This document shows positions 1 through 64,000 of a stretch of DNA of 64,000 bases, in pieces. Position 1 is the stretch's first letter; the number at the start of each line of letters is the position of its first letter. The stretch is from Glycomyces sp. TRM65418 (GTDB taxonomy: Bacteria > Actinomycetota > Actinomycetes > Mycobacteriales > Micromonosporaceae). Under the pieces are notes generated by a model. It was given only the letters and a program-made list of their open reading frames with translations. It had not been told where the DNA came from and ran no database searches. Both the position numbers and the translations under genes were made by a program. The DNA lies in assembly GCF_019710475.1 (NCBI RefSeq), contig NZ_JAJFAX010000001.1, forward strand, positions 186,001 to 250,000, written 5' to 3'.

Positions 1-2
1 TA

Positions 3-1625
3 CTGCGGCTCATGGTCGTCTCCTGTCATCCCGTGCTCGCCCCCGAATCGCGAGTGGCGCTGACCCTCCGGGTCGTCGCCGGGCTGCGGACCGACGAGAT
101 CGCCCGCGCGTTCCTGGTCGCCGAGTCGACGGTGGCGCAGCGGATCGTCCGCGCCAAACGGGCGCTCGCCGCGAACCGTGTCCCGTTCGAGGTCCCCGCA
201 GGGCCGGAGCGGACGGCCCGACTGGCCTCCGTGATGGACGTGCTCTACCTCGTCTTCAACGAGGGCTACGCCGCGACCGGCGGCGACGACTGGCTCCGCC
301 CCGCGCTCTGCGATGAGGCCGTACGCCTGGCACGGATGCTCGCGGGCATGGCCCCCGACTCGGCCGAGGCCCACGGGCTGCTCGCGCTCATGGAGCTGCA
401 GCACAGCCGCCGCGACGCCCGCGTCGGTCCGGACGGCGCGCCGGTCCTGCTCCAGGACCAGGACCGCTCGCGATGGAACGCCGACCGGATCCGCGCCGGA
501 TTCACGGCGCTCGTGCGCGCCCGGCAGACCGGTGCTCCCGCGGGGCCGTACGTGCTCCAGGCCGCCATCGCGGCCTGCCACGCCCGGGCCCGGTCGGACG
601 CCGACACCGACTGGGGACAGATCGCCGCACTCTACGAACTGCTGATACGGGCGGCCCCTTCGCCGGTGGTGGCGCTCAACCGCGCCGTCGCCGTGGCGAG
701 GGCGCGCGGGAGCGAGGAGGGTCTGCGGCTCACCGAGCCCCTGCTGTCCGAGCCTGCGCTCGCCCGGTATCCGCTGCTGTTCGGCACTCGGGGCGACCTG
801 CTCGCCCGACTCGGGCGGGTGACCGAAGCCCGCAGGGAGTTCGAGCGGGCCGCGGGCCTGACCGCCAGCACTCCGGAACGCGACGTCTGGCTGCGCCGAG
901 CGGCCGAGCTGCCGCGCGCCGCGTCGTACGAGGGGCCGTCGCTGGGCGCCGCGGCCGAGCGCTTCCTCGACCGGCCCGATCTGCGCCCGGGAACCGCGCG
1001 ATCCTACGGCCAGACCCTCGGCCGGCTGCGCCGCGCGCTCGGCGACGACCTGCCGTTGACCGAACTGTCGCCCGAGGCGGTCGCCGGCGTCTTCGCCGAG
1101 ACGTGGCCGCGGGCCGCTCCGGCCACATGGAACCGGCACCGGGCGGCCGTGCGCGCCTTCGCCGCGTGGGCCGGCACCGGTCCGCTCGACCGGTTCCTCG
1201 ACCGGCGCTGGGCCCCACGCGGACGGGTGCGTCCACTGTCGCCGGACCAGGTGACCGAACTCGTCGAACGAGAGGCCACCGCGCTGCGCGAGCGGGTCTT
1301 CTGGCGCCTCCTGCACGAGAGCGGGGCGTCGGCCGCTGAGGTGCTCGCGCTCGACGTCGACGACCTCGACCTGGAGGCGCGACGCGCAGGGCAGGACGCG
1401 ATCACGTGGTCTGGGGGGACCTCCGAGCTCCTGGCCGAGCTGATCGCAGGCCGTGTGCGCGGTCCGGTCTTCCTCGCCGACCGACGGCCGGGCCCCGGCC
1501 GACCGCGGCGACCGCACGACCTGTGCCCGCACACCGGCCGCGGCCGACTGTCGTATCCGCGAGCGGCACTCTTGTTCAAGCGGGCGTCAGGCGGCGCGAC
1601 ACTGCGGGCCCTCTCCGGCGCCTGA
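3..1625 (+). CDS. ECF42-type sigma factor (5' partial) fused to a degenerate tyrosine recombinase
   Basis: The reading frame is already open at base 3 (L-R-L-M-V-V-S-C-H-P), so the gene starts outside the window and sigma region 2 is missing. From the ATG at 12, residues 9-45 are a sigma region 4 helix-turn-helix (ALTLRVVAGLRTDEIARAF). Residues 60-300 match the TPR-like C-terminal extension typical of ECF42 sigma factors (DVLYLVFNEGYAA; SPVVALNRAVAVA). From about residue 304 the same frame continues into a core-binding domain (TWNRHRAAVRAFAAW) and a tyrosine recombinase catalytic fold (FWRLLHESGASAAEVLALDV). The first catalytic Arg position reads Ser or Ala, the usual G-K of the beta hairpin is changed, and the frame stops at TLRALSGA where an HxLRH box is expected, so recombinase activity is unlikely. 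ECF42 genes usually sit beside a YCII/DGPF gene, which would lie upstream. The sigma assignment is confident. Whether the fusion protein is functional is not known. Confidence 0.8.
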   Translation: MRLMVVSCHPVLAPESRVALTLRVVAGLRTDEIARAFLVAESTVAQRIVRAKRALAANRVPFEVPAGPERTARLASVMDVLYLVFNEGYAATGGDDWLRPALCDEAVRLARMLAGMAPDSAEAHGLLALMELQHSRRDARVGPDGAPVLLQDQDRSRWNADRIRAGFTALVRARQTGAPAGPYVLQAAIAACHARARSDADTDWGQIAALYELLIRAAPSPVVALNRAVAVARARGSEEGLRLTEPLLSEPALARYPLLFGTRGDLLARLGRVTEARREFERAAGLTASTPERDVWLRRAAELPRAASYEGPSLGAAAERFLDRPDLRPGTARSYGQTLGRLRRALGDDLPLTELSPEAVAGVFAETWPRAAPATWNRHRAAVRAFAAWAGTGPLDRFLDRRWAPRGRVRPLSPDQVTELVEREATALRERVFWRLLHESGASAAEVLALDVDDLDLEARRAGQDAITWSGGTSELLAELIAGRVRGPVFLADRRPGPGRPRRPHDLCPHTGRGRLSYPRAALLFKRASGGATLRALSGA

Positions 1626-2148
1626 TGCCGGTCAGAGGCGGAGGGGATCTGTCGTGTTCACCGATGATGTGCGCATGTCATGCCCGCTAGATGCAGTGGG
1701 GGTTCGAATCCCACACGGGCTACTTCGGGGAGACCCGGCTCAAGCGCTGGAGCGCCGCCGCTGAACGGGTGCGACACCGGTCGGCCGCGGTTTTGCTCGG
1801 TGCGGGTGCGCGGCCCGATGGGGGCGTCTACCAGTGCCGAGGGCGACGAGTCCCATCGGGGCCCGCGGCCTGGGAGTAGGTTCGGATGCGGCGCGGAGGA
1901 GCGTCTCGACGTGGCGTTGGACGTCGGCCCGAGCGGTGGTGCGCTGGTCGTCGCAGGCGTCGGCGTGGAGTCGGGACCGGTGAACGACAACGCCAGTGCC
2001 TGGGGGCCGCCCGGCTCACCCGGCAGGTGCCCGGCGCCGGTCCAGTGCTCGAACCGCCGCGCGACGGCGCCGCGTCCGCCAGGCCCTGAAGTGCCGCCCG
2101 CCTCCGCGAACGCAGAATGGCCTCTGGAACACGAGAGCGGGGAACGTC
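1626..2148. other. Intergenic region with a tRNA-like fragment
   Basis: This 523-base stretch lies between the sigma-recombinase gene and the DUF488 gene. It holds the tRNA-like hairpin at 1682-1721, listed separately. Open frames cross the rest on both strands, but they lack ribosome binding sites, have Arg/Pro/Ala-rich composition and match no family I know. No clear terminator was seen. Confidence 0.5.
1682..1721 (+). other. tRNA 3'-half-like hairpin, possible integration scar
   Basis: A T-arm-like element is visible: GTGGG at 1696-1700 pairs with CCCAC at 1710-1714 around a loop holding the canonical TTCGAAT (1703-1709). GCCCG at 1682-1686 can pair with CGGGC at 1716-1720 as an acceptor-like stem. 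No D-arm, anticodon arm or matching 5' acceptor strand is present within 80 bases upstream, so this is not a complete tRNA gene. Its position 57 bases after a decayed tyrosine recombinase fits an old attachment site, but it could also be a chance hairpin. Confidence 0.3.
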
Positions 2149-2718
2149 ATGGTTGAGCAGCATCGGCCCGGGAGCGGCCCGGGGACGGTATGGACCATCG
2201 GTCACTGGACGTGCCCGCCTTCCGTCGTGCTCGACACGCTCGAGTCCGCGGACATCGAGGTGCTGGTCGACGTGCGCAAGATGCCCGGATCGCGTCGCAG
2301 CCCGCACTTCGACGCCGACGCGATGCGGTCCTGGCTGGAGGCGGCCGGGATCGACTATCTGCACTTGCCCGAGCTCGGCGGTCGACGCCCGAAGCAGAAG
2401 GACGTCGACCCCGGCCGCAATGCCGGTTGGCGGAATGCGAGCTTCAAGAACTACGCCGACTACACGCTGACGCCGGAGTTCGAGGCGGGTCTCGCCCGGT
2501 TGACCGGCATGGCGACCGATCGGCACGTGGTGCTCATGTGCGGCGAGCCGATGCCCTGGCGCTGCCACCGCCTGCTCATCGCGAACACGCTGACGGCCCG
2601 CGGATGGACCGTCGTGCATCTGATGACCGACGCGAAGCCGGTACCGCACCGACTCGGGCAGTGGGGCGCAACGCCCTCGGTCACCGACGACGGTGTCGTG
2701 ACCTACCCGGTGAGGTAG
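2149..2718 (+). CDS. DUF488 family protein
   Basis: This 189-residue protein begins VWTIGHWTCPPSVVLDTLES, the typical TIGH(S/W) opening of DUF488, followed by IEVLVDVRKMPGSRRSPHFD. Further family features are the YLHLPELGGRRP segment and, near the C-terminus, VVLMCGEPMPWRCHRLLIA with the conserved Cys and CHR motif. DUF488 proteins are cytoplasmic, of unknown biochemical role, with a conserved cysteine often proposed to be functional. The ATG at 2149 is chosen over the upstream in-frame start at 1996 because a purine-rich GAGAGCGGGGA precedes it and similarity begins there. The gene is convergent with the YjbR-HhH gene. Confidence 0.85.
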   Translation: MVEQHRPGSGPGTVWTIGHWTCPPSVVLDTLESADIEVLVDVRKMPGSRRSPHFDADAMRSWLEAAGIDYLHLPELGGRRPKQKDVDPGRNAGWRNASFKNYADYTLTPEFEAGLARLTGMATDRHVVLMCGEPMPWRCHRLLIANTLTARGWTVVHLMTDAKPVPHRLGQWGATPSVTDDGVVTYPVR

Positions 2719-2772
2719 GAGGCCCGCCGCTGCAAGAACCGACCCGCCGGTCCCTTCCGATGCTGCCGGCGG

Positions 2773-3309
2773 CTAAGCCCGCAGTGACCTTCCCTGCTCG
2801 GCCAAGACCTGTTCGAGGACCCGGATCGTCTTCGGCCCCACACCGTGCAGCCGCAGCAGCTCGGCCTCGGATCTGGCCGCGACGCGATCCAAGGTCGTCA
2901 GACCCGCGCCGTGCAGCGCCCGGGTCGCCGGTCGCCCGATCGCCGCCGGCAGGTCCCCTTCGCCGGTCGCGGCGGCCTCGGCCTGATCGACCGCTGCGAC
3001 CAGCCGTCGGGGGGCCCGGTGCCGCCAGGACGCCCGCACCAGGGCGTGCAGCGCCCTTCCGTCGAGGGCCGCGAGCGGGACCCGCAGCCCGATCGTCCTT
3101 CCCGACCGGGACAGCCGCTCCCCGGCCGGATGCACGGCCGGCGCGGCCTCCACCTGTTCCGGCGGCATCCGAAGCTGCACCCGGCCGTCCTCGGAGAGCG
3201 AGGCGAACCCCCTACCGCGCACCGAGAACGCCGCCATGCCGAAATGCGAGCCCTCTGCGGTCTCCGGCAGCGCGAGCGTCGTCGTCCGCAACTGGTTCGG
3301 CGTGGCCAT
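2773..3309 (-). CDS. MmcQ/YjbR-like protein with C-terminal helix-hairpin-helix domain
   Basis: This 178-residue protein has two parts. Residues 1-100 resemble the MmcQ/YjbR fold (LALPETAEGSHFGMAAFSVRG, then GFASLSEDGRVQLRM), a small cytoplasmic DNA-binding-like fold of unclear function. Residues 110-175 form a helix-hairpin-helix repeat unit (AIGRPATRALHGAGLTTLDR and LLRLHGVGPKTIRVLEQVL) like those that bind DNA nonspecifically. The start lies 10 bases after the stop of the MDMPI gene, so the two are probably co-transcribed with the ECF sigma gene upstream. The exact role is unknown. Confidence 0.75.
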   Translation of the reverse strand: MATPNQLRTTTLALPETAEGSHFGMAAFSVRGRGFASLSEDGRVQLRMPPEQVEAAPAVHPAGERLSRSGRTIGLRVPLAALDGRALHALVRASWRHRAPRRLVAAVDQAEAAATGEGDLPAAIGRPATRALHGAGLTTLDRVAARSEAELLRLHGVGPKTIRVLEQVLAEQGRSLRA

Positions 3310-3319
3310 CGATCCCTCC

Positions 3320-3925
3320 TCACCTTCCTTCGGTCGCGTCGGCGAGCGTCTTGCGGCCGGTCACGACCAGCAGCACGTCCTTGACGGGCAGGCGCAGCTC
3401 CTCGCCGTCCCCGACTGCCGCATCCGCGTCGGCGGCGACCAGTCGCCGCCCGGTGAGGTCGACGCCGAAGTGGGCCAGGTTGCGCGGGCCCGCCGCGCTC
3501 AGGACCAGGCCGATGCGCTCGGCCGGAGGAGCGGGCAGCCCCAACGGCTCGGTGATGTCGAGCCCGTGGACGACCTCGTGCGAGAGCGCGCCGGCTCGCC
3601 CTCCCCCGGGCGGCGACCACGGATGCCCGATGTTGGACCGGTAGAGCGCGGCCAGCTCCCGGTCGGTCATCGCCGACGCCGCCCGCCGAGCGTCGCGGTC
3701 GGCGAACACGTCGAACCGGAACCGGGCACGCATCATCCCGCCGAGGAATCCCGGCCCGGACAGGCGGAACGGCATCGTCATGTGCGCCAGTACCTCGCGG
3801 ACGCGCCAGCCTTCGCACAGCGAGGCCTCCGCCCACTGCGCGGGCTCCAAGTCGTCGAAGACCGCCGAGAGCCGCTCGCGCTCAGCGCGCGTCTGCTCCG
3901 CGAATCGGGGATCGTCGCGTTCCAT
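3320..3925 (-). CDS. Maleylpyruvate isomerase family mycothiol-dependent enzyme (MDMPI/DinB fold)
   Basis: This 201-residue protein shows the MDMPI N-terminal pattern of the DinB-like four-helix bundle: LSAVFDDLEPAQWAEASLC, then WRVREVLAHMTMPF, whose His is the usual metal ligand, and a later His in LSHEVVHGLDITEPLG. Members use mycothiol or bind divalent metal, and most have no assigned substrate. The ATG at 3925 is preferred over an upstream in-frame start at 3958 because GGGAAGGA lies 7-8 bases before it. The gene sits 60 bases downstream of the ECF sigma gene and 10 bases before the YjbR-HhH gene, which suggests one transcription unit. Confidence 0.8.
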   Translation of the reverse strand: MERDDPRFAEQTRAERERLSAVFDDLEPAQWAEASLCEGWRVREVLAHMTMPFRLSGPGFLGGMMRARFRFDVFADRDARRAASAMTDRELAALYRSNIGHPWSPPGGGRAGALSHEVVHGLDITEPLGLPAPPAERIGLVLSAAGPRNLAHFGVDLTGRRLVAADADAAVGDGEELRLPVKDVLLVVTGRKTLADATEGR

Positions 3926-3985
3926 GCCGGTGTCCTTCCCTGTTCGGTCGTGCTTCACCGCTTGTACGACCGGACCGGCGCGGAC

Positions 3986-4957
3986 TCATCGGTCGAGGTG
4001 CTCGGGGAGCCCGAATTCCGCGAACCGCCCGCCCGAGCCCAGGAACGTGACGGTCTCGGACACCCGCATCTCGCGCAGCTCGACCAGGATGAGGGCGAAC
4101 GGGACCAGGCGGCCCTCGGCGTCGGGGCGGTACTGCCCGAACCCGGCCGAGCCGTTGACGGCGGTCGGGAGCAGCCGGTCGCCTGCGCACGCCTCGCTGC
4201 GGGCCATCAGCGCGGCGATCCGCGCCCCGCCGCGCACCCACCAGGCGAACGGCGGCATCGAGGTGGCCGCGTCCTCCCGCAGCAGCGCGGTCAGGCCCGC
4301 CACGTCGTGCGATTCGAAGGCGGCGACGTAGCGCCGCAGCAGCTCCCGCTGCCGGGGGTCGGCGGGGTCGAAGACGTCGACCGGTTCGGGGCGATCGGTC
4401 TCGAGGGCGGCGCGGGCGCGCTGCAGCGAGCTGTTGACCGCCGCGACCGTGGTTTCGAGGATCTCGGCGGTCTCGCGGGCCGAGAACGAGAGGACGTCGC
4501 GCAGCACCAGGGCCGCGCGCTGGCGGGGCGTCAGCCGCTGCAGCAGGGCGATGAACGCCAGGCGGACCGTCTCGCGTTCCTGGACGACCTCGCCGGGGTC
4601 CGCCGTGCCGAACAGGCGCCGGTCGGGCATCGGCTCGACGAACCGCTCCGGCGGCAGCGGCGCACCGAGTCCGCCGCTCTCGGCGGCCGGTCCGAGGTCG
4701 ATCGCGAGGGCCCGGCGGCGGGCGCCGCGGAGCATGTCGATGCAGATGTTCGTGGCGATCCGGTGGACCCAGGTGGTCAGCCGGGCTCGGCCGGGGTCAT
4801 AGCGATCGGCGCTGCGGGCCGCGCGGATGAGGGTCTCCTGCACCGCGTCGTCGGTGTCCGCGGCCGATCCCAGCAGGCGGTAGCAGTAGCGCGTCAACGG
4901 GGCGCGAAGCGATTCGAGTTCCTCGACCGCGATGGCGGTGCCGTTCATTGCATCCAT
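3986..4957 (-). CDS. ECF sigma factor with C-terminal SnoaL-like domain
   Basis: This 323-residue protein carries sigma region 2 at about residues 15-75 (LTRYCYRLLGSAADTDDAVQ, TTWVHRIATNICIDML) and region 4 at about 145-195 (LTPRQRAALVLRDVL; ARETAEILETTVAAVNSSLQ). Residues 210-320 form a SnoaL/NTF2-like extension (YVAAFESHDVAGLTALLRED; TSMPPFAWWVRG), as in the SigG/SigJ-like ECF group that lacks a classical anti-sigma factor. GGAGG lies four bases before the ATG at 4957; an ATG nine bases further in is the alternative. The frame stays open upstream to 5095 but without family similarity. It probably directs the small operon below it. Confidence 0.85.
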   Translation of the reverse strand: MDAMNGTAIAVEELESLRAPLTRYCYRLLGSAADTDDAVQETLIRAARSADRYDPGRARLTTWVHRIATNICIDMLRGARRRALAIDLGPAAESGGLGAPLPPERFVEPMPDRRLFGTADPGEVVQERETVRLAFIALLQRLTPRQRAALVLRDVLSFSARETAEILETTVAAVNSSLQRARAALETDRPEPVDVFDPADPRQRELLRRYVAAFESHDVAGLTALLREDAATSMPPFAWWVRGGARIAALMARSEACAGDRLLPTAVNGSAGFGQYRPDAEGRLVPFALILVELREMRVSETVTFLGSGGRFAEFGLPEHLDR

Positions 4958-5276
4958 ACAGCCTCCGCGGCCATTGTGCCCGCTGGGTCCGTCCATGCGG
5001 CGACCTCGGTCGCCCGAACCGGATGCCGGTCCGGCTCGGCTTCGGACCGGCCGGCCCTCGCGGTCCGCGACCGCACCGGTTCCGGGCGCCGGCAACGGCT
5101 GACGAGTCCGGTCCGGCGCGGGAGCGGCGTCCCCGCAACGGCCGTTGCGGTGCCACCGCCGGTGGCGCGAGACGGGCGGTCCGGCTGGCCGCCCGAGAGG
5201 GGCGGCGCGCTCCAGCGCGCTTCGCCGGCGCCGGGCGAGGTCGCCGCGTCGCTGTCGGCCTGCGCTCGCTTTGCGA
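4958..5276. other. Intergenic region between the ECF sigma and AraC genes
   Basis: This 319-base gap must hold the ECF sigma promoter and the 3' end of the AraC transcript. A GC hairpin with arms GCGCGC at 5215-5220 and 5225-5230, and another with GGGCGG at 5174-5179 and CCGCCC at 5189-5194, could end the AraC transcript. I could not assign the sigma promoter or any gene here. Confidence 0.4.
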
Positions 5277-6146
5277 TCATGCTGCCGCTCGCCGACTGGG
5301 ACGAGCGCTCCGCGATGCGGTCGGCCACGCGACGTCGTCGATGGCGAGCCAGGGCGCTGCGGCCACGGCGGTGGGCGTCAGCCCGGTGAACGCCTTGGCC
5401 TCGCGGTGGAGATGCGACTGATCGACGTAGCCGCTTTCGACGGCGGCCTCCGCGGCGGGTCGGCCTGCCGCGAGGAGGTGGGCGGCGTGGTCGAACCGCA
5501 CCAGTCGGGCGGCGCGTTTGGGGGTGATGCCGAGCTGGGAGCGGAAGCGCGACCACAGGCGCTTGCGGCTCCAGCCGACCTCGGCGGCCAGGCCGTCGAC
5601 CCGCGCCCGCCCTCGGCCGGCGAGCGTCCGCCGCCAGGCGTGGGCGACCTCCGCATCGACCGGTGGACGGGTGCTCAGCCGTCGGCCGAGGAGGTCCGCC
5701 GCGATCGCGAACCGGTCGTCCCACGACGCGGCGGCGCGCAGCCGGTCGTGGAACCGGCGCGCATCGCGGCCCCACACCTCCTCCAGGTCGGCCAGTGTCC
5801 CGCTGAGTTCGGTCGACGCGCCCCCGAACACGGCTGCCGCGGCGGCCGGTTCCAGCCGGATCTGGAGGCATTCGCCGGCTCCCCGTGCGGTCACCCGGAG
5901 GTCGCCGGGAGCGAGCCCCGCGACGACGCTGCCGCGCTCGCGCCGGCCATGTGCGTCGTAGACGAGCCCCTCGCCGTCGCTCAGATCGACGAGCAGGGTG
6001 ACGGACGGGTGGGCGACCATGGCGATGTCCACGGGAGCGGGTGCGCGGTGGCGGAACCCGGCCATGCCGGTCCCCGGCAGCCGAACTGCCGGGGGCGGGA
6101 CTGCCACGTCCACGTTCGCCCAGTCGAATGTCCCGGTAGGCAGCAC
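5277..6146 (-). CDS. AraC family transcriptional regulator
   Basis: This 289-residue regulator has an N-terminal cupin-like sensor region (about 1-170) and a C-terminal AraC double helix-turn-helix. The first helix-turn-helix is VDGLAAEVGWSRKRLWSRF, followed by GITPKRAARLVRFDHAAHLL and the second element with SGYVDQSHLHREAKAFTGLT, matching the family signature. It starts with GTG at 6146, and TAGACT (6158-6153 on the minus strand) ends six bases before it, so the mRNA is probably leaderless. It lies 38 bases after the alpha/beta hydrolase gene on the same strand but has its own promoter. Its ligand and targets are unknown. Confidence 0.88.
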   Translation of the reverse strand: MLPTGTFDWANVDVAVPPPAVRLPGTGMAGFRHRAPAPVDIAMVAHPSVTLLVDLSDGEGLVYDAHGRRERGSVVAGLAPGDLRVTARGAGECLQIRLEPAAAAAVFGGASTELSGTLADLEEVWGRDARRFHDRLRAAASWDDRFAIAADLLGRRLSTRPPVDAEVAHAWRRTLAGRGRARVDGLAAEVGWSRKRLWSRFRSQLGITPKRAARLVRFDHAAHLLAAGRPAAEAAVESGYVDQSHLHREAKAFTGLTPTAVAAAPWLAIDDVAWPTASRSARPSRRAAA

Positions 6147-6152
6147 GTGTCC

Positions 6153-6158
6153 AGTCTA
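6153..6158 (-). promoter_or_regulatory. -10 element of the AraC gene
   Basis: On the minus strand TAGACT ends six bases before the GTG start at 6146. The spacing matches many other genes in this window and implies transcription starting at or next to the start codon. Confidence 0.55.
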
Positions 6159-6184
6159 GGTTCGGGGGTTCGCCGGCGGGAGTG

Positions 6185-6994
6185 TCAGCGGTCCGGGGCC
6201 GTGAAGTCGAGCAGCAGTCTGCCGGTCGTCTCGGGGGCTTCGAGGAGGGGCAGGTGTCCGACGCCCGCCAGCAGCTCGACCCGCGCGGTCGGCACCGCGT
6301 CGTATCGGTGCGCCGATGCGGGGTCCCACCGGGGGTCGGCCGCGCCGAAGACCACCAGCACCGGGACGTCGAGAGCGGCGAGACGCTCGGGCACGCTGCG
6401 TTCGGTGAGGTAGTCGTCGAACCGGCGCAGGAGCGTCCGCAACGTGCGGTAGGAGAGGCGCCGTACATCGGCGACCAGCTCGTCGGGCAGGTCCACCGGG
6501 CGGGCGGCCGTCGCGCTGATCCCGCTGCGGATCATCGCGTCCGAGCGCCGCGCCCAGAGCAGCGGACCGAGCGGCGGGGCCAGCAGGGCCCGGAGGACGA
6601 CCGGCTGCGGCAGGAACGCGTCGGGACCGGGGCCGGTGCTGATGAGCGCCAGCGCGCGCACCAGGTCGGGGCGCTGTTCGGCGAGCGCGGTGGCGACGTA
6701 GCCGCCGCTGGAGTGTCCGACCGCGGTGACGGGACCGAGACCGAGGTCGTGGAGCATCGCCGCCAGCCGAGCCGCCTGTGCGGGCACGTCGTATGGCGGC
6801 GAGGGCGGGGACTGGCCGCAGCCGGGGAGGTCGACGCGGATGACGCGGTGGTGGTCGGCGAGGATCGGAGCCATGGGGCCCCAGAAGGCGCCCGAGGCAC
6901 CGGATCCGTGGACGAGCAGCAGCGGCGGGGCCTGCCGCGGGCCGGTCTGGGCCACGTGCAACCCGTGCGAGGACTCAAGGTCGTACTCACTCAT
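6185..6994 (-). CDS. Alpha/beta hydrolase
   Basis: This 269-residue protein of the alpha/beta hydrolase fold has the oxyanion region PPLLLVHGSGASGAFWGPM, the strand RVIRVDLPGCGQSPPS, the nucleophile elbow TAVGHSSGGYVATALA (Ser in GHSSG), an acid strand VPVLVVFGAADPRWDP (Asp) and the catalytic His in LLAGVGHLPLLEAPE. No signal peptide is visible, so it is likely cytoplasmic. Substrate cannot be told; esterase or a related C-C hydrolase is possible. The ATG at 6994 is chosen because similarity begins just after it; the frame upstream to 7252 is Arg/Pro-rich and not family-like. Confidence 0.85.
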   Translation of the reverse strand: MSEYDLESSHGLHVAQTGPRQAPPLLLVHGSGASGAFWGPMAPILADHHRVIRVDLPGCGQSPPSPPYDVPAQAARLAAMLHDLGLGPVTAVGHSSGGYVATALAEQRPDLVRALALISTGPGPDAFLPQPVVLRALLAPPLGPLLWARRSDAMIRSGISATAARPVDLPDELVADVRRLSYRTLRTLLRRFDDYLTERSVPERLAALDVPVLVVFGAADPRWDPASAHRYDAVPTARVELLAGVGHLPLLEAPETTGRLLLDFTAPDR

Positions 6995-7280
6995 GCAGTG
7001 ATGATGCGAGGACCGACGCCCCCTGTCTTGGACGAATGTCGCCGTGGCCGGCCCGTCGAGGAGCAGACGCGCCTCACGCCGCGGTGACCCGTGACCGGTT
7101 CCCGATCCTGTCGGGCGTCGGCCGGTCGCTCTCCTGAGCCGTCGACGGCGACGGCGCCGGTCAGCGGGCATTCGCGGGAGCGTCCGCCCGGCGACGGCGG
7201 CGCGGTCGGTCCTCGGCCCAGGGGCCGGTGGCCGTGCGCGCGCCGCCGTCACCGGGGCGGTTCGACTGCCGGGGACGCCG

Positions 7281-8744
7281 TCAGGCGAGTCGCCATTGCT
7301 GAGCGGCGTTGTTCAGGCAGGTCCACTGCCGGACTTCGGCGCCGGGCTCGGTCCCCCAGTTGTAGTCGTCCAGGCACAGGCCGCTGTGCCGGTTGACGAG
7401 GTTGACGTAGCCGCCGCCGGCGTCGACCACCCGCCACTGCTGCACGGCCTGGTTGTTGCAGGTCCACTGCCGGACTTCGGCTCCCGGCTCCGTCCCGAAG
7501 TTGTAGTCGTCGAGGCAGAGGCCGCTGTAGAGGTTGTGGATCGCGACGTAGCCGTTGCCGAGGTCGCCCAGGTACCAGTCCTGGACGGCGTAGTCGTTGC
7601 ACGTCCACTGCCGGACTTCGGCGCCGGGCTCGGTCCCCCAGTTGTAGTCGTCCAGGCAGAGGTTGCTGTGGCGGTTGCGGATCGCCACCGGCGCGATGTT
7701 CCGCTCGCCCGAGGGGCCCTGCAGGACGGTCGTGGTGGAGACCGGGACGCCGAGGTTCGGCGTGCCGTCGGCGTTCCAGGAGATCTTCTGCACCCTGGTC
7801 GTACGGGTCCTCCCGCAGCCGTCGGACGCCGAATCGTTGGCGTGGTAGGCGATCCAGGTCTCCGTGCCGTCCGGTGAGGTGAAGAACGAGTGGTGGGCGG
7901 GACCGTAGACGCCGGCGGCGTCATTGCGCTGGAAGATCGGGTCGGAGTACTTCGTCCACGAGCTCGCCTGGAGCGGATTGCTCCCGGTGTACTCGAGCAT
8001 CCCGATCTTGTAGTTCGGTCCATTGCAGTGGCTGGCCGAGTACGTCAGGAACGTGCGGCCGCCCCGCTGGAGGGCGAACGAGCCTTCGTTGACCGCTCCG
8101 TCCTGACGCTCCCATGACAGGGTCGGCGCCGAGATGCGGGTGCCGTGGGCGCTCGCGGTCCAGGGGTTGGACATGGGCGCGATGTACAGCGACTGCAGAC
8201 CGTCGCCGGCGAAGGCCGAGAAGGTCATGTAGAGGTTGCCGTTCAGCCGCAACGGGGCCGCGTCGATCGCCCAGCCCTGGTCGGGCATCAAGTCCAGGAT
8301 GCCGAGCTTCGTGTAGGGGCCCATCGGGTCGGATCCGGCGCTCTGGGCGACGTGGGTGCGGCGGGCGGCGCAGCACTGCTCGACCGAGTAGTACAGGTAC
8401 CAGCGCCCGTCGATCAGCTCCAGATGCGGCGCCCACATGGTGTCGCCGCCGGTCTCCACCACCACCTGCTCGGGCGCGGTCTTCAGACCGGCGATGGTCG
8501 CCGACTTGCGCATGACCACTTGGGACGACCAGGTCGTCGCGACGTAGTAGTAGAACCCCTCGTGCTGGACGAGGGTCGGGTCGGCGCTGTTGGGCACGTC
8601 CACCACCGGGTTGGTGAAGGAGGAGCCCGGGGCCGCTTCAGCGCGGTCGGCGTCACCGAGGACGTGGGCGGACACGGCGAGGATCGTGACCGCGATGAGC
8701 ACCAATGCTCTTCGCAGAGCCGTTCGCGGATGGGAAGTGGGCAT
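7281..8744 (-). CDS. Secreted GH43 family glycosidase with ricin-type beta-trefoil (CBM13) domain
   Basis: This 487-residue protein has a signal peptide (residues 1-37; basic start, hydrophobic LVLIAVTILAVSAHVLG, cleavage near AEA-APG). A five-bladed GH43 catalytic domain spans about 40-340: the general base Asp is in NSADPTLVQHEGFYYY, the pKa-modulating Asp in GWAIDAAPLRLNGNLY and the acid Glu in VNEGSFALQRGGRTF. Residues 350-487 are three ricin-B repeats, each with GLCLDDYN or NLCLDDYN and a Q-x-W. It is probably an exported arabinan- or xylan-active enzyme. AGGAG lies 5-6 bases before the ATG at 8744, which decides against the ATG at 8789. The promoter carries a palindromic operator. Confidence 0.9.
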   Translation of the reverse strand: MPTSHPRTALRRALVLIAVTILAVSAHVLGDADRAEAAPGSSFTNPVVDVPNSADPTLVQHEGFYYYVATTWSSQVVMRKSATIAGLKTAPEQVVVETGGDTMWAPHLELIDGRWYLYYSVEQCCAARRTHVAQSAGSDPMGPYTKLGILDLMPDQGWAIDAAPLRLNGNLYMTFSAFAGDGLQSLYIAPMSNPWTASAHGTRISAPTLSWERQDGAVNEGSFALQRGGRTFLTYSASHCNGPNYKIGMLEYTGSNPLQASSWTKYSDPIFQRNDAAGVYGPAHHSFFTSPDGTETWIAYHANDSASDGCGRTRTTRVQKISWNADGTPNLGVPVSTTTVLQGPSGERNIAPVAIRNRHSNLCLDDYNWGTEPGAEVRQWTCNDYAVQDWYLGDLGNGYVAIHNLYSGLCLDDYNFGTEPGAEVRQWTCNNQAVQQWRVVDAGGGYVNLVNRHSGLCLDDYNWGTEPGAEVRQWTCLNNAAQQWRLA

Positions 8745-9125
8745 GAAGACTCCTGGCATGAGGGTGGATGCCGCGCATGCACGCGGCACAGGACCCCAGT
8801 GGCCACCAGGTGATGTTCACGATAACAATACTGACGACAGCGGTCAACCCATCGAGATGCATAGATCTGAATTGAGTCGGACCTGAGGTCGGGCGGCCCA
8901 TTCCAGTGGCGCAACCGAATGCCGGACGCATCGCAGGGGAATCGATTCTGTAGGAGAACGCTTACCTCTACTGCATTTCCGCAAGGGAGGGTCGCCGCCC
9001 CGCCGGCGGCCGCCCCGCGGGGGAGTCGGCGCGCCGACGCGGCACCTCCGCGCCTCTGCGCATGGGGACTGCGCCGAGGGGGGCCCGGGGTGTCGTGCGG
9101 GAATCGGCCCGGGAGCCGGATCGGT
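8745..9125. other. Intergenic region upstream of the GH43 gene
   Basis: This 381-base gap holds the GH43 promoter and operator at 8814-8847, and beyond that the 3' flank of the DHFR-like gene. A perfect GTCGGCGCGCCGAC palindrome near 9022-9035 has no loop and is not a convincing terminator. No gene was found here. Confidence 0.5.
8814..8847 (-). promoter_or_regulatory. GH43 promoter overlapped by a LacI-type operator
   Basis: On the minus strand a -35 TTGACC (8847-8842) and a -10 TATCGT (8824-8819) are separated by exactly 17 bases. The -10 lies inside an imperfect palindrome TGTTATCGTGAACA (8827-8814), with ten of fourteen positions symmetric and a central CG typical of LacI-family operators. 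Binding there would block the -10. The cognate regulator is unknown; the LacI gene at 20.4 kb is one candidate. Confidence 0.55.
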
Positions 9126-9758
9126 TCAGGCGGGGGCGCGGGTGAAGGTCACGTGCGTGACGCCGCTCGGCGACGAGGTGGCCTCGACCTGGAACTGCCG
9201 CTCCAGGCCTTCGAGCCCGTCCCAGAGGCGCACGCCCCGGCCGAGCACGATCGGCACCACGGCGAGGTGCATGTAGTCGATGAGCCCCGCGGCCAGGAAT
9301 TCGCGGAGCATGGTGGCACCGCCGCCGATGCGGACGTCCAGACCGCCTGCGGCCTCGCGGGCGGCCTCGAGCGCCTCGGCGGGCGAGGCGTCGATGAAGT
9401 GGAACGTCGTGCCGCCCTCCATCTCGATCGACGGGCGGACGTGATGGGTCAGGACGAACACCGGCGTGTGGAACGGCGGGTTCTCGCCCCAGGGGCCCTG
9501 CCATTCGGGGTCCTCGTGCCAGCCGGGGTAGCCGAACTTCCCGGACCCCATGATCTCGGCGCCGATGCCCGGGCCGTACTGCCGGACGAACACGTCGTCG
9601 ACGCCGCCGCTGCCGCCGGGCTCCCACGACCGCGTGGCGGCCATCCATTCGTGCAGCCGCTCCCCCGCGTGGCCGAAGAAGGCGTCGCGGCTGACGCCCT
9701 CGCCGGTGCCGAAGCCGTCCAGCGAAATCGCGAAATTGTGGACACGGGCGAGCGACAT
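9126..9758 (-). CDS. Dihydrofolate reductase family protein (RibD C-terminal-like)
   Basis: This 210-residue protein matches the DHFR/RibD C-terminal fold: RVHNFAISLDGFGTGEGVSR at the start, PVFVLTHHVRPSIEMEGGTT in the middle, then the NADPH-binding-like GGLDVRIGGGATMLREFLAA and LAVVPIVLGRGVRLWDGLEG. These proteins are cytoplasmic reductases of mostly unknown substrate and are not the folate enzyme itself. AAGGAG lies about eight bases before the ATG at 9758, so the longer open frame to 9818 is not used. The gene is divergent from the PadR-GyrI gene. Confidence 0.87.
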   Translation of the reverse strand: MSLARVHNFAISLDGFGTGEGVSRDAFFGHAGERLHEWMAATRSWEPGGSGGVDDVFVRQYGPGIGAEIMGSGKFGYPGWHEDPEWQGPWGENPPFHTPVFVLTHHVRPSIEMEGGTTFHFIDASPAEALEAAREAAGGLDVRIGGGATMLREFLAAGLIDYMHLAVVPIVLGRGVRLWDGLEGLERQFQVEATSSPSGVTHVTFTRAPA

Positions 9759-9860
9759 GGACGGAACTCCTTCGTTCGGGGTGGAACCTCTTCCAGCATC
9801 ATGCCCGTTCGGGGCCATGAGGTCCAGTGCCGTGAAGGCCGCCGGATCCGCAACGGTATT

Positions 9861-9878
9861 CCAGTGCTAGAATACTGG
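9861..9878 (+). promoter_or_regulatory. PadR-type operator overlapping the -10 of the PadR-GyrI gene
   Basis: CCAGTGCTAGAATACTGG is an inverted repeat (CCAGT and ACTGG arms, eight-base spacer) that contains the -10 TAGAAT at 9868-9873 and ends one base before the ATG at 9880. PadR repressors often bind ATGT- or ACTGG-type dyads at their own promoters, so autoregulation is the likely role. The mRNA appears to be leaderless. Confidence 0.6.
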
Positions 9879-9879
9879 G

Positions 9880-11031
9880 ATGACCGCAGCGCTGACCGAG
9901 GGCGAGTTGACGGTGCTCGGGCTGCTCGTCGAACGGCCCCGCCACGGGTACGAGTTGGAACGGGTCGTCGAGGAGCGGGGCATGCGCGCCTGGACGGCAC
10001 TCGGGTTCTCGTCGATCTACTACGTGCTCGACAAGCTGGCCGGGCGCGGCCTGATCGAGCCGACCGGCGCCCCCGCGTCGAAGAAGGCGCGGGTCGTGTT
10101 CCGGCCGACGGCCGAGGGCGTGGACGCGTGCGCCGCCGCCACCCGGGACGCGCTCGCGGCGCCGACGCCGCTGCGGGGACGCGTGCTCATCGCGATGGCC
10201 AACAGTCCCGGTCTGCCCGACGCCGAGGTGGCGGCCGGACTCGCCCAGCGCCTCGAGGCGTTGCGGGAGCGGCTCGCCGAGGTCCGGGCGGCGCGTGCCG
10301 CGCAGGAGCCCCTGCCGGCCGCCGCCGCCGCGATCTTCGACTACAGCGAGGCCATGCTGACGACCGACCTCAGCTGGACCGAGACCACCCTGGCCGCATT
10401 CACCGAGGAGACCGCCATGCCCAAGTACGACGTCAAGAAGGCCCACAAGGAGCTGTACGCGCCGAGTGCGAAGGCGTTCACCGTGGTCGAAGTGCCCGAG
10501 CTGCACTACATCGCGATCGACGGCCACGGCGACCCGAACACCTCCTCCGCGTACGCCGACGCGGTCGAAGCGCTCTACGGCGTGGCGTACACGTTGAAGT
10601 TCGCGAGCAAGGCACTCGGCGAGGACTTCGTGGTCGGCCCGATGGAGGGGCTGTGGCGGGCCGACGACCCCGCCGCGTTCCTCGCGCGGCGCAAGGACGA
10701 ATGGGAGTGGACCATGATGATCAACCGTCCGGACTGGATCACCGAGGACATGGTCCACGCCGCCGTCGACCGCGTCGCGCAGCGGCGGCGCACCGACGCG
10801 CTCGACGCGCTCCGGATGCTCACCCTCGACGAGGGCGCCTGCGTCCAGATCCTCCACATCGGCTCGTACGACGACGAGACGCCCACATTGGAGCGCCTCC
10901 ACCGCGAGTACATGCCCGAGCACGGCCTCGCCTTCAACGGCGACCACCACGAGATCTACCTCAGCGACGCGCGCCGGACCGCGCCCGCCAAGCTCAGGAC
11001 GATCCTCAGGCAGCCGGTCAAGGCCGCGTAG
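9880..11031 (+). CDS. PadR-type regulator fused to a GyrI-like small-molecule-binding domain
   Basis: The 383-residue protein starts with a PadR winged helix (TEGELTVLGLLVERPRHGYE; SSIYYVLDKLAGRGLIEPTG) and its helical C-terminal dimerisation region to about residue 178. A GyrI-like domain follows from residue 180 (MPKYDVKKAHKELYAPSAKA; PELHYIAIDGHGDPNTSSAY; CVQILHIGSYDDETPTLERL). The GyrI-like part normally occurs as a separate protein starting MPKYDVKKA, and an ATG at exactly that point (10417) is preceded by GAGGAG, so a shorter product may also be made. It is probably a drug- or metabolite-responsive regulator. The gene is divergent from the DHFR-like reductase, a possible target. Confidence 0.87.
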   Translation: MTAALTEGELTVLGLLVERPRHGYELERVVEERGMRAWTALGFSSIYYVLDKLAGRGLIEPTGAPASKKARVVFRPTAEGVDACAAATRDALAAPTPLRGRVLIAMANSPGLPDAEVAAGLAQRLEALRERLAEVRAARAAQEPLPAAAAAIFDYSEAMLTTDLSWTETTLAAFTEETAMPKYDVKKAHKELYAPSAKAFTVVEVPELHYIAIDGHGDPNTSSAYADAVEALYGVAYTLKFASKALGEDFVVGPMEGLWRADDPAAFLARRKDEWEWTMMINRPDWITEDMVHAAVDRVAQRRRTDALDALRMLTLDEGACVQILHIGSYDDETPTLERLHREYMPEHGLAFNGDHHEIYLSDARRTAPAKLRTILRQPVKAA

Positions 11032-11040
11032 GCCTCGCGG

Positions 11041-11982
11041 CTATGCGGCCGCCCGGCTCCGTTCGGCGGCGGTCCGCCGTTCCCTGAGGGCGACCTCCTC
11101 GCGGATCGCCGCGAGGCCGCGGGCGATGGCGGGCTGCTCGGCGCTGCCGCGGCGCACCACGGTGAACAGGCGCCGGATCGGAATCGGGTGGCCGTGGATC
11201 GGCACGCGCACCACGGCGTGCTCGGCCGGGATCGGCACGAGACGCGAGTACAGGCCCACGCCGAAACCGGTGCACACCAGCCCGGACATGCTGGTCCAGT
11301 AGTCGGCGTGGTGGGTGAAGTCGGGCGAGAAGCCGGCCGCCGCGGCCGAGCTGAGGAACAGCTGATGCTGGTCGACGCAGGCGGCCATGCTGATCCACTC
11401 CTCATCGGCCGCCTCGGCCAGTTCCACGCTCTCGCGGCCGGCCAGGCGGTGGTCGACCGGCACCAGCAGGTCCTCGATGTCGTCCATCAGGAGCTGCTGG
11501 TCGAACCGCTGGTCCGCGGGCGGCGGCGTGGTGTCGGTGGGGGTGATGACGGCGATGTCGGCGTCGCCGGACTCCAGCATGCGGAACGCGTCGTTCACCT
11601 CGACCGCGGCCAGGTGCATCCGCACGCCCGGATTCGCCTCGCGCAGCTTCTTGGCCGCCGGGGCCACGAAGGCCGAGATGGCGCTGGATATGCCGCAGAA
11701 GCGCAGGGTGCCGATCTGGCCGTCCGCGAGCGCGGCGAGGTCCACTTTGGCTCGTTCCCATTGCGCGTACAGCACGTCGGCGTGCTCCAGCAGGAGCTCC
11801 GCGGCCGGGGTGAGCCGGACGCGGCGGCCGTTCGGCTCCAGCAGCCGGACGCCGGTCTCGTGGGCGAGCTGTTTGAGCTGCTGCGACACGGTGGAGGGCG
11901 TGAGGTGCAGCGCGAGGGCGGTGGCCGTGACGGTGCCGTGCGAGCGCAGGACTCGCAGGGCTTGCAACTTCGGATCGATCAT
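11041..11982 (-). CDS. LysR family transcriptional regulator
   Basis: This 313-residue protein has an N-terminal winged helix-turn-helix (ALRVLRSHGTVTATALALHL then TPSTVSQQLKQLAHETGVRL) and a periplasmic-binding-type effector domain from about residue 85 (IGTLRFCGISSAISAFVAPA; ESGDADIAVITPTD; VCTGFGVGLYSRLVPIP), the full LysR layout. The ATG at 11982 fits the family start; a TTG five codons upstream is also possible. It is convergent with the PadR-GyrI gene (nine bases apart) and divergent from a small cysteine-rich protein gene, which may be its target. Confidence 0.88.
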   Translation of the reverse strand: MIDPKLQALRVLRSHGTVTATALALHLTPSTVSQQLKQLAHETGVRLLEPNGRRVRLTPAAELLLEHADVLYAQWERAKVDLAALADGQIGTLRFCGISSAISAFVAPAAKKLREANPGVRMHLAAVEVNDAFRMLESGDADIAVITPTDTTPPPADQRFDQQLLMDDIEDLLVPVDHRLAGRESVELAEAADEEWISMAACVDQHQLFLSSAAAAGFSPDFTHHADYWTSMSGLVCTGFGVGLYSRLVPIPAEHAVVRVPIHGHPIPIRRLFTVVRRGSAEQPAIARGLAAIREEVALRERRTAAERSRAAA

Positions 11983-12053
11983 TCGGATAACCCACAAGGT
12001 CCGGTACGAAAACTTCCGTTGTTCCCGGACGATACCAGGCGAAGACTGGTCGT

Positions 12054-12278
12054 ATGACCAACGAAGAGCACCTCGACGACCACGGTTGCCCGATCTGCGA
12101 GCTTCGCATGACCGAGGCCCTCACCGTGGTGTCGCGCCACCGGACCTCCACGGGCACCGTGACCTACGCCCGATGCGAGTGCGGACGGCTGTCCATGTGG
12201 TCCGAGCCGGCCGCGTTCGTCCAGGCACCGCCGCAGCTGCGGGCGCTGGCCCGGGGGCCGGTCGCCCGCAGCCGTTGA
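12054..12278 (+). CDS. Small cysteine-rich (zinc-ribbon-like) hypothetical protein
   Basis: This 74-residue protein carries CPIC near residues 12-15 and CEC at about 42-44 (YARCECGRLSMW), a pattern that could bind zinc. It resembles small uncharacterised actinobacterial proteins. It is transcribed divergently from the LysR gene, with 71 bases between the starts, which supports a real gene and possible LysR control. AAGACT lies six bases before the ATG, so the start may be leaderless, though this -10 is weak. Function is unknown. Confidence 0.6.
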   Translation: MTNEEHLDDHGCPICELRMTEALTVVSRHRTSTGTVTYARCECGRLSMWSEPAAFVQAPPQLRALARGPVARSR

Positions 12279-12413
12279 GCCCCCTGCGGGCGGTGCCGGG
12301 AGCGACCGTCCGACTGCGGCGCGCGTCTCATGTGACGTGTTGTTCACGCTCGTGCATTAAGGTGGATCCCGTCACATGCGGACGATTCGTGTTTTCGGTG
12401 ATCGGAGCGACGG

Positions 12414-14210
12414 TTGCGCGCTGGGCAGGTTGTGGGCGATCGGTACAGGTTGGAAGAGCGCCTCGGTTCGGGGAGCCAGGGACAGGTGTGGCGGGCGGCC
12501 GATCTGCGGCTGAGCGAACGGCCCGTGGCGCTCAAACGCGCGCTCAGCGGCGGTGACGCGGCCGCGGCGGCGAAGGTCCGCCGCGAGGCCGAAGTGCTCG
12601 CGAACATCAACCACCCCAACGTCGTCACGGTCTACGACGCCGTCGAGGAGGACGACGACTGGTGGGTCGTCATGGAGTTCGTGAACGGGCAGACCCTCGC
12701 GCAGCTGGGAACCGTGGCCGCCGGGGAGGCGGCCCGCTACGGGGCGCAGCTCGCCGGAGGACTGGAGGCCGTGCACGCCAACGGGATCCTCCACCGGGAC
12801 ATCAAGCCCGCGAACGTCATGGTCACCGACACCGGCCACGCGAAACTCGCCGACTTCGGCATCGCGCGGCAGGTGCACGCCGAGCCGACCCTCACCGGGA
12901 CCGGCGCGGTCACCGGGACGCCCGGCTACGTCGCCCCCGAGGTCGTCAAGGGCGGCAGGTTCACCCCCGCGGCCGACGTGTTCTCCTTGGGCGCCACGCT
13001 CTTCCACCTCATCGAGGGCACCTCGCCGTTCGGCGAGGGGAACGCGCACGCGCTGCTGTGGCGGACCGCGCAAGGCCGGCGCCTGGAGCCCGAGCGGGCC
13101 GGCGATCTGGCCCCGGTGCTCGACCGACTGCTCCAGGCCGACCCGAAGCGGCGCATCAAGGTCGAGGAGGCGCGCCTCGCCCTCGGCGAGTTGAGCGGCG
13201 AGCCCACGATCGGCGCGCGCCGCCGGCGGGTCACGAGGCGGCGGTGGATCGGGGCGGGCGCCGCCGCGGCGGCGCTCGTGGTGCTGATGGCGGCCGCCTG
13301 GCCCGTGCTGGGGCCCGGTGACGACGGCGGGGCGGGGAACGGATCGCCCGCGTGGGCGGGCGTGGACCTCATCGGCGAGGAGACCACCGCCGATCCCTGT
13401 GCGCTGCTGGACGTCGAGGCGCTGGCCGCCTTGGGCGAGACCCGGCTCGACACCGACAAGGGCGACCCGGCCCAGTGCAACGCCGTCGTCTACCACTCCG
13501 AAAAGGGCTTCCTCGACGTCGAGCTGTACTTCTACTCCAGCGACGGCGAACCGCCGCCGGGCGAGGCGACCATGGTCGGATCGATCGGCGTCATCCGGTA
13601 CGAAGGCGACCACGACCGGTGCGGGCGGCAGCTGGTCCTGCCCGACGGGGACCACTTCGTCACCGTGAACGCCCGGCAGGACACCAGCGGCGAGTGGGAC
13701 CTGTGCGCGGCGGCGGACGTGGCCGCCGACGGCGCGGTCGCGGTGCTGAACCAGGGGCGGGTGCCCCGGCGCGAGGAGGAGCTGGACGCCGATTCGCTGT
13801 TCCGGCTCGACGCGTGCGAGCTCCTCGACAGTGAAGGGCTCGAACGGTTCCCCGGGGTCGACGCGCACCATCCGCTGGAGCGATTCGGCGGGTGGAAATG
13901 CAAGTGGTACAGCACCACCAGCGACAGCGAGCTGCAGCTGGTCCTCGACCGCTCCGACCCGCCGAGCGCCGACGACGGCGAGCCGATCGAACTCGCCGGG
14001 AGGGACGCGATCATCCGGGGCGAGCACTGGGAAGCGCAATCGTGCATGGTCAGCGTCGTCCACCGCCACTACGCCGGCCCTGACGACGACGGAACCACCA
14101 CGACCGAGTACCTCCACGTCATCGTCGCCGGCGAGGACCCCCTGGAGGAGCTGTGCGACCTCGCGGTGACCATGGCCGAGCCCGCGGCGGCGGCACTGCC
14201 GCCGGTCTAG
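12414..14210 (+). CDS. Transmembrane serine/threonine protein kinase
   Basis: The 598-residue PknB-type kinase starts at TTG 12414 with GGAG about six bases upstream. Kinase motifs are complete: glycine loop LGSGSQGQV (17-25), Lys41 in ALKRAL, HRDIKPAN at 127-134 with catalytic Asp129, and DFG from Asp147. The kinase domain ends near 265, an Arg-rich stretch follows, and one membrane helix lies at about 282-303 (AAAAALVVLMAAAWPVL). The outside part (about 320-598) holds two similar modules, each starting with a Cys-containing DPCALLDVEALAAL or LDACELLDSEGLERF, reminiscent of DUF3558-type sensor domains. There are no PASTA repeats. It presumably phosphorylates cytoplasmic targets, the adjacent FHA protein being a natural candidate. 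Confidence 0.93.
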   Translation: MRAGQVVGDRYRLEERLGSGSQGQVWRAADLRLSERPVALKRALSGGDAAAAAKVRREAEVLANINHPNVVTVYDAVEEDDDWWVVMEFVNGQTLAQLGTVAAGEAARYGAQLAGGLEAVHANGILHRDIKPANVMVTDTGHAKLADFGIARQVHAEPTLTGTGAVTGTPGYVAPEVVKGGRFTPAADVFSLGATLFHLIEGTSPFGEGNAHALLWRTAQGRRLEPERAGDLAPVLDRLLQADPKRRIKVEEARLALGELSGEPTIGARRRRVTRRRWIGAGAAAAALVVLMAAAWPVLGPGDDGGAGNGSPAWAGVDLIGEETTADPCALLDVEALAALGETRLDTDKGDPAQCNAVVYHSEKGFLDVELYFYSSDGEPPPGEATMVGSIGVIRYEGDHDRCGRQLVLPDGDHFVTVNARQDTSGEWDLCAAADVAADGAVAVLNQGRVPRREEELDADSLFRLDACELLDSEGLERFPGVDAHHPLERFGGWKCKWYSTTSDSELQLVLDRSDPPSADDGEPIELAGRDAIIRGEHWEAQSCMVSVVHRHYAGPDDDGTTTTEYLHVIVAGEDPLEELCDLAVTMAEPAAAALPPV

Positions 14211-14447
14211 GCCCCGTCCCCGCCGACGCGGCGAGTCCGAAGACGATCGCCCCGCGCCGCGGGCGTCAGCGGCGGCGCCTTCCGGACCGGCGGAGGCGCG
14301 CGTTGCGGCGGTGTCCACCGGCCGGTGCGATCCGTTGCCGCGCATGGGCCGCTCACCGATTCGGGCACTGCAGCGGTGATACGCCGCGCGGTTCGGGAGT
14401 GGTCCCGGAGCGGGCGTGCATGCTAGGACGCAGGAAAGGAGGTCGGC

Positions 14448-15242
14448 ATGACCGACATCTCGCAGGTCGAGGGGCTGGAGCCGCTGGCGGCGAACCACGC
14501 CAGCCTCGCGTTCGGCGTCCCCGAGTCCGTGCCCGGCACGATCTTCGCCCTATCGGTGTCCGGCGGCGTCCGCTTCCGGCCCAAGGAAGCACGCGTGGTC
14601 CTCTTCGGACGCAACCGCCCCGAGGTCCACGTCTGCGTCGGCGAAGACGACCGACGCGTCAGCCGCAGCCACGGCCGCCTCGCCCGCCGCGGCGACCACT
14701 GGTGGCTCGCCAACACCGGGCACCTGCCGCTCCAGCTGCCCGGCTCGCGGATGCTGTTCCCCGAGGACGAGGCGTTCCCGCTCCAGACCGGGTACACGCC
14801 GGTGTTCATCAGCGGCACCGCCCGCCGGCGGCACCTGGTGGAGCTGTACGTCGCGGGCGTGGACGGGCGGCTGCCGACGCCCGCGCCGGAGGCGGCCACG
14901 CTGAAGGACCGCCCCTGGAAGCTCGACGCCGACGAGCGGCTCGCGCTCGTGTGCCTGGCCCAGCGGTACCTCCTGCACGACGCCTACCCGCAGCCGGTCT
15001 CCTGGAAGCAGGTCGCCACCGAACTCGCGGAGCTGCGCCCGGACGAGGGGTGGCGGCCGAAGAAGGCCGAGCACCTGATCTCCGGCGTGCGCCGACGCCT
15101 GTCCTCCGCCGGAGTCCCCGGCCTGACGCGCGAGGAGGTCGGCGAACCGGTCGGCAACATGCTCAACCACAACCTCGTCACCGAGCTGCTGCGCACCCGC
15201 ACCCTCGTGCCGCCGGATCTGCTCATGCTGGGCGCCGACTGA
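14448..15242 (+). CDS. FHA domain protein
   Basis: The 264-residue protein has an FHA phosphothreonine-binding domain at about residues 42-110: VVLFGRNRPEVHVCVGEDD, then the conserved VSRSHGRLARRGDHWWLANT. The C-terminal half (about 155-260) is helical with a possible winged-helix region (LDADERLALVCLAQRYLLHD; KKAEHLISGVRRRLSSAG). AAAGGAGG precedes the ATG. It lies 237 bases downstream of the kinase on the same strand, so it is probably a phospho-dependent partner of that kinase. No catalytic motif is seen. Confidence 0.85.
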   Translation: MTDISQVEGLEPLAANHASLAFGVPESVPGTIFALSVSGGVRFRPKEARVVLFGRNRPEVHVCVGEDDRRVSRSHGRLARRGDHWWLANTGHLPLQLPGSRMLFPEDEAFPLQTGYTPVFISGTARRRHLVELYVAGVDGRLPTPAPEAATLKDRPWKLDADERLALVCLAQRYLLHDAYPQPVSWKQVATELAELRPDEGWRPKKAEHLISGVRRRLSSAGVPGLTREEVGEPVGNMLNHNLVTELLRTRTLVPPDLLMLGAD

Positions 15243-15292
15243 GGGGCCGGACCGGCGGCACCGCCTCACGGTGCGGGGAAGCACGGCGGTCC

Positions 15293-15673
15293 ATGTGGCT
15301 CGCAGTTCAGTTCGCGGCCGCGCTCGCCGGCCTCCTGCACGTGCGCCTCCGGGTCATGGAGACGCTGCGCTTCGACGACCCGAAGGCGCACCGCGGGGTG
15401 TTCCGGGTCGCGAGCGCCGACGTGGAGCGCGTCCGGAGCCGGGCGTTCAATCAGAGGGCCGGTACACCCTGTTCCCGGTGATCGGGGCGCTCGTCGGGGT
15501 CGCGGTGGTGCGGTTCGAGCAGGCGGTCGGCTGGACGCTGATCCGGTTCGCGCGCGGCTCGATGCCGGGGCGGCGCTGGTGCTCGTGGCGAAGGACCGTT
15601 CGATGGCCCGGCGGCGCTCGAGCAGGGCCTGTTCCCGGTGCCGGCGCTGCTTTTCGCGCTCACGCAGCGGTGA
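15293..15673 (+). pseudogene. DUF1304 membrane protein pseudogene (three frameshifts)
   Basis: The pieces of one DUF1304 protein can be read in order across changing frames. Frame 1 from the ATG at 15293 gives HVRLRVMETLRFDDPKAHRG and VFRVASADVERVRSRAFNQ. A second frame gives YTLFPVIGALVGVAVVRFEQ. A third, from 15573, gives ALVLVAKDRSMAR. A fourth, from 15614, gives ALEQGLFPVPALLFALTQR and stops at 15673. Every change is a net -1 shift. Intact members are about 120 residues with four membrane helices and unknown function. Three independent shifts argue for decay rather than a single sequencing error. Confidence 0.85.
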
Positions 15674-15725
15674 TCGGTTGATAGGCTGGCGTCCCCATCG
15701 GGACGCCGGATGAGCGGAGGTCGAC

Positions 15726-16268
15726 GTGAACGAGCGGCGATTGGTGCGAGTCTCGAAATTCCTGTCGCGGCACCTGCGGCACGACCCGGACCGTATCGGG
15801 ATCGAACTCGACGAGCACGGCTGGGTCGAGGTCGACGCGCTGCTCAAGGCCGCCGAGGACCACGGATTCCCGATCACGCGCCAGGAACTCGAAGAGGTCG
15901 TGGACGAGAACGACAAGCAGCGGTTCGCGCTGCGGGACGGCCGGATCCGGGCCAACCAGGGGCACACGGTCGACGTGGACCTGGACCTCGACCCGGTCGA
16001 TCCGCCGCCGCTGCTCTACCACGGCACGACCGAGCGGTTCCTCGACTCGATCCGCGAGGAGGGCATCAAGGCCATGGACCGCCACGACGTGCACCTCTCC
16101 CCCGACCACGAGACCGCGGTGGACGTGGGTTCGCGGCGCGGCGAGCCGGTGGTGCTCGTCATCGACGCGGGGCGGATGGCCGACCGGGGCCACTTGTTCT
16201 ACCGGTCGGAGAACGGCGTGTGGCTGACCGAGCACGTGCCCGCCTGGGCGATCACCTTCCCCGACTGA
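15726..16268 (+). CDS. kptA: RNA 2'-phosphotransferase (Tpt1/KptA family)
   Basis: This 180-residue protein has the full KptA layout: RVSKFLSRHLRHDPDRIGIE in the N-terminal winged domain, then the ADP-ribosyltransferase-like NAD-binding half with LLYHGTTERFLDSIREEGIK, VHLSPDHETAVDVGSRRGEP and FYRSENGVWLTEHVPA. The family removes an internal 2'-phosphate from RNA using NAD+. The bacterial substrate is uncertain; some bacterial homologues also modify 5'-phosphate ends. The start is GTG at 15726 with GGAGG upstream. It ends just before a strong bidirectional terminator. Confidence 0.93.
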   Translation: MNERRLVRVSKFLSRHLRHDPDRIGIELDEHGWVEVDALLKAAEDHGFPITRQELEEVVDENDKQRFALRDGRIRANQGHTVDVDLDLDPVDPPPLLYHGTTERFLDSIREEGIKAMDRHDVHLSPDHETAVDVGSRRGEPVVLVIDAGRMADRGHLFYRSENGVWLTEHVPAWAITFPD

Positions 16269-16293
16269 ACGCCCTTGCGCGAGGGCCGACTTC

Positions 16294-16338
16294 GACGCCG
16301 GGGGCCGCCGTCCGCTGCGGACGGCGGCCCCCGGCGTC
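16294..16338. terminator. 21-bp hairpin terminator between kptA and the MFS gene
   Basis: A perfect 21-base-pair inverted repeat has arms at 16294-16314 and 16318-16338 around the three-base loop CTG. It lies between two convergent stop codons and has no U-tract, as is usual for high-GC bidirectional terminators. Confidence 0.85.
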
Positions 16339-16345
16339 GGCCTCG

Positions 16346-17794
16346 CTAGCCGATGGCGACCGGTACCGGTTCCACCGTGGCGGCCTCGCGCCGGCGCGTG
16401 CGCAGCACGGTGACCGCGATGACGAAGGCGAGGGCCACGAACACGGCGGCGACGGCGTAGCCGACGCGGAACCCGCCCGTCAGGGCTTCGGCGTGGGCCG
16501 CGCCGCCCTCGGTCAGCGCCCCGGTGCGAGTCGCGACCGCGGTGCTCAGCACCGCCAGGCCCATGGCGCCCCCGACCTGCTGGGCCGTGTTGAACAGGCC
16601 GGAGGTGACCCCGGCGTCCTCCGGTTTCGAGTCGGCCATGCCCAGCGTCATCAGGGCGGGCATGGTGATGCCGAAGCCGAGCGGGGCCGTGATCATCCCG
16701 GGCAGCACGTCGACCAGGTAGGACCCGTCGGCGCGCATCTGCGCGAAGAGCACGAAGCCCGCGACCATCACCGCGAGGCCGACCATGGCGAGGCCGCGCG
16801 GCGAGAAGCGGGCGAGCAGCTTCGGCGCGACCCACATCGACACGACCGCGATCACCAGCGGCGCGGGCAGGAACGCCATGCCGGCGGCTCCGGGCGCGAA
16901 CCCGAGCACCTGCTGCAGGTAGAGGACCGTGAAGTACATGAACCCGAACGCGGCGCCGACCATGAGCGCCTGCGCCAGGTTCGCCCCCGCGACGTTGCGG
17001 GAGCGGAGGATGCGCAGCGGGATCAGCGGCGCGGCGGCCGTGGCCTGGCGGAGGAAGAACCCGGCGAGCAGGACGATCGCGAGCGCGCCGAGGCCGAGCG
17101 TGCGGGCCGAGTCCCAGCCCTGGTGCTCCACCTCGATGAGCGTGTAGACGGCCAGCATGACGCCGGAGGTCACCAGGACGGCGCCGAGGACGTCGGCCCC
17201 GGCCTTGACCCCGATGCCGCGGTCGTGCTCCAGCAGCTTCCAGGCCAGCGCCAGGACGGCGAGGCCGATCGGGACGTTGATGAAGAAGATCGACTCCCAG
17301 CCGACGGCTTCGGTGAGGACGCCGCCGATCACGCTGCCCAGCGCGCCGCCGCCCGCCGAGGCGAAGCCGAAGGCGCCGATGCCCTTCGCCTGCTGCTCGG
17401 GTTCGGGCAGCAGCATGACGACCATGCCGAGGAGCCCGGCCGAGGCGATCGCGCCGCCGACGCCCTGCACGAAGCGGGCGCCGAGCAGGAGGCCCTGCGT
17501 GTCGGCCAGGCCCACGGCCGCGGAGGCGGCGACGAACAGGGCCAAGCCGGTCATGAAGACCCACTTGCGGCTGATGAGGTCGCCGAGCCGCCCGGCGAGG
17601 AGCAGCAGGCCGCCGAACGGGATCACGTAGGCGTTGACGGTCCACACGAGACCGGCTTGGGAGAAGCCGAGGTCGCCGCGGATCGCGGGCAGCGCGATCG
17701 TGACGATGTTCTGGTCGAGGATGATCATGACCTGCGCGGCGAGCAGGACCGTGACGGTGAGCCAGCGGCTCCGGAGGGTCGGTTCGGCGGACAT
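16346..17794 (-). CDS. MFS multidrug exporter (DHA2, EmrB/QacA type)
   Basis: The 482-residue protein has about 14 hydrophobic helices spread over its length, the DHA2 count. Typical motifs include LDQNIVTIALPAIRGDLGFS in helix 1 (motif D1), LLAGRLGDLISRKWVFMTGL (motif A between helices 2 and 3) and FFINVPIGLAVLALAWKLL. Such proteins expel drugs or metabolites in exchange for protons at the cytoplasmic membrane. GGAG lies about eight bases before the ATG at 17794. It is divergent from an HxlR regulator across a region with palindromes, so HxlR control is likely. Confidence 0.9.
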   Translation of the reverse strand: MSAEPTLRSRWLTVTVLLAAQVMIILDQNIVTIALPAIRGDLGFSQAGLVWTVNAYVIPFGGLLLLAGRLGDLISRKWVFMTGLALFVAASAAVGLADTQGLLLGARFVQGVGGAIASAGLLGMVVMLLPEPEQQAKGIGAFGFASAGGGALGSVIGGVLTEAVGWESIFFINVPIGLAVLALAWKLLEHDRGIGVKAGADVLGAVLVTSGVMLAVYTLIEVEHQGWDSARTLGLGALAIVLLAGFFLRQATAAAPLIPLRILRSRNVAGANLAQALMVGAAFGFMYFTVLYLQQVLGFAPGAAGMAFLPAPLVIAVVSMWVAPKLLARFSPRGLAMVGLAVMVAGFVLFAQMRADGSYLVDVLPGMITAPLGFGITMPALMTLGMADSKPEDAGVTSGLFNTAQQVGGAMGLAVLSTAVATRTGALTEGGAAHAEALTGGFRVGYAVAAVFVALAFVIAVTVLRTRRREAATVEPVPVAIG

Positions 17795-17816
17795 CGAGGG
17801 CTCCTAGCGTTTATGG

Positions 17817-17900
17817 GGAACGATTTGTTCCTTGAGCCATCATGTGTTCCAATGAAGGAATCCGTAAGAAGGCACTTCGATGTGCCGGGGGATACATCGA
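17817..17900. promoter_or_regulatory. Operator cluster between the MFS and HxlR genes
   Basis: Three dyads lie here. GGAAC and GTTCC face each other at 17817-17831. TTCC and GGAA at 17847-17860 repeat the same half-site. TCGATGT and ACATCGA form a 7-10-7 inverted repeat at 17877-17900. All are candidates for HxlR binding in the shared promoter region; which one is used cannot be told. Confidence 0.45.
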
Positions 17901-17955
17901 TGTTCCTCTCCAGGTCGAACCCCGCGAACCGCCTAATGTGAAGTGAGGCACTGTG

Positions 17956-18348
17956 ATGACCGACGACGGCTGCGTCCTGCCGAAGTCCGACGTGCAGGCC
18001 GAGGCCTGCCCCATCGTCCAGATCATCGACCGCGTCGCGGGCAAGTGGTCGGTGTCGATCCTGGTGGCGGCCATCCGGAAGCCGGTGCGCTACACCGAGC
18101 TCGAACGCAGCATCCCCGGCATCAGCCGCCGGATGCTGACGCTCACCCTGCGGAACCTGGAGCGCGACGGCCTGCTGGAGCGCACCGTGTACCCGACCGT
18201 GCCGCCGAAGGTGGAGTACCGCGCGACGCCGAGCGCGCGGGAGCTGTACGGGCATCTGACGGGCCTGCTCGACTGGGCCGAGCGGCACCGCCCCGACATC
18301 ATCGAGGCGCGCCGGGCCTACGACGAGGCGCGGGCCTTGGCCGCATAG
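17956..18348 (+). CDS. HxlR family transcriptional regulator
   Basis: This 130-residue winged-helix protein opens with the conserved cysteine element AEACPIVQIIDRVAGKWSVS, followed by YTELERSIPGISRRMLTLTL and RNLERDGLLERTVYPTVPPK, the full HxlR signature. HxlR members sense redox stress or small molecules; the N-terminal Cys is often the sensor. GAGG lies before the ATG at 17956, with a GTG one codon earlier as an alternative. It is divergent from the MFS exporter, its probable target. Confidence 0.92.
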   Translation: MTDDGCVLPKSDVQAEACPIVQIIDRVAGKWSVSILVAAIRKPVRYTELERSIPGISRRMLTLTLRNLERDGLLERTVYPTVPPKVEYRATPSARELYGHLTGLLDWAERHRPDIIEARRAYDEARALAA

Positions 18349-18366
18349 CGGAACGCTGCAGAGCGG

Positions 18367-18394
18367 AGCGCCGAGCCCGGTCGGGCTCGGCGCT
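18367..18394. terminator. Hairpin terminator between the HxlR and inositol monophosphatase genes
   Basis: AGCGCCGAGCCC pairs with GGGCTCGGCGCT around a four-base GGTC loop, a perfect 12-base-pair stem. It lies between convergent stop codons. Confidence 0.8.
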
Positions 18395-18401
18395 TCGCGT
18401 G

Positions 18402-19190
18402 TCAGGCGAGTTCGGCCAGCAGCGCCCGGTGGACTCGAGGGGTCGCGGCCAGGATCGACACCGCTCCGTCGCCGTAGTCGACGCCGTCGAAGTCGGTGAC
18501 GAGCACGCCGGCCTCGCGGCAGATCACCGTGCCCGCGGCGACGTCCCAGAGGTTGATGCGGTCGTGCATGACGGCGTCGTGGCGTCCGGCTGCCAGCCAG
18601 CACAGGTCGAGCGCGGCCGATCCGAGCATCCGGATCCGCTGGATCTTGGGCACGAGCCGCTGGAGCGTGGCCAGGCGGCGGAGGTTGCGCCTGTCGGCGT
18701 CCGGGCCGACCGCGAAGTCCCCCATCGCGACCACGGCCCCGGCGAGCGCCTCGGGGGCGACGGCCGAGAGGGACTGCTTGTTCAAGGCCGCGCCGTGGCC
18801 GAGCGCGGCGCTGTAGCGCTCCTCGGCCATCGGGGCGTGGACGACGCCGACGACCGGCATCCCGTTGCGCGTCAACGCGAGCGAGACGCCGAACTGCGGC
18901 GAGCGGTGGGCGAAGTTGATGGTCCCGTCGATCGGGTCGAGGACCCATTCGTACGGGGAGTCGGTGTCGCCGGTGCGACCGCGCTCCTCCCCCAGGAGCG
19001 GAACCCCGGGGGTCGCCTCCGCGAGGAACGCGCGGACCGCGTCCTCCACGGCGAAGTCGAGGTCCGTGGCGAAGTCGCGGTCGCCCTTGCCGCTGATGGA
19101 CCGTTCGCGGCCGAGCCCCGACCGGATCACCTCCACCGCTCGCTCGGCCGCCTGCTCGGCCGTGCCCAGGAATTCCAGCAACTCGCTCAT
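18402..19190 (-). CDS. Inositol monophosphatase family protein
   Basis: This 262-residue enzyme shows both metal-binding signatures of the family: YEWVLDPIDGTINFAHRSPQ (motif 1 at about residues 88-107) with upstream PLLGEERG providing the Glu ligand, and INLWDVAAGTVICREAGVLV (motif 2). It is an Mg2+-dependent cytoplasmic phosphatase acting on inositol-1-phosphate or related substrates such as histidinol phosphate or fructose-1,6-bisphosphate. In actinobacteria inositol feeds mycothiol and phosphatidylinositol synthesis. The ATG at 19190 is chosen because family similarity begins right after it. A TAAGAT about 40 bases upstream could be its -10. Confidence 0.9.
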   Translation of the reverse strand: MSELLEFLGTAEQAAERAVEVIRSGLGRERSISGKGDRDFATDLDFAVEDAVRAFLAEATPGVPLLGEERGRTGDTDSPYEWVLDPIDGTINFAHRSPQFGVSLALTRNGMPVVGVVHAPMAEERYSAALGHGAALNKQSLSAVAPEALAGAVVAMGDFAVGPDADRRNLRRLATLQRLVPKIQRIRMLGSAALDLCWLAAGRHDAVMHDRINLWDVAAGTVICREAGVLVTDFDGVDYGDGAVSILAATPRVHRALLAELA

Positions 19191-19340
19191 GTTTGCAGTG
19201 CCCGCTCTCGATCGACCCACCCCGACGGACCTCATCTTAGGGGGCCAAGACCATGCGGCACTTGGACTCCCGGCGCGGTTCGCCTCCGGACGCGCCCAAA
19301 CCGCGCACCCGGGCCGCTCGGACGGGAACGCGGTTGCGAG

Positions 19341-19369
19341 CCGGTGCGCCCGCCGTAGGGGCGCACCGG
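19341..19369 (-). terminator. Hairpin terminator after the GH127 remnant
   Basis: CCGGTGCGCCC (19341-19351) pairs with GGGCGCACCGG (19359-19369) around a seven-base loop. It begins one base beyond the remnant's stop codon on the minus strand and so probably ended the original GH127 transcript. Confidence 0.7.
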
Positions 19370-19370
19370 G

Positions 19371-20018
19371 TCAGGGCGCGAGCGGCAGCCACACCCGCAT
19401 GGGCGCGGGGGCCCTGGTGGCGCGCAAGTGGAACGGGATCAGCGGGACCTCGGCGGACTTGCCTTCGTCGGCGGCGGCGGGCGGGCCGTAGGGCCAGGTG
19501 TCGGGGCGGTCGTGACCGCGCTCGAGCACGACGCCGGCGGACACGTACACGCGGCCGTCCCGTTCCAGCGGCACGGCCGAGGCGTCGACCGAGAGGTCAG
19601 CGACGTCGGCCCCGCCGGGCAGGTCGATCGACTCGGCGCACAGGACCACCGGGCCGCGCTCGACGGCGGCGCAGCCGCGCACGGCGTCGATGCGCGGATC
19701 CGGGAAGGTCCACCGCGGCCGCACTGGCAGGTCGAGACGGATTTCGTCGCCGGGCCGGCACGCGGCGGTGACCGCGGTGAACGCGCCCGCCGCGACCGTG
19801 CGGGCCTCGCCGTCCGGCCCGGTGAGGCGGGCGCCTTCGGCCCAGGCGGGGACGCGCAGCGACATGGTGCGCTCGCCGCCTTCGTTCGCTTCGACGCGCA
19901 CGGTCACGGCGCCGTCCTCGGGGTAGGCGGTCGCGACGGTGAGCGCGAAACGAGCGCCGTCCACTGTGGCGTCGATCGTGGAAGGGGCGTACTGGTGGAT
20001 CTGGATCCCGCCGCCGTC
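19371..20018 (-). pseudogene. 3' remnant of a GH127 beta-L-arabinofuranosidase gene
   Basis: Only the C-terminal beta-sandwich part of a GH127 (HypBA1-like) protein is present. It runs from DGGGIQIHQYAPSTIDATVD near 20018 through FALTVATAYPEDGAVTVRVE, SLRVPAWAEGARLTGPDGE and GCAAVERGPVVLCAESIDLP to APMRVWLPLAP at the stop. The catalytic barrel with its Cys and Glu cluster (normally about 400 residues further N-terminal) is missing. Upstream, the frame changes at about 20020-20030 into an unrelated coding-like fragment. The hairpin after the stop is retained, so this looks like an internal deletion in a once complete gene. Confidence 0.75.
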
Positions 20019-20027
20019 GGGGCCCAG

Positions 20028-20165
20028 AACTCGTTCGCGTCGGGCCAGGCGGTGTCGCCGCCGATGTAGGTGGCCCAGGCGTTCCAGTACAGGAGCTGCT
20101 TGTAGTCCTCGGCGGTGATGGCGTCCTGGTCGTAGTCGCGGATGGCCGAGGTGGGTGCGCCGGGC
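20028..20165 (-). pseudogene. Unidentified coding-like fragment joined to the GH127 remnant
   Basis: In a different frame from the GH127 remnant this stretch encodes SAIRDYDQDAITAEDYKQLL followed by YWNAWATYIGGDTAWPDANE. It is rich in Asp, Tyr and Trp and unlike the Arg/Pro composition of shadow frames here, so it looks like real ancestral coding sequence. There is no start codon and the frame breaks at the junction. I do not recognise the family. It may be the 5' side of a deletion that removed most of GH127 or of a neighbouring gene. Confidence 0.4.
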
Positions 20166-20177
20166 GGCCGAAAGAGT

Positions 20178-20193
20178 CCGAAAACCTTTTCGG
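20178..20193. promoter_or_regulatory. LacI-type operator CCGAAAA-CC-TTTTCGG
   Basis: CCGAAAACCTTTTCGG is a perfect 7-2-7 inverted repeat between the GH127 remnant and the LacI gene. It resembles the CGAAA(N)TTTCG sites used by LacI-family repressors of xylan and arabinan genes in streptomycetes. It would be the natural site for the adjacent regulator. Confidence 0.6.
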
Positions 20194-20234
20194 TCGTTGC
20201 GTCGCCCCCGATGCTATTGGCCGCGGCACGGCGA

Positions 20235-20254
20235 TGTCAATGCATCGATTGCCA
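20235..20254. promoter_or_regulatory. Second LacI-type palindrome upstream of the LacI gene
   Basis: An imperfect dyad with CAAT and ATTG arms (CAATGCATCGATTG at 20238-20251, flanked by TG and CA) lies about 140 bases before the LacI start. It may be an autoregulatory site. Confidence 0.4.
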
Positions 20255-20393
20255 TGGATTCCCTGCGGCTCGGTGACCGAAAGCCGGTTCGGCAACGTTT
20301 CGGCCGGTCGGCTACAGTCGAGCGATCCCGGATGCAGCACGGGCCGCGCCTCGAGGGCGCCGGCCCGGCCGGGTCCCGGCAGAAGGAGGACGA

Positions 20394-21422
20394 GTGGCCC
20401 GATCTTCCGCGGCGCGCGGCACCCGCGCCGCCACGCTGTCCGATGTGGCGCGATTGGCGGGCGTCTCCGTCTCGACCGCCTCGAAGGCGCTCAACAACCG
20501 CAACCACGTGCACGCCCAGACCCGCGAGCGGGTCCTGCAGGCCGCCGCGCAGCTGTCCTTCTCCCCCAACTCGCTCGCCCGGGGACTCCTGGCCGGGCGC
20601 ACCGGCACGGTCGGTCTCCTGACCTCGGACCTGGTGGGCCGCTTCAGCCTCCCGATCCTCATGGGCGCCGAGGACGCGTTCGGCGCGGGCCAGGTGTCGG
20701 TGTTCCTGTGCGACGCCCGCGGCGACGCGATCCGCGAGCGCCACCACGTGCAGGCGCTCTTGAGCCGCCGCGTGGACGGCCTCATCGTCGTCGGCTCCTC
20801 CACCGACCCGCGGCCGCCGCTGGCCGACGCGGTGGACGTGCCCGTGGTGTACGCCTACGCGCCGTCGGAAGACCCCGAGGACCTCTCGATCGTCCCCGAC
20901 AACGTGGGGGCCGGGCGGATGGCCGTCGAGCACCTCATCGCCTGCGGGCGCACCCGGATCGCCCACATCAGCGGCGCCCGGCACTACAGCGCCGCGCGCG
21001 ACCGCGCGGCCGGCGCGCAGGAGGCCCTCGACGCGGCCGGGCTCGCCCTCGTCGGCGAGGTCGCCTACGGCGCTTGGGAAGAGGGGTGGGGCCGGGCCGC
21101 GGCCGGAATGCTCCTCGACCGCTCCCCGGAGGTCGACGCGGTGCTGTGCGGCTCGGACCAGGTCGCCCGCGGGGTGCTCGACACGCTGCGCGAACGCGGC
21201 CGCCGCGTCCCCGAGGACGTGGCCGTCATGGGCTTCGACAACTGGGACGTGATGACCACCGGCGCGCGGCCCCAACTGACGAGCGTGGACATGAACCTGG
21301 AGGAGCTCGGCCGGGCCGCGGCCAGGGCCCTGTTCGAGGCCATCGACGCCGAGCACGGCCGCGGCGTCCGCACCGTCCAGTGCCGGGTGACCGTGCGGGG
21401 CTCCACGGCGGCGGAGGGGTGA
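20394..21422 (+). CDS. LacI family transcriptional regulator
   Basis: This 342-residue protein has the LacI helix-turn-helix and hinge at residues 13-65 (ATLSDVARLAGVSVSTASKA; SFSPNSLARGLLAGRTGT). A sugar-binding periplasmic-fold domain follows (RRVDGLIVVGSS; NVGAGRMAVEHLIACGRTRI; VDAVLCGSDQVARGVLDTL; VAVMGFDNWDVMTTGARPQL). It starts with GTG at 20394 behind AAGGAGG. It is divergent from the broken GH127 locus and near two operator-like palindromes, so it probably once repressed arabinoside use. With that target broken, it may now act on itself or on distant genes such as GH43. Confidence 0.93.
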   Translation: MARSSAARGTRAATLSDVARLAGVSVSTASKALNNRNHVHAQTRERVLQAAAQLSFSPNSLARGLLAGRTGTVGLLTSDLVGRFSLPILMGAEDAFGAGQVSVFLCDARGDAIRERHHVQALLSRRVDGLIVVGSSTDPRPPLADAVDVPVVYAYAPSEDPEDLSIVPDNVGAGRMAVEHLIACGRTRIAHISGARHYSAARDRAAGAQEALDAAGLALVGEVAYGAWEEGWGRAAAGMLLDRSPEVDAVLCGSDQVARGVLDTLRERGRRVPEDVAVMGFDNWDVMTTGARPQLTSVDMNLEELGRAAARALFEAIDAEHGRGVRTVQCRVTVRGSTAAEG

Positions 21423-21547
21423 GCCCCGGTTCGCCGGGAGTTTGGCGATTATTTTCGTACTAGGGACTTCCCGTGAAGCGGAATTTCATGGGATCTTGTG
21501 GGGACGACTCGCTCGACCATGACTCCCCCCGAAAGCCAGGTCCCATC

Positions 21548-24500
21548 GTGCGCAAGACTCCATGGATCCTCGCGGCCGTGCTCGCCGCCGGCCTCCTCGT
21601 CCCGCCCGCGAGCGCCCAGGACGCGCCGGCCGACGCCATCGCCGTCGACGCCGACAGCACCCTCCTCGCCCCCGGCGTCGCCCTCGACTCCTACGACCGG
21701 TGGGAGGACCAGGGCTGGCTGCGCGCCGACGCCGTCACCGTCGACCTCGCGGGCGCGCATCCCGAGTACCTCTCCCCCGGGTCCGTGGCCGCGGCCGCAC
21801 CGGTCCGCGAACAGGCGGCCGGGATCGACGACGTGGTGCTCGCGTTCAACGCGGACTTCTTCGACATCAACGACACCGGCGGGCCGGAGGGCGTCGTCGT
21901 CGTGGACGGCGAACTCGTCAAGTCCGCCGACGCCGGGACCGCGAACGTGCTCGGCTTCGACGCCGACGGGCGCGCCGCGATCCGGTCGATCGGCTTCACC
22001 GGCACCGCCGACACCGGCTCCCGGGTCCTCGACCTCCACGGCCTCAACACGACCGAACTGCCGCGGGACGGGATCGGGGTCTACGACGCGGACTGGGGCG
22101 AGGCGAGCCGCGCCCGCGTCGCCGACGGGGCCGCCGAGGTGGTCGAAGTCCACCTCGTCGAGGGGACCGTCACGGCCGTGACCGACGCGCCCGAGGCCGG
22201 GCCCATCGCCGAGGACGCGATCACCCTGGTCGGCCGCGAGGCCGGAGCGCAGGCGCTCGCCGCACTCGCCGTCGGCGACCGCGTCGCCGTGGCATACGCG
22301 CCGGTGCTCGACGGCGAGCTGCCGCGGACCGGCGTCTCGGGACGCCAGATCCTCATCCGGGACGGCGCGATCGTCCCCCACGCCGACCAGGCCCGCCACC
22401 CGCGGACCGCCGTCGGCCTCTCCGAGGACGGGACCACCCTGTACGCGGTCACCGTGGACGGCCGCCAGGCCGCCAGCGGCGGCTACACGCTCGACGAGGT
22501 CGCCGCCGAGCTCCTCGAGATGGGCGCCCACAGCGCGATCAACCTCGACGGCGGCGGCTCCTCGACCCTGCTCGCCCGCGCCCCCGGCACGGACGACCTG
22601 CTCGCCGTGAACAGCCCCTCCGACGGGACCGAGCGCGCGGTCGGCAACGGCCTCGCGTTCACCGTCCCCGCGGGCGACGGCACCGCGGCCGGCTTCGCGG
22701 TCGCACCGCAGGGGCCCTTCGCGCCCGGCGCGATCGACGGCCTCGACTACGACCGGGTCTTCCCCGGTCTGAGCCGCCCGCTCGCCTGGGCCGCACACGA
22801 CGCGACCTTCGCGCCCGCCGAGGCGACGCCGCGCTGGCGGACCACCGGAGGGAGCCGCGTCGACGGGGACGCGGTCTTCCACGCGGGATGGCGATCCGGC
22901 ACGGTCGAGGTCCACGCCCGCTCCGGGCGGGCCGCCGGCTCGACCGAGCTGACCGTGCTCGGGCCCCTCCGCACGGTCGCCCCCTCGCAGCGGCTGCTCG
23001 CGCTGCCCGACGCCGCGGCGACCGCGACGTTCCAGCTGATCGGCGCCGACGCGGACGGCTTCACCGCGCCGATCGACCCGGTCGACATCGCACTCGACTA
23101 CGACCGGGACCTGCTCACCGTCGCGCCCGACGGCCTCGGCGGCTTCACCGTCACCGCGAAGCGCGACAGCGGATCGGGCGTCGTCACGCTCACCGTCGGC
23201 GGCCGCACCGCGAGCCTCGCCGTCACCGTCGGGCTCACCGAGCGGCCCGTCGCCGACTTCACGGACGCGGCACAGTGGACGTTCTCCGCGGCCCGCGCCA
23301 CCGGGTCGGCCGCGCCCGCGACCGGGTACGAGGGCGATGGCCTCGCCTTGAGCTACGACTTCACCCAGTCCACCGCCACCCGTGCCGCCTACGTCCGGCC
23401 CCCGGCGAACATCGCGGTCGAAGGGCAGCCGCAGCGGTTCGGCATGTGGATCAAGGCCCAGGGCGACGGCGAATGGCCGTCACTGCACCTCAAGGACGCC
23501 GACGGCACCGACGTGGTGCTCCGCGGCGCGCACCTCGAGGACGAGGGCTGGCAGTGGGTCGAGTTCGACGTGCCCGAAGGCACGAACCACCCGGTCTCGG
23601 TGTACCGCTTCTACGTCGCCGAGACCAAGGCGACCGCGGCGTACCACGGCGAGATCACCATCAGCGGCCTCGTCGCCTACACCGCGCCGGACGTCGAGCT
23701 GCCGGCGGTCGCGACCGAACCGGACCCGCTGGTCGCCGACGACCTCGACGGCGCCGAGTGGACCTTCGCGGTCATGTCCGACGCCCAGTTCGTCGGCGAG
23801 AGCCCCGACAGCGCCATCGTCGCCTCCGCGCGACGCACCCTGCGCGAGATCAAGGACTCCGAGGCGGACTTCCTGATCGTCAACGGCGACCTGGTCGACG
23901 AATGCGAGGCCGACGACCTCGCGCTCGCCGAGCGGGTCCTGGACGAGGAACTCGGTGACGACCTGGAATGGGTCTACGTCCCCGGGAACCACGAGGTCAT
24001 GGGCTGCGACATCGCGGACTGGTCCGCGGTGTTCGGGCCCGCCCGGCAGACCTTCGACAAGGGCCGCACCAGGTTCGTCACGCTCGACACCTCGCGGCTC
24101 ACCGTGGCCGGCGGCGGCTGGGAGCAGATCCTGATGCTCCGCGAGACGCTCGACGCGGCCGCCGCCGATCCCGACGTCGACTCGGTCGCGGTGGTGGCCC
24201 ACGTGCCGCCGCACGACGCCAGCCCGCAGCAGGCGAGCCAGTTGGGCGACCGCCTCGAAGTCGCCGTGGTCGAGCGCTGGCTCAGCGGCTTCGAGACCGA
24301 GAGCGGCAAGCAGGCGGTCTACATCGGCGCGCACGCGGGCTACTTCGCCGCCGACCGCGTCGACGGCGTGTCCTACTGGGTGAACGGCAATTCCGGGAAG
24401 GCCCCGCACGGCACCGCCGCGGACGGCGGGTTCATCGGCTGGACCGAGTTCGGTCTCGGGGCGGGCGGCGACTGGCTCGCCGCCCAGGTCCGGCCGCAGG

Positions 24501-24796
24501 TCGACGCCTTGAGCGTCACCGCCGGGGCCGTGCCGCGCGGCACGGCCGTCCAGGTCGAGGCCGCGCTGACCCAAGGCGACCGCGTGCTGCCGGTGGCCTA
24601 CCCGATGGGCGCGGCGTGGGCCGGTTCGAGCGAGGTCTATGTGGGCGAGCGTCCGCCGGGGCCGATGCACTGGTGGCGCTACGACGCCTGGTTCGACCCC
24701 GAAACGCGCGAGCTGTTCGCCTGGCGCACCGGCACGGTCGAGCTGACGCTCACCGTCAACGACGTCGAGGCGGTCGGCGCCTTCACCGTCGCATGA
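21548..24796 (+). CDS. Secreted phosphodiester glycosidase (NAGPA-like) fused to a metallophosphoesterase
   Basis: This 1082-residue exported protein has a signal peptide (WILAAVLAAGLLVPPASA) from the GTG at 21548; an ATG at 21473 is open but lies before the signal. Residues 60-380 form an NAGPA-like domain (VVLAFNADFFDINDTGGPEG; HPRTAVGLSEDGTTLYAVTV; HSAINLDGGGSSTLLA). The middle (400-730) is beta-rich, Ig- or carbohydrate-binding-like. Residues 735-960 are a calcineurin-like phosphoesterase with WTFAVMSDAQF, FLIVNGDLVDE, YVPGNHEVMG and VVAHVPPHD as metal-binding motifs. A final beta domain ends the protein. It probably trims phosphate- or glycosyl-phosphodiester-containing cell-surface polymers. 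It follows the LacI gene by 125 bases. Confidence 0.88.
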   Translation: MRKTPWILAAVLAAGLLVPPASAQDAPADAIAVDADSTLLAPGVALDSYDRWEDQGWLRADAVTVDLAGAHPEYLSPGSVAAAAPVREQAAGIDDVVLAFNADFFDINDTGGPEGVVVVDGELVKSADAGTANVLGFDADGRAAIRSIGFTGTADTGSRVLDLHGLNTTELPRDGIGVYDADWGEASRARVADGAAEVVEVHLVEGTVTAVTDAPEAGPIAEDAITLVGREAGAQALAALAVGDRVAVAYAPVLDGELPRTGVSGRQILIRDGAIVPHADQARHPRTAVGLSEDGTTLYAVTVDGRQAASGGYTLDEVAAELLEMGAHSAINLDGGGSSTLLARAPGTDDLLAVNSPSDGTERAVGNGLAFTVPAGDGTAAGFAVAPQGPFAPGAIDGLDYDRVFPGLSRPLAWAAHDATFAPAEATPRWRTTGGSRVDGDAVFHAGWRSGTVEVHARSGRAAGSTELTVLGPLRTVAPSQRLLALPDAAATATFQLIGADADGFTAPIDPVDIALDYDRDLLTVAPDGLGGFTVTAKRDSGSGVVTLTVGGRTASLAVTVGLTERPVADFTDAAQWTFSAARATGSAAPATGYEGDGLALSYDFTQSTATRAAYVRPPANIAVEGQPQRFGMWIKAQGDGEWPSLHLKDADGTDVVLRGAHLEDEGWQWVEFDVPEGTNHPVSVYRFYVAETKATAAYHGEITISGLVAYTAPDVELPAVATEPDPLVADDLDGAEWTFAVMSDAQFVGESPDSAIVASARRTLREIKDSEADFLIVNGDLVDECEADDLALAERVLDEELGDDLEWVYVPGNHEVMGCDIADWSAVFGPARQTFDKGRTRFVTLDTSRLTVAGGGWEQILMLRETLDAAAADPDVDSVAVVAHVPPHDASPQQASQLGDRLEVAVVERWLSGFETESGKQAVYIGAHAGYFAADRVDGVSYWVNGNSGKAPHGTAADGGFIGWTEFGLGAGGDWLAAQVRPQVDALSVTAGAVPRGTAVQVEAALTQGDRVLPVAYPMGAAWAGSSEVYVGERPPGPMHWWRYDAWFDPETRELFAWRTGTVELTLTVNDVEAVGAFTVA

Positions 24797-24837
24797 GCGG
24801 TCGGGCGCGGCGGTGAAGCGCCGCCGCGCCCGACCGC
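24797..24837 (+). terminator. Hairpin terminator after the phosphodiester glycosidase gene
   Basis: GCGGTCGGGCGCGGCG (24797-24812) pairs with its exact complement at 24822-24837 around a nine-base loop, immediately after the stop codon. Confidence 0.8.
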
Positions 24838-24947
24838 CTCAGGAGCCTCGCGACCGATGCGGCACCACTCTGGCCCCTGGTGTGGTTCGTTAAGCGCGAC
24901 AAGGAAAAAGAATGCGGGAACCGTAGAAATCAATCGGTTGGGGCAAA

Positions 24948-24953
24948 TAGACT
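24948..24953 (+). promoter_or_regulatory. -10 element of the Hsp70-PASTA gene
   Basis: TAGACT ends seven bases before the ATG at 24961. No Shine-Dalgarno sequence is present, so a leaderless transcript is likely. Confidence 0.5.
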
Positions 24954-24960
24954 CACGCCC

Positions 24961-26469
24961 ATGCAATCCGCCCCCCGAACCGTCGGCGTCGGCGTCGACC
25001 TGGGGTCTTCGGCCACCACGGTGTCCACGCGCCGCAGCGACGATCGACCGGAGACCCGTCACTACGACCGCGACGACACCGACGGCCCGAACGTCGCGCT
25101 CGCCGAAGCGGTCCGCGACGCCGGACAGCACGCGTCGTCGGTCGCGCTCACCGTCCCCGCCGCCTGGAAGTCGACGCGCCGCCGCGCGCACGCCGAGGCC
25201 GCCGCGAACGCCGGCTTCGACGTCGCCGTGCTCGTGACCGAACCCGAGGCCGCCGCCAGGTACCTCGCCGAAGCCGAAGGCGCGCAACCGCATCCCGGGG
25301 GGCCGCTCATCGTCTGCGGGCTCGGGGCGGGCTCGTGCAATGTCGGGGTCGTCCGCCGCGAAGGCGACCGGTACCGCGTCGAGGCCGCGAAGAGCGCCGA
25401 GGACCTCGGCGGCCGGGCCTTCGACCGGCTCCTGCTCGACCACCTCGCCGCCCGGCACCGCGCCATCGACCCCGAGTTCTGGAACCGGGTCGCGGACCCC
25501 GCCGAGACCGCCCTGCGAACGGGCCTGTTCGCGGAGGTCAGGCGGGCCCGCGAGCATCTGACCGAGCATCCGTCCACCGCCGTGCGGCTGGCGGCGATCG
25601 GACGCGAAGTGCGGTTGAGCCGCGAGGAGGCCGACCAGTGCCTCACGCCCGCGGTCCTGCGGATCATGGCCCTGGTCGAGGAGGTCATGCTGGAGGCGAG
25701 GATCGGCGCGGACGAGCGCACGGCCCTGATCCTGGTGGGCGGGGCGAGCCGGACGCCGCTGATCGCCACGGTCATCCGCCACCATCTCGGCGTCCAACCC
25801 GTGCTGCCCGAGTTCCCGGAGCTCGTGCTCGCCGAGGGCGCGGCGCTGGCGGCGCTCGCCCGGGTCGAGGAGACCGCTGCGGCGGCGGACACCGCGCCGC
25901 CCGAGCGGTTGCGGACGAGCCCCGGCGTGCTGGTGACGGCCATGATGGTCGGCATCGCGATCGCCGCCATCGTCGGTGCCGCGCTGATGAACCGCGATCC
26001 GGGCGACCAGGGCGGCGCCGACGCCGTCACGGACGACATCGGCATCGGGTCCCTCCCGATCGAGGCCGAGACGACCGAGCCGGTCGCCACGACGGAACCG
26101 ACGACCGATCCCGCGCCGACGCCGGAGCCGCAGGAGGAGGACGAGGGCGAGGCGTCCACCGTCCCGGATGCGTCCCCTTTGGACTCGGCGAGCGCGGCCT
26201 CGGCCTCGGCGGCCGACGTCGCCGCCCCTTCGGAGACGGAGGCGACCGACGCGGCGGTGCCCGATGTCACCGGCGTCTCGCTCGCGGACGCGAAGCGGAC
26301 GCTCGCGGAGGCCGGGTTCACGAACGTGTCGGCGCAGGGCGAGCGGCGCACCGGCGCCGACCACGACCACTGCGCGACCACGGCGCAGTCTCCGGGCGGC
26401 GGGAAGCGGGCCGGATACGACGACCCGATCACCCTGTCCTATGTGTTCGTGGGCAACGACGACTGCTGA
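24961..26469 (+). CDS. Membrane-anchored Hsp70-like ATPase with C-terminal PASTA domain
   Basis: The 502-residue protein begins with an actin/Hsp70-type ATPase domain (about 1-310): phosphate-1 loop VGVGVDLGSSATTVSTRRSD, VTEPEAAARYLAEAEG, a phosphate-2-like LIVCGLGAGSCNVGVV, and ALILVGGASRTPLIATVIRH near the adenosine site. There is no substrate-binding domain. A membrane helix at about 320-342 (LVTAMMVGIAIAAIVGAAL) is followed by an acidic Thr/Pro/Ala-rich linker and a C-terminal PASTA-like unit (AVPDVTGVSLADAKRTLAEA; GFTNVSAQGE). PASTA domains bind muropeptides in PknB-type kinases. The ATPase would lie inside and the PASTA unit outside, suggesting coupling of cell-wall state to a cytoplasmic ATPase. 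Confidence 0.87.
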   Translation: MQSAPRTVGVGVDLGSSATTVSTRRSDDRPETRHYDRDDTDGPNVALAEAVRDAGQHASSVALTVPAAWKSTRRRAHAEAAANAGFDVAVLVTEPEAAARYLAEAEGAQPHPGGPLIVCGLGAGSCNVGVVRREGDRYRVEAAKSAEDLGGRAFDRLLLDHLAARHRAIDPEFWNRVADPAETALRTGLFAEVRRAREHLTEHPSTAVRLAAIGREVRLSREEADQCLTPAVLRIMALVEEVMLEARIGADERTALILVGGASRTPLIATVIRHHLGVQPVLPEFPELVLAEGAALAALARVEETAAAADTAPPERLRTSPGVLVTAMMVGIAIAAIVGAALMNRDPGDQGGADAVTDDIGIGSLPIEAETTEPVATTEPTTDPAPTPEPQEEDEGEASTVPDASPLDSASAASASAADVAAPSETEATDAAVPDVTGVSLADAKRTLAEAGFTNVSAQGERRTGADHDHCATTAQSPGGGKRAGYDDPITLSYVFVGNDDC

Positions 26470-26481
26470 CGGCCCGGGCGG

Positions 26482-27057
26482 TCAGGGGGACGCGGGGACG
26501 TGGCAGTCGGCGAGGTGGTCGTCGACCATGCCGACGGCCTGCATCATCGCGTAGGCGGTCGTCGGCCCCACGAACCGGAAGCCGTGCCGTTTGAGCGCCT
26601 TCGACAGGGCCGTGGACTCGGGTGTCACCGCCGCGACGTCCGCGATCCGCTTCGGTCGTTCGCGCCGCTCGGGCGCGAACGACCACACCAGGTCGGTGAG
26701 GCCGCCGTCGAGTTCCCTCGCGGCTTTGGCGTTCGCGATCGTCGCGGCGATCTTGGCCCGGTTGCGGACGATCCCCTCGTCCGCGAGAAGCCGCTCCGCG
26801 TCGGCCTCGGTGTACTCGGCCACCGCGGCGATGCGGAAGCCGTCGAAGGCCGCCCGGAACGCCTCCCGCTTGCGCAGGATCACCAGCCACGACAGACCGG
26901 ACTGGAAGGCCTCCAGGCTGATCCGCTCGAACAGGGCGTCGTCGCCGCGGATCGGCCGGCCCCATTCGCGGTCGTGGTACTCGCGGTAGAGCGCCGGTTC
27001 GGCGCCCCAGGGGCACCGCGCCAGGCCGTCCCCCTCGAATCTGACGGCGTCGCCCAC
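26482..27057 (-). CDS. tag: DNA-3-methyladenine glycosylase I
   Basis: This 191-residue repair enzyme shows the Tag signatures ARCPWGAEPALYREYHDREW (zinc Cys and His ligands), LEAFQSGLSWLVILRKREAF with catalytic-site residues, and the C-terminal FRFVGPTTAYAMMQAVGMVD followed by DDHLADCHVP, which supplies further zinc ligands. It removes N3-methyladenine from alkylated DNA in the cytoplasm, starting base excision repair. It is convergent with the Hsp70-PASTA gene and divergent from the P450. Confidence 0.93.
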   Translation of the reverse strand: MGDAVRFEGDGLARCPWGAEPALYREYHDREWGRPIRGDDALFERISLEAFQSGLSWLVILRKREAFRAAFDGFRIAAVAEYTEADAERLLADEGIVRNRAKIAATIANAKAARELDGGLTDLVWSFAPERRERPKRIADVAAVTPESTALSKALKRHGFRFVGPTTAYAMMQAVGMVDDHLADCHVPASP

Positions 27058-27162
27058 CGTTCGCTCCCGTCCCTCGTGCGGATCGCCCGAGCGTACGCGC
27101 CGCCACCGACAATCCGGCTCGAGCCATTGCGCCGCAAAGGCCCCGGATTATACGATGCCGCC

Positions 27163-28467
27163 ATGGCCTCACCTTTAACGATTCCGGTCGTCTCGGGCGC
27201 CCGGCCGGTCCTGGGTCACGCCCTCGAACTCGTGAAGGATCCGCTGGGACTGCTCCTGCGCGGGCACCGCGAGCACGGCGCGGCGTTCCAGCTCCGGCTG
27301 CCGCTCAAGCGGGCCACGGTGCTGCTCGGTCCCGAGCACAACAAGCTCGTGTTCGACGAGACCGACCACAGGCTGTCGATCCGCGCGGCCTATCCGTTCT
27401 TCCTGCGGATGTTCAGCCCCGACTTCTACTTCTTCGCCCCCTACGAGGACTACCGGCGCCAGCGCCAGGTGGTGCTGCCGCGGTTCCAGGGGCCGCAGCT
27501 GGACGCGTACGTGGCGGTCATGGAGGCCGAGGCGGAGCGGTTCATGGACGGGTGGGGCGACCGCGGCGAGACGTCGATCCCCGGCTCGTTCGGGCCGCTG
27601 GTGATGCGGGTGGCGGCGCACGCGTTCCTCGGGGAGCGGTTCGCGGAGACGACGACGGACTGGTTCGGGGAGTTCCGCCGCTTCTCGCGCGGGGCCGATT
27701 ACCTGACCCCGGGCTGGCTGCCCGCGCCGCATCTGGTGCGCAGCCGTGCCGCGGGGAAGCGCATCCGGGCCCGGTTGCAGGAGATCATCACGCGGCGCCG
27801 GGCCGCGTCCGGGGAGGGCGGGGACTTCCTCGACGCCTTCGTCAAGGCCGAGTACGAGGACGGGACGCCGGTCCCGGACGCGATCCTCATCGATCTCATC
27901 GTCATGCTGGTGTGGGCCGGACACGAGACCACCACGGGGCAGCTGGCGTGGGGGCTGATCGATCTCCTGCGCCACCCCGAGGAGCTGGAGCGGGTGCGGG
28001 GAGAGGCGGACGGGATCGCCGGACCGCTGGACGCGAAGGGCGTGCGTCGCCTGGGGCATCTCGACCGGTGCCTGCACGAGTCGGAGCGGCTCCACCCGGT
28101 CGCGTTCCTGATGGTCCGCCGCGCCGCCGAGGCCCTGGAGGCCGGCGGTCGGGAGATCCCGGCCGGGTCGGTGGTGATGCTCTCCCCCATGGCGTCGCAC
28201 CGGCTCGATTCGGAGTTCCCGGATCCGCACCGGTACCGGCCCGACCGCTATGTCGAGGATCCGGCGCAGCGGTCGCGGCTCATCGGCTTCGGCGGCGGTC
28301 TGCACCGGTGCCTGGGCATCCGGTTCGCCTACCTGGAGATGTCGGTGATCGTCGCGAAGCTCGTCCAGCGGTACGAGTTCGAACTGCTCGACCCGGATCC
28401 GCAGCCGGTCGCGCGGACGGGCGCGAAATGGCCGGAGCCGACCCGCGTGCGGTATCGGAGACGCTGA
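27163..28467 (+). CDS. Cytochrome P450
   Basis: The 434-residue protein has all P450 landmarks: the I-helix oxygen-activation motif LVWAGHETTTGQLAWGLIDL, the K-helix ExxR in CLHESERLHPVAFLMV, PDPHRYRPDRY in the meander, and the heme loop LIGFGGGLHRCLGIRFAYLE with the axial Cys. The N-terminal half (FFAPYEDYRRQRQVVLPRFQ) resembles CYP51-like bacterial enzymes. There is no membrane anchor, so it is soluble and needs separate redox partners, none of which is encoded nearby. The substrate is unknown. TACGAT ends six bases before the ATG at 27163, implying a leaderless mRNA. No biosynthetic cluster surrounds it. Confidence 0.92.
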   Translation: MASPLTIPVVSGARPVLGHALELVKDPLGLLLRGHREHGAAFQLRLPLKRATVLLGPEHNKLVFDETDHRLSIRAAYPFFLRMFSPDFYFFAPYEDYRRQRQVVLPRFQGPQLDAYVAVMEAEAERFMDGWGDRGETSIPGSFGPLVMRVAAHAFLGERFAETTTDWFGEFRRFSRGADYLTPGWLPAPHLVRSRAAGKRIRARLQEIITRRRAASGEGGDFLDAFVKAEYEDGTPVPDAILIDLIVMLVWAGHETTTGQLAWGLIDLLRHPEELERVRGEADGIAGPLDAKGVRRLGHLDRCLHESERLHPVAFLMVRRAAEALEAGGREIPAGSVVMLSPMASHRLDSEFPDPHRYRPDRYVEDPAQRSRLIGFGGGLHRCLGIRFAYLEMSVIVAKLVQRYEFELLDPDPQPVARTGAKWPEPTRVRYRRR

Positions 28468-28488
28468 CCACTCCACTGGCGCGGACGT

Positions 28489-28515
28489 CGTTATTGCAAG
28501 ATACTTGCAATAACG
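28489..28515. promoter_or_regulatory. 27-bp perfect palindrome upstream of a GNAT gene
   Basis: CGTTATTGCAAG (28489-28500) and CTTGCAATAACG (28504-28515) are perfect inverted 12-base arms around ATA. It is AT-rich against its surroundings, sits 26 bases before the GNAT start and has the form of a homodimeric repressor site (TTGCAAG core). No regulator gene is adjacent. Confidence 0.7.
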
Positions 28516-28541
28516 CGTCCCCTTCGGCCTTGAGGAGCAGC

Positions 28542-29192
28542 ATGTCCGCACCCGACGTCCACTCGATCCCCGATCTCGTCATGGCCTGGGGCCGCGGCCG
28601 CGCCGTCTCGCGGCTCACCGCGCCGCCGGCTCCCGTCCCCGGCGGGTTCGAGGTCGCCGTCGGCAGGCCGAGCCGCGAGATCCGGCAGGTCTTCCACACC
28701 TACACCGCCGAGTCCCTCGCGGCGGCGGCCGAGCGCCTCTCGGAACCGGGACGGCAGATCATGATCGCCGGGCCCCGCGACCTCCTCCGCGAGTCGGTGC
28801 CGGCGACGTGGACGATGGACGCGGCCGGGCACCTCATGACCGTCGGGTTCGCGCCGACGCGGTACGAGGTCCCGGACGGCTACCGCCTCAGCGTCGAGAC
28901 CGAGGGCGCGCTCACGGTGGCGCGGGCGTTCTACCTCACCGGTGACCTGGCGGCCTCGGCCCGCTTGGGCCGGGACGGGGCGTTCGGCGTGTTCGACAAG
29001 GTCGTCACCGATCCGGCGCACCGGCGCCGGGGCCTGGGCGCGACGCTCATGCGGGCGCTGACGGGCCACGCGGTCGCGCTCGGGATGCAGTGGGGCCTGC
29101 TCGTCGGCAGCGACGACGGCCGGGCCCTCTACGAGCACCTCGGTTGGACGTTCGTGTCCGATTTTCCGGGTGTGCGCAGCAAGGGCGACTGA
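28542..29192 (+). CDS. GNAT family N-acetyltransferase
   Basis: The 216-residue protein has the GNAT acetyl-CoA site in its C-terminal half: FGVFDKVVTDPAHRRRGLGA with the RRRGLGA pyrophosphate loop, followed by LMRALTGHAVALGMQWGLLV and ALYEHLGWTFVSDFPG. The N-terminal 120 residues are less typical and may fold as a degenerate GNAT half. GAGGAG lies before the ATG at 28542. It is preceded by a strong palindromic operator, so expression is probably induced by a specific signal. The substrate is unknown. Confidence 0.85.
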   Translation: MSAPDVHSIPDLVMAWGRGRAVSRLTAPPAPVPGGFEVAVGRPSREIRQVFHTYTAESLAAAAERLSEPGRQIMIAGPRDLLRESVPATWTMDAAGHLMTVGFAPTRYEVPDGYRLSVETEGALTVARAFYLTGDLAASARLGRDGAFGVFDKVVTDPAHRRRGLGATLMRALTGHAVALGMQWGLLVGSDDGRALYEHLGWTFVSDFPGVRSKGD

Positions 29193-29308
29193 CGCCGGGC
29201 CGGTCGCCGCGACCGGTGTTCTCCGAGGTTCCTCTGATGCGGTTTTGAGGCGCGCAGCGGCTCGGCCCTGAATGATCGGGGCACGAACCGCCAGAGAGGG
29301 GCACCACG

Positions 29309-30196
29309 GTGAGGACGACGAAGCGCGAATCGCAGAGTTACGAGGGCCGACCGTACGCGAAGCCGGACGAGGAACTGGTCGACCAGGGCCTGCGATTCGA
29401 CATCGGGACGCTGTTGAGCCGCCGCGGGGTCCTCTTCGCGGGCGCGGGTGCGGCGGCCCTGGGCTTGGCGGCGTGCGGCACGGCGTCCGACTCGAGCGGC
29501 TCGAGCGGTGCGACGTCCGATGCGGCCGCGGGTGATCTCACCGAGATTCCCGAGGAGACCGCGGGGCCGTTCCCGGGCGACGGATCGAACGGGGCCGACG
29601 TGCTGGAGCAGAGCGGCGTGGTGCGCGGCGACATCCGCTCCAGCTTCGGCGCGAGCACCGCCACGGCCGAGGGCGTCCCGATGACGCTGGAACTGACGGT
29701 CTACGACATGGCGAACGGCAACGCCCGATTCGCGGGCGCCGCGGTCTACGTCTGGCACTGCGACCGCGAGGGCCGGTATTCGATGTACTCCGAGGGCGTC
29801 GAGGACGAGAACTTCCTGCGCGGCGTCCAGATCGCCGACGCGGACGGCGTCGTGACCTTCACCAGCGTCTTCCCGGCCTGCTACGAGGGACGCTGGCCGC
29901 ACGTCCACTTCGAGGTGTACCCGGACGAGGCCTCGATCGCCGACGCCGCCGAGGCGATCGCGACCTCGCAGGTGGCGCTGCCGGAGGACGCCTGCGAGAC
30001 GGCGTACGCCGCGAACGGCTACGAGCAGTCGGCGGAGCGCCTCGCGACCGTCGCGCTGGACTCGGACACCGTGTTCGGCGACGACGGCGGCGCCGCCCAG
30101 CTCGCCACCGTGACCGGCGACGTCGCCGGCGGGTTCACGGTGTCACTGGCGGTGGGCGTCGACGCCGCGACGGAGGCGAGCGGCGGCGCGCGGTGA
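29309..30196 (+). CDS. Exported intradiol ring-cleavage dioxygenase-like lipoprotein
   Basis: This 295-residue protein carries a late Tat-type signal (LSRRGVLFAGAGAAALGLAA, about residues 36-55) ending in the lipobox LAAC, so it is probably exported folded and lipid-anchored. The mature part has the intradiol dioxygenase fold: VYVWHCDREGRYSMYSEG with the first Fe Tyr, FLRGVQIADADGVVTFTSVF, and CYEGRWPHVHFEVYP with the second Tyr and two His. All four non-heme iron ligands are present. Outside-facing members are widespread in actinobacteria with unknown substrates. The start is GTG with GAGGGG upstream. The N-terminal extension before the Tat motif is unusually long. Confidence 0.87.
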   Translation: MRTTKRESQSYEGRPYAKPDEELVDQGLRFDIGTLLSRRGVLFAGAGAAALGLAACGTASDSSGSSGATSDAAAGDLTEIPEETAGPFPGDGSNGADVLEQSGVVRGDIRSSFGASTATAEGVPMTLELTVYDMANGNARFAGAAVYVWHCDREGRYSMYSEGVEDENFLRGVQIADADGVVTFTSVFPACYEGRWPHVHFEVYPDEASIADAAEAIATSQVALPEDACETAYAANGYEQSAERLATVALDSDTVFGDDGGAAQLATVTGDVAGGFTVSLAVGVDAATEASGGAR

Positions 30197-30208
30197 GCGG
30201 TGCCGGCT

Positions 30209-30247
30209 AACGGCGGACGGCCAACGGCGGACGGCCAACGGCGGACG
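30209..30247 (+). repeat. 14-bp tandem repeat, 2.8 copies
   Basis: AACGGCGGACGGCC occurs at 30209-30222 and 30223-30236, with a partial third copy to 30247. It lies between the dioxygenase stop and a terminator hairpin. It may have arisen by slippage, and no function is evident. Confidence 0.8.
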
Positions 30248-30278
30248 AGGCCGCCGCTTCGCCGGCGGCCTCGTCCGC
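30241..30278. terminator. 16-bp hairpin terminator
   Basis: Arms at 30241-30256 and 30263-30278 are perfectly complementary around the loop CTTCGC. It lies between the convergent dioxygenase and VOC genes and probably works on both strands. Confidence 0.85.
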
Positions 30279-30287
30279 GTTCGATGC

Positions 30288-30908
30288 TCAGTGGAGGACG
30301 ACCAGGCCGGTCTCGCCGAAGACGGTGGCGGCCAGGGACGGCCGGTTCCCGGCCTTGACGGGGAGCTTCGCGCCGAGCGAGGCGATCGACGGCTCGATCC
30401 GCTCCGGGTGCGGGTGGACGCCTTCGAGCGCCACCAGCGGAACGGTGGGCAGGTTCGCCGACGGGTGCGGCGAACGGCCCCAGTCGATGAGGAAGGGCAC
30501 GAGCCCGGCGTGGCCGCGCTCGACGTCGAGGGTGAGCCGCCACGTGAGGCGCTCGCCGTTCGGGATCTGCCGCGCCATCTCGCGGGGCTCGCCCGGGTCG
30601 TATCCGGTTTCGCGGGCGGCCGCGACCGCGGCGTCGATGCCGTCGACGCGGACGGCCCAGGCCATCACGCGGGCCTCGGCGAGGCCGTCGATCCCGAACG
30701 GCCGCGGAGCCTGCGGCGCGTCCTGATCGGGATCGGGTCCGACGATCTCGAGGTAGGCGCCCTCGCCGAGTCCGAGCAGGTAGTTCCCGGTTCCCAGGCC
30801 CGGATGAGCGCCGCCGGGGACCGGTCGGGTCCCGGTCAGGCGGGCGATCTCGCCGACGGTGGCGGCGAGGTCGGGCGTGGCGAGCACGATGTGGTCGAGT
30901 GAGGACAT
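30288..30908 (-). CDS. VOC / glyoxalase-like domain protein
   Basis: This 206-residue protein belongs to the glyoxalase_3-like VOC group: SSLDHIVLATPDLAATVGEI at the start with a metal-type His, GNYLLGLGEGAYLEIVGPDP as the second strand set, then LVPFLIDWGRSPHPSANLP. Members are cytoplasmic and mostly unassigned. TAGACT ends six bases before the ATG at 30908 on the minus strand, so the transcript appears to be leaderless. It stands alone between a terminator and the TetR gene. Confidence 0.83.
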   Translation of the reverse strand: MSSLDHIVLATPDLAATVGEIARLTGTRPVPGGAHPGLGTGNYLLGLGEGAYLEIVGPDPDQDAPQAPRPFGIDGLAEARVMAWAVRVDGIDAAVAAARETGYDPGEPREMARQIPNGERLTWRLTLDVERGHAGLVPFLIDWGRSPHPSANLPTVPLVALEGVHPHPERIEPSIASLGAKLPVKAGNRPSLAATVFGETGLVVLH

Positions 30909-30972
30909 GGCCGCAGTCTAGTCACGATGGGCCGCAGGTGTAACGAGTGCCGCACGATGCGTCCGCCCCGGT

Positions 30973-31764
30973 TCAGCGCCGCCGCGGGTCGGTGAGCGCT
31001 TCCAGGATCTCGTCGCCGGCCTCCTCGAGGACCCGCGATGCGGCTTCACGGGCCTCGGCCTCGCCCGGTTCGTAGCCGATGCGGCAGCCGTCGGGGCCGA
31101 AGGCGGGGTCGGGCGCGGGCGCCTCGGTCTCGCGGCGCATGAGGTCGCCGATGCCGTTCTCCAGCAGGTCGAACGCGTGCCGGGCGGCGGAGACCGCCCG
31201 CGGATAGAGCTCGTCGAGCGGCTCGCCTTCGAGGACGTGGTGGACGTTGACCTCGACGAGGATCTGCTGGGTGTGCAGGACCTGGGCGGCGACCAGGCGC
31301 GAGGTGAGGACCGGGTGGCCCTCCTCGATGAGCGCCTCGGCCAGGAGCGCCCCCGACTGGCGGCGGTAGTCCATGGCGCTCACCAGCAGCGCGGGGGTGG
31401 CCCGGATCAGGCGTTGGACCTTGAGGAACAGGGGGCTGTCGCTCAGCCCCGTCTGCGGCGCGCGGCGCTCGAGCAGGTGGAGGTAGTGCTCGCGCAGGGC
31501 CGCGTGCGGGGTCTGGCCGCGGGGGCGCTCGCGCACGACTCGGGCCGCGTCGCCCGTGTGGTGCTTCATCCCGCCGATGACGAGGTCTTCCTTGCTCGGG
31601 AAGTAGTTGAACACCGTGGCCTTGGAGACCTCGGCCGCCGCGGCGATCTCGGCGACGGACACCCGCTCGTAGCCGCGCTCCTCGAACAGGTCGAGGGCGG
31701 TCCGCTTCAAAAGCCCCCACATCGCGTTCTTCTTGCGTTCGCGCAGGCCGGTGCGTTGCTCCAC
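30973..31764 (-). CDS. TetR family transcriptional regulator
   Basis: This 263-residue protein has a TetR helix-turn-helix at residues 18-62 (LLKRTALDLFEERGYERVSV; AEIAAAAEVSKATVFNYFPS). The ligand-binding part is helical and ends with an unusually long charged tail (about 215-263). The start is GTG at 31764, with TACAGT ending six bases upstream, so it is probably leaderless. It is divergent from the ABC exporter pair, with a clear inverted repeat in the 78-base gap, so it most likely represses the exporter and itself until a transported drug or metabolite binds. Confidence 0.93.
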   Translation of the reverse strand: MEQRTGLRERKKNAMWGLLKRTALDLFEERGYERVSVAEIAAAAEVSKATVFNYFPSKEDLVIGGMKHHTGDAARVVRERPRGQTPHAALREHYLHLLERRAPQTGLSDSPLFLKVQRLIRATPALLVSAMDYRRQSGALLAEALIEEGHPVLTSRLVAAQVLHTQQILVEVNVHHVLEGEPLDELYPRAVSAARHAFDLLENGIGDLMRRETEAPAPDPAFGPDGCRIGYEPGEAEAREAASRVLEEAGDEILEALTDPRRR

Positions 31765-31801
31765 CCGTTCACTGTACCAGATCGAAATTTGAACCGGGAA
31801 A

Positions 31802-31823
31802 AACTTTGTACCCGGTCAAAGTT
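31802..31823. promoter_or_regulatory. TetR operator between regulator and ABC exporter
   Basis: AACTTTG (31802-31808) and CAAAGTT (31817-31823) form a perfect 7-8-7 inverted repeat. A related half-site, TTTGAACCGGG, lies just upstream near 31788. The dyad ends six bases before the exporter -10 TACGCT (31830-31835), placing it over the promoter. Confidence 0.75.
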
Positions 31824-31842
31824 CAATGCTACGCTCGCTCCC

Positions 31843-33648
31843 ATGACAGGAAACCCACCCTCGCCTCCCCCCGCGAAAGCGGCCGAACCCGAGCCCGAGG
31901 ACGCCCCCGAAGGCTCGATCACCCGGCTCCTCGCCGAATACCTCCGCCCCCACCGCAGGCCCCTCGCACTCACCGTGGCCCTCCAGATCGTCGGCACCAT
32001 GGCCTCCCTGTACGTGCCGACCCTCAACGCCGACCTCGTCAACAACGGCGTCGCCCAAGGCGACACCGCCTACGTCCTGCGCCACGGCGCGATCATGCTC
32101 GCGGTCACCCTCGTCCAGATCACCGCGTCCGGGTTCGCCGTCTACTTCGGCGCCCGCGCCGCCATGGGCCTCGGGCGCGACCTGCGCGCCGACCTCTTCG
32201 CCCAGATCCAGCGCTTCTCCGGCGCCGAGATGGAGCGGTTCGGCGCGCCCTCGCTCGTCACGCGCGCGACCAACGACATCACCCAGGTCGTCACCATGCT
32301 CGTCATGGGCCTCACCCTGCTGCTGACCGCGCCGATCGCCGCCTTCGGCGGCCTCGCGCTGGCGCTGAGCCTCGACGTCCCCATGTCGGGCGTGCTCTTC
32401 GCCGCGATCCCCGTCATGGCCCTGATCATCTACTGCATCGTCGCCGCGATGGTCCCCGCCAGCCGCGTCATGCAGCGGCGCATCGACGGGATCAACCGCG
32501 TCATGCGCGAGCACATCACCGGCATCCGGGTCATCCGCGCCTTCGTCCGCGACGACCACGAGCAACAACGATTCACCAGGGCCAACGCCGAACTCACCGA
32601 AGCCTCCCTCAAGGTCGGCCACGTCCAGGCCTTCTTCGGGGCCACCGCGATGGTCTTCGGCAACCTGACCTCCATCGCCATCGTGTGGCTCGGGGCCGGG
32701 CGCATCGCCGACGGCACGATGCAGATCGGCGACCTCATCGCCTTCCTCACGTACGCCGGGATGATCCTCGGCGCGGTCATGATGTCCATGGGCGTGTTCA
32801 TGACGGCCCCGCGCGCCAAGGTCGCCGCCGGCCGCCTCCGCGAAGTCCTCGACACCGAACCGGGCATCGCGGACCCGGCCGAACCGGTCACCGAACTCGC
32901 CGGAGTCGGCGAGCTCCGCGTCGAGGGCGTCACCTTCCGCTACGCCGGCGCCGAAGCGGCCGTCCTCCACGACGTCGACCTCGTCGCCCGGCCCGGCCAG
33001 ACCACCGCGATCATCGGCTCCACCGGCGCGGGCAAGACCACCCTGCTCCACCTCATCCCCCGCCTGTTCGACGTCGACGCCGGCGGCATCCGCGTCGACG
33101 GCGTCGACGTCCGCGAGATGGACCGGGCCCTCATCGCCCGCACCATCGGCCTGGTCCCCCAGCGCGCGTACCTGTTCTCCGGGACCGTCGCCTCCAACCT
33201 CCGCTACGGCGACCCGGACGCGAGCGACGAGGTCCTCTGGCGGGCACTGGAGGTCGCGCAGGCCGCCGGATTCGTGCGCGCCATGCCCGACGGCCTCGAC
33301 ACGGTCATCGGCCAAGGCGGCACCACCGTCTCCGGCGGCCAGCGCCAACGCCTGGCCATCGCCCGGACGCTGGTGGCGCGCCCGAAGATCTACCTCTTCG
33401 ACGACTCGTTCTCGGCCCTCGACACCGCCACGGACGCGGCCCTGCGGGCCGCGCTCGCGACCGAGATCGCCGACGCCGCGCAGGTGATCGTCGCCCAGCG
33501 CGTCTCCACCATCCGCGACGCCGACCGCATCGTCGTGCTCGACGCCGGACGCGTGGTCGGCACCGGCACCCACGAGGAGCTGCTGGCGGACAACCCGGTC
33601 TACGCGGAGATCGTCAACTCCCAACGCACCCTGCAGGAGGCGCTGTGA
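31843..33648 (+). CDS. ABC exporter half, degenerate-site subunit
   Basis: This 601-residue protein has a membrane domain of six helices (about 45-340) and an ATPase domain (about 355-601). The ATPase shows Walker A AIIGSTGAGKTTLLHL, Q-loop LVPQRAYLFSGT, signature TTVSGGQRQRLAIARTL and Walker B IYLFDDSFSALD, where the usual catalytic Glu after the Walker B Asp is itself Asp. That marks the degenerate site of a heterodimeric exporter (BmrC/TM287 type). It starts at ATG 31843, seven bases after TACGCT, so it is probably leaderless, and overlaps the start region of its partner. It is probably a drug or lipid exporter under TetR control. Confidence 0.93.
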   Translation: MTGNPPSPPPAKAAEPEPEDAPEGSITRLLAEYLRPHRRPLALTVALQIVGTMASLYVPTLNADLVNNGVAQGDTAYVLRHGAIMLAVTLVQITASGFAVYFGARAAMGLGRDLRADLFAQIQRFSGAEMERFGAPSLVTRATNDITQVVTMLVMGLTLLLTAPIAAFGGLALALSLDVPMSGVLFAAIPVMALIIYCIVAAMVPASRVMQRRIDGINRVMREHITGIRVIRAFVRDDHEQQRFTRANAELTEASLKVGHVQAFFGATAMVFGNLTSIAIVWLGAGRIADGTMQIGDLIAFLTYAGMILGAVMMSMGVFMTAPRAKVAAGRLREVLDTEPGIADPAEPVTELAGVGELRVEGVTFRYAGAEAAVLHDVDLVARPGQTTAIIGSTGAGKTTLLHLIPRLFDVDAGGIRVDGVDVREMDRALIARTIGLVPQRAYLFSGTVASNLRYGDPDASDEVLWRALEVAQAAGFVRAMPDGLDTVIGQGGTTVSGGQRQRLAIARTLVARPKIYLFDDSFSALDTATDAALRAALATEIADAAQVIVAQRVSTIRDADRIVVLDAGRVVGTGTHEELLADNPVYAEIVNSQRTLQEAL

Positions 33649-33650
33649 CC

Positions 33651-35486
33651 ATGCGAGGACCGGGCGGACCCGGAGGGCCGGGCATGCCGGCCCAGTCGAA
33701 GGCGGACGACTTCCGCGGCACGGTGCGGCGGATCCTCGGGCTGCTGCGGCGCGACCGCCTGCGGCTGGCCTCGGTGCTCGGCTTCGGCGTGCTCATGGTG
33801 TGCGGGATGCTGTCGATCCCCACGGTGCTCGGCCGCGCCACCGACCTCGTCATCGACGGCGCGGCCGCGGGAGGCGGCCTCGACTTCGCGGGCCTGGGCC
33901 GGTTGCTCGGGCTGGCGGTGGCGCTCGCGCTGGGGACCTTCGTGGTCACCGTGGCCAACGGGCGCACGATCGCCAAGCTGGCGCAGACGATGGCCTTCGC
34001 GCTGCGCGCGGAGGCGGACCGCAAGGTCTCGTCGCTGCCGTTGCGGTACTTCGACTCCCGTTCGCGGGGCGAGGTGCTCTCGCGGGTCACCAACGACATC
34101 GACAACCTGACCCAGACGGTGGGCGTGGTGACCCAGCGGATCGTGCAGGGCCTGCTGTTCCTCGTCGGCGTCCCGATCATGATGCTCACGATCTCGCCGC
34201 TGCTCACGCTGGTGGTGCTCGCGACGATGCCGCTCACGGTGCTGGCGGCGCGGCAGATCGGCAAGCGCAGCCAGCCGCGGTTCGCCCAGCAGTGGGCCAC
34301 CACGGGGAGGCTCAACGGGCACGTCGAGGAGATGATCACCGGGCATCAGCTGGTGACGCTGTTCGGGCGTCAGGCCCAGGGCGCGGCGCAGTTCAAACGC
34401 CACAACGACGAGCTGTACGAGCACACGGTGCGCGCCCAGTGGGTGGCGGGCCTGCTCGGCCCGGCCATGGCGTTCCTGGGTTCGGTGACCTACGTGCTGG
34501 TCGCCGTGGTCGGCGGGCTGCAAGTGGCCGCGGCGGTCCTCAGCTTCGGGCAGATCCAGGCGTTCATCCAGTACACCGGGCAGTTCTCGAACCCGCTGAA
34601 CATGCTGGCGGGCCTGTTCGGCCAGGTCCAGTCGGCGGTGGCCTCGGGCGAGCGGGTCTTCGAGTTCCTCGACGCCGAAGAGCAGTCGCCGGATCCCGCG
34701 GCGGCCGGCGACGCGCTGGCATCGGTGCACGGGCGGGTCGCGTTCGAGGACGTCTCGTTCCGGTACCTGCCCGACGAGCCGCTCATCGAGCACCTGTGGC
34801 TGTCGGCCTCGCCGGGCGAGACGATCGCGATCGTGGGTCCCACGGGCGCGGGCAAGACGACGCTGGTGAACCTGCTCATGCGCTTCTACGACCTGGACGC
34901 GGGTCGGATCACCGTGGACGGCGTCGACGTGGCCACGGTGGAACGGGAGCGGCTGCGGCGGCGCATCGGCATGGTCCTGCAGGACACCTGGCTGTTCGAC
35001 GGCACGATCGCGGAGAACATCGCGTACGGCAGGCCGGAAGCGAGCCGCGAGGAGGTCGTGGCCGCGGCGTCGGCGGCCCACGCGGACCACTTCATCCGGA
35101 CCCTCCCGGACGGCTACGACACGGTGGTCGGCGCGGAGGAGGGCAGCCTGAGCGCCGGGGAGCGCCAGTTGGTGACGATCGCGCGGGCGTTCCTGATCGA
35201 CCCGTCGATCCTGATCCTCGACGAGGCGACGAGCTCGGTGGACACCCGCACGGAGATGCTGGTGCAGCAGGGCATGGTCGCGTTGCGGCAGGGGCGCACG
35301 AGTTTCGTGATCGCCCACCGGCTCTCCACGATCCGGGACGCGGACGTGATCGTGGTGATGGAGCACGGCCGGGTGGTGGAGCAGGGCGGTCACGACGACC
35401 TGCTGGCCGCCGGCGGGGCCTACGCCCGCCTGTACGAGGCGCAGTTCGCCCAGCCCGCGGCGGACCCGGAGACGGCGGGCACGTGA
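33651..35486 (+). CDS. ABC exporter half, consensus-site subunit
   Basis: The 611-residue partner has the same layout: a Gly/Pro-rich start, six helices (about 40-330) and an ATPase domain (about 355-590) with Walker A AIVGPTGAGKTTLVNLLMRF, Q-loop MVLQDTWLFDGT and a canonical Walker B ILILDEATSSVD with catalytic Glu. Its signature reads SLSAGERQLVTIARAF instead of SGGQ. Together with the Asp-type Walker B of the first subunit this gives one active and one degenerate ATP site. The ATG at 33651 follows GGAGG by ten bases; a GTG at 33645 overlapping the upstream stop is the alternative. The two genes are translationally coupled. Confidence 0.93.
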   Translation: MRGPGGPGGPGMPAQSKADDFRGTVRRILGLLRRDRLRLASVLGFGVLMVCGMLSIPTVLGRATDLVIDGAAAGGGLDFAGLGRLLGLAVALALGTFVVTVANGRTIAKLAQTMAFALRAEADRKVSSLPLRYFDSRSRGEVLSRVTNDIDNLTQTVGVVTQRIVQGLLFLVGVPIMMLTISPLLTLVVLATMPLTVLAARQIGKRSQPRFAQQWATTGRLNGHVEEMITGHQLVTLFGRQAQGAAQFKRHNDELYEHTVRAQWVAGLLGPAMAFLGSVTYVLVAVVGGLQVAAAVLSFGQIQAFIQYTGQFSNPLNMLAGLFGQVQSAVASGERVFEFLDAEEQSPDPAAAGDALASVHGRVAFEDVSFRYLPDEPLIEHLWLSASPGETIAIVGPTGAGKTTLVNLLMRFYDLDAGRITVDGVDVATVERERLRRRIGMVLQDTWLFDGTIAENIAYGRPEASREEVVAAASAAHADHFIRTLPDGYDTVVGAEEGSLSAGERQLVTIARAFLIDPSILILDEATSSVDTRTEMLVQQGMVALRQGRTSFVIAHRLSTIRDADVIVVMEHGRVVEQGGHDDLLAAGGAYARLYEAQFAQPAADPETAGT

Positions 35487-35491
35487 CGGTG

Positions 35492-35528
35492 CGGCGGTCG
35501 GCCGGGGCGAGTCCCCGGCCGACCGCCG
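35492..35528 (+). terminator. 16-bp hairpin terminator after the ABC exporter operon
   Basis: Arms at 35492-35507 and 35513-35528 are perfectly complementary around the loop CGAGT, starting six bases after the second subunit's stop. Confidence 0.85.
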
Positions 35529-35599
35529 CCGACGCGCCGAGTCCTCGGGTTTTCGAGGAGGCGCCGCCCTCGGCCGCCGCGGCGTTCTACGGTGAGAAC

Positions 35600-36220
35600 A
35601 TGCGACTCACCAAGTTCGGCCATTCGTGCGTCCGCTTCGACACGGACGCGGGCAGTCTCGTCATGGACCCCGGCGTCTTCTCCGACCCCGAAGCGCTGGA
35701 CGGCGTGGACGCGGTCTTCATCACCCACCAGCATCCCGACCACTGCAACGACCCCGAGCTGCGGAAGCTCCACGAGGACCGGCCCGAGGTCCGCATCTAC
35801 GGCCCCGACGCGCTCGCGGAGGTGCTCGGCGGCATCCCGTTCACCGCCGTCAGCGCGGGCGACACGGTCCCGGTCGCGGGCACCGAGGTCGCGGTCGTCG
35901 GCGAGCGCCACGCGGTGATCCACCCCGACATCCCCGTGATCGCGAACGTCGGCTACATCGTGGACGGGATCTTCCACCCCGGGGACGCGCTCACGGTCCC
36001 CGACCTGCCGGTGCGGGCGCTGCTCGCGCCGGTCGCGGCGCCGTGGCTCAAGTTCTCGGAGGCGGTGGACTTCATCCGCACCGTCGACGCGCCCGCGGTG
36101 TACCCGATCCACGACGCGATCCTCAGCAAGGACGGCGTGGCCATCGTGGACCGGATGCTCGTGAACCTCATCGGCGACCCGTTCCAGCGCATCCCGGACA
36201 ACGCGACGGTCACCGCCTGA
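35600..36220 (+). CDS. MBL-fold metallohydrolase
   Basis: This 206-residue protein has the beta-lactamase superfamily fold: RLTKFGHSCVRFDTDAGSLV, then the metal motif VFITHQHPDHCNDPELRKL (HxHxDH), a His in VVGERHAVIHPD, GIFHPGDALTVPD and a late VYPIHDAILSKDG. This pattern is typical of UmuX/UPF0173-like cytoplasmic metal-dependent hydrolases with unknown substrates. TACGGT ends six bases before the ATG at 35600, suggesting a leaderless mRNA. It is separated from the exporter operon by a terminator. Confidence 0.87.
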   Translation: MRLTKFGHSCVRFDTDAGSLVMDPGVFSDPEALDGVDAVFITHQHPDHCNDPELRKLHEDRPEVRIYGPDALAEVLGGIPFTAVSAGDTVPVAGTEVAVVGERHAVIHPDIPVIANVGYIVDGIFHPGDALTVPDLPVRALLAPVAAPWLKFSEAVDFIRTVDAPAVYPIHDAILSKDGVAIVDRMLVNLIGDPFQRIPDNATVTA

Positions 36221-36268
36221 GCCAACGCCCGTAAGGGCACCGGTCCGAAGTGGCGCCGGTCGCCGGTT

Positions 36269-36294
36269 CGACGCCCGTGGCGGCGCGGGCGTCG
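36269..36294. terminator. Hairpin terminator between the MBL gene and ykoC
   Basis: CGACGCCCG (36269-36277) pairs with CGGGCGTCG (36286-36294) around an eight-base loop, between the convergent stops of the MBL gene and the EcfT gene. Confidence 0.65.
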
Positions 36295-36304
36295 TCGTGC
36301 GCCT

Positions 36305-37102
36305 TCAGGCGAAGACCGTGAAGGTGCCGTAGGCGGCGCTGGTGGCGATCGCTCCGGCGCACACCAGTACGCCGGCGCCGATGACGGCCCAGTCCGCTCG
36401 GCGCATCCGCTGACGCCTGGCGTGGGTCCGCGGGATCTCGGAGTCGAAGCCGCGGGCGTCCATGGCGGCGGCCAGTCGGCCGGCGCGGCGGATCGCGCCG
36501 ACCAGGAGCGTGAACATGGTCGAGCCGAACAGCCGCGCGCGCCGCAGCGGGTTCCATCCGCCTTCCAGGCCCCGGGCGCGGCGCGCGGCGGCGATCTGGC
36601 GCCATTCGGCTCCGAGCAGCGGCAGGAGCCGCAGCGCGGCCAGCGCGCCGATGGTGAACCGCGGCGGCGCTTTCAGTTGCTGCGTCAACGCGTCGGCGAG
36701 GTCCGTCGGGTCGGTGGTGGCGAAGCCGAGCACGCCCGCGGTGGCGGCCACGCAGACCCGCAGGCCGATCTCCGCGCCGTCGAGCAGCGCGCCGGAGCTG
36801 ATCGTGATCGGGCCGATGGCGACGAGGACGGCACCGGTCTGCTCGGCGGCGAAGACGGCGTTCACGATGACGACGGTGCCCGCGGCGAGCCACAGCCAGT
36901 ACAGCCGGCGCGCCAGCGCGCCGATGCGGATGCCGGCGAAGGGGACGGTGGCGAGGAGTGCGCCGAGCAGGAGCAGCTGCGTGAGCCAGTCGGCGGCGAC
37001 GAGCGCGGTGGTCGAGACCGCGAAGGCGGCGAAGAGCTTCGCGACCGGGTTGACGCGGGCGATCGGCGCGTCGGCGTCGCAGACGGGGGCGAGGGTCAGC
37101 AT
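36305..37102 (-). CDS. ykoC: ECF transporter T component (YkoC)
   Basis: This 265-residue membrane protein has five to six hydrophobic segments (LFAAFAVSTTALVAADWL; WLWLAAGTVVIVNAVFAAEQ; IGALAALRLLPLL) and the EcfT coupling motifs: ARRARGLEGG and a second Ala-Arg-Gly in MDARGFDSEI, which contact the ATPases. Its ATG overlaps the end of the ykoD gene (ATGCTGA), so translation is coupled. It is the last gene of the riboswitch-controlled operon and delivers the coupling scaffold for uptake of a thiamine precursor. Confidence 0.9.
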   Translation of the reverse strand: MLTLAPVCDADAPIARVNPVAKLFAAFAVSTTALVAADWLTQLLLLGALLATVPFAGIRIGALARRLYWLWLAAGTVVIVNAVFAAEQTGAVLVAIGPITISSGALLDGAEIGLRVCVAATAGVLGFATTDPTDLADALTQQLKAPPRFTIGALAALRLLPLLGAEWRQIAAARRARGLEGGWNPLRRARLFGSTMFTLLVGAIRRAGRLAAAMDARGFDSEIPRTHARRQRMRRADWAVIGAGVLVCAGAIATSAAYGTFTVFA

Positions 37103-38538
37103 CGGGTCGGCTCCTCCGCGATCCGGCCGCCGCGCAGGACGAGTTCGCGCCCCGCGAGGGCGGCGGCGAAATCGCGGTCGTGGGTGACCGCGAGGAGCGC
37201 GGTCCCCTCGTCGCGGATGTCGGCGGTGAGGTCGACGAGTTCGCCCCAGGTGCGCCGGTCCTGCCCGAAGGTGGGTTCGTCGAGCAGCAGCACGCCGGGG
37301 GCGGCCGCGAGGGCTCCGGCGACCGAGAGGCGTCGGGCCTCACCGCCGGAGAGGGTGTGCGGGTTGGCGGCGGCCAAGTGCGCCAAGTGGAGTCGTTCGA
37401 GCAGTTCGGACACGCGGGCTTCGATCCGCGCTTTCGGCCAGCCGGCCTGGTGCGGGCCGAAGGCGAGTTCGTCGCGGACCGTGGCGGTGACGAACTGGTG
37501 CTCGGGGTCTTGGAAGACCGAGCCGACCCGGGTCGCGAGGCGTCGGGCCGGGAGCTTGTGGAGCGGCCGGGCTTCGCCGGGGACGGTCACGCGGCCGCCG
37601 GTGGGTCGCACGAGCCCGCCGGCCAGGAGCGCCAGCGTGGACTTGCCGGAGCCGTTGGGTCCGGTGACGGCGAGGAGTTCGCCTGAGCGCAGGTCGAAGG
37701 AGACGTCGTCGAGGGCCGGCCGGTCGGTTCCGGGATGGGTCAGGCTCAGCGACTCCCCGCGCAGCGCCGTGTCGCCCGCGGCTCGCGCCGGGCGCGACGG
37801 GAGCGGCGCCCCTGGGACCCAGACGCCTTGGGCGGCAAGCGCGTCGCCGTGCTCGGCGAGGACTGCCGCGGCGGGTCCGTCGGCCAGGAGGGCGCCGCCG
37901 GGGCCGAGGGCGACGACGCGGTCGACCAGGTCGAGGATCTCGGCGACGCGGTGCTCGACGACGATGAGGGTCGCGTCGGTGTCGGCCAGCGCGGCCCGGA
38001 GGGCGTTCCGGACGTCTCGGGCCCCTTCGGGGTCGAGGTTGGCGGTGGGCTCGTCGAGGAGGATCAGCTCGGGCCGGCGGGCGAGGACTCCGGCGAGGGC
38101 GAGGCGCTGCTGCTCGCCGCCGGAGAGGGCGTGGGTGGGGCGGTCGAGCCCGTAGGGGAATCCGACGGCTTCGAGGGATTCGCGGACGCGCGGCCAGATC
38201 CGGTCGCGCGGGACGGCCTGGTTCTCCAGGCCGAAGGCGACGTCGTCGGCGCTGCGGGCCATGACGAGCTGCGTCTCGGGGTCCTGGAAGAGGATGCCGA
38301 CCCGGTCGCGCTGGTCGGCGGCGGGCTTGCCGTCGAGGAGGACGTCGCCGTCCTGGTCGCCGGAGTCGTCGGTGAGGAGGCCGGCGAGCGCGGCGAGGAG
38401 GGTGGACTTGCCCGACCCGGAGGGGCCGAGCAGGAGCACCCGCTCGCCGGGCTCGACGCGGAGGTCGACGCCCGCGACCGCCTGGGCGCGGCGTCCGGCG
38501 TGGCGCCAGGCGAAGCCGCGGAACTCGACCGGGATCAT
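37096..38538 (-). CDS. ykoD: ECF transporter ATPase with two fused ATP-binding domains (YkoD)
   Basis: The 480-residue protein holds two complete ABC ATPase domains. The first (about 1-230) has Walker A LLLGPSGSGKSTLLAALAG, signature HALSGGEQQRLALAGVLA and Walker B LILLDEPTANLD. The second (about 255-475) has AVTGPNGSGKSTLALLAGG, SVFQDPEHQFVTATVRDEL as Q-loop, signature HTLSGGEARRLSVAGAL and VLLLDEPTFGQD. The fused EcfA-EcfA' form is typical of YkoD. Seven bases separate it from ykoE upstream and it overlaps ykoC downstream. It powers vitamin-precursor uptake at the membrane. Confidence 0.93.
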   Translation of the reverse strand: MIPVEFRGFAWRHAGRRAQAVAGVDLRVEPGERVLLLGPSGSGKSTLLAALAGLLTDDSGDQDGDVLLDGKPAADQRDRVGILFQDPETQLVMARSADDVAFGLENQAVPRDRIWPRVRESLEAVGFPYGLDRPTHALSGGEQQRLALAGVLARRPELILLDEPTANLDPEGARDVRNALRAALADTDATLIVVEHRVAEILDLVDRVVALGPGGALLADGPAAAVLAEHGDALAAQGVWVPGAPLPSRPARAAGDTALRGESLSLTHPGTDRPALDDVSFDLRSGELLAVTGPNGSGKSTLALLAGGLVRPTGGRVTVPGEARPLHKLPARRLATRVGSVFQDPEHQFVTATVRDELAFGPHQAGWPKARIEARVSELLERLHLAHLAAANPHTLSGGEARRLSVAGALAAAPGVLLLDEPTFGQDRRTWGELVDLTADIRDEGTALLAVTHDRDFAAALAGRELVLRGGRIAEEPTRC

Positions 38539-38545
38539 CGTCGGG

Positions 38546-39151
38546 TCAGATCCGGTCCCGATCGCGCCCGGCGGGGAACCGGTCGAGGACCCCGGTGGGG
38601 AGCATGGCCGTGACGAGGGCCATAGAACCGAGGCCGGCGACGAGCGCGCCGGAGAGCATGGCGAGCACGAAGTAGGGGACCTTGAACTCCCACAGGCCGG
38701 TCGTCGGGTAGTAGTTGCGCACGTCGAACCAGGCGAGGGCGACGGCGGCGAGCGCACCGCCGAGGAGCGCGATCGGCGTGGTGTAGCGGCGGTAGCGGGT
38801 GGAGGCGAAGGCGAGTTCGCCGCCGAGGCCTTGGAGGAGGCCCTGGTAGATGACGGCGACGCCCCAGAAGGAGCCGAGCAGCGCCGAGATGGTGGCGGCC
38901 AGGCCTTCGGTGAGCAGGCCCGCGCCGGCGCGGCGCACGATCAGGGGCGCGAGGACGGCGGGGATGAGCCAGACGCCGTTGAGGATCGATTTCAGCGGCG
39001 GGTAGAAGGCGAGGGCGGATTCGAGGCCGGTCCAGACGAATCCCCAGGCCCAGAAGACGACGCCGAAGGCGACGGCGAGGACGGCGCAGGTGAGGATGTC
39101 TACGGTGCGCCAGCGGCCGGGGGCGGCGAGGGCGGGGCTGTCGGCGGGCAT
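38546..39151 (-). CDS. ykoE: ECF transporter S component for thiamine precursor (YkoE)
   Basis: This 201-residue protein has five to six membrane segments (ILTCAVLAVAFGVVFWAWGF; LNGVWLIPAVLAPLIVRRAG; ISALLGSFWGVAVIYQGLLQ; TPIALLGGALAAVALAWF; FVLAMLSGALVAGLGSMAL), and the GLLQGLGGELAFA stretch is characteristic of YkoE. YkoE binds hydroxymethylpyrimidine or thiamine. AAAGG lies nine bases before the ATG. The TPP riboswitch directly upstream agrees with the assigned substrate class. Confidence 0.93.
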   Translation of the reverse strand: MPADSPALAAPGRWRTVDILTCAVLAVAFGVVFWAWGFVWTGLESALAFYPPLKSILNGVWLIPAVLAPLIVRRAGAGLLTEGLAATISALLGSFWGVAVIYQGLLQGLGGELAFASTRYRRYTTPIALLGGALAAVALAWFDVRNYYPTTGLWEFKVPYFVLAMLSGALVAGLGSMALVTAMLPTGVLDRFPAGRDRDRI

Positions 39152-39200
39152 GGGCTTGCCTTTCAGAGTGCGTGGACACGGCGCGACAGCGGCACACGAC

Positions 39201-39286
39201 GACTTCCTACGCCGGCATTACCCGGATCAGGTGTGAGGGTCTGCGGTCGGTTCCGCACTCTCAGCCAGTCGGCTCCCCTGTCTGCT
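39201..39286 (-). ncRNA. TPP riboswitch (THI element)
   Basis: On the minus strand the conserved THI elements appear in order: GGGGAGCC, CTGAGAG, then ACCTGATCCGGGTAATGCC and GTAGGAAG at the 3' end. It lies about 50 bases upstream of ykoE, with the ykoE ribosome binding site downstream. Thiamine pyrophosphate binding should shut the operon off, probably at translation initiation as is usual in actinobacteria. Confidence 0.95.
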
Positions 39287-39378
39287 TCGACGGTAACACC
39301 AGGCGGCGGGGCGGCGGCGCGAGCGAGCCGCGCAGGTGGCGGGCGACGCCTCCGGGCGCGGCCGCTAGGCTCGCCGGC

Positions 39379-39804
39379 ATGACCACTGAGCGGGATTGGG
39401 AGCTGGTGCGCCGGGTCGTGGACGCGTTGCCGGAGGGCACCTGGACCTCGTACGGGGACCTCGCGGAGCTGATCGGGACGGGCCCGAGGCAGGTCGGCGC
39501 GTTCATGCGGGACGACGGCGGGGTGCCGAAGGCGTACCGGGTGCTCACGGCGGGCGGCACGGTCTCGGAGGGCTACCGCTGGGCCGACGGCCGCAGCGGC
39601 CGGGACGTGCCCGACCTGCTGCGTGCCGACGGCGTGGTGGTGACGGGGAAGGGCCGGGCCGATCAGGCCCAGCGCATGTCGGTGTACGACCTGAGACTGC
39701 TGGCCGCCGAACTCGAGGCAGACGCGAACGAGACGGCATCCGACGACAGCCACGGTGGGTTATATCCGATAAATCGTGATATTTCCGGCCTAAGGGACCC
39801 CTGA
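39379..39804 (+). CDS. MGMT-fold DNA-binding protein (alkyltransferase-like, no catalytic Cys)
   Basis: The 141-residue protein matches the DNA-binding helix-turn-helix domain of O6-alkylguanine transferases: LPEGTWTSYGDLAELIGTGP then RQVGAFMRDDG. Where alkyltransferases have PCHR and alkyltransferase-like proteins PWHR, this one reads PKAYRVLTAGGTVSEGYRW, with no cysteine in the protein, so it cannot take up an alkyl group. It may flag DNA lesions or bind DNA otherwise. TAGGCT ends seven bases before the ATG (leaderless type). The last 20 codons are AT-rich, contain a dyad and look unlike the rest. Confidence 0.75.
   Translation: MTTERDWELVRRVVDALPEGTWTSYGDLAELIGTGPRQVGAFMRDDGGVPKAYRVLTAGGTVSEGYRWADGRSGRDVPDLLRADGVVVTGKGRADQAQRMSVYDLRLLAAELEADANETASDDSHGGLYPINRDISGLRDP
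39762..39782. promoter_or_regulatory. AT-rich dyad in the 3' end of the MGMT-fold gene
   Basis: ATATC-CGAT-AA-ATCG-T-GATAT is an inverted repeat broken by a single T. The local AT content is far above the window average. No gene start follows on either strand, so its role is unclear. Confidence 0.35.
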
Positions 39805-39884
39805 CGCAAAACTACCCGACGGGTGCGACATCCGCCGGATATGAGTCCGACTCGGATGCGTCAGAGGTCGGGGACGACCGCGGG

Positions 39885-40478
39885 TCAGTGCAGTTCGGCG
39901 TCCGGTTCGGTGAGGCGCCAGCCCGTGAACTCGACCGTGAGCCCCGCTCGAGTCGGGGCGCAGCAGTAGGGCCCGGCCTTGGCCGGGGCGTCCGGGTCGA
40001 AGGGCGCGAGGCGGACCAGCCGCCACGGCTCGTCCTCCGCGCGGGCGCGGATGACGACCGCGTCGGCCTGGCGGGTGGCCCGCATGGTGACCTCCTTGCC
40101 CGCCCACTCGGGCACGGGGCCGGTCGACCAGTCGGACTTGCCGTCGGTGACCACCGCGCCCAGCTGCAGTGCGCCGTCGGCGAACTCGACCCCGGTCTTG
40201 ATCCAGCGTTCGGCGTCGACGCGGATCATCAGGCCCGCCTGGTCGAACTGGGCGTCGAGGGCGGCGACGAAGACGACTTCGATCGCCTGCGCGGGATCCC
40301 AGTCCTCCAGGAGCGCGTGCGCGTCGTCGTGGACGAAGCCGTAACTCGTGTGCCGCCAGGCGTCGCTGCCTTCGGCCGCGGTGACCCGCAGCCGTCCGCC
40401 CGCCTCCTCCGCCGCGACCGGCAGCGCGGTCCAAGCGCCGGACTTCCAAGGGATTTCAATCGGTGCTTCGATCTCCAT
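39885..40478 (-). CDS. DUF1349 protein (concanavalin-like)
   Basis: This 197-residue protein matches DUF1349 along its whole length: TSYGFVHDDAHALLEDWDPA, EVVFVAALDAQFDQAGLMIR, ERWIKTGVEFADGALQLGAV, VTDGKSDWSTGPVPEWAGKE and GPYCCAPTRAGLTVEFTGWR. The family has a beta-sandwich fold, like regulation of enolase protein 1 of yeast, and its role is unknown. TAGGCT ends seven bases before the ATG at 40478 on the minus strand (leaderless type). It is divergent from recQ with 59 bases between the starts. Confidence 0.88.
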   Translation of the reverse strand: MEIEAPIEIPWKSGAWTALPVAAEEAGGRLRVTAAEGSDAWRHTSYGFVHDDAHALLEDWDPAQAIEVVFVAALDAQFDQAGLMIRVDAERWIKTGVEFADGALQLGAVVTDGKSDWSTGPVPEWAGKEVTMRATRQADAVVIRARAEDEPWRLVRLAPFDPDAPAKAGPYCCAPTRAGLTVEFTGWRLTEPDAELH

Positions 40479-40537
40479 CGCACCGAGCCTAGTAGTGCCC
40501 TCAACGCCTGTCGCACCAGTCCGGTAGAACGGTGCAT

Positions 40538-42670
40538 ATGGCAGAAAACGCGGCCCGGCCGCTCAGAGACGAAGCCGAAACGCTCCTGCGCGCCCTCGCC
40601 GGCGAGCATGCGCGGCTCCGAGAGGACCAGTGGCGCGCCATCGAGGCGCTCTGCGAGGGCGCGGCGGCGCCGGGGAGCGCCCACGGCAGCGCTGGCCGCC
40701 GTGTGCTCCTGGTGCAGCGCACCGGTTTCGGGAAGTCCGCGGTGTACTTCACCGCCACGGTGCTCCTGCGCCGCCGCGGCGCCGGCCCCACGGTGATCGT
40801 CTCGCCGCTGCTCGCGCTCATGCGCAACCAGATCGGGGCCGCCGAGCGCGCGGGCGTGCGCGCCCGCACCATCAACTCGGCCAACCCGGAGGACTGGGAC
40901 GCCATCGCGGAGGCCATCGCCGAGGACGCCGTCGACGTGCTGCTCATCAGCCCCGAGCGGCTCAACAACCCCGCGTTCCGCGACCACCAGCTCCCCAAGC
41001 TCGCCGCCGGCTGCGGCATGCTCGTGGTGGACGAGGCCCACTGCATCTCCGACTGGGGCCACGACTTCCGGCCCGACTACCGGCGCATCGCCACCTTCAT
41101 CGCGGAATTGCCCGACAGCGTCCCGGTCCTGGCGACCACCGCGACCGCGAACGCCCGCGTCTCCGACGACATCGCCGAGCAGCTCGACAGGCGGGACACC
41201 AGCACGCTCGTGCTCCGAGGCAGCCTCGACCGGGAATCCCTGCGGCTGTCCGTGGTCGAGCTGCCCGACAACGCCCACCGGCTCGCCTGGCTGGACGAGC
41301 ATCTGCCGCGCATCGAAGGCTCGGGCATCGTCTACACGCTCACCGTGGCCGCCGCCGAGGAGGTGAGCGACTACCTCTCCGGACGCGGCCACGCGGTCGC
41401 CTCCTACACCGGCCGCACCGACAACACCGAGCGCCTGCAGCGCGAGGAGGACCTGCTCGGCAACCGGCTCAAGGCGCTCGTGGCGACCAGCGCGCTCGGC
41501 ATGGGCTTCGACAAGCCCGACCTCGGATTCGTCGTCCACTTGGGAGCGCCGTCGTCGCCGGTGGCGTACTACCAGCAGATCGGCCGCGCGGGCCGGGCCC
41601 GCGACCGCGCCGAGGTGGTGCTGCTGCCCGGCAGCGAGGACCGGGCGATCTGGGAGTACTTCGGGTCACTGTCGTTTCCCTCGGAGGACGCGGTGCGGCG
41701 CACGCTCGACGTGCTCGCGGCCGAGGGCCGGGCGCTGTCGACGGCGGCGCTGGAGACGCGGGTCGATCTGCGCCGCACCCGTCTGGAGATGATGCTCAAG
41801 GTCCTCGACGTGGACGGCGCGGTACGGCGCGTGAAGGGCGGCTGGGAGGCCACCGGGGAGCCGTGGACCTACGACGCCGAGCGGTACGCGAAGGTGGCCG
41901 CGGCCCGGAAGCACGAGCAGGGGCGGATGCTCGCCTACGAGGCGACCGACCAGTGCCGCCTCGAGTTCCTGCGCCGGGAGCTGGACGACCCCGAGGCCGC
42001 GCCGTGCGGGCGGTGCGACAACTGCACCGGCGCCCGCACCGAGGCGAGCGTGTCGGCGGCCGCGGCCGAGGGGGCGGCGGCGGCGCTGTCGAAGCCCGGC
42101 GTGCCGTTCGAGCCGAAGCGCATGTGGCCCACGGGGATGCAGGCGATCGGGATCGACCTGAAGGGGAAGATCCCGGCCGATCGGAGCGCGGAGCCGGGCC
42201 GGGCGTTGGCCAGGTTGTCGGACATCGGCTGGGGCGGTCCGCTGCGCGAGCTCCTGGCGGACGGCGTCGACCGGGAGGTCCCCGAGGACGTCTTCAAGGC
42301 GGTCGTGCAGGTGCTCGCGTCGTGGGACTGGGCGGAGCGGCCGACGGCGGTCGTCTCGATGGGGTCGCTGTCGCGTCCTCGCCTGGTCGACGGCCTGGCG
42401 GAGCGGATCGCGCGGTTGGGCCGCATGGAGTACCTGGGTTCGCTGGGGCGGGCCGCGGGTGCGGGCTCGGGCGCGCACCGCGCCAACAGCGCGCAGCGGC
42501 TGCAACAGGTGCTGGAGTCGTTCGCTGTGGACTTCCCGGTTCCGGCGTCGAGCGTGCTGCTGGTGGACGACGTGCGCGACAGCGGCTGGTCGATGACCGT
42601 GGCGGCCATGCGGTTGCGCGAAGCGGGGGCTGCGGCCGTCTACCCGTTGGCCCTCGCCTTGCAGGCCTGA
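40538..42670 (+). CDS. recQ: RecQ-type DNA helicase fused to a phosphoribosyltransferase domain
   Basis: The 710-residue protein starts with a superfamily 2 helicase: Walker A VQRTGFGKSAVYFTATV, the DEAH box LVVDEAHCISDWGHDFRPDY with the RecQ aromatic-rich loop, LATTATANARVSDD, and motif VI YYQQIGRAGRARDRAEVV. A Cys4 zinc site follows (CRLEFLRRE...CGRCDNC). No HRDC domain is seen; residues 530-710 instead form a type I phosphoribosyltransferase fold with the PRPP loop SVLLVDDVRDSGWSMTVAAM. This RecQ-PRT layout occurs in actinobacteria; the role of the second domain is unknown. TAGAAC ends seven bases before the ATG at 40538. Confidence 0.9.
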   Translation: MAENAARPLRDEAETLLRALAGEHARLREDQWRAIEALCEGAAAPGSAHGSAGRRVLLVQRTGFGKSAVYFTATVLLRRRGAGPTVIVSPLLALMRNQIGAAERAGVRARTINSANPEDWDAIAEAIAEDAVDVLLISPERLNNPAFRDHQLPKLAAGCGMLVVDEAHCISDWGHDFRPDYRRIATFIAELPDSVPVLATTATANARVSDDIAEQLDRRDTSTLVLRGSLDRESLRLSVVELPDNAHRLAWLDEHLPRIEGSGIVYTLTVAAAEEVSDYLSGRGHAVASYTGRTDNTERLQREEDLLGNRLKALVATSALGMGFDKPDLGFVVHLGAPSSPVAYYQQIGRAGRARDRAEVVLLPGSEDRAIWEYFGSLSFPSEDAVRRTLDVLAAEGRALSTAALETRVDLRRTRLEMMLKVLDVDGAVRRVKGGWEATGEPWTYDAERYAKVAAARKHEQGRMLAYEATDQCRLEFLRRELDDPEAAPCGRCDNCTGARTEASVSAAAAEGAAAALSKPGVPFEPKRMWPTGMQAIGIDLKGKIPADRSAEPGRALARLSDIGWGGPLRELLADGVDREVPEDVFKAVVQVLASWDWAERPTAVVSMGSLSRPRLVDGLAERIARLGRMEYLGSLGRAAGAGSGAHRANSAQRLQQVLESFAVDFPVPASSVLLVDDVRDSGWSMTVAAMRLREAGAAAVYPLALALQA

Positions 42671-42791
42671 ATGGAGCGGTGGCTCGACCTGTCGCGTTGG
42701 GCGGGGCTGCGGCGGCGACGCCGACGGCCGCTTCCGCGGGCCGACCGACGCCGCCCGAGGCCTCTGCCTCACCCGCTGCGCCTGAGCCGCC

Positions 42792-42830
42792 GACGCCCGC
42801 CGGCCCCGACGTGACGGGCCTGCGGGCGTC
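42792..42830. terminator. Hairpin terminator between recQ and the first SGNH gene
   Basis: GACGCCCGC (42792-42800) pairs with GCGGGCGTC (42822-42830), and GGCCC (42802-42806) with GGGCC (42816-42820), with one C/T mismatch between. It separates convergent genes. Confidence 0.75.
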
Positions 42831-42835
42831 GGGCC

Positions 42836-43621
42836 TCACAGGGCTTCGAGCAGGGCCGGGAGGTAGCCGCCGCTGTGACCCGCGGCCTTGGGGTGGTACG
42901 GGATGTCGAGCAGGGTGAAGCCGTGGAGCCACGGCTGGCGCGAGCAGATCTCGTGGCCGGTGAACTCGTCGCGCACGTCCACATAGGTGAACCCGTGCGC
43001 GTCGGCGGCCGTTTCGATCACGGACGAGAGCACGTCGGCGCCGACGTTCATGCGCTGCTGCTCGGCGATGCTGATCGTCCCCAGCGCGTCGCAGGTGTTC
43101 CTGGCGGCGAAGAGGCGCGGATAGCCGGTCACGTAGACCTCGGCGTGCGGGGCGCGCTCCTCGATCGCGGTGTACACCGCGTCGAGCTTCGCGGGGAGTT
43201 CCTGAGTGGCCTTGCGCTCGGCCTCCTCGATCGCCGGGAAGCAGTCCGTCAAGGGGGCGATGCACGCCCGGATGGCAGAGGTCCAGTCGATGTCGTTGCC
43301 GCCGATGCCGATCGTGACCAGATCGGTCTCGGCGTCGAGCGCCTGCACCTGGTCCTCGAGCACGTCGCCGGTGGTCGCGCCCCCGCAGGCGACGAAGGTG
43401 AGCGACGCGCCCAGCTCCGCGGCGAGGAGCGGCGGGTGCGCCCGCCGCGAGCGCTGGCACATGTAGTCGGTGTAGGACCCGGCGCCCGAGCCCGACGTGT
43501 AGGAGTCGCCCAGGGCGACGTAGTCGAGCGGCGCGCCTTGGGCTTGGGCTGCGGCGGGGACGAGGATGAGGACGGCGAGTGAGGCGACCGCGATCGCCGC
43601 GGCCCGTCGGAGTCGGTGCAT
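42836..43621 (-). CDS. Secreted SGNH/GDSL hydrolase (copy 1)
   Basis: The 261-residue protein has a signal peptide (AAAIAVASLAVLILVPAAAQ, cleavage near AQA-QGA) and SGNH blocks: LDYVALGDSYTSGSGAG (block I Ser), FVACGGATTGDVL (block II Gly), DLVTIGIGGNDIDWTSA (block III Asn) and PYHPKAAGHSGGYLPAL (block V Asp-equivalent/His). It resembles the Streptomyces secreted lipase/esterase group (SCO-lipase-like) with six cysteines. AGGAG lies six bases before the ATG at 43621. It is a close paralogue of the next gene upstream on the same strand. Confidence 0.9.
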   Translation of the reverse strand: MHRLRRAAAIAVASLAVLILVPAAAQAQGAPLDYVALGDSYTSGSGAGSYTDYMCQRSRRAHPPLLAAELGASLTFVACGGATTGDVLEDQVQALDAETDLVTIGIGGNDIDWTSAIRACIAPLTDCFPAIEEAERKATQELPAKLDAVYTAIEERAPHAEVYVTGYPRLFAARNTCDALGTISIAEQQRMNVGADVLSSVIETAADAHGFTYVDVRDEFTGHEICSRQPWLHGFTLLDIPYHPKAAGHSGGYLPALLEAL

Positions 43622-43791
43622 GGGGAGCTCCTTCACGAAAGTCGTCATTGACTTGCCACATATTGTGAACTCATGAGTAACTTGTGGGGAACCCCTGCAC
43701 CGCCACAAATCGGGAACTTTACATATCCCGTTCTATAGTTCTCGTACTGCGTTGTGGGCCAGGCGGTTCAGCGGGCGACTCGATCATGGTC

Positions 43792-44580
43792 CTAGAGCGC
43801 TCCGGCGATCGCCGGGTAGTAGCCGTCGCGGTGCCCCATGGCGTTCGGGTGGTAGGACTCGGCGACAGGATGGCGCAGGCCGTGCAGGTACTCGACCTCG
43901 TCGCACACCGCGTGGCCCGCGAAGGCCTCGCGGACGTCCACATAGGTGAATCCGTGCCGCTCGGCGGTGCTCTGGAGCACCTCGGCGAGCCGGTCGGCCG
44001 CCTGGTTCATGCGCCGCTGCTCGGCGATGCTGTTCTGCCCGAACGCATCGCACGTGTCCCGCTCGTTGAACAGCCGCGGATAGCCGAGCACGTAGACCGC
44101 GGCGTTCGGGGCACGACCCGAGATCGCGCTGTACGCGCCGTCGAGCAGACCGGGCAGTTCGTCGCTCATGCGGGCCTCGGCCGCTTCGATGTCGTCGGTG
44201 CAGTCGGTCAACGGGGTGATACAGGTCCGGATGGCCTCGGCCCATCCGATGTCGTTGCCCCCGATGGTGACCGTGACCAGATCGGTCTCGGCGTCGAGTG
44301 AGTCGAGCTGCGTGGCCAGCAGATCGGCGGTCGTCGCGCCCGAACAGGCCGCGAACGCCAGCTCGGCCTCCAGCGCGTTCGCCAGGAGGCTCGGGTACGC
44401 CAGATTCGAGCGCAGGCACTCGTGGTCGAAGTAGTCGCCGGCGCCGGTCCCGGAAGAGTAGGAGTCGCCGAGCGCCGCGTACTCGGTCGCGAAAGGGAGC
44501 GCCTGGGCCGCGGCGGCGGGCAGGAGAACGAGCGGGGCGGCCGCGGCGAGGGCCGCGGCCGCAAGTCGGGCAGGGATCAT
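43792..44580 (-). CDS. Secreted SGNH/GDSL hydrolase (copy 2)
   Basis: The 262-residue protein repeats the layout of its neighbour: signal peptide (AAALAAAAPLVLLPAAAAQA), EYAALGDSYSSGTGAGDYF, FAACSGATTADLLATQ, DLVTVTIGGNDIGWAEAIRT and SYHPNAMGHRDGYYPAI. It shares identical short runs with copy 1 (YPRLF, IAEQ-RMN, HGFTYVDVR), pointing to a tandem duplication followed by divergence. The ATG at 44580 follows CGGAGC; upstream open codons to 44784 are not signal-like. It probably encodes an exported lipase or esterase. Confidence 0.9.
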   Translation of the reverse strand: MIPARLAAAALAAAAPLVLLPAAAAQALPFATEYAALGDSYSSGTGAGDYFDHECLRSNLAYPSLLANALEAELAFAACSGATTADLLATQLDSLDAETDLVTVTIGGNDIGWAEAIRTCITPLTDCTDDIEAAEARMSDELPGLLDGAYSAISGRAPNAAVYVLGYPRLFNERDTCDAFGQNSIAEQRRMNQAADRLAEVLQSTAERHGFTYVDVREAFAGHAVCDEVEYLHGLRHPVAESYHPNAMGHRDGYYPAIAGAL

Positions 44581-44806
44581 GCGGGCTCCGTTCCGAGTCG
44601 GTTCGAGAGGGAACGTTAATGCCCGAGCAGTGATATTCACGGAGGAAACCGCTAGAAACGGGAAAAGTGTCACAGAGACGACGCACCGGTCGTCGCGACG
44701 CGGCACGGCTCGAGCCGCGCGGGATTCAACGCCGCGGCGCCCGATCGACGCCGCGCTTTCCCCGAGACGCGGCGCTGACGTCACCCTCCTCCCCTACGCT
44801 GGACGC

Positions 44807-45367
44807 ATGGGTGAATCGACGGCACCGCGTCGCCGGACCATGTCCGACCAGGCGCTCATCGAAGGCACCGGCGCGGACTGGAAGACCTGGCTGGCCCTCC
44901 TCGACGAACGGGGCGCGGCCGAGCTCGACCACGCCGCCATCGCCCGGCTGCTGATGCGCGAGTTCGAGATCGACGGCTGGTGGGCCCAGTCCATCACCGT
45001 CGGCTATGAGCAGGAGCGCGGTGTGCGGGCACCGGGGCAGCGACCCGACGGCGCCTTCAGCGCCACCGTCTCCAAGACCCTGGACGTGCCGATCGGCGCG
45101 GCGTTCGAGCATCTGGCCGATCCCGAGACGCAGGCCGGATGGGTCGGCGACCTCGAGCTCGTCCAGCGCAGCGCCTCCCCGCCGGCATCGGTGCGCTTCG
45201 ACGCCTCGGACGGCAGCCGGGTCCTCGTGAACCTGTCGGTGCAGGGCGAGACGAAGACGGCCGTGCAGGTCGAGGTCGCGAAGCTCGCCTCCCCCGAGGA
45301 CGTCGGACCGGCCGAGGAGGCGTGGAAGACGCGTCTGGAGCGGCTCGCGGCGCAGCTGGGGAACTGA
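44807..45367 (+). CDS. DUF4287 / SRPBCC-like protein
   Basis: The 186-residue protein starts with a DUF4287-like helical segment (IEGTGADWKTWLALLDERGA; HAAIARLLMREFEIDGWWAQ; SITVGYEQERGVR) and continues with an SRPBCC/AHSA1-like half (FSATVSKTLDVPIGAAFEHL; WVGDLELVQRSASPP; VQVEVAKLASPEDVGP). This pairing is common in actinobacteria and its function is unassigned; SRPBCC folds bind hydrophobic ligands. TACGCT ends six bases before the ATG at 44807, giving a leaderless start. It is convergent with the EamA gene, seven bases apart. Confidence 0.83.
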   Translation: MGESTAPRRRTMSDQALIEGTGADWKTWLALLDERGAAELDHAAIARLLMREFEIDGWWAQSITVGYEQERGVRAPGQRPDGAFSATVSKTLDVPIGAAFEHLADPETQAGWVGDLELVQRSASPPASVRFDASDGSRVLVNLSVQGETKTAVQVEVAKLASPEDVGPAEEAWKTRLERLAAQLGN

Positions 45368-45375
45368 TCCGGCGC

Positions 45376-46314
45376 TTAAGACTTCGGCGCCGGCGCGGCG
45401 ACGTCGGTGGCCTCCACCGGCGGAACGGCGGCGGGCTCGCCCTGGCGTCCCCGCGACCGCGAGATCGCCACGCCGAGGAGCGCCAACGCACCGCCGGCGA
45501 GCGTCAGCCAGGTCGGGACCTCGCCGAGGAAGAGCCAGGACATGCCGACGACGATCGCCGGGACCACGTACGTCGTCGCGCCCAGCTTCCCCGCCGTGGT
45601 GTACCGCAGCGCGTAACCCCAGGTGAGGAAGGCCAGCGCGGTCGGGACCAGACCGAGATAGAGCACGTGGAGCGCCGCCGAGGTCGGCGCGGACTCCAGC
45701 TGGGAGAACAGGAGCGGGGCGAACGGCAGGCACAGGACCGCGGCGATCGCGTTGCCGAAGGCGGTGAACTGCAGCGTGGTGCAGTGGCGCAGGGTGGGTT
45801 TCTGGACGACCGCGCTGATGGCGTACGTCAGGGCCGAGACCAGGCACAGCAGCACCCCGGCGATCGAGGCGGCGCCGTCGCGGGACATCGAGAGGCTCAC
45901 GACCGCGACCCCCGCGAAGGAGATGGCGATGCCGATGAAGAGGCGGGGCGGGAAGCCCTCCTTGAGGACCCAGCCGCCGAACAGCGCGATGAGGATCGGT
46001 CCGATGTTGACGATGAGCGCGGCGGTCCCGGCGTCGACGAGCTGCTCGCCCCAGTTGAGGGCGACCATGTAGACGCCGAACCAGAGCACCCCGGCGGTGA
46101 GGATGCCGGGCCAGGCGCGGCGATCGGGCAGGCCTTCGCGGCGGACGGCCCACACGGCGAGGAGGACGATGCCGGCGACGGCGGCGCGGCCGAGGGTGAG
46201 CGGCCCCGGGTCGAGGTGCTGGCCCGCGTCCCGGATGGACACGAAGGCCGAAGCCCAGCACAGGACGGTGACGCCGATGGCCAGGGCGGCACGGGTGTGG
46301 ATACGCTCGCTCAC
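45376..46314 (-). CDS. EamA family (DMT superfamily) transporter
   Basis: This 312-residue membrane protein has ten predicted helices in two EamA repeats: ALAIGVTVLCWASAFVSIRD, LTLGRAAVAGIVLLAVWAVR, AALIVNIGPILIALFGGWVL in the first, and GVLLCLVSALTYAISAVVQK, ALAFLTWGYALRYTTAGKLG, WLTLAGGALALLGVAISRSR in the second. Such proteins export amino acids or other metabolites. The GTG start at 46314 is supported by GAGGAG nine bases upstream; the frame further upstream is Arg/Pro-rich. The substrate is unknown. Confidence 0.88.
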   Translation of the reverse strand: MSERIHTRAALAIGVTVLCWASAFVSIRDAGQHLDPGPLTLGRAAVAGIVLLAVWAVRREGLPDRRAWPGILTAGVLWFGVYMVALNWGEQLVDAGTAALIVNIGPILIALFGGWVLKEGFPPRLFIGIAISFAGVAVVSLSMSRDGAASIAGVLLCLVSALTYAISAVVQKPTLRHCTTLQFTAFGNAIAAVLCLPFAPLLFSQLESAPTSAALHVLYLGLVPTALAFLTWGYALRYTTAGKLGATTYVVPAIVVGMSWLFLGEVPTWLTLAGGALALLGVAISRSRGRQGEPAAVPPVEATDVAAPAPKS

Positions 46315-46466
46315 GGGCGTTGGCTCCTCGGGACGGGCGGCGGTCGGGTGGGCGCCGCGGACGGACGGGCGCGGGTGACGCCGGGCCAAACCTAGCATCG
46401 AGGTCGGGTTCCGGGCATCTGTTGAATGACGGGGAACCGGGTCGCGCCGGGCGGCGTCTTAAGGAC

Positions 46467-47138
46467 ATGATGGGACACATGACTATGCAACGGTTGATCC
46501 CGGTCGCGGCGCTGCTCATGCTGGCGGCGTGCGGGCAGGGCGCGGATTCCGGAAGCGAGGGCGGGCCCGACGCGACCTCGCCGACCACGACGCAGACCGG
46601 CGAGCCGGACGCGCCCGCCGACGGCGTGGTGTACCAGGGCGCGCTGACGGTGCTCCAGGGCGTCGACCGCGACGCGCCGGAGTTGTGCGGCGTGGTCGCG
46701 GAGTCGTACCCGCCGCAGTGCGGGGGCCTGCCGGTGACCGGCTGGGACTGGGACACGGTCGACCACGAGGAGGCCGAGGGCGTGCGGTGGGGCTCGTACA
46801 TCGTGACCGGCACGTACGACGGGAAGTCGCTGGTGCTCACCGAGGACCCGGTGTCGACCGAGACGGTCGACATGGACGACTACCCGCACCTGCAGTACGA
46901 GGAGCCGGAGATCGGCGACCCGGCCGAGGACTTGAGCGCCGAGGAACTGCAGGCGATCGCCGACGAGCTGACCACCGAGTTCCCGAGGATCGTGTACGGC
47001 GGCTGGGCCGACGAGCAGAACGGGGTGGCGCTGGTGGACACGCTGCTGGTGACCCCGGAGCTGGAGGCGTACGCGGCCGAGCACTACCCGGAGGACGCGG
47101 TGGTGTTCTCGACGGTGCTCAAGCCGATCGAGGAATAG
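46467..47138 (+). CDS. Putative lipoprotein of unknown function
   Basis: The 223-residue protein has a short lipoprotein signal (MQRLIPVAALLMLAACGQG, lipobox LAAC) and an acidic, Thr/Ser/Gly-rich linker. The mature part is hydrophilic with WDWDTVDHEEAEGVRWGSYI and EELQAIADELTTEFPRIVYG. Several ATGs compete: 46467, 46470 and 46479. AAGGA directly precedes the first, and GGGA the last, so the exact start is uncertain. It is anchored on the outer face of the membrane. I do not recognise the family. It is divergent from the EamA gene. Confidence 0.75.
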   Translation: MMGHMTMQRLIPVAALLMLAACGQGADSGSEGGPDATSPTTTQTGEPDAPADGVVYQGALTVLQGVDRDAPELCGVVAESYPPQCGGLPVTGWDWDTVDHEEAEGVRWGSYIVTGTYDGKSLVLTEDPVSTETVDMDDYPHLQYEEPEIGDPAEDLSAEELQAIADELTTEFPRIVYGGWADEQNGVALVDTLLVTPELEAYAAEHYPEDAVVFSTVLKPIEE

Positions 47139-50561
<3,423 letters not shown>

Positions 50562-50574
50562 GACCGCACGCGTT

Positions 50575-50603
50575 CGGGCCGGGCCACTGCGTGGCCCGGC
50601 CCG
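50575..50603 (+). terminator. 13-bp hairpin terminator after lacZ
   Basis: CGGGCCGGGCCAC (50575-50587) pairs perfectly with GTGGCCCGGCCCG (50591-50603) around the loop TGC, 13 bases after the stop. Confidence 0.8.
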
Positions 50604-50719
50604 ATGCGCTCGGTGCGCCGCTCCTGATGCCTACGGCGGCCTGCGCCGTGGGCGGCGAGCGGTGCCCGCCTCAGTCGGTCTGCCGCGGCGGCCTGGGCCG
50701 CCGGGCGAGTGCCGACCGG

Positions 50720-50953
50720 TCAGCGACGCTCGTTGTGCCGCCGATCGTCGTCGGTGAGACGCTCCTTGGCGTCGTGGAGCTTGTCGTCGCCTTCCTCTCG
50801 GAAGTCGTGGAACTCTTCCTTGGCCTTGCCTTTGAGCTCTTCGGCTCGACCCTCGTTGGCCATGCTGTGGTTGTCGGTCGCGTCGCCGACCTTCTCCTTA
50901 GCGCGGCCCTTGAGCTGTTCGGCCTTGTCCTTCGCTTTGTCGAAAGCGCCCAT
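50720..50953 (-). CDS. CsbD family stress protein
   Basis: This 77-residue highly charged protein matches CsbD: GAFDKAKDKAEQLKGRAKEK at the start and GRAEELKGKAKEEFHDFREE in the middle, a repeated KxKExxG pattern. CsbD-type proteins are small, helical or disordered, and induced by sigma-B-type stress. AAAGGA lies about nine bases before the ATG at 50953. It stands alone. Its molecular role is not known. Confidence 0.87.
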   Translation of the reverse strand: MGAFDKAKDKAEQLKGRAKEKVGDATDNHSMANEGRAEELKGKAKEEFHDFREEGDDKLHDAKERLTDDDRRHNERR

Positions 50954-51040
50954 GTGTGCCGTCCTTTCAACGAACGGGAATTTCCATCGGGGGTGTACCC
51001 GGTCTGAGCGACGGCCACACCTCCCGTGGTCAGGCCCCGA

Positions 51041-52606
51041 TCACTCGGCGGGCGTGACGTAGGTGTCGAGATCGGGCAGCTCGGCGGGATTGGCCGGGTA
51101 GGGCAGGGGCACCACCGGCACCCATTTGCCGCCCGGGTTGCCGCCGCGGTTGCTCGCGAAGCTCAGCGTGCCCGTCGCGCCGCGCACCACCTGCTCGCTG
51201 TTGAGCAGCAGCAGGTGCTCCCGGACGTCCACCGGCAGCGGCGCCGCGACCTCCCACGGGTTCGTGATCCGCACGGCGAGGATCGCCGTCGCGAGCGCGT
51301 CGTGGTAGGTCATGGCGTAGCCGTCGGCGAGGGAGTGGGGGTCGCGGTCGACGAGGGTCGTGTAGTCCTCGTGGAACGCCGCGAACCACTCGGGGGCGGG
51401 GGTCGCGCCCGTGGCCCAGCCGGGATCGGCCCCGGCGGCGTAGAACACCTCGAGCCGGCCGGCGTCGACCCATTCGGCGATCTCCCGCTCGCGCTGCATG
51501 TCGGTGCCGGTGACGCCGAAGAGGACGGTGAGCGGCCGGTCCAGGCAGGCGCGGACGCTGAGCGCCTCCAAGAAGACCTTCAGGTCGGGTTCGCGCCCCG
51601 CGAACAGGACCGCTTCGGTCTCGGCCGCGCAGATGTTGCGGGTGATCGGGTCGAACACCTCGGGGCCGCCGGACTGGATGGAGCGGCCGGGGAACGGCTG
51701 GTGCGACCCGGCGATGTAGTCGGCGAGCTCGGCCTCATAGGCGGTGCGCAGGGTGGTGGTGTAGCGGTCCTGGGCGGTGCTGTCGTAGACGAGGACGGCC
51801 GAGGCGATGTCCCCGCGCGCGTCGAGGTAGCGGCGCAGGGCGACGGCGAAGTCGGTGTTGCTGGGCGCGGTGCGGATGAGGCCGTCGATGGCGTCGTGGT
51901 CGATGCCGTCGGCGGTGGTGACACCGGTGACCATCGGGATGCCGGCCGCCGACAGGCGCTCGGCGGCGGCGACGGTGTTGTCGCTGCTGACGCCCTGGCC
52001 CATGACGGCGACGAGTGGGACGTCGTCGTCGACCATGTCCTCGAGCCGCCCGACGGTGTACTCCCAGTGGGTCTGGCGGGCGCCTTCGTTGGCGAGCACG
52101 AGCTGGACGTACCGGAGCCGGTCGCCGAGCTCCTGGGTGCGGTTGGCGCGGTGCAGGGCGACGTAGGCGCCTTCGAGAGCGCTCTGGATCTTGTCGGCGC
52201 TCATGGCGCTGTCCTCGGTGGTGGTCAGGGTCGTGAGCAGGGCGATCCTGACGAGCGGCAGCCCCTCGGCGGCGGCCTGCCGGGCGGCCCAGTCGTTCTC
52301 GGCCTTGATGTCCTCCTGGATGCGGGTGAACTGGTCCTGGAAGACGAAGGAGCCGTCGGTGACGCCGACGCATTCGCCGCCGAGTTCGCGGACGCCGCTG
52401 CCGAGGCCCCCGCATCGCAGGTCGGCCCAGAGTCGCGGGCCGAAGACGACGGCGGCGACCGCCACGACGGCGACCGTGGTCAGGATCGCGAATCGGCGCA
52501 GCCGACGCCGACGCTTCGCCCAGAGGAACGAGCCGGGGCTGGGCGGGAGGGAGAGCGGGCCGTCCGCGGGGGCGTCGGTGTCGGCCGAGGTCGCTTGCTC
52601 GCTCAT
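51041..52606 (-). CDS. Membrane-anchored type I periplasmic-binding-fold protein
   Basis: The 521-residue protein has a short inside tail with a basic KRRRRLRR stretch, one membrane helix at about 39-57 (AILTTVAVVAVAAVVFG), and a large outside domain of the branched-chain amino acid receptor type: LVRIALLTTLTTTEDSAMSA, VPLVAVMGQGVSSDNTVAAA, RLSAAGIPMVTGVTTAD, ASAVLVYDSTAQDRYTTTLR and ATGTLSFASNRGGNPGGKWV. A Cys pair follows the helix (RCGGLGSGVRELGGECVGV). There is no lipobox and no transporter genes are nearby, so it looks like a receptor, not a transport component. Its ATG overlaps the stop of the next gene upstream. Confidence 0.8.
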   Translation of the reverse strand: MSEQATSADTDAPADGPLSLPPSPGSFLWAKRRRRLRRFAILTTVAVVAVAAVVFGPRLWADLRCGGLGSGVRELGGECVGVTDGSFVFQDQFTRIQEDIKAENDWAARQAAAEGLPLVRIALLTTLTTTEDSAMSADKIQSALEGAYVALHRANRTQELGDRLRYVQLVLANEGARQTHWEYTVGRLEDMVDDDVPLVAVMGQGVSSDNTVAAAERLSAAGIPMVTGVTTADGIDHDAIDGLIRTAPSNTDFAVALRRYLDARGDIASAVLVYDSTAQDRYTTTLRTAYEAELADYIAGSHQPFPGRSIQSGGPEVFDPITRNICAAETEAVLFAGREPDLKVFLEALSVRACLDRPLTVLFGVTGTDMQREREIAEWVDAGRLEVFYAAGADPGWATGATPAPEWFAAFHEDYTTLVDRDPHSLADGYAMTYHDALATAILAVRITNPWEVAAPLPVDVREHLLLLNSEQVVRGATGTLSFASNRGGNPGGKWVPVVPLPYPANPAELPDLDTYVTPAE

Positions 52607-53499
52607 GTCCGGCTCCCCTCGACCGATTCCGAGGGCGGGCGCAGCCCGTCGCCGATGACCAGCAGCGGCGGCGGCGCGAGGCCTTCGGCCGCGAGTTCGG
52701 CGAGCACGGACCGCAGTCGCTCCCGCAGGATCGACCCCGTCCTGGCGTGGGAGTGGCGCAGCAGGATGACGCTGCGGTACCACTGGTGCTTGGCGAGTCG
52801 GCCTCGGCCGTAGGCGTGGCGCAGGTCGGCGAGCATCGCCTCGATGAGGAGGCGGTCGCGCTCGCGGCGGTTCGGCGTGGCGTTGGCGCCGGGAGGGTGG
52901 GCGTGGTGGTTCAGTTCGCTCAACCGCGCCTCGGGCACGGTGACGTCGCCGGGTCGGTCGCGGTGGCCCCACCATTTGTAGAAGTCGTACAGCGAGGGGT
53001 ACCGGCGCTGCATCACGGAGACGGCGAACGCTCCCGCCAGCGCGACCCTCGGGCCGATCTGCGCCAGCAGGGCCACGATGCCCTCCTTCTTCTGCTGCGT
53101 GAGCAGCGGCGGCGCGATGGTCTGCCTCGCGGCCGTCCTGAACGCGCGCGAATAGGCGAGCCCGTAGGTGTTGTCGATGCGTTCGGCGATCACCGCGAAA
53201 CCCACTTCGAGTCGGCGGAACCACAGGCGCGGGTAGTGCTCGCACGGCCGCTCGAGGCCGGTCTTCGCGGTGGCGAGGAGCTCGGGAAGCTCGTCGACGG
53301 TGAAGTCGGCGCAGTCGATCAGGGCGTGGGGCGCTTTGCCGTTGAGCGCGGCGGCGATGTCGGCGAGCAGGGTCTCGGGCGCCGAGGAGGGGATTTCGAC
53401 ATCGTGGAGGGTCGGTCCGACCGGCGTCGACGGCGCGGTCGGCGTGTCGAGGTGCGGCCTGATTTTCGCGAACTCGTGTTGAGCGGTCGTTGCGGACAT
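52603..53499 (-). CDS. Partner of the binding-fold protein, NTPase-like without Walker A
   Basis: The 298-residue protein has an N-terminal part (about 30-105) that resembles the strands after the P-loop in STAND/AAA-like NTPases: TLLADIAAALNGKAPHALID, CADFTVDELPELLATAKTGL and YPRLWFRRLEVGFAVIAERI. No GxxGxGK(S/T) is present. One hydrophobic segment at about 138-160 (GIVALLAQIGPRVALAGAFA) is followed by YPSLYDFYKWWGHRDRPG and a basic helical tail (LLIEAMLADLRHAYGRGRLA). AAGGGA precedes the ATG at 53499. The stop overlaps the start of the membrane receptor gene by four bases, so the two are translationally coupled and probably act together. The NTPase relation is my inference. Confidence 0.65.
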   Translation of the reverse strand: MSATTAQHEFAKIRPHLDTPTAPSTPVGPTLHDVEIPSSAPETLLADIAAALNGKAPHALIDCADFTVDELPELLATAKTGLERPCEHYPRLWFRRLEVGFAVIAERIDNTYGLAYSRAFRTAARQTIAPPLLTQQKKEGIVALLAQIGPRVALAGAFAVSVMQRRYPSLYDFYKWWGHRDRPGDVTVPEARLSELNHHAHPPGANATPNRRERDRLLIEAMLADLRHAYGRGRLAKHQWYRSVILLRHSHARTGSILRERLRSVLAELAAEGLAPPPLLVIGDGLRPPSESVEGSRT

Positions 53500-53764
53500 G
53501 CGGGTTCCCTTCGGGGTGGCCTCGGCGGGCAGGGAATCACTCGATGCGGGGTCTATCGATCTTAGACGATACGTGCACTGGTCGGGACCGGTCCCGATCG
53601 GCGTCCGTTGAGGACGCTTCGCGCGTTCGGCCTGCAGCGGTGGCGAAGTCGTCGGACGCCCGCGGCGGCGGGGCTCCGGTGGAAGGTCGGGCCTCGAACA
53701 CGACGGCGTCGAGCGGCGCGGGATCGCCGGTGCGGGTGTCGGTCCCGCGAGGCAGAATCTTCTG
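53500..53764. promoter_or_regulatory. Divergent promoter region of the receptor pair and a GNAT gene
   Basis: This 265-base region lies between divergent starts. CTATCG and CGATAC face each other around ATCTTAGA near 53552-53571, a nearly symmetric dyad that may be an operator for the coupled pair. No gene was seen here. Confidence 0.35.
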
Positions 53765-54271
53765 ATGGTCTCCGGTGATGTGCAGATCCGCCCCGCGCTT
53801 CCCGCCGAGTACGCCGCGCTCGGGGAGTTGACCGTCCGCTCGTATCTCGACGGCGGGTTCCTCCTCGGAGGGCTCGACGACCCGTACACGCCGAAGCTGC
53901 GCGACGTCGCCCACCGGGCCGCGAACGCGCTCGTGCTCGTCGCCGTCGACGGCGAGCGGCTCCTCGGCGGGGTCACGCTCGCCTTCCCCGGTAGTCCGCT
54001 CGTCGAGCTGGGCGGGCCCGGCGAGGCCGAGATCCGGATGCTCGCGGTCGATCCGGCGGCGCACGGGCGCGGGGTCGGGTCGGCGCTGGCCGCCGCGTGC
54101 GTGGAGCGGTCCCGGGCGGAGCCGGGGATCAAGCGCATCGTGCTGAGCTCGCAGACGACGATGCGCGCGGCCCACCGCGTCTACGCGCGGCTCGGGTTCG
54201 AGCGGACGCCAGCGATGGACTGGCGGCCCCTGCCGGCCGTCGAGCTGTGGGCGTTCGGGCTCGACCTCTAG
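53765..54271 (+). CDS. GNAT family N-acetyltransferase
   Basis: This 168-residue protein is a typical single-domain GNAT: VQIRPALPAEYAALGELTVR, ALVLVAVDGERLLGGVTLAF, EAEIRMLAVDPAAHGRGVGS with the acetyl-CoA loop HGRGVGS, and MRAAHRVYARLGFERTPAMD. It is cytoplasmic and its substrate is unknown. The start at 53765 has no good ribosome binding site. Its stop TAG shares the sequence CTAG with the stop of the convergent sulfotransferase gene. Confidence 0.88.
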   Translation: MVSGDVQIRPALPAEYAALGELTVRSYLDGGFLLGGLDDPYTPKLRDVAHRAANALVLVAVDGERLLGGVTLAFPGSPLVELGGPGEAEIRMLAVDPAAHGRGVGSALAAACVERSRAEPGIKRIVLSSQTTMRAAHRVYARLGFERTPAMDWRPLPAVELWAFGLDL

Positions 54272-55446
54272 AGCAGGGCGCCGAACGTGCGCTTGTAGTC
54301 GGCGAGCGCCCGGTCGACGTCGCCTTCGGTGAGGCCGTAGCGGGCGAGGTCGTAGCGGTGCCCGGTGGGACGGTCGAGGAGCGAGGCGTCGAGGGCGCGC
54401 TGCTCGGTCGGGCCCCAGGGCGCGCCGAGGCGTTCGAAGAGCTCGGGCATCCGATCGCGCGCTTCGTCGGTGAGGTGCCGGTAGGGGACGTCGAGGACGG
54501 CGTACGCGGGCATGCGCCGGCGTGCGGTGCGGGCCCGGTCGAAGCCCGTGGCGAAGAGCCCGAGCCAGGTCCGGCCGATCGCGTGCAGGTCGATCTCGCT
54601 CGTGTTCATGCTCATCGCGGTCTCGTTCATGGAGCACAGGGAGGCCAGCGCGGCGGCCGGGTCGCGGTGGGTCCACACGATCTGGGCGTCGGGGAAGGCC
54701 TGCACGAGCGCGCCGAGGTTCCACAGGTGCGCCGGGGCGCGCAGGATCCAGCGGCGGCGGGGCCGCCCGTGCTGGAGGACCTGGAGGGCCTGCTTGAGGT
54801 AGCGGTAGTCGGCGGTGTAGTCGCGTTCGAGCATCCACTGGACGTAGCCGGGCGGGTGGACGCGCACGAGGTGGCCGATGCCGTGCGGGAGGACCCAGAC
54901 GCACGCCTCGGGCTTGTCGGCGGCCATGTCGTAGACGGTCCTGAAGGTGGGGACGGCCTTGCCGATGCCTTCGACGACGCGTTCGGACCGGCGCCGGTGG
55001 TCGGCGCCCTCGAGGTCGGGGTACATGAGCTCGTGCATGAGCGGGGAGCGGTGGGGCTCGGGGGCCGCGAGGAGGCGCTGGAGCATGGTGGTGCCGGTGC
55101 GGGGGACGCCGATGACCACGATGGGGCGGCTGATCGGCTCGTCGGCGATCTCGGGTCGGAGGGCGTGGAGTTTGCGGACGCGCAGACGGCTTTCGAGGCG
55201 GTCGGTGACCTCCTGCTGGACGCCGACCCAGCCGGTGAGGGTGAGGCCCTCGACGTCGGCGTAGCCGCGCAGGAGGACGCGCATGTCCTCGATGAAGGCG
55301 TCCTCGCCGTGGGCGGTGGACTCGGTGCGGTCGACGGCCTCGCGGACGGCGCGGTCGAGGAGCCGGTCGACCTTCTTGCGGCGGCCCGCGATCGCGGGGG
55401 TGAGGACCGTGTTGACGGCCTTGACCCAGGGGGCGACGCGTTCCAT
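54268..55446 (-). CDS. Sulfotransferase family protein
   Basis: The 392-residue protein has the PAPS 5'-phosphosulfate loop PIVVIGVPRTGTTMLQRLLA at about residue 110 and the 3'-phosphate-binding region RWILRAPAHLWNLGALVQAF then DAQIVWTHRDPAAALASLCS. It belongs to the PF13469-type bacterial sulfotransferases, which transfer sulfate from PAPS to small molecules or glycans; similar genes are common in mycobacteria. AGGAG lies about seven bases before the ATG at 55446. Its acceptor is unknown. The neighbouring acyltransferase suggests a surface glycan or lipid role, but this is only suggestive. Confidence 0.88.
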   Translation of the reverse strand: MERVAPWVKAVNTVLTPAIAGRRKKVDRLLDRAVREAVDRTESTAHGEDAFIEDMRVLLRGYADVEGLTLTGWVGVQQEVTDRLESRLRVRKLHALRPEIADEPISRPIVVIGVPRTGTTMLQRLLAAPEPHRSPLMHELMYPDLEGADHRRRSERVVEGIGKAVPTFRTVYDMAADKPEACVWVLPHGIGHLVRVHPPGYVQWMLERDYTADYRYLKQALQVLQHGRPRRRWILRAPAHLWNLGALVQAFPDAQIVWTHRDPAAALASLCSMNETAMSMNTSEIDLHAIGRTWLGLFATGFDRARTARRRMPAYAVLDVPYRHLTDEARDRMPELFERLGAPWGPTEQRALDASLLDRPTGHRYDLARYGLTEGDVDRALADYKRTFGALL

Positions 55447-55542
55447 CCGACCACTCCTTTTGTCCCGCTTATGAAAACGAGGTGAGCCTACCCTCCAGTA
55501 GGAAAGCGGGCCCACCTCAGTCGGCGCGATGTGTCCCGGGGC

Positions 55543-57747
55543 CTACCGGGCGTCGACCGGTTCGGCCTCCAGCGGGATGGCCGTGGCGATCTGCGGGGCG
55601 AGTTCGGCGACGAACCGGGCCGAGAGGTGGTTGGAGTCGCGGTAGAGGAGGAGGTTGCCGATGACGACGGGGCAGGTGCCGCTGTCGACGTCGCAGACCC
55701 ACGGAATCGGGTCGACGACGGTGGCGCCGGTGTCGGCGACGGCCGCCATGGTCTGTTCACGCCGTTCGGGTTCGATGACCGAGGCGTCGAGGTCCCCGAC
55801 GCAGACGCTGGCGTCCTCGGGGTTGTCGGCGAGGCAGGTGGGAGGGTCCACGCCGAGTCGGGGGTTGTCGGCGATGTAGTAGACGGCGGCGCCGGTCTCC
55901 TGGAGGCGTTCGACCGATGCGGTCCAGCCGTCGACCCACGCTTGGGCGGGGTCGTCGGCGAGCACGTTCTTGGCGTCGAAGGCCGAGGCGACGACGATGT
56001 CCGGTTCGACCTCGTCGAGGAGGTCGAAGACGCGGTCCTTCCACTCGGGGCATTCGGTGTACTCGCGCTTGAGCTTCTCGTCGTACGCGTCGACGTCCGG
56101 GACCGAGCAGTTGGCCTTGGTCATGGCGAGGAGGCGGTACCCGGAGGCCTGGGCGAGCTGGTTGAGCGCCGGGAACCATTGGGCGGCATGGGAGTCGCCG
56201 AAGAGTACGACGGTCCGGTCACCTTCGGGATCGCCGTACCAGCAGCCGTCCTCCATGACCTCGGTGCTGTCGCGGGCGACGAGGCAGCCGTCGGATTGGA
56301 GGGCGGGCTGGTCGAGCCGGGCGTCGTCGAGGGCCGGGGTGAGGTTCGCCGGGACATTGTCCACATCGGAGGCATTGCCGAGGAGTTCCCACACGGTGGC
56401 GTCGTTGCCGGTGATCTCCGCGGCCTCCTCGTTGCCGGTGGTGGGCATCGGTTGGAGCGAGGCGAGGATCGACGCCGCGAGCGCGATGGAGACGAGCCCC
56501 CCGCCCATGGCGAGCGCGCGCGAGGGCACCTGGACCAGGGGCCGGCGGGTGCGGATCGGTTGCTCGACGAGGTGGAACGTGGCGACGGAGAGGAGGAACG
56601 CGGCGACCATGAGGAGGAGGTAGTGCCGCAGGCGCGGCGCTTCGACCCCGATGATCGTCGGCCCGATGATGATCAGCGGCCAGTGCCACAGGTAGAGGCC
56701 GTAGGAGATCTTCCCGATGTACTGCAGCGGCTCCAGGCCGAGGACGGTGGTGGCGCCGAAGCGGTGCGGGGCGCAGCCCGCCGCGATGACGAGGGCCGTG
56801 CCGGCGACCGGGAGGGCCGCGGCCGAGCCGGGGAAGGCGGTGCTCTCGTCGATGAGGAGGACCGAGGCGACGACGAGGGCGAGGCCCGCCCAGGAGGCGA
56901 GGGCGGCGAGCGCGGCCGGGAGCCGCCGGAGCCGGGCCGCGACGAGGGCGACGCCCGCGCCGGCGGCGAGTTCCCAGGCGCGCGTGTGGATCCCGAAGTA
57001 GGACCAGACGGGATCAGCCGCGGACTGCGTGACGCTCAGGGAGAAGGAGCCGATGGCGACGACCGCGAGGACGGCGGCGGTCAGCATGATGCGGCGGCGG
57101 TGGAGGTGGCCGCGGGGGGCGAACCGGCCGCCCCAGACGCGGCGCGCGGCGAACGCGATCGCCAGCAGCAGGAGCGGCCAGACGATGTAGAACTGCTCCT
57201 CGACCGCGAGGGACCAGAAGTGCTGGAGCGGCGAGGGGACGGCGTCGTCGTTGAGGTAGTCGGTGCCTTCCCGGGCGAGGCGGATGTTGACGACGTTCAG
57301 GGCCGCGGCGGCGGCGTCGGTCGCGATGTCGGGCAGCCGGGTGCGCGGGAGCCACAGCCACGAGGCGGCGAGGGTCGCGGTGAGCACGAGGGCGGCGGCC
57401 GGGAGGAGCCGCACGGCGCGGCGGGCGTAGAACCCCGCGATGGAGACGCGGCCGGTGCGGTCGATCTCGCGCAGCAGCAGCGAGGTGATGAGGAAGCCGG
57501 ATATGACGAAGAAGACGTCGACGCCGACGAAGCCGCCCTCGGAGTAGAAGAAGTGGATGTGCGCGGCGATGACGGCGCCCACGGCCACGGCTCTGAGGCC
57601 TTCGATGTCCGGACGCCAGTGGCTGGGGCGCGCACTGGCATGGTCGGACGCGGCGGACTCGGGGCGGCGCTCCGCCCGTCGTCGATGTATGCGGGCGGCG
57701 GCGTCACTGGACGTCTTCGCCGGTTCTGGCGCGTTGGTCAGACGCAT
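55543..57747 (-). CDS. Acyltransferase 3 family protein with SGNH domain (OafA/YrhL type)
   Basis: The 734-residue protein has an acyltransferase-3 membrane domain (about 45-430, ten or more helices) starting HWRPDIEGLRAVAVGAVIAA and including FVGVDVFFVISGFLITSLLL, HFWSLAVEEQFYIVWPLLLL and ISYGLYLWHWPLIIIGPTII. An outside SGNH domain (about 480-734) has VVLFGDSHAAQWFPALNQLA (Ser) and RDSNHLSARFVAEL (catalytic Asp/His). Such enzymes O-acetylate cell-surface polysaccharides, peptidoglycan or exported metabolites, moving acetyl groups across the membrane and then to the acceptor. The N-terminal 40 residues are charged and cytoplasmic. Confidence 0.93.
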   Translation of the reverse strand: MRLTNAPEPAKTSSDAAARIHRRRAERRPESAASDHASARPSHWRPDIEGLRAVAVGAVIAAHIHFFYSEGGFVGVDVFFVISGFLITSLLLREIDRTGRVSIAGFYARRAVRLLPAAALVLTATLAASWLWLPRTRLPDIATDAAAAALNVVNIRLAREGTDYLNDDAVPSPLQHFWSLAVEEQFYIVWPLLLLAIAFAARRVWGGRFAPRGHLHRRRIMLTAAVLAVVAIGSFSLSVTQSAADPVWSYFGIHTRAWELAAGAGVALVAARLRRLPAALAALASWAGLALVVASVLLIDESTAFPGSAAALPVAGTALVIAAGCAPHRFGATTVLGLEPLQYIGKISYGLYLWHWPLIIIGPTIIGVEAPRLRHYLLLMVAAFLLSVATFHLVEQPIRTRRPLVQVPSRALAMGGGLVSIALAASILASLQPMPTTGNEEAAEITGNDATVWELLGNASDVDNVPANLTPALDDARLDQPALQSDGCLVARDSTEVMEDGCWYGDPEGDRTVVLFGDSHAAQWFPALNQLAQASGYRLLAMTKANCSVPDVDAYDEKLKREYTECPEWKDRVFDLLDEVEPDIVVASAFDAKNVLADDPAQAWVDGWTASVERLQETGAAVYYIADNPRLGVDPPTCLADNPEDASVCVGDLDASVIEPERREQTMAAVADTGATVVDPIPWVCDVDSGTCPVVIGNLLLYRDSNHLSARFVAELAPQIATAIPLEAEPVDAR

Positions 57748-57940
57748 AAGGGTCGGTCTCCGAACGGTTCACCGGGCATGGACTCCCCCGCCGGGCAAGG
57801 CGGGGCTGACATGGATCGGGCGCGTATCCGGGACGAGTGCAGACCATAACATCGCCATCGCAATTGGATTTACCCGCTGCAATGCGGTGATATGCCGCTC
57901 GAACGGGAAATGGGGCGGCCGTCTCGTCAGGGCATGCGGA

Positions 57941-57971
57941 CAGGGGCGTCCCGATGACGGGACCGCCCCTG
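57941..57971 (-). terminator. Hairpin terminator after tesB
   Basis: CAGGGGCG (57941-57948) pairs with CGCCCCTG (57964-57971), and TCCCG (57949-57953) with CGGGA (57958-57962), with a one-base bulge. It lies 15 bases beyond the tesB stop. Confidence 0.75.
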
Positions 57972-57985
57972 TTCGCGCGGGGTGG

Positions 57986-58882
57986 CTAGGGGACGCCGGG
58001 GGGCTCGGGGGTCCGCCGGAGGAGGCCCTCCTGGGTCGCCGAGGCGAGGTGCGCCCCGGAGGCGTCGAAGAACCGGCCCTGGGCGAGGCCGCGCCCGTCG
58101 GCGGCGGTCGGCGAGACCGAGTCGTAGAGGATCCAGTCGTCGAAGCGGAACGGCCGGTGGAACCACAGGGCGTGGTCCAGACTCGTGCCGAGGTACCCGC
58201 CGGGGCCCCAGACCTCGCCGTGGCGGCTGAGGACCGAGTCCAGCAGCGTCAGGTCCGAGGCGTAGGTGAGCACGCACACGTGGATGAGCGGGTCGTCCGG
58301 GAGGGCCCCGTCGGCCTTCATCCACACTCGCTGGTGCTCCTGCGCCGGGCGCTCGCCCGAGGCCGAGAAGCCCGAGCCGCCCCCGGCGTAGCGCACGTCG
58401 ATCGGGCGCGGCACGCGCGCCCAGATCCCGAGCCGGTCGGGGTGGGCCTTGAGCTGCTCGCTCAGCGGCGGGATCTCCTCCGGCGCGGGCAGCCCGTTCG
58501 GGGCCGGGTCGGCGTGCTCCAAGCCCGCCTCGCCGGTGTGGAACGACGCCGACATGAAGAAGATCGTCTGCCCGCCTTGGAGGGCGACGGTGCGCCGCAC
58601 CGAGAACGATCGGCCGTCGCGGATGTTCTCGACCTGGTAGACGATCGGCTTCTTGGAGTCGCCGGGGCGCACGAAGTAGCCGTGCAGCGAGTGGACCCGC
58701 CGCTCGGCGGGGACGGTGCGCCCGGCGGCGACCAGGGCCTGGCCGGCGACCTGGCCGCCGAAGACCCGCTGGAGGCCGACTTCGGCGCGCGGCCCGCGGA
58801 ACAGGCCCTGGTCGATCTCTTCCAGGTCGAGGACGCTCAAGAGCTTGGCGACGGCGTCCTGGCCTACGAGGACCTCCCCCAT
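57986..58882 (-). CDS. tesB: Acyl-CoA thioesterase II
   Basis: The 298-residue protein is a double hot-dog thioesterase: GLQRVFGGQVAGQALVAAGR and RRVHSLHGYFVRPGDSKKPI in the first half, GYLGTSLDHALWFHRPFRFD with the catalytic Asp, and DWILYDSVSPTAADGRGLAQ then GRFFDASGAHLASATQEGLL in the second. It hydrolyses medium- and long-chain acyl-CoA in the cytoplasm. Its ATG directly follows the TAG stop of pyk with no base between, so translation is coupled. The pyk-tesB order is also found in mycobacteria. Confidence 0.93.
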   Translation of the reverse strand: MGEVLVGQDAVAKLLSVLDLEEIDQGLFRGPRAEVGLQRVFGGQVAGQALVAAGRTVPAERRVHSLHGYFVRPGDSKKPIVYQVENIRDGRSFSVRRTVALQGGQTIFFMSASFHTGEAGLEHADPAPNGLPAPEEIPPLSEQLKAHPDRLGIWARVPRPIDVRYAGGGSGFSASGERPAQEHQRVWMKADGALPDDPLIHVCVLTYASDLTLLDSVLSRHGEVWGPGGYLGTSLDHALWFHRPFRFDDWILYDSVSPTAADGRGLAQGRFFDASGAHLASATQEGLLRRTPEPPGVP

Positions 58883-60292
58883 CTACGAGCCGATCTGGTG
58901 GACCCGGACGGTGTTCGTCGAACCGGGGGTCCCCGCCGGGGTCCCCGCGACGATGACGACGAGGTCGCCCCGCTGCGCCAGGTGGTGCTCCTGCAGGGTG
59001 TGGTCGACCAGCTTGAACATCGCGTCGGTGTGGTCGACGTGCTCGACCAGGTAGGAGTCGGTGCCCCACGACAGCGCCATCTGGTTGCGGACGCTCTCGA
59101 TCGGGGTGAGGCCGTAGATCGGCCGGTCCGGCTTGAGGCGGGCCAGGCGCTTCACGGTGTCGCCGGTCTGGGTGAAGGCCACGAGCGCCACCGCGCCGAT
59201 CGCGTCGGCGATGTCGGCGGCCGCGTGGGTCACCGCGCCGGACTTGGTCTTCGGGTCGTGCAGCAGCTCCCGCAGCGGGATGGGGCCGCCCTCGGTGGTC
59301 TCCACGATCTTCGCCATGGTGCGAACGGTCCCGATCGGATACTTGCCGACCGAGGTCTCGCCCGAGAGCATCACGGCGTCGGTGCCGTCGAGGACGGCGT
59401 TGGCGACGTCGGAGACCTCGGCGCGGGTCGGCCGGGCGTTCTCGATCATCGAGTCGAGCATCTGGGTGGCGACGATGACGGGCTTCGCGTTCTCGCGGCA
59501 GAGGCGCACGATCTCCTTCTGCACGATCGGGACCTCGTCGAGGGGCATCTCGACGCCCAGGTCGCCGCGGGCGACCATGATGCCGTCGAAGGCCAGGACG
59601 ATCTCCTCGAGGCGCGCGACGGCCTCGGGCTTCTCGATCTTCGCGATGATGGGGCGGCGCACGCCGACCTCGTCCATGACCTTGTGGCCCAGGCGCGCGT
59701 CCTCGGGGCTGCGCACGAACGACATCGCGATGAGGTCCACGCCGAGGTTCAACGCGAACTTCATGTCCGAGATGTCCTTCTCGGACAGCGCCGGGACGGA
59801 GATGTTCACGTTCGGCAGCGACAGGCCCTTGTTGTTGGACACCGGGCCGCCCTCGACCACCAGGCACTCGACGTCGGTGTCGTCGGCGCTGAGGACCTCC
59901 AGCGCCAGCTTGCCGTCGTCCACCAGCAGGCGGTCGCCCTTGGTGACCTCGGCCGGCAGCTTCTTGTACGTGCAGGAGACGCGGTCGTGCGTGCCCTCGA
60001 CGTCCTCGGAGGTGATCCTGATGCGGTCGCCCGCGTCCCACTGCTCGACGCCGCTGGCGAAGGTGCCCAGGCGGATCTTGGGACCCTGCATGTCGGCGAG
60101 GATCGCGATCGGCTTCCCGGCGGCGTCGGCCGCCTCGCGGACCATCTGATAGACGGCCTCATGGTCGGATTGGACGCCGTGGCTGAAGTTCATGCGGGCG
60201 ACGTTCATGCCGGCGTCGATCAGGCCGGCCATGCGCTCGGGCGTGGCGGTGGCAGGCCCGATGGTGCAGACGATTTTTGCTCTACGAGTCAC
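58883..60292 (-). CDS. pyk: Pyruvate kinase
   Basis: This 469-residue enzyme carries all pyruvate kinase motifs: AKIVCTIGPATATPERMAGL, VARMNFSHGVQSDHEAVYQM, ILADMQGPKIRLGTFASGVE, IIAKIEKPEAVARLEEIVLA with the active-site Lys, IMVARGDLGVEMPLDEVPIV and VIVATQMLDSMIENARPTRA. The C-terminal regulatory domain is present (ALVAFTQTGDTVKRLARLKP). It makes pyruvate and ATP from phosphoenolpyruvate and ADP in glycolysis. It starts with GTG at 60292, and TATAAG ends eight bases upstream, so it is probably leaderless. It forms an operon with tesB. Confidence 0.96.
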   Translation of the reverse strand: MTRRAKIVCTIGPATATPERMAGLIDAGMNVARMNFSHGVQSDHEAVYQMVREAADAAGKPIAILADMQGPKIRLGTFASGVEQWDAGDRIRITSEDVEGTHDRVSCTYKKLPAEVTKGDRLLVDDGKLALEVLSADDTDVECLVVEGGPVSNNKGLSLPNVNISVPALSEKDISDMKFALNLGVDLIAMSFVRSPEDARLGHKVMDEVGVRRPIIAKIEKPEAVARLEEIVLAFDGIMVARGDLGVEMPLDEVPIVQKEIVRLCRENAKPVIVATQMLDSMIENARPTRAEVSDVANAVLDGTDAVMLSGETSVGKYPIGTVRTMAKIVETTEGGPIPLRELLHDPKTKSGAVTHAAADIADAIGAVALVAFTQTGDTVKRLARLKPDRPIYGLTPIESVRNQMALSWGTDSYLVEHVDHTDAMFKLVDHTLQEHHLAQRGDLVVIVAGTPAGTPGSTNTVRVHQIGS

Positions 60293-60300
60293 CCTGCGAG

Positions 60301-60306
60301 CTTATA
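60301..60306 (-). promoter_or_regulatory. -10 element of pyk
   Basis: On the minus strand TATAAG ends eight bases before the GTG start. No Shine-Dalgarno sequence is present. Confidence 0.55.
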
Positions 60307-60397
60307 TCGGACGCTCACTCGCACTCAGGGGGTCACCGCAGTTGAGAGGTGGAATTCACCGGCCCGGAAAAGGCACTGGGGAATGCGAAAGAAAGGC

Positions 60398-60444
60398 AGG
60401 CGGAATTGAGCCCGATGCCATATCCATAGGGCTCAATTCCGCCT
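60398..60444 (-). terminator. Hairpin terminator after gltD
   Basis: Arms at 60398-60413 and 60429-60444 are complementary over 16 bases around a 15-base loop. It lies nine bases beyond the gltD stop on the minus strand and separates gltBD from pyk-tesB. Confidence 0.85.
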
Positions 60445-60452
60445 ATCGCACT

Positions 60453-61922
60453 TCATGCGGCGAGCGGCTGTGCGCTCGCGTCGACCGGCGAGGGGAGCGC
60501 GGTCTGCCCGCCGAGGAACTGGTGCGCGGCCGCCGCGGCGGCGCGGCCCTCGGCGATCGCCCACACGATGAGCGAGGCGCCGCGGTGGGCGTCGCCCGCG
60601 ACGAACACGCCCGGCGCCTCCGTCTGCCAGTCCTCGCCGCAGTCGATGACGTTGCGGCGGCTCCGCTCGATCCCGAACTGCCGCAGCAGCGGCTGGTCCT
60701 CGGTGCCGGCGAAGCCGATCGCCAGCAGGACGAGGTCCGCCGGGACGATCTGCTCGGTGCCCGGCACCGGGATGATGTCGCGCCGGCCCTGGGACTTGTC
60801 GACCCGGACCTCGCTGAAGCGCATCTGGCGCACGTGCCCGTGCTCGTCGCCGATGAACTCGGCGGCGGCCGAGGCGTAGTTGCGCTCCCCGCCCTCTTCG
60901 TGGGCCGGGTAGTTGCGGACGATGACCGGCCAGGTCGGCCACGGGTCGCGACCGGGGTCGCGGGACTCGGGCGGGGTCGGGTACAGGTCGAGCTGGCGGA
61001 CCGAGGCCGCGCCCTGCCGGTGGGCCACGCCCAGGCAGTCCGCGCCGGTGTCGCCGCCGCCGATGATGACCACGTGCTTGTCCTTGGCGTCGATCGGCGC
61101 GAACGGGGCCTTGCCCGCCACGACCTGGTTGGCGCCCACGAGGTGCTCCATCGCCTGGTGGATCCCGGCGAGTTCGCGCCCGGGCTGCTCGGTCTCGCGG
61201 CCTTCGAGCGCGCCCACGGCCAGGATCACCGCGTCGTGGCGCTCGCGCAGGTCTTCGGCGGAGAGGTCGAAGCCGACGTTCACGTTGCACGCGAACTCGA
61301 CGCCCTCGGCCTCCATCTGGGCGACGCGCCGGTCGATGTGGTGCTTCTCCAGCTTGAAGTCCGGGATGCCGTAGCGCAGCAGGCCGCCGGGGGCGTCGTC
61401 GCGCTCGTACACGGTGACCGCGTGGCCCGCGCGGGCCAGCTGCTGCGCCGCCGCCAGGCCCGCCGGGCCCGAGCCGACCACGCCGACGGACTTGCCGCTC
61501 GAGTGATCGGCCGGGCGCGGCGCGACGTTCGCGTCCTCGAAGGCCCGGTCGATGATCTCGACCTCGATGTTCTTGATGGTCACCGGGTCGTCCCCGATGC
61601 CGAGCACGCACGCCGCCTCGCACGGGGCCGGGCACAGCCGCCCCGTGAACTCCGGGAAGTTGTTCGTCGCGTGCAGCTGCTCGATCGCCGCGCCCCACCG
61701 GCCCGTGCGGGCCAGGTCGTTCCACTCGGGGATCCGGTTGCCCAGCGGGCAGCCGTTGTGGCAGAACGGGATGCCGCAGTCCATGCAGCGCGAGGCCTGC
61801 GCGGTGATGAGCTCCTGGCTCGCGCGGGTGTAGACCTCGCGGTTGTCGAGGATGCGCACCGGGACGGGGCGCTTCTTCGGGACCTCGCGGCGGTGCTCGA
61901 GGAATCCGCTCGGGTCAGGCAT
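60453..61922 (-). CDS. gltD: Glutamate synthase small subunit
   Basis: The 489-residue subunit has the N-terminal iron-sulfur cysteines ([20 protein letters not shown] and [13 protein letters not shown]), an FAD-binding motif [20 protein letters not shown], and an NADPH-binding motif [20 protein letters not shown] with [16 protein letters not shown] and [20 protein letters not shown] near the C-terminus. It passes electrons from NADPH to the large subunit, which makes glutamate from glutamine and 2-oxoglutarate. Its ATG overlaps the gltB stop by eight bases, so the two are coupled and co-regulated. Confidence 0.96.
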
Positions 61923-64000
61923 TGGCGGCCTCCTTCTCGGTCAGGACCAGCGTGCGGGGCGCGATCAGTTCCTGGGCTTGCTTGGCGAGGACGGCCTTGT
62001 ACTCGCGCGGGATGACCTTCGTGAAGCCGCTCGCGGCCCTCGGCCAGTCGGCCAGGAGCTCCGCGGCCACGGCCGAACCGGTGGCCCGCTCGTGGCGCTG
62101 CAGCAGCGAGTGGACCAGGTCGATGTCGGAGGCCGACAGCGGGTCCAGATCCGCCAGCGCGGTGTTGGTGCGGGACTCGTCCAGGCGCCACACGTAGGCG
62201 GTGCCGCCGGACATGCCGGCCGCGAAGTTGCGGCCGGTGGGGCCGAGGACGAGGACGGTGCCGCCGGTCATGTACTCGCAGCCGTGGTCGCCCACGCCTT
62301 CGACGACGGCGACGGCGCCGGAGTTGCGGACGGCGAAGCGCTCGCCGACCTTGCCGCGCACGTACAGCTCACCGGAGGTGGCGCCGTACAGGATGGTGTT
62401 GCCGGCGATGACGTTCGCCTCGGCCTTGAAGGGCGCGGTCGGGTCGGGCATGAGCGCGATGCGCCCGCCCGAGAGGCCCTTGGCGACGTAGTCGTTGGCG
62501 TCGCCGAGGAGCCTGAAGCTCGCGCCGCGGGTGAGGAACGCACCGAAGGACTGGCCGGCGGTGCCCCGGAAGGTGAGCGAGACGGTGTCGTCGGGCAGGC
62601 CTTCGCGGCGGGCGCGGCTGACCGCGGCGCCGAGGAGCGCGCCGACCGAGCGGTCGGTGTTGCGGATGTCGAGTTCGGCCTCGACCCGCTCGCCGGTCTC
62701 GATGGCGGGACGGGCGAGGTCGACGATGCGGGCCCCGAGGGTCGCTTCGACGCCGTGGTCCTGGACGGCGGCCTGCGTGCGCGGGCCCTCGACGGGAGCG
62801 GCGATGACGTTCGACAGGTCCACCCGGGCGGCCTTGCGGCCGGGGGCGGGGACCTGGCGGAGGCGTTCGACCGCGCCGATGGCCTCGTCCAGCGAGCGGT
62901 AGCCGAGCTCGGCGAGGATCTCGCGGACCTCTTCGGCGATGTAGCGGAAGAAGTTCTCGACGAACTCGGGGCTGCCGGTGTAGCGCTGGCGCAGGACGGG
63001 GTCCTGGGTGGCGACGCCGACGGGGCAGGTGTCGAGGTGGCAGACGCGCATCATGACGCAGCCGGCGACGACGAGTGGGGCGGTGGCGAAGCCGTAGCCC
63101 TCCGCGCCGAGGAGCGCGGCGACGACGACGTCGCGGCCGGTCTTCATCGCGCCGTCCACTTCGAGCCTGACGCGGTCGCGCAGGCCGTTGCGGACGAGGG
63201 TCTGCTGGGCCTCGGCCAGGCCGATCTCCCACGGCGTGCCCGCGTGCTTGATCGAGTTGGCCGGGGACGCGCCGGTGCCGCCGTCGTAGCCGGAGATGAG
63301 GATCGAGTCGGCCTTGGCCTTGGAGACGCCCGCGGCGACGGTGCCGACGCCGACCTCGCTGACCAGCTTCACGTGGACCTCGGCGTCGCCGCCACCGGCG
63401 TGCTTGAGGTCGTGGATGAGCTGGGCGAGGTCCTCGATCGAGTAGATGTCGTGGTGCGGGGGCGGGCTGATGAGCCCCACCCCGGGCGTGGCGTTGCGGG
63501 TCTCGGCGATCCACGGGTGGACCTTGTACCCGGGCAGCTGCCCGCCCTCGCCGGGCTTCGCGCCCTGGGCCATCTTGATCTGGATGGCGTCGGCGGTGGC
63601 GAGGTACTCGGAGGTGACGCCGAAGCGGCCGGAGGCGACCTGCTTGATGGCGCTGCGCCGCTCGGGGTCGTAGAGGCGGTCGACGTCTTCGCCGCCTTCA
63701 CCGGAGTTGGAGCGGCCGCCGAGGCGGTTCATGGCGATCGCGAGGGTCTCGTGCGACTCGATCGAGAGCGCGCCGTAGGACATCGCGCCGGTGTGGAAGC
63801 GCTTGACGATCGCTTCGACCGGTTCGACCTCCTCCAGCGGGACGGCCTCGCGGCTGTCGTCGAAGCCGAGCATGCCGCGCAGGAGCCCGGAGTCGGCGGC
63901 GAGGGCGTCGACCTTCTCGGTGTAGCGCTTGAACACCTCGTACTGGCCCGAGCGGGTGGCGTGCTGGAGCAGGAACACCGTCTCGGGGTTGAACAGGTGG
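61915..64000 (-). CDS. gltB: Glutamate synthase large subunit, 3' part
   Basis: The frame is open to the window edge, so the 5' part (glutamine amidotransferase domain and more) lies outside. About 695 codons are visible. They cover the FMN-binding synthase barrel ([71 protein letters not shown]), the 3Fe-4S cysteines in [16 protein letters not shown], and the C-terminal beta-helix ([36 protein letters not shown]). It makes two glutamates from glutamine and 2-oxoglutarate together with GltD. Confidence 0.96.

What the first reader, a model, noticed from the sequence alone, without database searches (positions are those of the whole stretch)
3..1625. ECF42-type sigma factor fused in frame to a dead tyrosine recombinase
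One uninterrupted frame joins a full ECF42 C-terminal extension to the core-binding and catalytic fold of an actinobacterial tyrosine recombinase. Catalytic Arg-I and Lys positions are changed and the frame ends where the HxLRH box should be. The recombinase half may have become a DNA-binding or regulatory extension of the sigma factor, or the fusion may be a decay product.
Basis: partly seen in the sequence, partly recalled or inferred. Interest (0 to 1): 0.7.

Follow-up and report, generated by a model that had tools for sequence, protein, structure and literature searches.

The report
Sigma factor with borrowed recombinase domain
A bacterial transcription-starting protein carries the dead remains of a DNA-recombining enzyme, and its own promoter carries the DNA site such enzymes bind, which suggests that an old recombination site was turned into a promoter switch.

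Summary
The fusion is real, old and conserved. The window holds the last 540 of 651 codons of one ORF: an ECF42 sigma factor followed by a truncated tyrosine recombinase. I found 69 such fusions (68 with an uninterrupted frame) in several actinobacterial families. Catalytic Arg-I is lost in 66 of 67 aligned, Lys and Tyr in 67 of 67. Both halves fit one origin and are under purifying selection.

The new result is at the promoter. All 69 loci carry RTTMCCTGTCACAT (at most 2 mismatches) within 250 nt upstream of the YCII gene; 0 of 24 unfused ECF42 regions do. It matches the arms of inverted repeats, presumed core sites, beside related standalone recombinases. In 60 of 69 loci it precedes a -10-like CGACG, at the presumed -35, often as an inverted repeat shared with a divergent DUF998 gene. 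There the sigma4 recognition-helix Arg161 survives in 3 of 60; it is kept in 39 of 39 unfused proteins and in the 6 fusions whose half-sites lie upstream of a separate, canonical-like promoter.

Inference: the dead recombinase reads its ancestral half-site and steers the sigma factor. DNA binding is untested. The window's own copy looks transitional.

The parts
3..1625 (+). ECF42-recombinase fusion ORF, residues 112-651 plus stop; residues 1-111 (with all of sigma2) lie upstream of the window, ATG at G000:C1:185670
12..167 (+). sigma region 4 (residues 115-166); Arg161 of the recognition helix is at window 150-152
   Evidence: Pfam; alignment; residue checked
219..521 (+). DUF6596 (residues 184-284)
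522..899 (+). rest of the ECF42 C-terminal extension, TPR-like (residues 285-410)
   Evidence: weak, below-cut-off TPR_2 match; homology to unfused ECF42
900..941 (+). junction between the two halves (residues 411-424)
942..1190 (+). core-binding (SAM-like) domain of the recombinase half (residues 425 to about 507), modelled with high confidence
   Evidence: Pfam; model; Foldseek
1191..1622 (+). truncated catalytic-domain remnant (residues about 508-651); Ser554 at the Arg-I position (window 1329-1331), Lys hairpin deleted, ends at TLRALSGA

Best explanation
An ECF42 sigma factor became fused in frame to a tyrosine recombinase. The recombinase lost its cutting residues and, in most descendants found, its last third, but kept its DNA-binding part. 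That part most likely binds the recombinase's ancestral core half-site, RTTMCCTGTCACAT, upstream of the sigma factor's own YCII-sigma operon. In what looks like an early state, seen in six loci, half-sites sit upstream of a separate canonical-like ECF42 promoter, so the domain would act as a built-in activator tether. In 60 of 69 loci the half-site lies at the presumed -35 position, and the sigma4 Arg that would read the usual -35 has mostly been lost, so the recombinase domain probably took over much of -35 recognition. Paired half-sites in inverted-repeat geometry make a two-way promoter that faces a DUF998 membrane-protein gene in 50 of 69 loci. Shown by sequence: fusion, catalytic loss, conservation, motif, motif placement, Arg161 pattern. 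Inferred: DNA binding by the domain, steering of RNA polymerase, dimer-like occupancy of the repeat, the order of the states.
For: 69 fusion loci, 68 with an uninterrupted frame. Fused and standalone recombinase halves fall on opposite sides of one branch (SH-aLRT 98; 91 with the core-binding part alone), as do fused and unfused ECF42 halves (99). The two halves' distances correlate: Mantel r 0.58, 0 of 1000 permutations as high. dN/dS in 26 pairs 0.15-0.57 (recombinase half) and 0.09-0.33 (ECF half). Best half-site within 250 nt upstream of the YCII gene: 60 of 69 with 0 mismatches, 7 with 1, 2 with 2; unfused ECF42 24 of 24 with 4-6, like shuffles. Exact 14-mer genome-wide: 24 matches in 16 of 44 genomes, all at the fusion operon by coordinates; 0 in 21 congeners without a fusion; reversed pattern 0. 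11 of 45 standalone rows, all in or next to the sister clade, have an upstream inverted repeat whose arm matches the fused half-site at 10-13 of 13 bases; other clades have repeats of other sequence. Inverted repeat at 46 of 59 promoters, shuffles 0.5. Arg161: 39 of 39 unfused, 6 of 6 with half-sites upstream of a separate promoter, 3 of 60 with the half-site at -35, replaced by A, G, E, T, S or D. Of 69 recombinase-half columns at least 90% uniform in fused rows, 60 carry the majority residue of 13 standalone sisters.
Against: No binding, transcription or structural experiment. The window genome's own copy has an exact half-site (G000:C1:185262-185275) but no recognisable -10 after it, and keeps Arg161. 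Two fusion loci (G421, G398) have only a half-site facing away from the operon, yet have lost Arg161. Of the six loci that I class as having a separate canonical-like promoter, only three match the canonical pattern; the other three were assigned by eye from degenerate sequence. In 35 of 46 inverted repeats both arms also have a -10, so part of the symmetry may only reflect two back-to-back promoters. Only 1 of 22 genomes of the window's genus has the recombinase half. Some related copies are broken, masked or at contig edges: L024, L026, L077, L091, L118. The motif was read off related loci, so the 69 are not independent, and the query favoured truncated relatives. Not all sister standalones show the repeat: L111, L114 and L121 do not, and L173 and L180 only imperfectly.
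Confidence: 0.75

Rival explanations
1. The sigma4 domain of the truncated clade itself evolved to read TGTCAC; the recombinase half is only a regulatory or dimerisation module and does not touch DNA.
For: The half-site contains TGTC, the first four bases of the -35-like TGTCGA seen in 13 of 24 unfused ECF42 regions. The sigma4 recognition helix has changed in this clade.
Against: It gives no reason why the 14 bp match the inverted-repeat arms beside sister standalone recombinases. In six fusion loci half-sites lie apart from and upstream of a separate promoter-like sequence. Arg161 is replaced by many residues, also acidic ones, which looks like relaxation and not like a new specificity. The 14-mer was not found with fewer than 4 mismatches at unfused ECF42 regions.
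Confidence: 0.13
2. The half-sites are targets of another protein, such as a standalone recombinase in the same cell, or are remnants of an attachment site.
For: Sister standalone recombinases have nearly the same arms.
Against: The half-site keeps a narrow distance to a -10-like element in 59 of 69 loci, and lies in front of the YCII gene, more than a kilobase from the recombinase-coding part. G000 has one match to the recombinase half, the fusion itself. Some other fusion genomes do have further recombinase matches.
Confidence: 0.06
3. The fusion is a decay product or an assembly artefact without function.
For: Some relatives are broken or frameshifted.
Against: 68 uninterrupted fusions, purifying selection, conserved operon and promoter.
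Confidence: 0.01
4. The fused recombinase still recombines DNA at the promoter as an expression switch.
For: The inverted repeat has recombination-site-like geometry; five longer fusions keep the HxLRH box.
Against: Catalytic Tyr in 0 of 67, Lys in 0 of 67, Arg-I in 1 of 67.
Confidence: 0.02

Closest known systems
ECF42 sigma factors (Streptomyces venezuelae Sven_0747 and others)
   Same: sigma2 + sigma4 + DUF6596/TPR-like extension, YCII/DGPF gene upstream; reviews describe a TPR extension proposed to act through protein contacts (passages seen in PMC8999054 and PMC9023288; the primary papers were not held)
   Different: extra recombinase-derived domain; most members lack the TGTCGA-type promoter pattern (3 of 69 against 12 of 24 unfused) and carry a recombinase half-site; Arg161 of sigma4 mostly lost
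MrpR/YopR of prophage SPbeta and SroF of phi3T (recombinase-fold regulators)
   Same: tyrosine-recombinase fold without recombination, used as a DNA-binding transcription regulator (abstract of PMC10516654 for MrpR; SroF, MrpR and YopR entries appear in the Foldseek list)
   Different: those are separate phage repressors; here the domain is truncated, fused to a sigma factor and predicted to direct transcription
Standalone actinobacterial tyrosine recombinases (L025, L103-L109, L122, L174, L179)
   Same: same core-binding and N-terminal catalytic regions; the same or nearly the same half-site beside the gene
   Different: mostly intact catalytic residues, no sigma factor; the site is an inverted repeat beside the recombinase gene; in the few flanks that I read, no CGACG -10 follows it
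ECF41 and other ECF factors with fused regulatory domains
   Same: a C-terminal domain fused to an ECF sigma factor regulates it (search listing and review passages)
   Different: the extensions in those passages are said to bind ligands or proteins; none is described there as a second sequence-specific DNA-binding domain

Membership tests
ECF42 sigma factor | sigma region 2 and region 4 without region 3 | tested here: met
   Sigma70_r2 and Sigma70_r4_2 above cut-off, no region 3 hit at E 0.01
ECF42 sigma factor | DUF6596 / TPR-like C-terminal extension | tested here: met
   DUF6596 125.3 bits, cut-off 27; TPR_2 only weak
ECF42 sigma factor | YCII/DGPF gene in the operon | tested here: met
   YCII Pfam hit in the window genome; a YCII gene directly upstream in 60 of 62 loci with 200 nt of flank, and found in all 69 with longer flanks (orientation checked)
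Functional tyrosine recombinase | core-binding (SAM-like) domain | tested here: met
   Pfam, model with helices near pLDDT 97, Foldseek to lambda Int and Xer proteins
Functional tyrosine recombinase | catalytic Arg-I, Lys, His-x-x-Arg, His/Trp, Tyr | tested here: not met
   In the window protein Arg-I is Ser, Lys a gap, HxLRH and Tyr absent; in 67 fused rows Arg-I 1, Lys 0, Tyr 0
MrpR-like recombinase-fold transcription regulator | recombinase fold with catalysis lost | tested here: met
MrpR-like recombinase-fold transcription regulator | complete two-domain fold | tested here: not met
   about the last third of the catalytic domain is missing in the window protein and most fused proteins
MrpR-like recombinase-fold transcription regulator | binds a repeated DNA element and controls promoters | not testable with these tools
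   only the sequence correlation is available

The most novel reading that the evidence does not exclude
A sigma factor in which reading of the -35 region passed from sigma4 to a domesticated, dead recombinase fused to its end, while the recombinase's own recombination site was remodelled into the promoter. Two holoenzymes may sit on the inverted repeat like a recombinase pair and fire in both directions. The loci show what look like successive states: half-sites upstream of a canonical-like promoter, then the half-site at -35, then loss of the sigma4 reading Arg.
Probability: 0.5. Interest if true: 0.95.

Novelty: categorically new. Interest (0 to 1): 0.88.

Why it matters
If true, promoter recognition by a sigma factor can be handed to a foreign DNA-binding domain, and comparative genomics shows several states of that hand-over. 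It would also show how a recombinase and its site can be domesticated together into a dedicated switch. With exact motifs, every match in the 12 and 44 genomes scanned lay at the fusion's own locus, so the circuit looks private, which would make it easy to test and perhaps useful as an orthogonal promoter system.

Tried and rejected
Decay or assembly error: rejected by conserved fusions. A programmed frameshift restoring the lost C-terminus: only looked for by eye in the bases after the stop in the window; nothing seen. A genomic island between tRNA-Leu (C1:132409-132483) and a copy of its 3' end at window 1700-1723: not established; five congener loci that match the downstream flank contain no tRNA gene within the stretch held, and the genes in between were fetched but not analysed. 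The first YCII search used a wrong frame and under-counted; repeated correctly. In one search ten loci lacked the combined motif; one search showed that all ten carry a half-site with 0-1 mismatches, in other arrangements. Structure of the 540-residue window part: mean pLDDT 50 on two sequences, not used. Papers with the primary ECF42 data and the ECF reclassification were not held.

Rows dropped before counts: L118, L026 and L141 from the catalytic table and recombinase trees; nine partial standalone rows from the trees; duplicate loci of the same genes; 15 of 39 unfused ECF42 without a usable promoter region. In the standalone group up to 11 of 45 rows lack single catalytic residues, some because the frames are broken. 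The 81 loci scanned as standalone include L110, a fusion locus, by mistake; its matches are not counted as standalone. In one search random sequence gave a best repeat of 2 mismatches in 5 of 40 and 3 in 24 of 40, so only repeats with 0-1 mismatches, or with the clade's arm sequence, mean much. Unfused controls had less upstream sequence (median 680 nt against 1512), so their lack of DUF998 is a weaker control.

Full report
OBSERVATION. Window 3-1625 is one open frame. With the upstream stretch of the same contig it is a 651-codon gene, G000:C1:185670-187625, whose ATG overlaps the stop of a YCII/DGPF gene. Pfam finds sigma region 2, sigma region 4, DUF6596 and a recombinase SAM-like domain above cut-off and the catalytic domain below cut-off. 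So the sigma factor is complete, although its first part lies outside the window.

CONSERVATION OF THE FUSION. A scan of genome contigs with the recombinase half found the same fusion in Pseudonocardia humida (L023, 674 aa, 72% identity in this half), a copy at a contig edge in P. nigra (L024) and a frameshifted one in Pseudonocardia sp. CNS-139 (L026). In the loci examined there are 69 fusions: 44 (with the window's own and P. humida) and 25. In 68 the frame is uninterrupted; L118 has a masked stretch and its end lies in another frame. The genome searches are samples, and only the better matches were examined, so 69 is a lower bound. In the window's own genus the recombinase half is in 1 of 22 genomes. 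Eight fusion genomes checked for DUF6596 have 2 to 15 matches each, some of them fragments; the recombinase-half searches show one fusion in each of these genomes.

A DEAD RECOMBINASE. On a common alignment of 67 fused and 45 standalone rows, Arg-I is kept in 1 of 67 against 45 of 45, Lys in 0 of 67 against 42 of 45, and Tyr in 0 of 67 against 34 of 45. After the RLSYxRA motif 62 of 69 fused frames end within 45 residues (54 within 30), about where standalone relatives read TLHQLRHS; L086 runs on for 53 residues that do not look like a recombinase, L118 cannot be judged, and five are longer. These five (L165, L166, L168, L169, L186) keep HxLRH but have Phe or Leu for Tyr and form one clade beside the truncated ones. 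This suggests that the fusion came first, catalysis died, and the tail was trimmed later; the root of the tree was not inferred.

ONE ORIGIN, SELECTED. Fused and standalone recombinase halves are split by one branch with SH-aLRT 98 (67 fused and 3 edge or broken rows against 36), and 91 when only the core-binding part is used. Fused and unfused ECF42 halves are split by one branch with 99 (69 against 39). Distances in the two halves correlate (Mantel r 0.58, 0 of 1000), though only 28 of 67 rows have the same nearest neighbour in both. dN/dS in 26 pairs (the 25 closest plus the window and P. humida) is 0.15-0.57 in the recombinase half and 0.09-0.33 in the sigma half. The predicted structure of the recombinase half has core-binding helices near pLDDT 97 and a poor stretch at residues 185-212 of the model. 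Foldseek finds XerA, lambda integrase on DNA and Tn1549 integrase at modest TM-scores, and further down the recombinase-fold regulators SroF, MrpR and YopR.

THE OPERON AND ITS PROMOTER. A YCII gene directly precedes the fusion in 60 of 62 loci with at least 200 nt of flank, and was found upstream in all 69 with longer flanks, in the right orientation in all 46 newly fetched pieces. Upstream of it, 59 of 69 regions contain TGTC[AG]-N10-13-CG[AT]CG, in a 14-mer that differs from RTTMCCTGTCACAT by 0-3 bases. All ten exceptions carry a half-site with 0-1 mismatches elsewhere in the region. Five of them are the longer fusions and one is G872; in these six, half-sites (a tandem pair in five, a single one in G729) lie about 40-70 bp upstream of a separate promoter-like sequence. 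Three of the six match the canonical TGTCGA pattern; three are degenerate and were assigned by eye. One exception (G746) has an inverted repeat in which both arms carry the same substitution. Two (G421, G398) have only a half-site facing the other way. The last is the window's own genome, with one exact half-site and no clear -10. Counting the best match within 250 nt upstream of the YCII gene: fused 60 with 0, 7 with 1 and 2 with 2 mismatches; 24 unfused ECF42 regions all 4-6, like shuffled sequence. The canonical TGTCGA pattern is in 12 of 24 unfused and 3 of 69 fused regions; TGTCGA alone is in 13 of 24 and 10 of 69.

WHERE THE SITE COMES FROM. A blind search for inverted repeats beside 45 standalone recombinase rows found, in many, one about 160-210 bp upstream of the recombinase region, with arms that differ between recombinase clades. 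In 11 of the 45 (L025, L103-L109, L122, L174, L179) the arm matches the fused half-site at 10-13 of 13 bases. The sister clade has arms such as TGTGACAGAGAAT-N5-ATTCTCTGTCACA, and L025 has TATGACAGGGAAT-N5-ATTCCCTGTCACA, whose right arm is the fused half-site. L104, L105 and L108 are near-identical and do not count three times. L173 and L180 have related but imperfect sites; L111, L114 and L121 do not show the repeat, and many more distant rows gave none or an unrelated one. That these repeats are recombination core sites is an inference from form and position. In the fused operons 46 of 59 promoters have the second arm (up to 4 mismatches), with a spacer of 6 in 38, 7 in 6 and 8 in 2; shuffles give 0.5. 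In 35 of these 46 the left arm also has a -10. A DUF998 gene is divergent in 50 of 69 loci and in 0 of 24 unfused controls, which had shorter flanks. So the repeat is mostly a two-way promoter; how far it is also a dimer site is open.

A PRIVATE SITE. The exact pattern RTTMCCTGTCACAT occurs 24 times in 16 of 44 whole genomes; by coordinates every one is at the fusion operon. It is absent from 21 congeners without the fusion, from 6 further genomes in which only unfused or partial recombinase matches were found, and from G746, whose site is a variant; the reversed pattern gives 0. The stricter pattern with the -10 occurs in 10 of 12 genomes, again only at this locus, and not in G000 or G067.

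SIGMA4 HAS LET GO. Arg161 in the recognition helix (E. coli SigE R176 by alignment, known as a -35 contact; recalled, not from a call) is kept in 39 of 39 unfused ECF42 and in the 6 of 6 fusions with half-sites upstream of a separate promoter. It is kept in 3 of 60 fusions with the half-site at -35 (59 by pattern plus G746), where Ala, Gly, Glu, Thr, Ser and Asp replace it. The two loci with only a backward half-site have Ala and Glu; the window's protein keeps Arg. Relatedness inflates these counts, but the variety of replacements points to repeated change.

MECHANISM. Most likely the recombinase half binds its old half-site and so brings the sigma factor, and RNA polymerase, to one regulatory region. 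It may first have acted as a tether upstream of an ordinary ECF42 promoter, and later replaced much of the -35 contact of sigma4. The window's copy and P. humida (two tandem half-sites, the second followed by CGACGT, Arg161 kept) look transitional. What signal works through the YCII protein, the TPR-like part or DUF998 is not addressed.

LITERATURE. Searches for ECF42, DUF6596, sigma factor with phage integrase, with tyrosine recombinase, and with fused DNA-binding domains gave no account of such a fusion in their listings. The main texts of five papers were searched for integrase and recombinase: PMC11119718, PMC11256431, PMC8999054, PMC8103513 and PMC9023288 have no occurrence. Most of the listed papers were not opened, and the primary papers on ECF42 and on ECF classification were not held, so a mention there cannot be excluded. 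The nearest precedent is MrpR, a recombinase-fold phage repressor without recombinase function (abstract and section list seen).

NOVELTY. An ECF42 sigma factor is known, and a dead recombinase as a repressor is known. A sigma factor that carries such a domain, with the recombinase's site rebuilt as its promoter, is not a kind that I could find. I rate it categorically new, with the mechanism inferred and untested.

Noticed in passing
window 1700-1723: A copy of the 3' end of tRNA-Leu(CAA), whose intact gene lies 55 kb upstream at C1:132409-132483; possibly an attachment-site remnant just after the fusion gene.
   Followed up: partly
L025, L103-L109, L122, L173, L174, L179, L180: Beside the inverted repeat most of these standalone recombinase loci carry a further single half-site (up to 3 mismatches) about 77-100 bp away, near the gene start; its role is unknown.
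   Followed up: partly
L026 3500-4700: The Pseudonocardia sp. CNS-139 copy is split over several frames and contains a short tandem duplication; pseudogene or sequencing error.
   Followed up: no
L024 1-918: In P. nigra the recombinase half at a contig edge is preceded by about 68 residues that do not resemble ECF42.
   Followed up: no
L004 2478-3155 (minus strand), upstream of the window: A divergent DUF998 membrane-protein gene; divergent DUF998 in 50 of 69 fusion loci and 0 of 24 unfused controls. A likely partner or target of the circuit.
   Followed up: partly
window 3986-5095 (minus strand): A second gene that reads like an ECF sigma factor with a C-terminal extension lies close by; judged by eye only.
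   Followed up: no
L115, L117, L146, L148, L153-L156, L172, L175, L181: More distant standalone recombinases carry upstream inverted repeats of other, clade-specific sequence, so recombinase and site could be matched across the family.
   Followed up: no
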